Below, one piece after another: positions 1 through 12,015 of a stretch of DNA of 12,015 nucleotides. Each line of letters opens with the position of its first letter. Position 1 is the first letter of the stretch. The notes under the pieces were generated by a model that saw only the letters and a list, made by a program, of their open reading frames with translations, was not told the origin of the DNA and made no database searches. This DNA is from Gemmataceae bacterium (lineage in GTDB: Bacteria; Planctomycetota; Planctomycetia; Gemmatales; Gemmataceae): positions 1-12,015 of the forward strand of contig CANLGS010000047.1 of assembly GCA_947490035.1 (NCBI GenBank). Reading direction: 5' to 3'. Both the position numbers and the translations under genes were made by a program.

Positions 1-40
1 CTGTTGGCGCGTCGAATCAATCGCCACACGAAGACCAACA

Positions 41-56
41 GGGGGCTTACGCCCCC
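41..56. repeat. Short GC palindrome at left edge
   Basis: GGGGGC (41-46) and GCCCCC (51-56) flank a TTAC loop. A second short inverted pair follows, CGCCAA (61-66) and TTGGCG (74-79). The heptamer TTGGCGC occurs at 4-10 and again at 74-80, bracketing the palindrome. The 'GGGGGCTTACGCCCCCCGCTCG' type of sequence is one I associate with dispersed Gemmata repeats, from memory and unverified. It sits immediately upstream of, or inside, the membrane-protein gene. Confidence 0.45.
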
Positions 57-80
57 CGCTCGCCAATCACAACTTGGCGC

Positions 81-1034
81 ATGGCGTTCCTGCTCGTCGG
101 CATCGTGGCCGCGTGCGGGTTTACTCCGCTGGTCAACCCGCACGGCATGGAGATGATCCGCATCTGGCAGAAGATCGTCGGCTCAAAGGTGCTGCCCGAA
201 GTCGTCAACGAACACATGCCGATGGACCCGACTTCGCCGCTCGGCTTGATGGTTCTCGCGCTCGGCGGGTTCTACCTCGTGTTGCTCGCGGGGACGTTCC
301 CGAAGGTGCCGCGCGTGTCGTGGCTGATCCCGCTCGTGTGGCTTGCGCTGAGCTTCAAGGGCATCCGACAGGGGCCGCTGTTCGCGGTGTGCGCGGGCGT
401 CGCCATCGCGGACCTGTGGAAGCACACGCTCTGGCACCGGCTGCTCGTGAAGCACGGCGACGGCTCGACCGCGTGGGACGCGGACGACACCGCCGCAGCC
501 GCGGCGCGGCGCGGGCCGGTGTGGGCCGCGCTCCTGATCCCGGCGCTGCTGGTGGCGGTGTCGTTCAAGCTGCAAGCGCACAAGGTCGAAGTTCCGGTGA
601 TCGGCTCCGGGTGGGCGCGGCTCGACCCCAACTTCATCCCGTCCGACATGACGACCGAAATGACCACTTACGCGGCGAGCGTGCCACACGGCACGCCGAT
701 CTTCAACGACGCGAACCTCGGCGGCTACCTGATCTACCACACGCCGACGCTGAAAATCTTCATGGACGACCGGTGCGAGTTGTACGGCGACGACTGGATT
801 CGGAACTATTCCGATACGCTCGGCTTACCACCTGAAGAACTGGGCCTCGTGTTCGAGGGGTGGGCCGCGAAGTACAAGTTCGAGCGCGCGATCGTGATGA
901 CCAACCCGCCCGCGCAGGACAAGCCGCCGATCGAGCAGTACCTGATGAGCGCGTCGGGGAAGTGGCGCGAGGTGAGCCGCGGCACGCGGGCCGTGATGTT
1001 CGAGCGGGTGAGGGAAGGTGAACCGCGACCGTGA
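81..1034 (+). CDS. C-terminal part of a planctomycete multi-pass membrane protein (GT-C-like?)
   Basis: A 317-residue frame from the ATG at 81. Hydrophobic segments lie at about residues 1-19, 51-73, 80-112 and 145-163, followed by a roughly 150-residue soluble C-terminus. That tail carries FNDANLGGYLIYHTP and KIFMDDRCELYGDDW, resembling the 'GGYLI..kvFiDgR..lYG' tail I recall on large planctomycete membrane proteins related to GT-C glycosyltransferases. The 'NPHG' after the first segment and the 'EHMPMDPTSPLG' loop fit the same family. Such proteins normally have several more N-terminal TM segments. This frame has no stop back to base 3, and no ribosome site precedes the ATG, so the gene may start outside the window or have been cut by the palindrome at 41-56. 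The last five residues (GEPRP) and the TGA lie in the repeat at 1017-1090. The gene is convergent with the STAS gene. Being coding is well supported; the enzymatic role is not. Confidence 0.7.
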   Translation: MAFLLVGIVAACGFTPLVNPHGMEMIRIWQKIVGSKVLPEVVNEHMPMDPTSPLGLMVLALGGFYLVLLAGTFPKVPRVSWLIPLVWLALSFKGIRQGPLFAVCAGVAIADLWKHTLWHRLLVKHGDGSTAWDADDTAAAAARRGPVWAALLIPALLVAVSFKLQAHKVEVPVIGSGWARLDPNFIPSDMTTEMTTYAASVPHGTPIFNDANLGGYLIYHTPTLKIFMDDRCELYGDDWIRNYSDTLGLPPEELGLVFEGWAAKYKFERAIVMTNPPAQDKPPIEQYLMSASGKWREVSRGTRAVMFERVREGEPRP

Positions 1035-1090
1035 GGGAGCGGGTGGATGGGCCGCTGATGTGTCCACCCGCTCCCTCACGGTCGCGGTTC
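1017..1090. repeat. Family A palindrome, copy 1 (28-bp perfect inverted arms)
   Basis: The arms at 1020-1047 and 1063-1090 are perfect reverse complements of 28 bases around a 15-base loop. The core reads AACCGCGACCGTGAGGGAGC. It belongs to the same family as the palindrome at 2821-2884. The left arm overlaps the end of the membrane-protein gene and provides its TGA at 1032-1034. The right arm ends ten bases before the stop of the convergent STAS gene at 1100. By position it could act as a bidirectional terminator, although no T-tract follows on either strand. Confidence 0.85.
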
Positions 1091-1099
1091 GCCACACGG

Positions 1100-1483
1100 T
1101 CAGTCGCTGCCGCTGAGGGCGTTGATCGCTTCGGCCGAGGTGTCGTAAAGCGCCCAGTACATTTCCAGGTTGGTGATCCGCAGCAGTTCGCGGATGTTGG
1201 GGTTCACGCCGGCCAGCACCAGTTCGCTGCCGCGAGCGGCCAACAGGTGGTGGCAGCGCAGCAGGAACGTGATGAACGCCGAGCCGAAGTACGTCACCGC
1301 GGACAGGTCCACGATGATGTTGTTGGGCGGGTCTTCCTTCAGCGGCGCGAGGACCATCTCCGCGGCCGGCTGGAGGAGCGTTTCCGGCAGGTCTTCCACC
1401 TGCGGCGACGGGACGATCACGGCCACCTCGCCGTGCCGCCTGACCTGGAAGAACTCGTTAGCCAGGTCCATGTGAGAAGCCAT
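1100..1483 (-). CDS. STAS-domain protein (anti-sigma factor antagonist-like)
   Basis: A 127-residue single-domain protein with the STAS arrangement: an N-terminal beta pair (EFFQVRRHGEVAVIVPSP), a central strand and loop IIVDLSAVTYFGSAF at about 56-70, then ELVLAGVNPNIRELLRITNL. In SpoIIAA/RsbV relatives the central loop reads 'DSSG' and its serine is phosphorylated by a partner kinase. Here it is FGSAF: Ser68 is kept, but the preceding Asp is Gly and the following Gly is Phe. It may work in partner switching with an anti-sigma factor, or as a protein-interaction module. No kinase or phosphatase gene lies beside it. ATG at 1483 is used; Met5 at 1471 is an alternative, and neither has a clear ribosome site. 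A possible promoter lies at 1530-1558. It stands alone, separated from citrate synthase by the palindrome at 1583-1640. Confidence 0.85.
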   Translation of the reverse strand: MASHMDLANEFFQVRRHGEVAVIVPSPQVEDLPETLLQPAAEMVLAPLKEDPPNNIIVDLSAVTYFGSAFITFLLRCHHLLAARGSELVLAGVNPNIRELLRITNLEMYWALYDTSAEAINALSGSD

Positions 1484-1529
1484 GTGTGGAATCGTTGAGT
1501 GACGGGCGACCGGTTCACTGGTCTACCAC

Positions 1530-1558
1530 ACGTTACCCGCGAACGGGTGTCGAATCAA
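1530..1558 (-). promoter_or_regulatory. Candidate sigma70-type promoter for the STAS gene
   Basis: Read on the minus strand, TTGATT (1558-1553) and TAACGT (1535-1530) are separated by exactly 17 bases. The -35 keeps TTGA; the -10 keeps only TA...T. This would start transcription about 40 bases before the ATG at 1483. It is an inference from spacing and partial consensus. Confidence 0.35.
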
Positions 1559-1582
1559 GCGCCCGCCGCGCCCCGCCTTTTC

Positions 1583-1640
1583 TTGTGGCACCGGTCTCCA
1601 GACCGGTGAAGCCTCACCGGTCTGGAGACCGGTGCCACAA
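1583..1640. repeat. Family B palindrome (27-bp perfect arms, 4-base loop)
   Basis: The arms at 1583-1609 and 1614-1640 are perfect reverse complements around the loop AGCC. The arm begins TTGTGGCACCGGTCTCCAGA and contains a smaller inner palindrome (ACCGGTCTCCAGACCGGT). It lies eleven bases past the stop of citrate synthase (1651), between it and the STAS gene. It could form a very stable hairpin and act as a transcript end or an mRNA-stabilising element. There is no T-tract. Its sequence is unrelated to the other palindromes in the window apart from the outer 'TGTGGCAC', which recurs in the element at 7408-7474. Confidence 0.85.
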
Positions 1641-1650
1641 ATCTGTTCGC

Positions 1651-2793
1651 TCACCCGCGTTCGCCCAGAGGCTTGACCGCGCGCGCCGCCAGGCCTTTAT
1701 ACAGCGCGCGCGGGCGGATGAGCCGGTTGTTGTCGAGTTGCTCGATCACGTGCGCCGCCCAGCCGGTGATGCGCGACATCGCGAAGATCGGCGTGTACAG
1801 CGGGATTTCGAGCTTCATCGCGTGATACAGCCGGCCGGCCGGCCAGTCGAGGTTCGGGAACATGTTCTTCTCGGCCGCCATCACGCGCTCGATGATGTCC
1901 GCCGTCTCTTCCCACTTCAGCGGATCACCTCCGCCCTCGTGGGCGGGGTTCGCCTCGGCCGCGGCGCGGGCGTACTTCTTCAGAATGCCCGCGCGCACGT
2001 CGCCGGTCTTGTAGACGCGGTGGCCGAAGCCCATGATGCGCTCTTTGCGAGCGAGCGCCGCCTTCGTCCACGCCTCCGCGTGTTCCGGGCCGCCGGCCGC
2101 GAGCAGGATGTCCATCACCTTCTCGTTCGCCCCGCCGTGCAGCGGCCCCTTCAGCGCGCCGATCGCGCCCGTGATGCCGCTGTGCAGGTCGGACAGCGTG
2201 GACACGATGACCCGGGCCGCGAACGTACTCGCGTTGAACTCGTGTTCGGCGTACAGGATCAGCGACACGTCCATCGCCTTCACTTCGGCCGGCGACGCCT
2301 CGACCCCGCGAAGCATGTAGAGGAAGTTCGCGGCGTGCGACAAGTCCTGGCGCGCGGCCACTTCCGGTTGTCCCTTCACGATGCGGTGGTGGTCCGCGAT
2401 GGCGACCGGGATTTGCGCCAGCAGTCGCTCGGCCTTGCGCAGGTTCGCGTCGTGCGAGTTGTCGGCCGCGTCCTGGTCGAAGTGGCCCAGCGCGCTGACC
2501 GCGGTGCGGAGCGCGTCGAGCGGCGTCGTCCACTTGGGCAGTGCCGCGAACAACTCCTTCAGCGGCGGCGGGAGCCGGCGCGCGGCCGCGACGCGCGTGT
2601 GGAACTGCTTCAACTGCGCCGCGGTGGGCAACTCGCCGTGCAGCAGCAGGTACGCGACCTCGTCGAACGTGCAGTGGTCGGCGAGGTCGCCGACGCTGTA
2701 GCCGCGGTAGCTCAGGCCGCCTTCGACGGTGCAGATGGCGGTTTCGCCCGCGGTCACGCCTTCGAGACCGGGAGAGTAGGTTGGAGTCGTCAT
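1651..2793 (-). CDS. gltA: Citrate synthase
   Basis: A 380-residue protein of type II citrate synthase length (about 370-430). It condenses oxaloacetate with acetyl-CoA to citrate in the TCA cycle, in the cytoplasm. Expected catalytic elements are in order: AEHEFNAST at 182-190, GPLHGGANEK with His219, GFGHRVYK with His258, FPNLDWPAG with Asp316, then GWAAHVIEQ and NNRLIRPRA, where Arg360 would bind substrate. The 'DPRA' after GHRVYK reads GDVRA. The nearest homologues could be 2-methylcitrate synthases (PrpC), which sequence alone does not separate reliably; no prpB or prpD is nearby. The frame can be extended to a GTG at 2823, but that codon lies in the palindrome at 2821-2884. ATG 2793 (MTTPTYSPGLEG) gives a normal citrate synthase N-terminus and is chosen. 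GAGAAA ten or so bases upstream is only a weak ribosome site. Confidence 0.95.
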   Translation of the reverse strand: MTTPTYSPGLEGVTAGETAICTVEGGLSYRGYSVGDLADHCTFDEVAYLLLHGELPTAAQLKQFHTRVAAARRLPPPLKELFAALPKWTTPLDALRTAVSALGHFDQDAADNSHDANLRKAERLLAQIPVAIADHHRIVKGQPEVAARQDLSHAANFLYMLRGVEASPAEVKAMDVSLILYAEHEFNASTFAARVIVSTLSDLHSGITGAIGALKGPLHGGANEKVMDILLAAGGPEHAEAWTKAALARKERIMGFGHRVYKTGDVRAGILKKYARAAAEANPAHEGGGDPLKWEETADIIERVMAAEKNMFPNLDWPAGRLYHAMKLEIPLYTPIFAMSRITGWAAHVIEQLDNNRLIRPRALYKGLAARAVKPLGERG

Positions 2794-2820
2794 GGTTGTT
2801 TCTCGTCGCGGACAGAGATT

Positions 2821-2884
2821 CACCCGCTCCCTGACGGTCGCGGTTCACCAATCTGGGTGAACCGCGACCGTCAGGGAGCGGGTG
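2821..2884. repeat. Family A palindrome, copy 2 (29-bp perfect arms)
   Basis: The arms at 2821-2849 and 2856-2884 are perfect reverse complements of 29 bases with a six-base loop. The right arm reads GGTGAACCGCGACCGTCAGG and onward. It matches the palindrome at 1017-1090 except mainly for one swapped base pair and the loop. It fills most of the gap between the MlaE permease stop (2896) and the citrate synthase start (2793), so it lies in the citrate synthase leader if the two genes are cotranscribed. Confidence 0.85.
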
Positions 2885-2895
2885 GGCGATTGAGG

Positions 2896-3699
2896 TTAAA
2901 TCACCTTCGCGTTGGTGGGCGGCCACAGCACAGCGTAAACGGTGTTGGCAACCATCGCGAGCAGGAAGTCGATCATCAGGATGGCGACGAACGCCACGAC
3001 GAACGCCTCAGTCGCGGCCCGGCCGACGCCCTCCGCCCCGGCCTTGCTGTTGAACCCGCGGTGGCACGCGATCAGCGACAGCACGCCGCCGAACACCACC
3101 GCCTTCATCAGCCCCACGGCCACGTCCCACACCTTCACGAACTCGCGGGTGTGGCGCCAGTAGTGGTAGCTGTCGATGTTGTACACATGGAGGCAGATGA
3201 GGGAACTGCCGAGCAGCCCCATCACGTCGGCCAGCACCGTGAGCAGCGGTAGCAGCAGCAGGGCCGCCAGCACGCGCGGCCCGGCGAGGTACTTCACCGG
3301 ATCGACGCCCAAACACGCGAGCGCGTCGAGTTGCTCGGTCACGCGCATCGTCGCCAGTTCCGCCGACATCGCGGAGCCGACGCGCCCTGCGAGCATCACC
3401 GCCGCGAGCACCGGCCCGAGTTCCCGCACCACGGAGATGTGAATCACCGCGCCGAGCGACGTTTCCAGTCCGATGGCGTGGAACTGCCCATACGCTTGCA
3501 CCGCGAGCACCATGCCGATGAACAGGCCGGTGATGGCGACGACGCCGACGCTGTTGGCGCCGACCTCGACCGCGATGCGGAGGAACTCGCGCCGCCCGAA
3601 CGCGCGGCCGGTGATGCCGGCGACCGCCCGCAGCGCGAACAGCCACCAGTCGCCGAACGCGACGAGCGCCGATGTAAACGCGGAAGGGGTTGACGACAT
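2896..3699 (-). CDS. mlaE: MlaE-family ABC transporter permease (lipid transport)
   Basis: A 267-residue integral membrane protein of usual MlaE length (about 260). The signature region is clear: RELGPVLAAVMLAGRVGSAM (92-111), then AELATMRVTEQLDALACLGV and DPVKYLAGPRVLA. A conserved 'C.RGFNSKAGAEGVGRAAT' segment precedes the last TM helices. In proteobacteria MlaE is the permease of the MlaFEDB complex, which moves phospholipids between outer and inner membrane; in plants the homologue is TGD1. The partner ATPase (MlaF) and MCE protein (MlaD) are not in this window. The frame can be extended 14 residues to a TTG at 3741; the added stretch is Arg/Thr-rich and unlike the family, so ATG 3699 is preferred. 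Neither start has a ribosome site. It lies 81 bases after mgtE on the same strand. Confidence 0.9.
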   Translation of the reverse strand: MSSTPSAFTSALVAFGDWWLFALRAVAGITGRAFGRREFLRIAVEVGANSVGVVAITGLFIGMVLAVQAYGQFHAIGLETSLGAVIHISVVRELGPVLAAVMLAGRVGSAMSAELATMRVTEQLDALACLGVDPVKYLAGPRVLAALLLLPLLTVLADVMGLLGSSLICLHVYNIDSYHYWRHTREFVKVWDVAVGLMKAVVFGGVLSLIACHRGFNSKAGAEGVGRAATEAFVVAFVAILMIDFLLAMVANTVYAVLWPPTNAKVI

Positions 3700-3780
3700 G
3701 CACGCGGTTGTACCGCGCCGGCGCGCGGAAGGGCAGGCCAATGTGTGTGAACGGCGGGAGAGTCGCCGCGGCGGACCACT

Positions 3781-5406
3781 TTACAGCAAGATGAGCCACG
3801 CGGCCGAGAAGAAGATCGCGATGCCGGTCACGTCCACGAACGTGGCGACGAGCGCGCCGGAGGCGATGGCCGGGTCGCCGCCGAGCCTGCTAATGACCAG
3901 CGGGATCACGCACCCGATCAGCGTGCCCCACAAGCAGATTCCCAGCACCGCGACCGAGATCGCCGCGCCGAGCCGCCACCGGCTGACCGGTTCCGTGCGC
4001 ACCTCGCACTCGGCCGGGAAATGGTACACCCAGTAGTCCGCGTGCTTCTCCGCCGGGTCCAACTGCTTCACCCCCTCCGGTAACCGGACGCGCGCTCTCT
4101 TCTCGGTCGTCGTCGTTTGCGACGCGCCGGCGGCAACGGGAACGTCGTGGCGCCCGTCGGCCGCCAGTTCGGTGCCCGGCGGCACGCGCAAGCTGAATTC
4201 TTCCTTCACCTTTCGCGGTCCGCTGCGGGTGTCGCTCGGAGTCAGCGAGCCGCGCACGAACGCGATTGCACCCAGCGCGCCGCCCAGCGCCAGCCCCATC
4301 AGAAGTTCGCGGCGCAGCACACGCCGCCAGTCGCGCGGGGTGACGTACCCCAGCGCCATCGCTCGCGTGACGAGCGTCGCGGCCTGCGTGCCGGAGTTAC
4401 CGCCGGTCGAGATGCACAGCGGGACGAACAGCGCCAGCACCACGACGGCGGCGATGAGTTCTTCAAACCGCTCCATCACGGTGAACGTGGCGAGTTCCGC
4501 GACGAACAGCACCGCGAGCCACTTCACCCGGCTCTTCCACACGCGGTAGAAACTCGCGTTCAGGTAGTCGCCCTCGATCGGGCCGACGGCCGCCTGACGC
4601 TGCATGTCCTCGGTCGCCTCCTCGCGCACCACGTCGAGTACGTCGTCGTGGGTCACGATGCCGATCAGCCCGAACTGGTCGTCTACCACGGGCGCGGCGA
4701 GGAAGTCGTACCGCGCGAACAACTGCGCCACCAATTCCTGATCGTCGCTATGCTTGAGGGTAACGAGGTCGGTTTCCATCAGCTCGCGCACGAGCGCGTG
4801 CCGCGGGGCGAGGATGAGGTCTCGCAGCGACACCACGCCGAGCAACCGGCGCGGGCTGAGCGAACCGTCGCCACGCCGGTTCGGGTCGTCGAGAACGTAG
4901 ATGTAGTAGATGGTTTCGCGGTCGGGCGCCTGCTGGCGAAGCTGGTCGATGGCTTCCGCCGCGGTGAGCGTGCCGGGCAGCCACGCGTAGTCGGTCGTCA
5001 TCAGCGCGCCGACGGTGTTCTCGCCGTACTGGAACAGCGTCGCGATGTCCTTGCGGTCCGCTTCGTCCACCAGCCGCATGATGGATTCGGTCACGCGACC
5101 CGGCAGCCGGCGCAGTAGATCGACGCGGTCGTCGTGCGACATCTTGGTGAGCAGCGCGCCCATCTGCGGGCGGGCCTTCTCCGCCATCAGGACTTGTTGA
5201 GCCGGCGTGAGGTACTCGAACACGGACGCCTGCGTGCGGATGTTCGCGTTGCTGATGACCTCCCAGATTTGTTCGGGCGTGAACTCGTCGTCGAGCGCCT
5301 CCGCGACGGTCGCGGGGTGCAGCGACTCGCAGAACTCGCGCAGGCCCGCGGCGTTCTTCTCGTCGAGCATCAGCTTGACTTCGGGGCTGAACAGCGGGTG
5401 AACCAT
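3781..5406 (-). CDS. mgtE: Magnesium transporter MgtE with an extra periplasmic loop
   Basis: A 541-residue protein with the complete MgtE order. The N-terminal helical sensor domain is at about 10-130 (LHPATVAEALDD, then helical repeats). Two CBS domains span about 135-265 (GALMTTDYAWLP; LMETDLVTLKHSDD; FLAAPVVDD). Five membrane helices run from about 295 to 541. Pore motifs are present: PLCISTGGNSGTQ (329-341), GGDPAIASGALVATFVDVTG (509-528), and Asp525 where the family has its Mg2+-binding pore aspartate. MgtE dimers import Mg2+ and close when cytoplasmic Mg2+ binds the N and CBS domains. The protein is about 90 residues longer than usual because of an insert at about 388-476 between TM3 and TM4, which topology places outside the cytoplasm. 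The ATG at 5406 lies just outside the palindrome at 5415-5525 and has no ribosome site. Confidence 0.95.
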   Translation of the reverse strand: MVHPLFSPEVKLMLDEKNAAGLREFCESLHPATVAEALDDEFTPEQIWEVISNANIRTQASVFEYLTPAQQVLMAEKARPQMGALLTKMSHDDRVDLLRRLPGRVTESIMRLVDEADRKDIATLFQYGENTVGALMTTDYAWLPGTLTAAEAIDQLRQQAPDRETIYYIYVLDDPNRRGDGSLSPRRLLGVVSLRDLILAPRHALVRELMETDLVTLKHSDDQELVAQLFARYDFLAAPVVDDQFGLIGIVTHDDVLDVVREEATEDMQRQAAVGPIEGDYLNASFYRVWKSRVKWLAVLFVAELATFTVMERFEELIAAVVVLALFVPLCISTGGNSGTQAATLVTRAMALGYVTPRDWRRVLRRELLMGLALGGALGAIAFVRGSLTPSDTRSGPRKVKEEFSLRVPPGTELAADGRHDVPVAAGASQTTTTEKRARVRLPEGVKQLDPAEKHADYWVYHFPAECEVRTEPVSRWRLGAAISVAVLGICLWGTLIGCVIPLVISRLGGDPAIASGALVATFVDVTGIAIFFSAAWLILL

Positions 5407-5414
5407 GACGGAAC

Positions 5415-5525
5415 CATTGCGGAATGCGGAATGCGGAGTGCGGAATCAAGAACAAGAAATGAAGACAAGAGGGCGCTTTGGTCTTGTTCTTCTATTCCGC
5501 ATTCCGCACTCCGCATTCCGCAATG
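5415..5525. repeat. Family C palindrome (GCGGAATGCGG type) between panC and mgtE
   Basis: The outer arms 5415-5446 and 5494-5525 (32 bases each) are reverse complements with two mismatches and are built from iterated GCGGAAT/GCGGAGT units. An inner pair, AAGAACAAGA (5448-5457) and TCTTGTTCTT (5482-5491), extends the stem toward the loop. The left arm ends nine bases from the mgtE start codon. The right arm encodes the last ten residues of PanC, and its inner edge holds the panC TAG (5494-5492). The A/G-rich unit structure suggests replication slippage or repeat expansion inside the arms. Confidence 0.85.
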
Positions 5526-6364
5526 GGAAGGTTGTCGATCAAGCGCGTCGTGCCCAGGAACACCGCGACGGCCGCGACCGCGGGCCGGCCGAGCCGCGTG
5601 AGCGGTTGCAGCGTCTCCGCGTCCACGACGCGGGCGTAATCGACGCGCGCGCCGGGAATCGCAGATAGCTCCGCGTGCAGCGCCGACTCCAGCCGCGCCG
5701 CGTCCACTTCGCCCGCGACGGCGCGCGCGCGTGTCGTTCGTAGTGCCGCCTGGATGCGCGGCGCGAGCGCGCGGTCTTCGGCACTCAGGTAGCGGTTGCG
5801 CGAACTCAGCGCCAGGCCGTCCGGCTCGCGCACCGTCGGTTCGACGCACACCTCGACGGGGACGTTCAAGTCGCGCACCATCTGCACGATAATACGCGCC
5901 TGCTGGTAGTCTTTTGACCCGAAATGCGCCGCGTCGGGCCGGACGATGTTGAACAGCTTCAGCACAACCGTGCAGACGCCGCGGAAGTGCCCCGGTCGCG
6001 TCGCCCCACACAGGTGGTCGCCCAGCGTTGACACGTCCACGAACGTGAACGAATTCTCCGGGTACATCGCTTCGACGGCGGGCGCGAAGATCAGGTCCGC
6101 GCCCGCGTCGCCGCACACCTTCTGATCGGCTTCGAGCGTGCGCGGGTATTTGGCGAAGTCCTCTTTCGGCCCAAACTGCGTCGGGTTCACAAAGATCGAC
6201 ACGACCACGAAGCCCGACCGCCTTCGGGCCGCGCGCACGAGCGCCGCGTGCCCCTCGTGGAGCGCGCCCATCGTCGGCACCAAGCCAACCGACTTGCCCA
6301 GGGCGCGCGCCGCTGCGCCGGCGCGGCGCACTTCGGCGATGGTGGTAACGGTGGGAGGGAGCAT
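5492..6364 (-). CDS. panC: Pantothenate synthetase (pantoate-beta-alanine ligase)
   Basis: A 290-residue protein, close to the family's usual 280. It joins pantoate and beta-alanine with ATP, giving pantothenate for CoA, in the cytoplasm. The nucleotidyltransferase-fold signatures are all present: PTMGALHEGH (30-39, with the HxGH-type His36 and His39), IFVNPTQFGPKEDFAKYPRT (57-76), RPGHFRGVCTVVLKLFNI (123-140), HFGSKDYQQ (147-155) and REPDGLALSSRNRYL (179-193, the KMSKS-equivalent loop). The expected end of the protein is around LIDNLP (275-280). The final ten residues IAECGVRNAE and the TAG stop are encoded by the palindrome at 5415-5525. ATG 6364 gives a normal N-terminus. No other pan gene is adjacent; the CYTH gene lies 67 bases upstream on the same strand. 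Confidence 0.96.
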   Translation of the reverse strand: MLPPTVTTIAEVRRAGAAARALGKSVGLVPTMGALHEGHAALVRAARRRSGFVVVSIFVNPTQFGPKEDFAKYPRTLEADQKVCGDAGADLIFAPAVEAMYPENSFTFVDVSTLGDHLCGATRPGHFRGVCTVVLKLFNIVRPDAAHFGSKDYQQARIIVQMVRDLNVPVEVCVEPTVREPDGLALSSRNRYLSAEDRALAPRIQAALRTTRARAVAGEVDAARLESALHAELSAIPGARVDYARVVDAETLQPLTRLGRPAVAAVAVFLGTTRLIDNLPIAECGVRNAE

Positions 6365-6392
6365 GGAGTAGCCATTGCGTTTCTTGTTTTTG

Positions 6393-6415
6393 CCCTCTCC
6401 CGCAAGGGGAGAGGG
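6393..6415. repeat. CCCTCTCCC hairpin between CYTH gene and panC
   Basis: CCCTCTCCC (6393-6401) and GGGAGAGGG (6407-6415) form a perfect nine-base stem with a five-base loop GCAAG. It lies between the stop of the CYTH gene (6432) and the panC start (6364). On the plus strand it is preceded by a T-rich run (TTTCTTGTTTTT, 6380-6391). Read on the minus strand, the direction of both genes, the hairpin is therefore followed by AAAAAC rather than U, so it does not look like an intrinsic terminator for the CYTH transcript. Confidence 0.7.
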
Positions 6416-6431
6416 ACGGAAGAAAACACTC

Positions 6432-6995
6432 TTACGCCGCGCCGCTCGCCTGCGCTTCCAGAACCATTCCCAGGTACGAGCGCCGTTCTTGTTCCGTTAG
6501 TCCCAATTCGCTCGCCACGGCAAGCAGCGATGTTTTCGCCGCTTCGTACTGTGCTTCCTCCGCCAGAATCTCCAGTTCGATGAACTCGCCCACGCGCTCG
6601 ACGCTGTCGAAGCAGACCTCGAAATCGAACCCGTCGCGGTGGAGGTGGTAGACGCGGCGCTTCTTGCGGACGGTCGTCACCGGTTTGTACCCGAGCGCGG
6701 CGAGCAAGCGTTCCGTGTCGGCCGCGGTTAGGTCGCCGTCCGCAAGCGCGACCTCGATCTCGGCGCGGGTCTTGGTCTCGGTGTCGCGCTTCGGCCCTTT
6801 ATAGGTCAGGTAGTTCTTCGCGCCGATGCGGCGCAACCGGAACGCCTCGTCGGTCGCCTTCAGGTCGCGGTCGGGCGCCGACAGGTACAGGTCCACGTCG
6901 GTGCGGTCCTGCGCGAGCGTCGCGCCCCAGTTGAGGAGCGTCGCGACGGCCGCCGCGCGGTCCGCGTTCCGGTACTTCACTTCGACTTCGAGCAT
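6432..6995 (-). CDS. CYTH-domain protein, CyaB-like class IV adenylate cyclase / triphosphate-tunnel enzyme
   Basis: A 187-residue single-domain protein with the CYTH hallmark ExExK at the very N-terminus (Glu3, Glu5, Lys7 in MLEVEVKYR). Charged residues that would line the triphosphate tunnel follow: FRLRR (Arg53, Arg55), LTYKGP (Lys66), AEIEV (Glu79, Glu81), VRKKRRVY (Lys111-Arg114), CFDSVERVGEFIELE (Asp130, Glu137, Glu140, Glu142), and RRSYLGMVLE near the end. The overall match is to the CyaB subgroup (about 180 residues). Members hydrolyse or cyclise nucleoside triphosphates, or cleave inorganic triphosphate or thiamine triphosphate; most CyaB-like proteins have no proven cyclase activity, so the substrate is left open. 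ATG 6995 begins the motif directly. Divergent from the Rieske gene across an 86-base gap. Confidence 0.9.
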   Translation of the reverse strand: MLEVEVKYRNADRAAAVATLLNWGATLAQDRTDVDLYLSAPDRDLKATDEAFRLRRIGAKNYLTYKGPKRDTETKTRAEIEVALADGDLTAADTERLLAALGYKPVTTVRKKRRVYHLHRDGFDFEVCFDSVERVGEFIELEILAEEAQYEAAKTSLLAVASELGLTEQERRSYLGMVLEAQASGAA

Positions 6996-7081
6996 CTTCG
7001 CATCCCGAGAGCGTGTTCCCTTCGGCTAAGATAGTTTGGTACACTGGCTGCGGACATCCGCGAAGCGAAGGAGAAGGAACC

Positions 7082-7396
7082 GTGCCCCGGCGCGTGACGG
7101 TCGCGAAAGTGGCGGACATCCCCGACGGCGGGAACGTGGTGGTCAGCGTCCTCCAGCGGGACGTTGCCATCTTCAACGTGAAGGGCGAGTTCTTCGCCAT
7201 CGACGACTTCTGCCCGCACATGGGCGCGTCGCTGTCGGGCGGGTACGTCGAGGACGGGTGCGTGACATGCCCGTGGCACTTCTGGCGGTTCCGCCTCGCC
7301 GACGGCGCGTGGGACGACAACCCGAAGGTGAAGATCGGCGCGTACCCGATCCACGTCGATGGCGCCGACGTGCAGTTGGAGCTACCGGACGTTTGA
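7082..7396 (+). CDS. Small Rieske [2Fe-2S] ferredoxin (NirD / dioxygenase-ferredoxin type)
   Basis: A 104-residue cytoplasmic Rieske domain with no signal peptide or membrane anchor. The cluster ligands are Cys44 and His46 in CPHMGASLSGG, and Cys63 and His66 in CPWHFWRF, separated by 16 residues as in the family (CxH-X15-17-CxxH). The residue after the second motif is Phe where most relatives have Gly (CPWHGW). Start: the frame can be read from a GTG at 7013, but the GTG at 7082 is preceded by AAGGAG (7068-7073, eight bases away), one of the few strong ribosome sites in the window, and gives MPRRVTVAKVADIPDGG, a standard start for this family. Relatives serve as electron carriers to oxygenases or as NirD subunits of nitrite reductase; no partner enzyme is adjacent. 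It is followed by the palindrome at 7408 and then a cytochrome gene. Confidence 0.93.
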   Translation: MPRRVTVAKVADIPDGGNVVVSVLQRDVAIFNVKGEFFAIDDFCPHMGASLSGGYVEDGCVTCPWHFWRFRLADGAWDDNPKVKIGAYPIHVDGADVQLELPDV

Positions 7397-7407
7397 TTTC
7401 GGTTTTC

Positions 7408-7474
7408 GTGGCACAGACATTCCTGTCTGTGTGCTTCGAGGGTCCAGGCGCACAGACAGGAATGTCTGTGCCAC
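7408..7474. repeat. Family D palindrome (CACAGACATTCCTGTCTGTG type)
   Basis: The arms 7408-7431 and 7451-7474 are perfect 24-base reverse complements; pairing can extend inward through one G-T pair to 7434/7448. The arm itself contains the imperfect smaller palindrome ACAGACATTCCTGTCTGT. It starts twelve bases after the Rieske stop and ends 28 bases before the cytochrome start. I recall this sequence as a common dispersed element in Gemmata genomes (unverified here). It could separate expression of the two genes. Confidence 0.85.
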
Positions 7475-7501
7475 AAGACAAAAGGCCGCAAGAGGCACAC
7501 C

Positions 7502-7981
7502 ATGATTCGCACCCGCTTCTGGTTCGCGGCAGCGCTTTTCGCGGCTTGCGCGTTCGTGCCGGTGGCACAGTCGCAGCCGCAGCCGGCGAAGAAGGCCGCG
7601 CCCAAGCTCGAACCGGTGGCCGAGACGAAGTTGCTCATGGAAGGGATGGCCGACCCGAACACCAAGGCGCTCGGGAAGCTGCTCGCCGCGAAGCCGAAGG
7701 ACGCGGAGGCGTGGTCGTTCGCTCGCGGTCAGGCGCTGTTGCTCGCGGAAACCGGCAACCTGCTGCTGATGCGGCCTCCGAAGACGAAGGACGGGCAAGA
7801 CTCGTGGCTGGTACACGCGGCCGACCTGCGCGAGAGCGCGGCGGGCCTGGCGCGGGCCGCCGCCGCGAAGGACTACGTGCAGGCGCGGACGGCGCTGGCG
7901 GGGGTCGCGAACGCGTGCAACCGGTGCCACCAGGCGTTCCGCGTGGGCGTCCGCGTGGACCCGTTCCCCGACGACCGCTGA
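7502..7981 (+). CDS. Exported monohaem cytochrome c (c'/c556-like)
   Basis: A 159-residue protein with a typical signal peptide (RTR, then a hydrophobic core at about 7-22, then AQSQPQ), so it should act in the periplasm. The single haem-binding motif CNRCH is at 139-143, close to the C-terminus, as in the four-helix cytochrome c'/c556 family. The N-terminal helix region LLMEGMADPNTKALGKLL (44-61) resembles the first helix of that family, where c556-type proteins use a Met as axial ligand; Met46 or Met49 could play that part. Several Ala/Leu-rich amphipathic helices lie between. AGAGG at 7491-7495, six bases before the ATG, is a reasonable ribosome site. It is likely an electron carrier or sensor; the acceptor is unknown. 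It follows the Rieske gene, suggesting but not proving a shared redox role. Confidence 0.85.
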   Translation: MIRTRFWFAAALFAACAFVPVAQSQPQPAKKAAPKLEPVAETKLLMEGMADPNTKALGKLLAAKPKDAEAWSFARGQALLLAETGNLLLMRPPKTKDGQDSWLVHAADLRESAAGLARAAAAKDYVQARTALAGVANACNRCHQAFRVGVRVDPFPDDR

Positions 7982-7990
7982 CGTTGGCGC

Positions 7991-8019
7991 TTGACACCGG
8001 GTTGTCACCGCCCTAGCCT
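7991..8019 (+). promoter_or_regulatory. Candidate promoter for the 8121 membrane-protein gene
   Basis: A perfect -35 hexamer TTGACA (7991-7996) lies 17 bases before TAGCCT (8014-8019), which keeps TA...T of the -10 box. It starts nine bases after the cytochrome stop. TGACA (7992-7996) and TGTCA (8003-8007) also form a small inverted repeat, which could be an operator over the -35 element. Transcription would begin near 8026, leaving a leader of about 95 bases. Confidence 0.5.
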
Positions 8020-8120
8020 GAGCGCGATTCGCGCAAATTCCGACGTGCGATGATCGAAGTACCAAGTAACGCGGGCCGCGCGGCCCGGCGCCGTTCACCT
8101 TCACCACCGAGTGCAATCCG

Positions 8121-9050
8121 ATGTCCACCCCGCCGAATCCGCCGCCCGCCGGAGCCGTCCCGCCGACGGGCGCACCGGCAACACCCGCGCCCGCGGCTGC
8201 CCCCCACAAGCGGTCGATCACCCTCGTCAGCCACTCGATGCTGTTCTACTGGTGGCCGATCTGGTTGCTGGGGTTCACGATGGCGGCGGTGACGTACTTC
8301 GAGGACCACCGCCTCGCGATCCTGCCCCCGGACGCGACGGTCACTCAGAAGAAGGACGACAAGGGCAACACGTGGAAGGACGACAAAGGTAACACGTATT
8401 ACACGGTCGGCGTTCCGGGCGATGCCACGACGACTTCGTTGTCCAAAGCCGTGGACAACTCGACGCCGACCCCCGGCGCGGTGGTCAACGCCTTCCCGAC
8501 GCGAGTCTCCCAGAAGGTCTGGATGGCGCCCGTGTTCTGCGTCGTTCTGCTACTGACCGTCGTCATCACGAACGTGCCGCTTCGCGGGCTGTGGTCGTTC
8601 CTGGTGCTGTTGATGTTCGTGGTGATTGCCCTGATCATCTCGCTCTTTCCCGATGGCTGGGATAAGTTACTCAGCACGCTCGGCCACCTGCACATCTACA
8701 TCAACATGGCGGGCTACCTGTTCATCGCGACCGTGGTGTTCATCCTCTGGTCGGTGTCGGTGTTCATCTTCGACCAGCGCACCTACATCGTGGTCACACC
8801 GGGCCAAGTCCGCGTGTGCGAACACGTCGGGGCGTCGATCCGTGTGTTCGACACCACCGGGATGACGTTCGAGAAGCAGCGCGACGACATGTTCCGGCAC
8901 TGGCTGCTGGGCTTCTTCTCCGGCGACCTGATCGTCCGCACTTCCGGTGCGGAAAAGGAGACGATCCGGCTCCCCAACGTGCTGTGGATTGGCTGGCGGC
9001 TGGACGACGTACAGAAACTCATGTCCGAGAAGGCGACCGTGGCTGGCTAG
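8121..9050 (+). CDS. Four-TM membrane protein with C-terminal PH-like region
   Basis: A 309-residue protein I do not recognise as a named family. Residues 1-30 are Pro/Ala-rich and probably disordered. Hydrophobic segments lie at about 40-60, 133-152, 156-176 and 193-217. The loop between the first two (61-130) is polar and holds a tandem octapeptide, KDDKGNTW then KDDKGNTY (78-93). After the last segment the sequence alternates short strands, TYIVVTPGQVRVCEHVG, SIRVFDTTGMTF, DLIVRTSGAEKETIRLPNV, ending in a helix, VQKLMSEK. This resembles the small bacterial PH-like (bPH2, YdbS-type) membrane-associated domain; that assignment is by pattern only. ATG 8121 has no strong ribosome site but follows a good candidate promoter at 7991-8019. 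A hairpin follows at 9080. Role unknown; a membrane-scaffold or envelope function would fit. Confidence 0.8.
   Translation: MSTPPNPPPAGAVPPTGAPATPAPAAAPHKRSITLVSHSMLFYWWPIWLLGFTMAAVTYFEDHRLAILPPDATVTQKKDDKGNTWKDDKGNTYYTVGVPGDATTTSLSKAVDNSTPTPGAVVNAFPTRVSQKVWMAPVFCVVLLLTVVITNVPLRGLWSFLVLLMFVVIALIISLFPDGWDKLLSTLGHLHIYINMAGYLFIATVVFILWSVSVFIFDQRTYIVVTPGQVRVCEHVGASIRVFDTTGMTFEKQRDDMFRHWLLGFFSGDLIVRTSGAEKETIRLPNVLWIGWRLDDVQKLMSEKATVAG
8352..8399 (+). repeat. 24-bp tandem duplication inside the 8121 gene
   Basis: Two adjacent 24-base units (8352-8375 and 8376-8399) encode KDDKGNTW and KDDKGNTY. They differ at two silent third positions (AAG/AAA, GGC/GGT) and in the last codon (TGG/TAT), so the duplication is not brand new and stays in frame. 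Confidence 0.85.
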
Positions 9051-9400
9051 GCGAGGTATCCGCCCTGGAAAAAGCATGCTTCCTCAGCCCAGAGCAACGC
9101 CCTGGGCTGAGGAGTGTAACCCCGCCGGGGTAAAAACCCCACGACCACATCCATCCGTTTCGCGTTTTTGCGACTTGCTTTCGCCCCGCGTCCGGGTCAG
9201 ACTGATCCCCCACGGAACTTTTGCGCGGCGCCGACCGTCCAACCGCGGGATTCTTGCTGCCCCCGCTGGTCGCCGCCCGAACCGTCCGATTTCCGACGCT
9301 CCCGCCGAACGGTGTTCCCGCCCGCTACTGCCAGTCCAGCGCGAACCGCGACGAGCCGACCCGCGGCGTGTCCGGTTCCCTTATTGCATCCGAGCCATTC
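9051..9400. other. 350-base intergenic region
   Basis: This region separates the 8121 membrane protein from the TPR protein. It starts with two hairpins (9080-9140). After them I see no gene or RNA structure I can support. The frame of the downstream gene stays open back to a TTG at 9221, but the 60 added residues look like untranslated leader. A weak promoter guess is TTGCTT (9175-9180) and CAGACT (9198-9203) with a 17-base spacer; the -10 match is poor. If used, the leader of the TPR gene would be almost 200 bases long. Confidence 0.4.
9080..9140 (+). terminator. Tandem hairpins after the 8121 gene
   Basis: The first stem pairs TCCTCAGCCCAG (9081-9092) with CTGGGCTGAGGA (9102-9113) across a nine-base loop. 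The second pairs GGGGT (9127-9131) with ACCCC (9136-9140) around AAAA. They begin 30 bases after the stop at 9050. No T-tract follows, so if they end the transcript it is not by the canonical intrinsic mechanism. The sequence also looks like a dispersed Gemmata-type repeat (from memory), so it may be another member of the repeat population. Confidence 0.45.
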
Positions 9401-11839
9401 ATGAACCTCGCCGTTCTTCACTTGCGCCTCCTCCTGCCGGCCCTCGTTCTCGGCGGCGTCGCCCTCGCTTTCGTTGAAAGTCACGGCGCGCCCCGTGCTC
9501 CCGACGCGCAAGACACCAAGGCAAAAGATAAGGACAAGGAGAAGGGCGGGCCGGAACGCGGGTCCATCGTCGAGGACCGCACCGCGCGCAAGCTCCTCGA
9601 AGCCGGCGACGCGCGGCTTGAAGCCGGCGAACCGGCGAAAGCCGTCGAGGTGTGGATGTCCGTGATCGAACGATACCCGCGAAGCAAGGTCCGCTTCGAC
9701 GCGTACCTGAAACTCGGCAACCACCTGCTCACCAAGGAACGCGCGTTCGACCGCGCCCGCACGTTCTTCGAGTCCGCCGCGGCCGACGACAACCCCAGCG
9801 AAGAGTCGCGCGCGGAGGCGACGCTGAAGGTCGGCGTGTGCTACTTCGAGGGCCGCAACTACGGCAAGTGCTTCAAGTACATGCGCGACGTGATCGAGAA
9901 GTACCCGGTCAGCCCGCAGGTGAACCAGGCGTACTACTACATCGGCCTGGGCCACTTCCAGCAGGGCCACTACAGCCGGGCAATCGCCGCGCTCGAACGG
10001 GTCGGCACCGCACTGCCCCCGCCGGACGCCACGCCCGACGGCATGAAGCCCGTGCCCGAACTGCTCGAAGCCGGCAAGCGCCTGTTCGTGCGCATCGAGG
10101 ACGCCGACCTCGCGGCGCTCGAACCCGGCAAGACCGTCAGCGTGAAAGTCGAATCCACCAGCGGCGACATCGAAACGGTGGAGTGCGTGCCCATCGGCCG
10201 CAACGTGCGCGTCGTCATCGGCTCCATCCCCACGGCGCTCGGCAAGGCAAAGCCCGGCAACGGGCGACTTGAGATTCGCGGCGGCGACAAGGTGAAGATC
10301 ACCTACCGCGACATGCACACCGCCGGCGGCGGCAAAGAGAACCTCGTGGTGAAGGAAATCGCCGTCGTCGGCACGGCCACCGCGACCATCGTGGACGGCG
10401 CGTACTCCGAGACGCTGCAAGGCGTCGTCCTCGGTCGCGGGATTCACCTCCAGGTTGTAGATGCCGACTTCGACCTGACCGACGGCGCGGACGTGCTGAA
10501 GGCGACGGTCGAAGTCTACCGCGAGAAGACGCCGGAGGAACTCACCGCGGAAGCCGGTCCCGGCGGGATGCCGCCGATGCCCAACAAGGCCGACCCGAAC
10601 AAGCTCGACCGCTTCAAGAAGATCGACAAGGTCGATGTGATTCTGACCGAGGCGAAGATCGTCCGCGCCGCGCCGGAGAACACCCCGCTCGTCCTTCCCA
10701 TGCTTGAGGAGCCGAAGAAGGACGAGCCGAAGAAAGACGGTGATCCGAAGAAGGACGAGCCAAAGAAAGACCCGCCGCCGGCGGTCGAGCCACCGAAGAA
10801 GGAAGAAGACGACGGCACGATTCACTCCGGCGTGTTCCGGGCGGTCGTGTCGCTGGAGAAGTCTGACATCGTGAAGCTCGACGATCAGGTGCTTCAGGCG
10901 CAGCCGAACGACCTCATCGTGCTGACGTACATCGACGCGAAGAACGCGACCGGCGAACCGCGCACGGTGGTCTTCAAGGCTCGCGTGGTGGAAGGCAGTC
11001 TCGGCAGCGTGCGCGTCTCGCAGACGCAAATCAACGATCAAGAACTGCGGGTCCGCACGCAACTCAAGACCGCGAGCGCGCTGACCAACATCGGCAACCG
11101 TTACAAGGAGTTCGGCCTCAAGCAGCACGCCGACCTGAAGTACGAGCAGGCGATGAAGCTGTGCGAAGAAATCAGCGCCGAAGCCGCGAAGCTCGGCGGG
11201 CGCACGCTGGAAGAGACCTACGTCCAGCTCTGGAAAATCTACTTCGAGATGGACAACCTCGACCTCGCCGCCGCGATGAGCCAGCGGTTGCAGAAGGAGT
11301 TCCCGAACAGCGAGTTCGTGGACGCCGCGCTGCTCTCGCTCGCACAAGTCGCCCGCAAGCAGAAGCAGATGCAGCGCGCCATCGGCATCTACACCAGCGT
11401 GCTGCGGTTGGAGAAAAGCCCGCTTCGCGGCGAGGCGCAGTTCGGCATCGCGGAGTGCTACGAGGAGATGGCGAAGGAGGTGGACGGCGCCCGCGCGTCG
11501 CAGCTCTTCGACCAGTCGTTCCAGGAGTACAAGAAGGTCTTCGACAAGCACCCGGACAGCGGGCGCGTGGGCGAAGCCGTCGCGAAGATGGCGAACTACT
11601 ACTACGTGCAGAAGGACTACGCCCGCGCCATCGACGTGTTCGAGACGGTGCTGCGTACCCACCCCGACGCCAAGTTCCTCGACGTGATCCTGTTCAACTA
11701 CGGCCGCTGCCTGTACCGCCTCGACAAGAAGACCGAGGCGCGCAAGCAGTTCGACCAGATGATCGCGGACTTCCCCGAAAGCCCCCTGGCGTCCGACGCC
11801 AAGAAGATCTCCGAAGCCCTCCGCAAAGCCGGGAACTGA
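9401..11839 (+). CDS. Exported TPR protein with two beta modules and a Lys-rich linker
   Basis: An 812-residue protein. Its start ATG 9401 opens a signal peptide (hydrophobic core at about 5-24), followed by a Lys/Asp-rich stretch (38-52). TPR-like helices span about 60-205 (AGEPAKAVEVWMSVIERYP; GRNYGKCFKYMRDVIEKYP; GHFQQGHYSRAIAALERV), the pattern of BamD/YbgF-like envelope proteins. The middle (about 228-535) is beta-rich and appears to hold two copies of one module. The first runs from RIEDADLAALEPGKTVSVKV to GDKVKITYRD. The second runs from QVVDADFDLTDGADVLKATV to NDLIVLTYIDA and contains a low-complexity EPKKD linker at 437-457. A second TPR array fills about 560-805. The frame upstream to a TTG at 9221 would bury the signal peptide and is rejected. 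Probably a periplasmic or surface scaffold; partners are unknown. Confidence 0.85.
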   Translation: MNLAVLHLRLLLPALVLGGVALAFVESHGAPRAPDAQDTKAKDKDKEKGGPERGSIVEDRTARKLLEAGDARLEAGEPAKAVEVWMSVIERYPRSKVRFDAYLKLGNHLLTKERAFDRARTFFESAAADDNPSEESRAEATLKVGVCYFEGRNYGKCFKYMRDVIEKYPVSPQVNQAYYYIGLGHFQQGHYSRAIAALERVGTALPPPDATPDGMKPVPELLEAGKRLFVRIEDADLAALEPGKTVSVKVESTSGDIETVECVPIGRNVRVVIGSIPTALGKAKPGNGRLEIRGGDKVKITYRDMHTAGGGKENLVVKEIAVVGTATATIVDGAYSETLQGVVLGRGIHLQVVDADFDLTDGADVLKATVEVYREKTPEELTAEAGPGGMPPMPNKADPNKLDRFKKIDKVDVILTEAKIVRAAPENTPLVLPMLEEPKKDEPKKDGDPKKDEPKKDPPPAVEPPKKEEDDGTIHSGVFRAVVSLEKSDIVKLDDQVLQAQPNDLIVLTYIDAKNATGEPRTVVFKARVVEGSLGSVRVSQTQINDQELRVRTQLKTASALTNIGNRYKEFGLKQHADLKYEQAMKLCEEISAEAAKLGGRTLEETYVQLWKIYFEMDNLDLAAAMSQRLQKEFPNSEFVDAALLSLAQVARKQKQMQRAIGIYTSVLRLEKSPLRGEAQFGIAECYEEMAKEVDGARASQLFDQSFQEYKKVFDKHPDSGRVGEAVAKMANYYYVQKDYARAIDVFETVLRTHPDAKFLDVILFNYGRCLYRLDKKTEARKQFDQMIADFPESPLASDAKKISEALRKAGN
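10709..10771 (+). repeat. In-frame EPKKD low-complexity repeat
   Basis: This part of the TPR gene (residues 437-457) is made of imperfect 15-base units GAGCCGAAGAAGGAC encoding EPKKD, four units with one GDPKKD variant and a Gly insertion. It makes a flexible, highly charged linker and is a likely site of length variation between strains. Confidence 0.8.
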
Positions 11840-11840
11840 A

Positions 11841-12015
11841 TGTAGTCATCACGCTCCGCGTGATGTCGGCTCCGCTGAGTGTAGTCATCACGCTCCGCGT
11901 GATGTCGGCTCCGCAGCGCGAGAAAACGAGGCAGCCACGCGTCAGCAGACATCACGCGGAGCGTGATGACTACACTCAGGACCGGCACAGAAGACATCAC
12001 GCGGAGCGTGATGAC
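11841..12015. repeat. Cluster of four family E palindromic repeats, running off the window
   Basis: Each unit centres on CATCACGCTCCGCGTGATG, itself an eight-base stem with a three-base loop. Two units are direct (11841-11875 and 11880-11914, 39 bases apart and identical over 35 bases). Two are inverted (11948-11974 and 11993 to beyond 12015). The arms 11875-11906 and 11948-11979 are perfect 32-base reverse complements around a 41-base spacer. The array begins one base after the TPR gene's stop. The organisation is like REP/BIME elements. No transposase or RAYT gene is visible in the window. Confidence 0.85.

Follow-up and report, generated by a model that had tools for sequence, protein, structure and literature searches.

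The GTAG REPs surveyed by Di Nocera (2013, PMC3733652) lie at gene 3' ends and, where genes converge, no more than 20 bp from either ORF, and the portion of that survey cited here includes Planctomycetes. A different kind of insertion is the intervening sequence of 23S rRNA, which in Coxiella carries tandem heptamers (GACAGAT) ahead of an S23p ORF and for which, as the same paper recalls in the text cited, a transposition origin was proposed in the past (PMC4990558). The function of the S23/IVP proteins and their link to rRNA intervening sequences have, in that account, been open since the early 1990s, and a study of rRNA insertions in CPR bacteria calls the S23 domain functionally uncharacterised in the passage used here (PMC11270868). 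IVP genes between cas genes have been taken as CRISPR-linked in the cited part of a further report (PMC3936711); insertion at gene junctions is an alternative reading of that arrangement.

The window analysed here, of 12,015 nt, is the whole of contig C47 of a MAG of 4.67 Mb in 754 contigs (completeness 68%), and it carries long hairpins at gene ends. We propose, with a probability of about 0.8 for the explanation as a whole, that these hairpins and their relatives are ends or gene-less forms of several small mobile elements that share a safe place just past stop codons. The explanation has three parts. Many of the families would be of the REP/REPIN type, that is, inverted pairs of tagged short palindromes, and each such family probably has a Y1 (HuH) transposase of its own, from the RAYT/IS200 group, that recognises it in the form of folded single-stranded DNA. 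Period-7 families, among them the heptamer family at 5414-5526, would most likely be short derivatives of larger elements, composed of an inverted heptamer array, a gene for an S23/IVP four-helix bundle and a further inverted heptamer array. The period-9 families may relate likewise to PDDEXK_3 (GxxExxY) genes.

Hairpin families in the window and in the genome

The 11 genes of the window, called with a custom gene caller and in some cases with shortened starts, are housekeeping or hypothetical. Their named protein neighbours come from Planctomycetes, Gemmata among them, and we refer to the genus as Gemmata-like. Six long hairpins have arm scores of 24-33, compared with a maximum of 15 over 100 dinucleotide shuffles, so the long gene-end hairpins pointed out in the initial annotation are real; RNA folding of the window hairpins gives z-scores of about -11 to -14. 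Their limits (Table 1) needed slight correction, to 5414-5526 from 5415-5525, and to 11836-11979 plus a truncated copy at 11988-12015 from 11841-12015. Chance inverted repeats were rejected on the shuffles and on a Markov control, which contained none, and a described RNA family was rejected because Rfam at gathering threshold gave no match in the window.

Table 1. Repeat elements of the window and genes mentioned in the text.
Feature	Position	Strand	Remark
Single family 2 repeat, GGCGAGC tag	41..66		match score 32
Family 4 hairpin, tag GGTGAAC	1017..1093 (core 1020-1090)		spans stop of first gene (1034)
Family 27 hairpin, TTGTGG + CACCGGTCTCCAGACCGGTG, inverted pair	1583..1640		10 nt past citrate synthase stop
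Citrate synthase gene	1651..2793	-	PF00285; start codon uncertain
Family 4 hairpin, second copy	2821..2884		11 nt past mlaE stop
mgtE-type transporter gene	3781..5406	-	served to locate orthologous loci
Family 9 heptamer hairpin	5414..5526		inverted arms of TGCGGAA-type 7-bp repeats; inner arms purine-rich
panC, pantoate-beta-alanine ligase	5492..6364	-	C-terminal tail encoded by hairpin
Family 7 piece	6393..6415		between panC and CYTH gene; match score 26
Family 0 hairpin, TTGTGG + CACAGACATTCCTGTCTGTG, inverted pair	7408..7474		11 nt past Rieske gene stop
Family 30 piece	9081..9140		3' of hypothetical gene 8121-9050; match score 32
Family 5 cluster (GAGTGTAGTCATCACGCTCCGCGTGATG)	11836..12015		begins at TPR gene stop

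The six long hairpins fall into five clusters, those at 1017 and 2821 going together, in keeping with an earlier count of at least five families; the description of these as unrelated went too far, since the families at 1583 and 7408 follow a common scheme (TTGTGGCAC plus an inner palindrome). The accompanying statement that nearly every gene junction carries a hairpin was too strong as well: long hairpins occupy five of the ten internal junctions, and short or decayed ones two more. The short hairpins do all belong to families (2, 7 and 30), with a best score of 14 among 36 background windows, each compared with 150 hairpins. One of them, at 41-66, falls within the open frame 3-1034 with which the contig opens, and either belongs to the first gene or immediately precedes it. 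Genus mates have the family 30 core as well, in their Y1 loci L146, L147 and L151. The right arm of the heptamer hairpin forms the last codons and the stop of panC (5492-5526) and so supplies the last residues of PanC; in G002 and G014, too, heptamer sequence extends into the end of panC. The family 5 cluster consists of two left arms and one right arm, with a fourth copy truncated by the contig end. That the contig stops within this repeat (11988-12015) suggests that such repeats may fragment the assembly.

The genome was sampled as its 80 longest contigs (1,084,776 bp, the six longest being cut at 20 kb), and hairpins were called at an arm score of 16 or more. The sample holds 316 hairpins, amounting to 29,856 bp, compared with none in the Markov control; 293 lie outside called genes and 23 are genic. 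Single-linkage clustering, in which nested elements can merge, yielded 84 clusters, 33 of them multi-copy and 51 single. Dispersal is seen for the window families, which have 38 (family 0), 16 (family 4, two of them in the window), 15 (family 5), nine (family 9) and two (family 27) members in the sample, and 16 pairs of same-family hairpins lie no more than 3.5 kb apart. Inverted pairing was observed as well. Arms are grouped closely, as doublets, for 59 of 62 in family 0, where 28 of 31 neighbour pairs face each other, for 28 of 29 in family 6 and 23 of 26 in family 8, and for only 33 of 56 in family 2, which is also atypical in having eight of its 22 members within genes. GTAG, or a degenerate GTRG, stands at one end of families 0, 5, 6, 8 and 27; families 2 and 4 carry GGYGARC instead, and the heptamer arms, like these two, have no GTAG/GTRG tag. 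A CGTC tag was not seen in those of the eight families examined whose tag is readable. Literature searches with the arm sequences, and for Gemmata together with "repetitive extragenic palindromic", found no report.

Some further sequence features were observed. GAAGAC/GTCTTC is enriched inside hairpins of unrelated families, for example at 5447-5493 of the window, occurring in 42% of heptamer/nonamer-type interiors, 20% of other hairpins and 6% of other intergenic windows. One called gene, 8.9 kb long, contains a family 27 hairpin (L011:5677-5738). Intergenic tandem arrays also occur outside hairpins, with units of 8 bp (x10, L065:154-234) and 7 bp (x7.4, L006:5246-5297).

Placement and turnover at gene ends

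Within the sample, a hairpin lies no more than 30 nt from 245 of 827 gene 3' ends, compared with 94 of 830 5' ends. Together with the 33 multi-copy families, this supports the earlier suggestion of a dispersed gene-end repeat system. Hairpins are found at 53 of 115 convergent, 191 of 571 tandem and 21 of 117 divergent junctions. At tandem junctions the median distance is 8 nt from the stop of the gene upstream and 40 nt from the start that follows, and even in residual gaps longer than 300 nt the nearness to the stop persists (median 54 vs 324 nt, n=16). This stop-proximal bias in long gaps exceeds what plain tolerance needs and, like the excess at 3' ends, the very stable folds and the scarcity of ordinary intrinsic terminators at the remaining gene ends (6 of 636), it would be expected if hairpins of whatever sequence were retained by selection as terminators or as stabilisers of mRNA 3' ends. 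Only two of the 245 gene-end hairpins are followed by a U-tract, however, on which ground canonical intrinsic terminators were rejected. Six congeners have no hairpin in the spacer between the Rieske and cytochrome genes, which in them measures 18-48 nt, orthologous junctions of congeners are often without hairpins, G017 of the same genus has none in the 140 kb of one contig, and the repeat families are paired with genes. Retention for function thus appears improbable, and selection for transcript-end hairpins, one of the two causes offered in the initial annotation, is not supported as the main one. Survival of mobile elements where insertion harms least agrees with the gene-end placement, which we take to stem mainly from such harmless insertions. 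The presence of hairpins at about 30% of gene 3' ends would then be explained, with no new regulatory system, by many repeat families occupying one safe niche.

Presence and absence of elements were observed at orthologous junctions, sites too divergent for exact element ends to be given. The 1583 site has no hairpin in either of two relatives (G001 and G004). At the 7408 site the six hairpin-free congeners are G013, G008, G010, G002, G004 and G018; G016 and G015 have unrelated hairpins there, and G001 has sequence resembling family 3. At the 2821 site no hairpin was detected in six of seven relatives, an unrelated one being present in the seventh; inspection by eye shows repeat-like sequence of other kinds in two of the six. 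Both relatives having the 1017 junction carry family 15-type elements there. At the panC-mgtE site, G002 and G014 have heptamer arms that have decayed, and G013, G008 and G010 have remnants with one arm, next to which G013 and G010 carry family 4-like hairpins. Another heptamer hairpin is present there in G011, G015 and G003, and G001 and G004 have an element-free spacer of 28-29 nt. The neighbouring MgtE protein (window 3781-5406) has full-length matches in G002, G008, G010, G013 and G016; in G001 and G004 the match covers residues 1-392 or 1-390 and a later piece only. These two genomes are closer than the others in the citrate synthase and STAS genes, and the mgtE pattern possibly reflects local recombination.

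Hairpin load differs widely within the genus. Among 17 genus mates the hairpin density of the syntenic region rises with the Y1 match count (rho 0.57, p 0.017, uncorrected for phylogeny). Three genomes with no Y1 match (G008, G012 and G017) have no hairpin in 48 kb of this region, and the other 14 have 32 in 197 kb; G009, with seven Y1 genes, has no hairpin within its 16 kb. In larger samples G017 again has none (140 kb), G008 has 38 in 400 kb and our genome 316 in 1,085 kb. The 95 hairpins per Mb of G008, in which no Y1 gene was detected, show that a genome can carry palindromes even when no such gene is detected in it. The range within one genus, from 0 in 140 kb to about 290 per Mb, makes the cost or use of the hairpins testable.

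Genes associated with the repeat families

Five Y1_Tnp genes were found in the MAG, all with the HuH and downstream Tyr motifs, and each adjoins a palindrome family (20, 12, 21, 11/14 and 5); at L003, which lies at a contig start, the palindrome is on one side of the gene only. Family 5, to which the window cluster at 11836-12015 belongs, is found on both sides of the RAYT-like gene at G000:C581 (L005) and in G004 (L154). The pairing is kept across species for four of the five RAYT-like genes, whose closest homologue among 61 loci has the same motif: family 12 at L140 (78% identity, followed by L139), family 21 at L158, family 11 at L148 and family 5 at L154. For family 20 the best homologue lacks the motif and the next three have family 30 cores. 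A strong hairpin is present in 20 of 30 Y1 loci of genus mates, and in G013 (L152) a family 4-like palindrome stands on both sides of the Y1 transposase gene; in none of 66 Y1 loci was there a motif match to family 0, 6, 8 or 27. Many families thus fit REP/REPIN sequences with RAYT-like enzymes, a known kind in unusual multiplicity. A single insertion mechanism blind to sequence, the other cause offered in the initial annotation, is not supported, given this pairing of palindrome families with the genome's own RAYT-like genes, and given the heptamer and nonamer families, which surround S23/IVP and PDDEXK_3 genes instead. Close to a broken Y1 match in a Pyrinomonadaceae MAG there is a hairpin built of nonamers (GACACAGAG unit; L311:2432-2499).

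Among the short arrays located within intergenic hairpins, those with a period of 7 form the largest class (68 of 176). A pattern of 26 bases from the 5414-5526 hairpin, with a gap of 42-72, was searched against GTDB contigs and matches at least 120 stretches, the chance expectation being about 0.002 by our own arithmetic. Among the matches listed (80), the pattern recurs in about ten phyla, the labels being those of record titles: Gemmatimonadetes 33, Acidobacteria 23, Planctomycetes 8, Sumerlaeota 5, Bacteroidota 3, Verrucomicrobia 2, Manganitrophaceae 2, and one each for Chloroflexi, Methylomirabilota, Microbulbifer and, doubtfully, Actinomycetota (L179, which carries an Acidobacteria scaffold name). 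It is sporadic, being found in two of 294 genomes across the phylum, one of them our own. A long open frame ends at the edge of 58 of the 71 listed elements that have enough flank (34% for random positions), at a median distance of 6 nt, and at L193 two close copies begin right at the stops of ordinary genes. The listed Gemmatimonadetes elements have interiors that are alike (120 of 528 loop pairs, same-genome pairs included, score 14 or more, compared with 0 of 528 when shuffled); in the groups compared among the matches listed, the interior is not common between phyla. Heptamer hairpins were also seen in three viral contigs of IMG/VR and a family 0 hairpin in one (L313-L316), a possible transfer route.

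Tandem heptamers might instead arise in place, slippage making the repeats and template switching mirroring them, in which case the hairpins would not be mobile. Arms are indeed more alike within than between elements in family 16 (2.0 vs 6.3) and family 9 (3.4 vs 6.2; permutation p 0.0005), and the relative L131 shows repeat expansion, but the within-element likeness is absent from families 10 (p 0.10) and 17 (p 1.0) and present in some REP families. Such an origin is very unlikely in view of the identical 26 bases in about ten phyla and the common Gemmatimonadetes interiors, both among the matches listed, and of the S23 genes located between arrays of this kind.

A Pfam search of eight genes enclosed by, or adjacent to, same-family hairpins identified one PDDEXK_3 gene, which lies between family 1 copies and corresponds to GxxExxY (TIGR04256). 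S23 genes (PF05635) were found in 11 of 13 genomes searched, with six matches in our genome, and were absent from G017 and from 14 control genomes; TIGR02436 scored above cut-off for our S23 genes on C18 and C79. Among nine heptamer carriers eight have S23, the sole near-constant gene in these genomes, which were picked for the heptamer. Inverted arrays of the same unit, 250-1400 bp apart, flank 17 of the 30 S23 loci analysed (from 53 matches, in genomes partly picked for heptamers); 12 of these have 7-bp units, and the units vary by locus. At the 31 PDDEXK_3 loci, which include two pieces of one gene (L368 and L369), same-unit arrays were found at 10 and inverted ones at eight. The remaining 13 S23 and 21 PDDEXK_3 loci had no such array pair. 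In the controls, arrays were found at none of 30 mgtE loci, in three of 290 pieces of our genome (one being a PDDEXK_3 element) and in 11 of 206 pieces from loci that had been selected, among the at least 120 pattern matches, because they carry heptamer hairpins. Several array pairs in heptamer-rich loci surround ordinary genes. In five heptamer loci of other phyla, the stretch between two arrays or beside an S23 fragment seems, when read by eye, to contain ordinary genes in L254, L262 and L256; it has no long frame in L268 and a frame without S23 likeness in L206, and in L400 heptamers lie beside a truncated S23 match.

A transposase beside heptamer elements was sought among the Y1 loci, and none was found: same-unit array pairs occur at 0 of 66. 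This, with the family 9 motif near only two of the 66, makes it most improbable that a Y1 transposase moves the heptamer elements in trans, as might be suspected from the lack of periodic-arm hairpins in 540 kb of two congeners with no detected Y1 genes, compared with 35 in our 1.085 Mb.

In our genome, inverted arms surround five of the six S23 genes, and both flanks of four match hairpin families (C692, families 25/46; C18, family 16; C496, family 29; C79, family 9); those on C206, where the left flank is short, and C13 have no matching hairpin family. The window hairpin at 5414-5526, itself with no ORF, scores 17 and 22 against the C79 flanks, compared with about 9 for unmatched genes. Two of our three PDDEXK_3 genes (C191 and C53) both match family 1, which has 30 hairpins; the third (C36) is truncated by a contig end. 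The heptamer and nonamer families thus agree with gene-less relatives of S23- and PDDEXK_3-encoding elements. The C79 and C18 elements lie between protein genes, not inside an rRNA gene like the intervening sequences that RNase III excises, and each is present in one relative and missing from four of five examined. At the C79 junction the S23 gene is common to our genome and G010 (89% identity) and begins a few bases past the stop; G013 and G008 have short spacers there, and G004 and G001 unrelated palindromes, typed by eye. At the C18 junction the gene is shared with G013 (86%), G010 and G008 have family 4-like hairpins by eye, and G004 and G001 have no S23 element. We infer from such arrangements, and not from any movement seen, that the encoded proteins, the RAYT-like ones included, bring about the movement.

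We know of no recombinase domain or activity in S23 proteins. This would suit a view of the S23 and PDDEXK_3 genes as passengers, carried or attracted by chance by repeats that another enzyme mobilises, as would the three carrier genomes with no Y1 match and the six with no PDDEXK_3. Every S23 gene inspected by eye is accompanied by a repeat unit of its own, however, which is expected if protein and repeat pair, and we regard passenger status as rather unlikely. For a direct role of the proteins we judge the odds about even on the following propositions taken jointly: that S23/IVP genes mark an unrecognised class of mobile elements with inverted heptamer ends, each protein lineage reading its own heptamer; that this class lands or survives a few bases from stops, sheds gene-less hairpins such as 5414-5526 and has spread through about ten phyla; that rRNA intervening sequences are members that landed in rRNA; and that a nonamer-ended sister class carries PDDEXK_3 (GxxExxY) proteins. 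The rRNA insertions may be the visible tip of the S23 class, given the heptamers before an S23 ORF and the terminal inverted repeats on record in the cited part of PMC4990558. Orphan heptamer repeats, known piecemeal from several phyla, are now tied to S23/IVP genes, and concrete S23 elements with filled and empty sites are at hand for testing.

Comparison with known systems

The REP-type families resemble the GTAG REPs and their RAYTs, as described in the cited part of PMC3733652, in the GTAG/GTGG tag, inverted dimers, position at gene 3' ends and adjoining RAYT genes. They differ in number, with 33 multi-copy families in 23% of one genome, and in that several families have a GGYGARC tag or heptamer arms. 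Similarly, the REPINs of Pseudomonas fluorescens SBW25 (Bertels and Rainey 2011, PMC3116915, in the text cited) are inverted REP doublets, mostly extragenic, with one REPIN type per RAYT, but form three groups, compared with many more families here from a quarter of a genome. REPtrons and the TnpA-REP classes (PMC6006769, in the part cited) share a Y1 HuH gene beside its own REP type and a patchy distribution; unlike them, four of our five transposases fall below the cut-off of NCBIfam REP_Tyr_transpos.

The heptamer families have several partial counterparts, here compared with the cited portions of each report. Like the inverted heptameric repeats of Xanthomonas (PMC4692102) and the class 3 elements of Geobacter metallireducens (PMC2700814), they are intergenic and built of tandem 7-bp units, in inverted pairs in the former and apparently inverted in the latter. 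The units in those genomes are different (GGGAATC and MTYCTGA) and have been discussed as G-quadruplexes or regulator sites. The TAACTGA repeats of Beggiatoaceae (PMC4679880) are likewise intergenic heptamers found in distant lineages, with horizontal transfer suggested, but are direct and lie mostly ahead of start codons. As far as the literature was searched, neither the S23-heptamer element nor the TGCGGAA hairpin has been described outside rRNA, and the portion of the GxxExxY and TIGR02436 literature consulted yielded nothing on repeats. The 23S intervening sequences (PMC4990558 and PMC11270868, in the text cited) share with the elements described here an S23/IVP ORF, terminal inverted repeats and tandem heptamers; unlike them, the present elements lie 3' of protein genes, in several copies with different heptamers, and have gene-less hairpin relatives.
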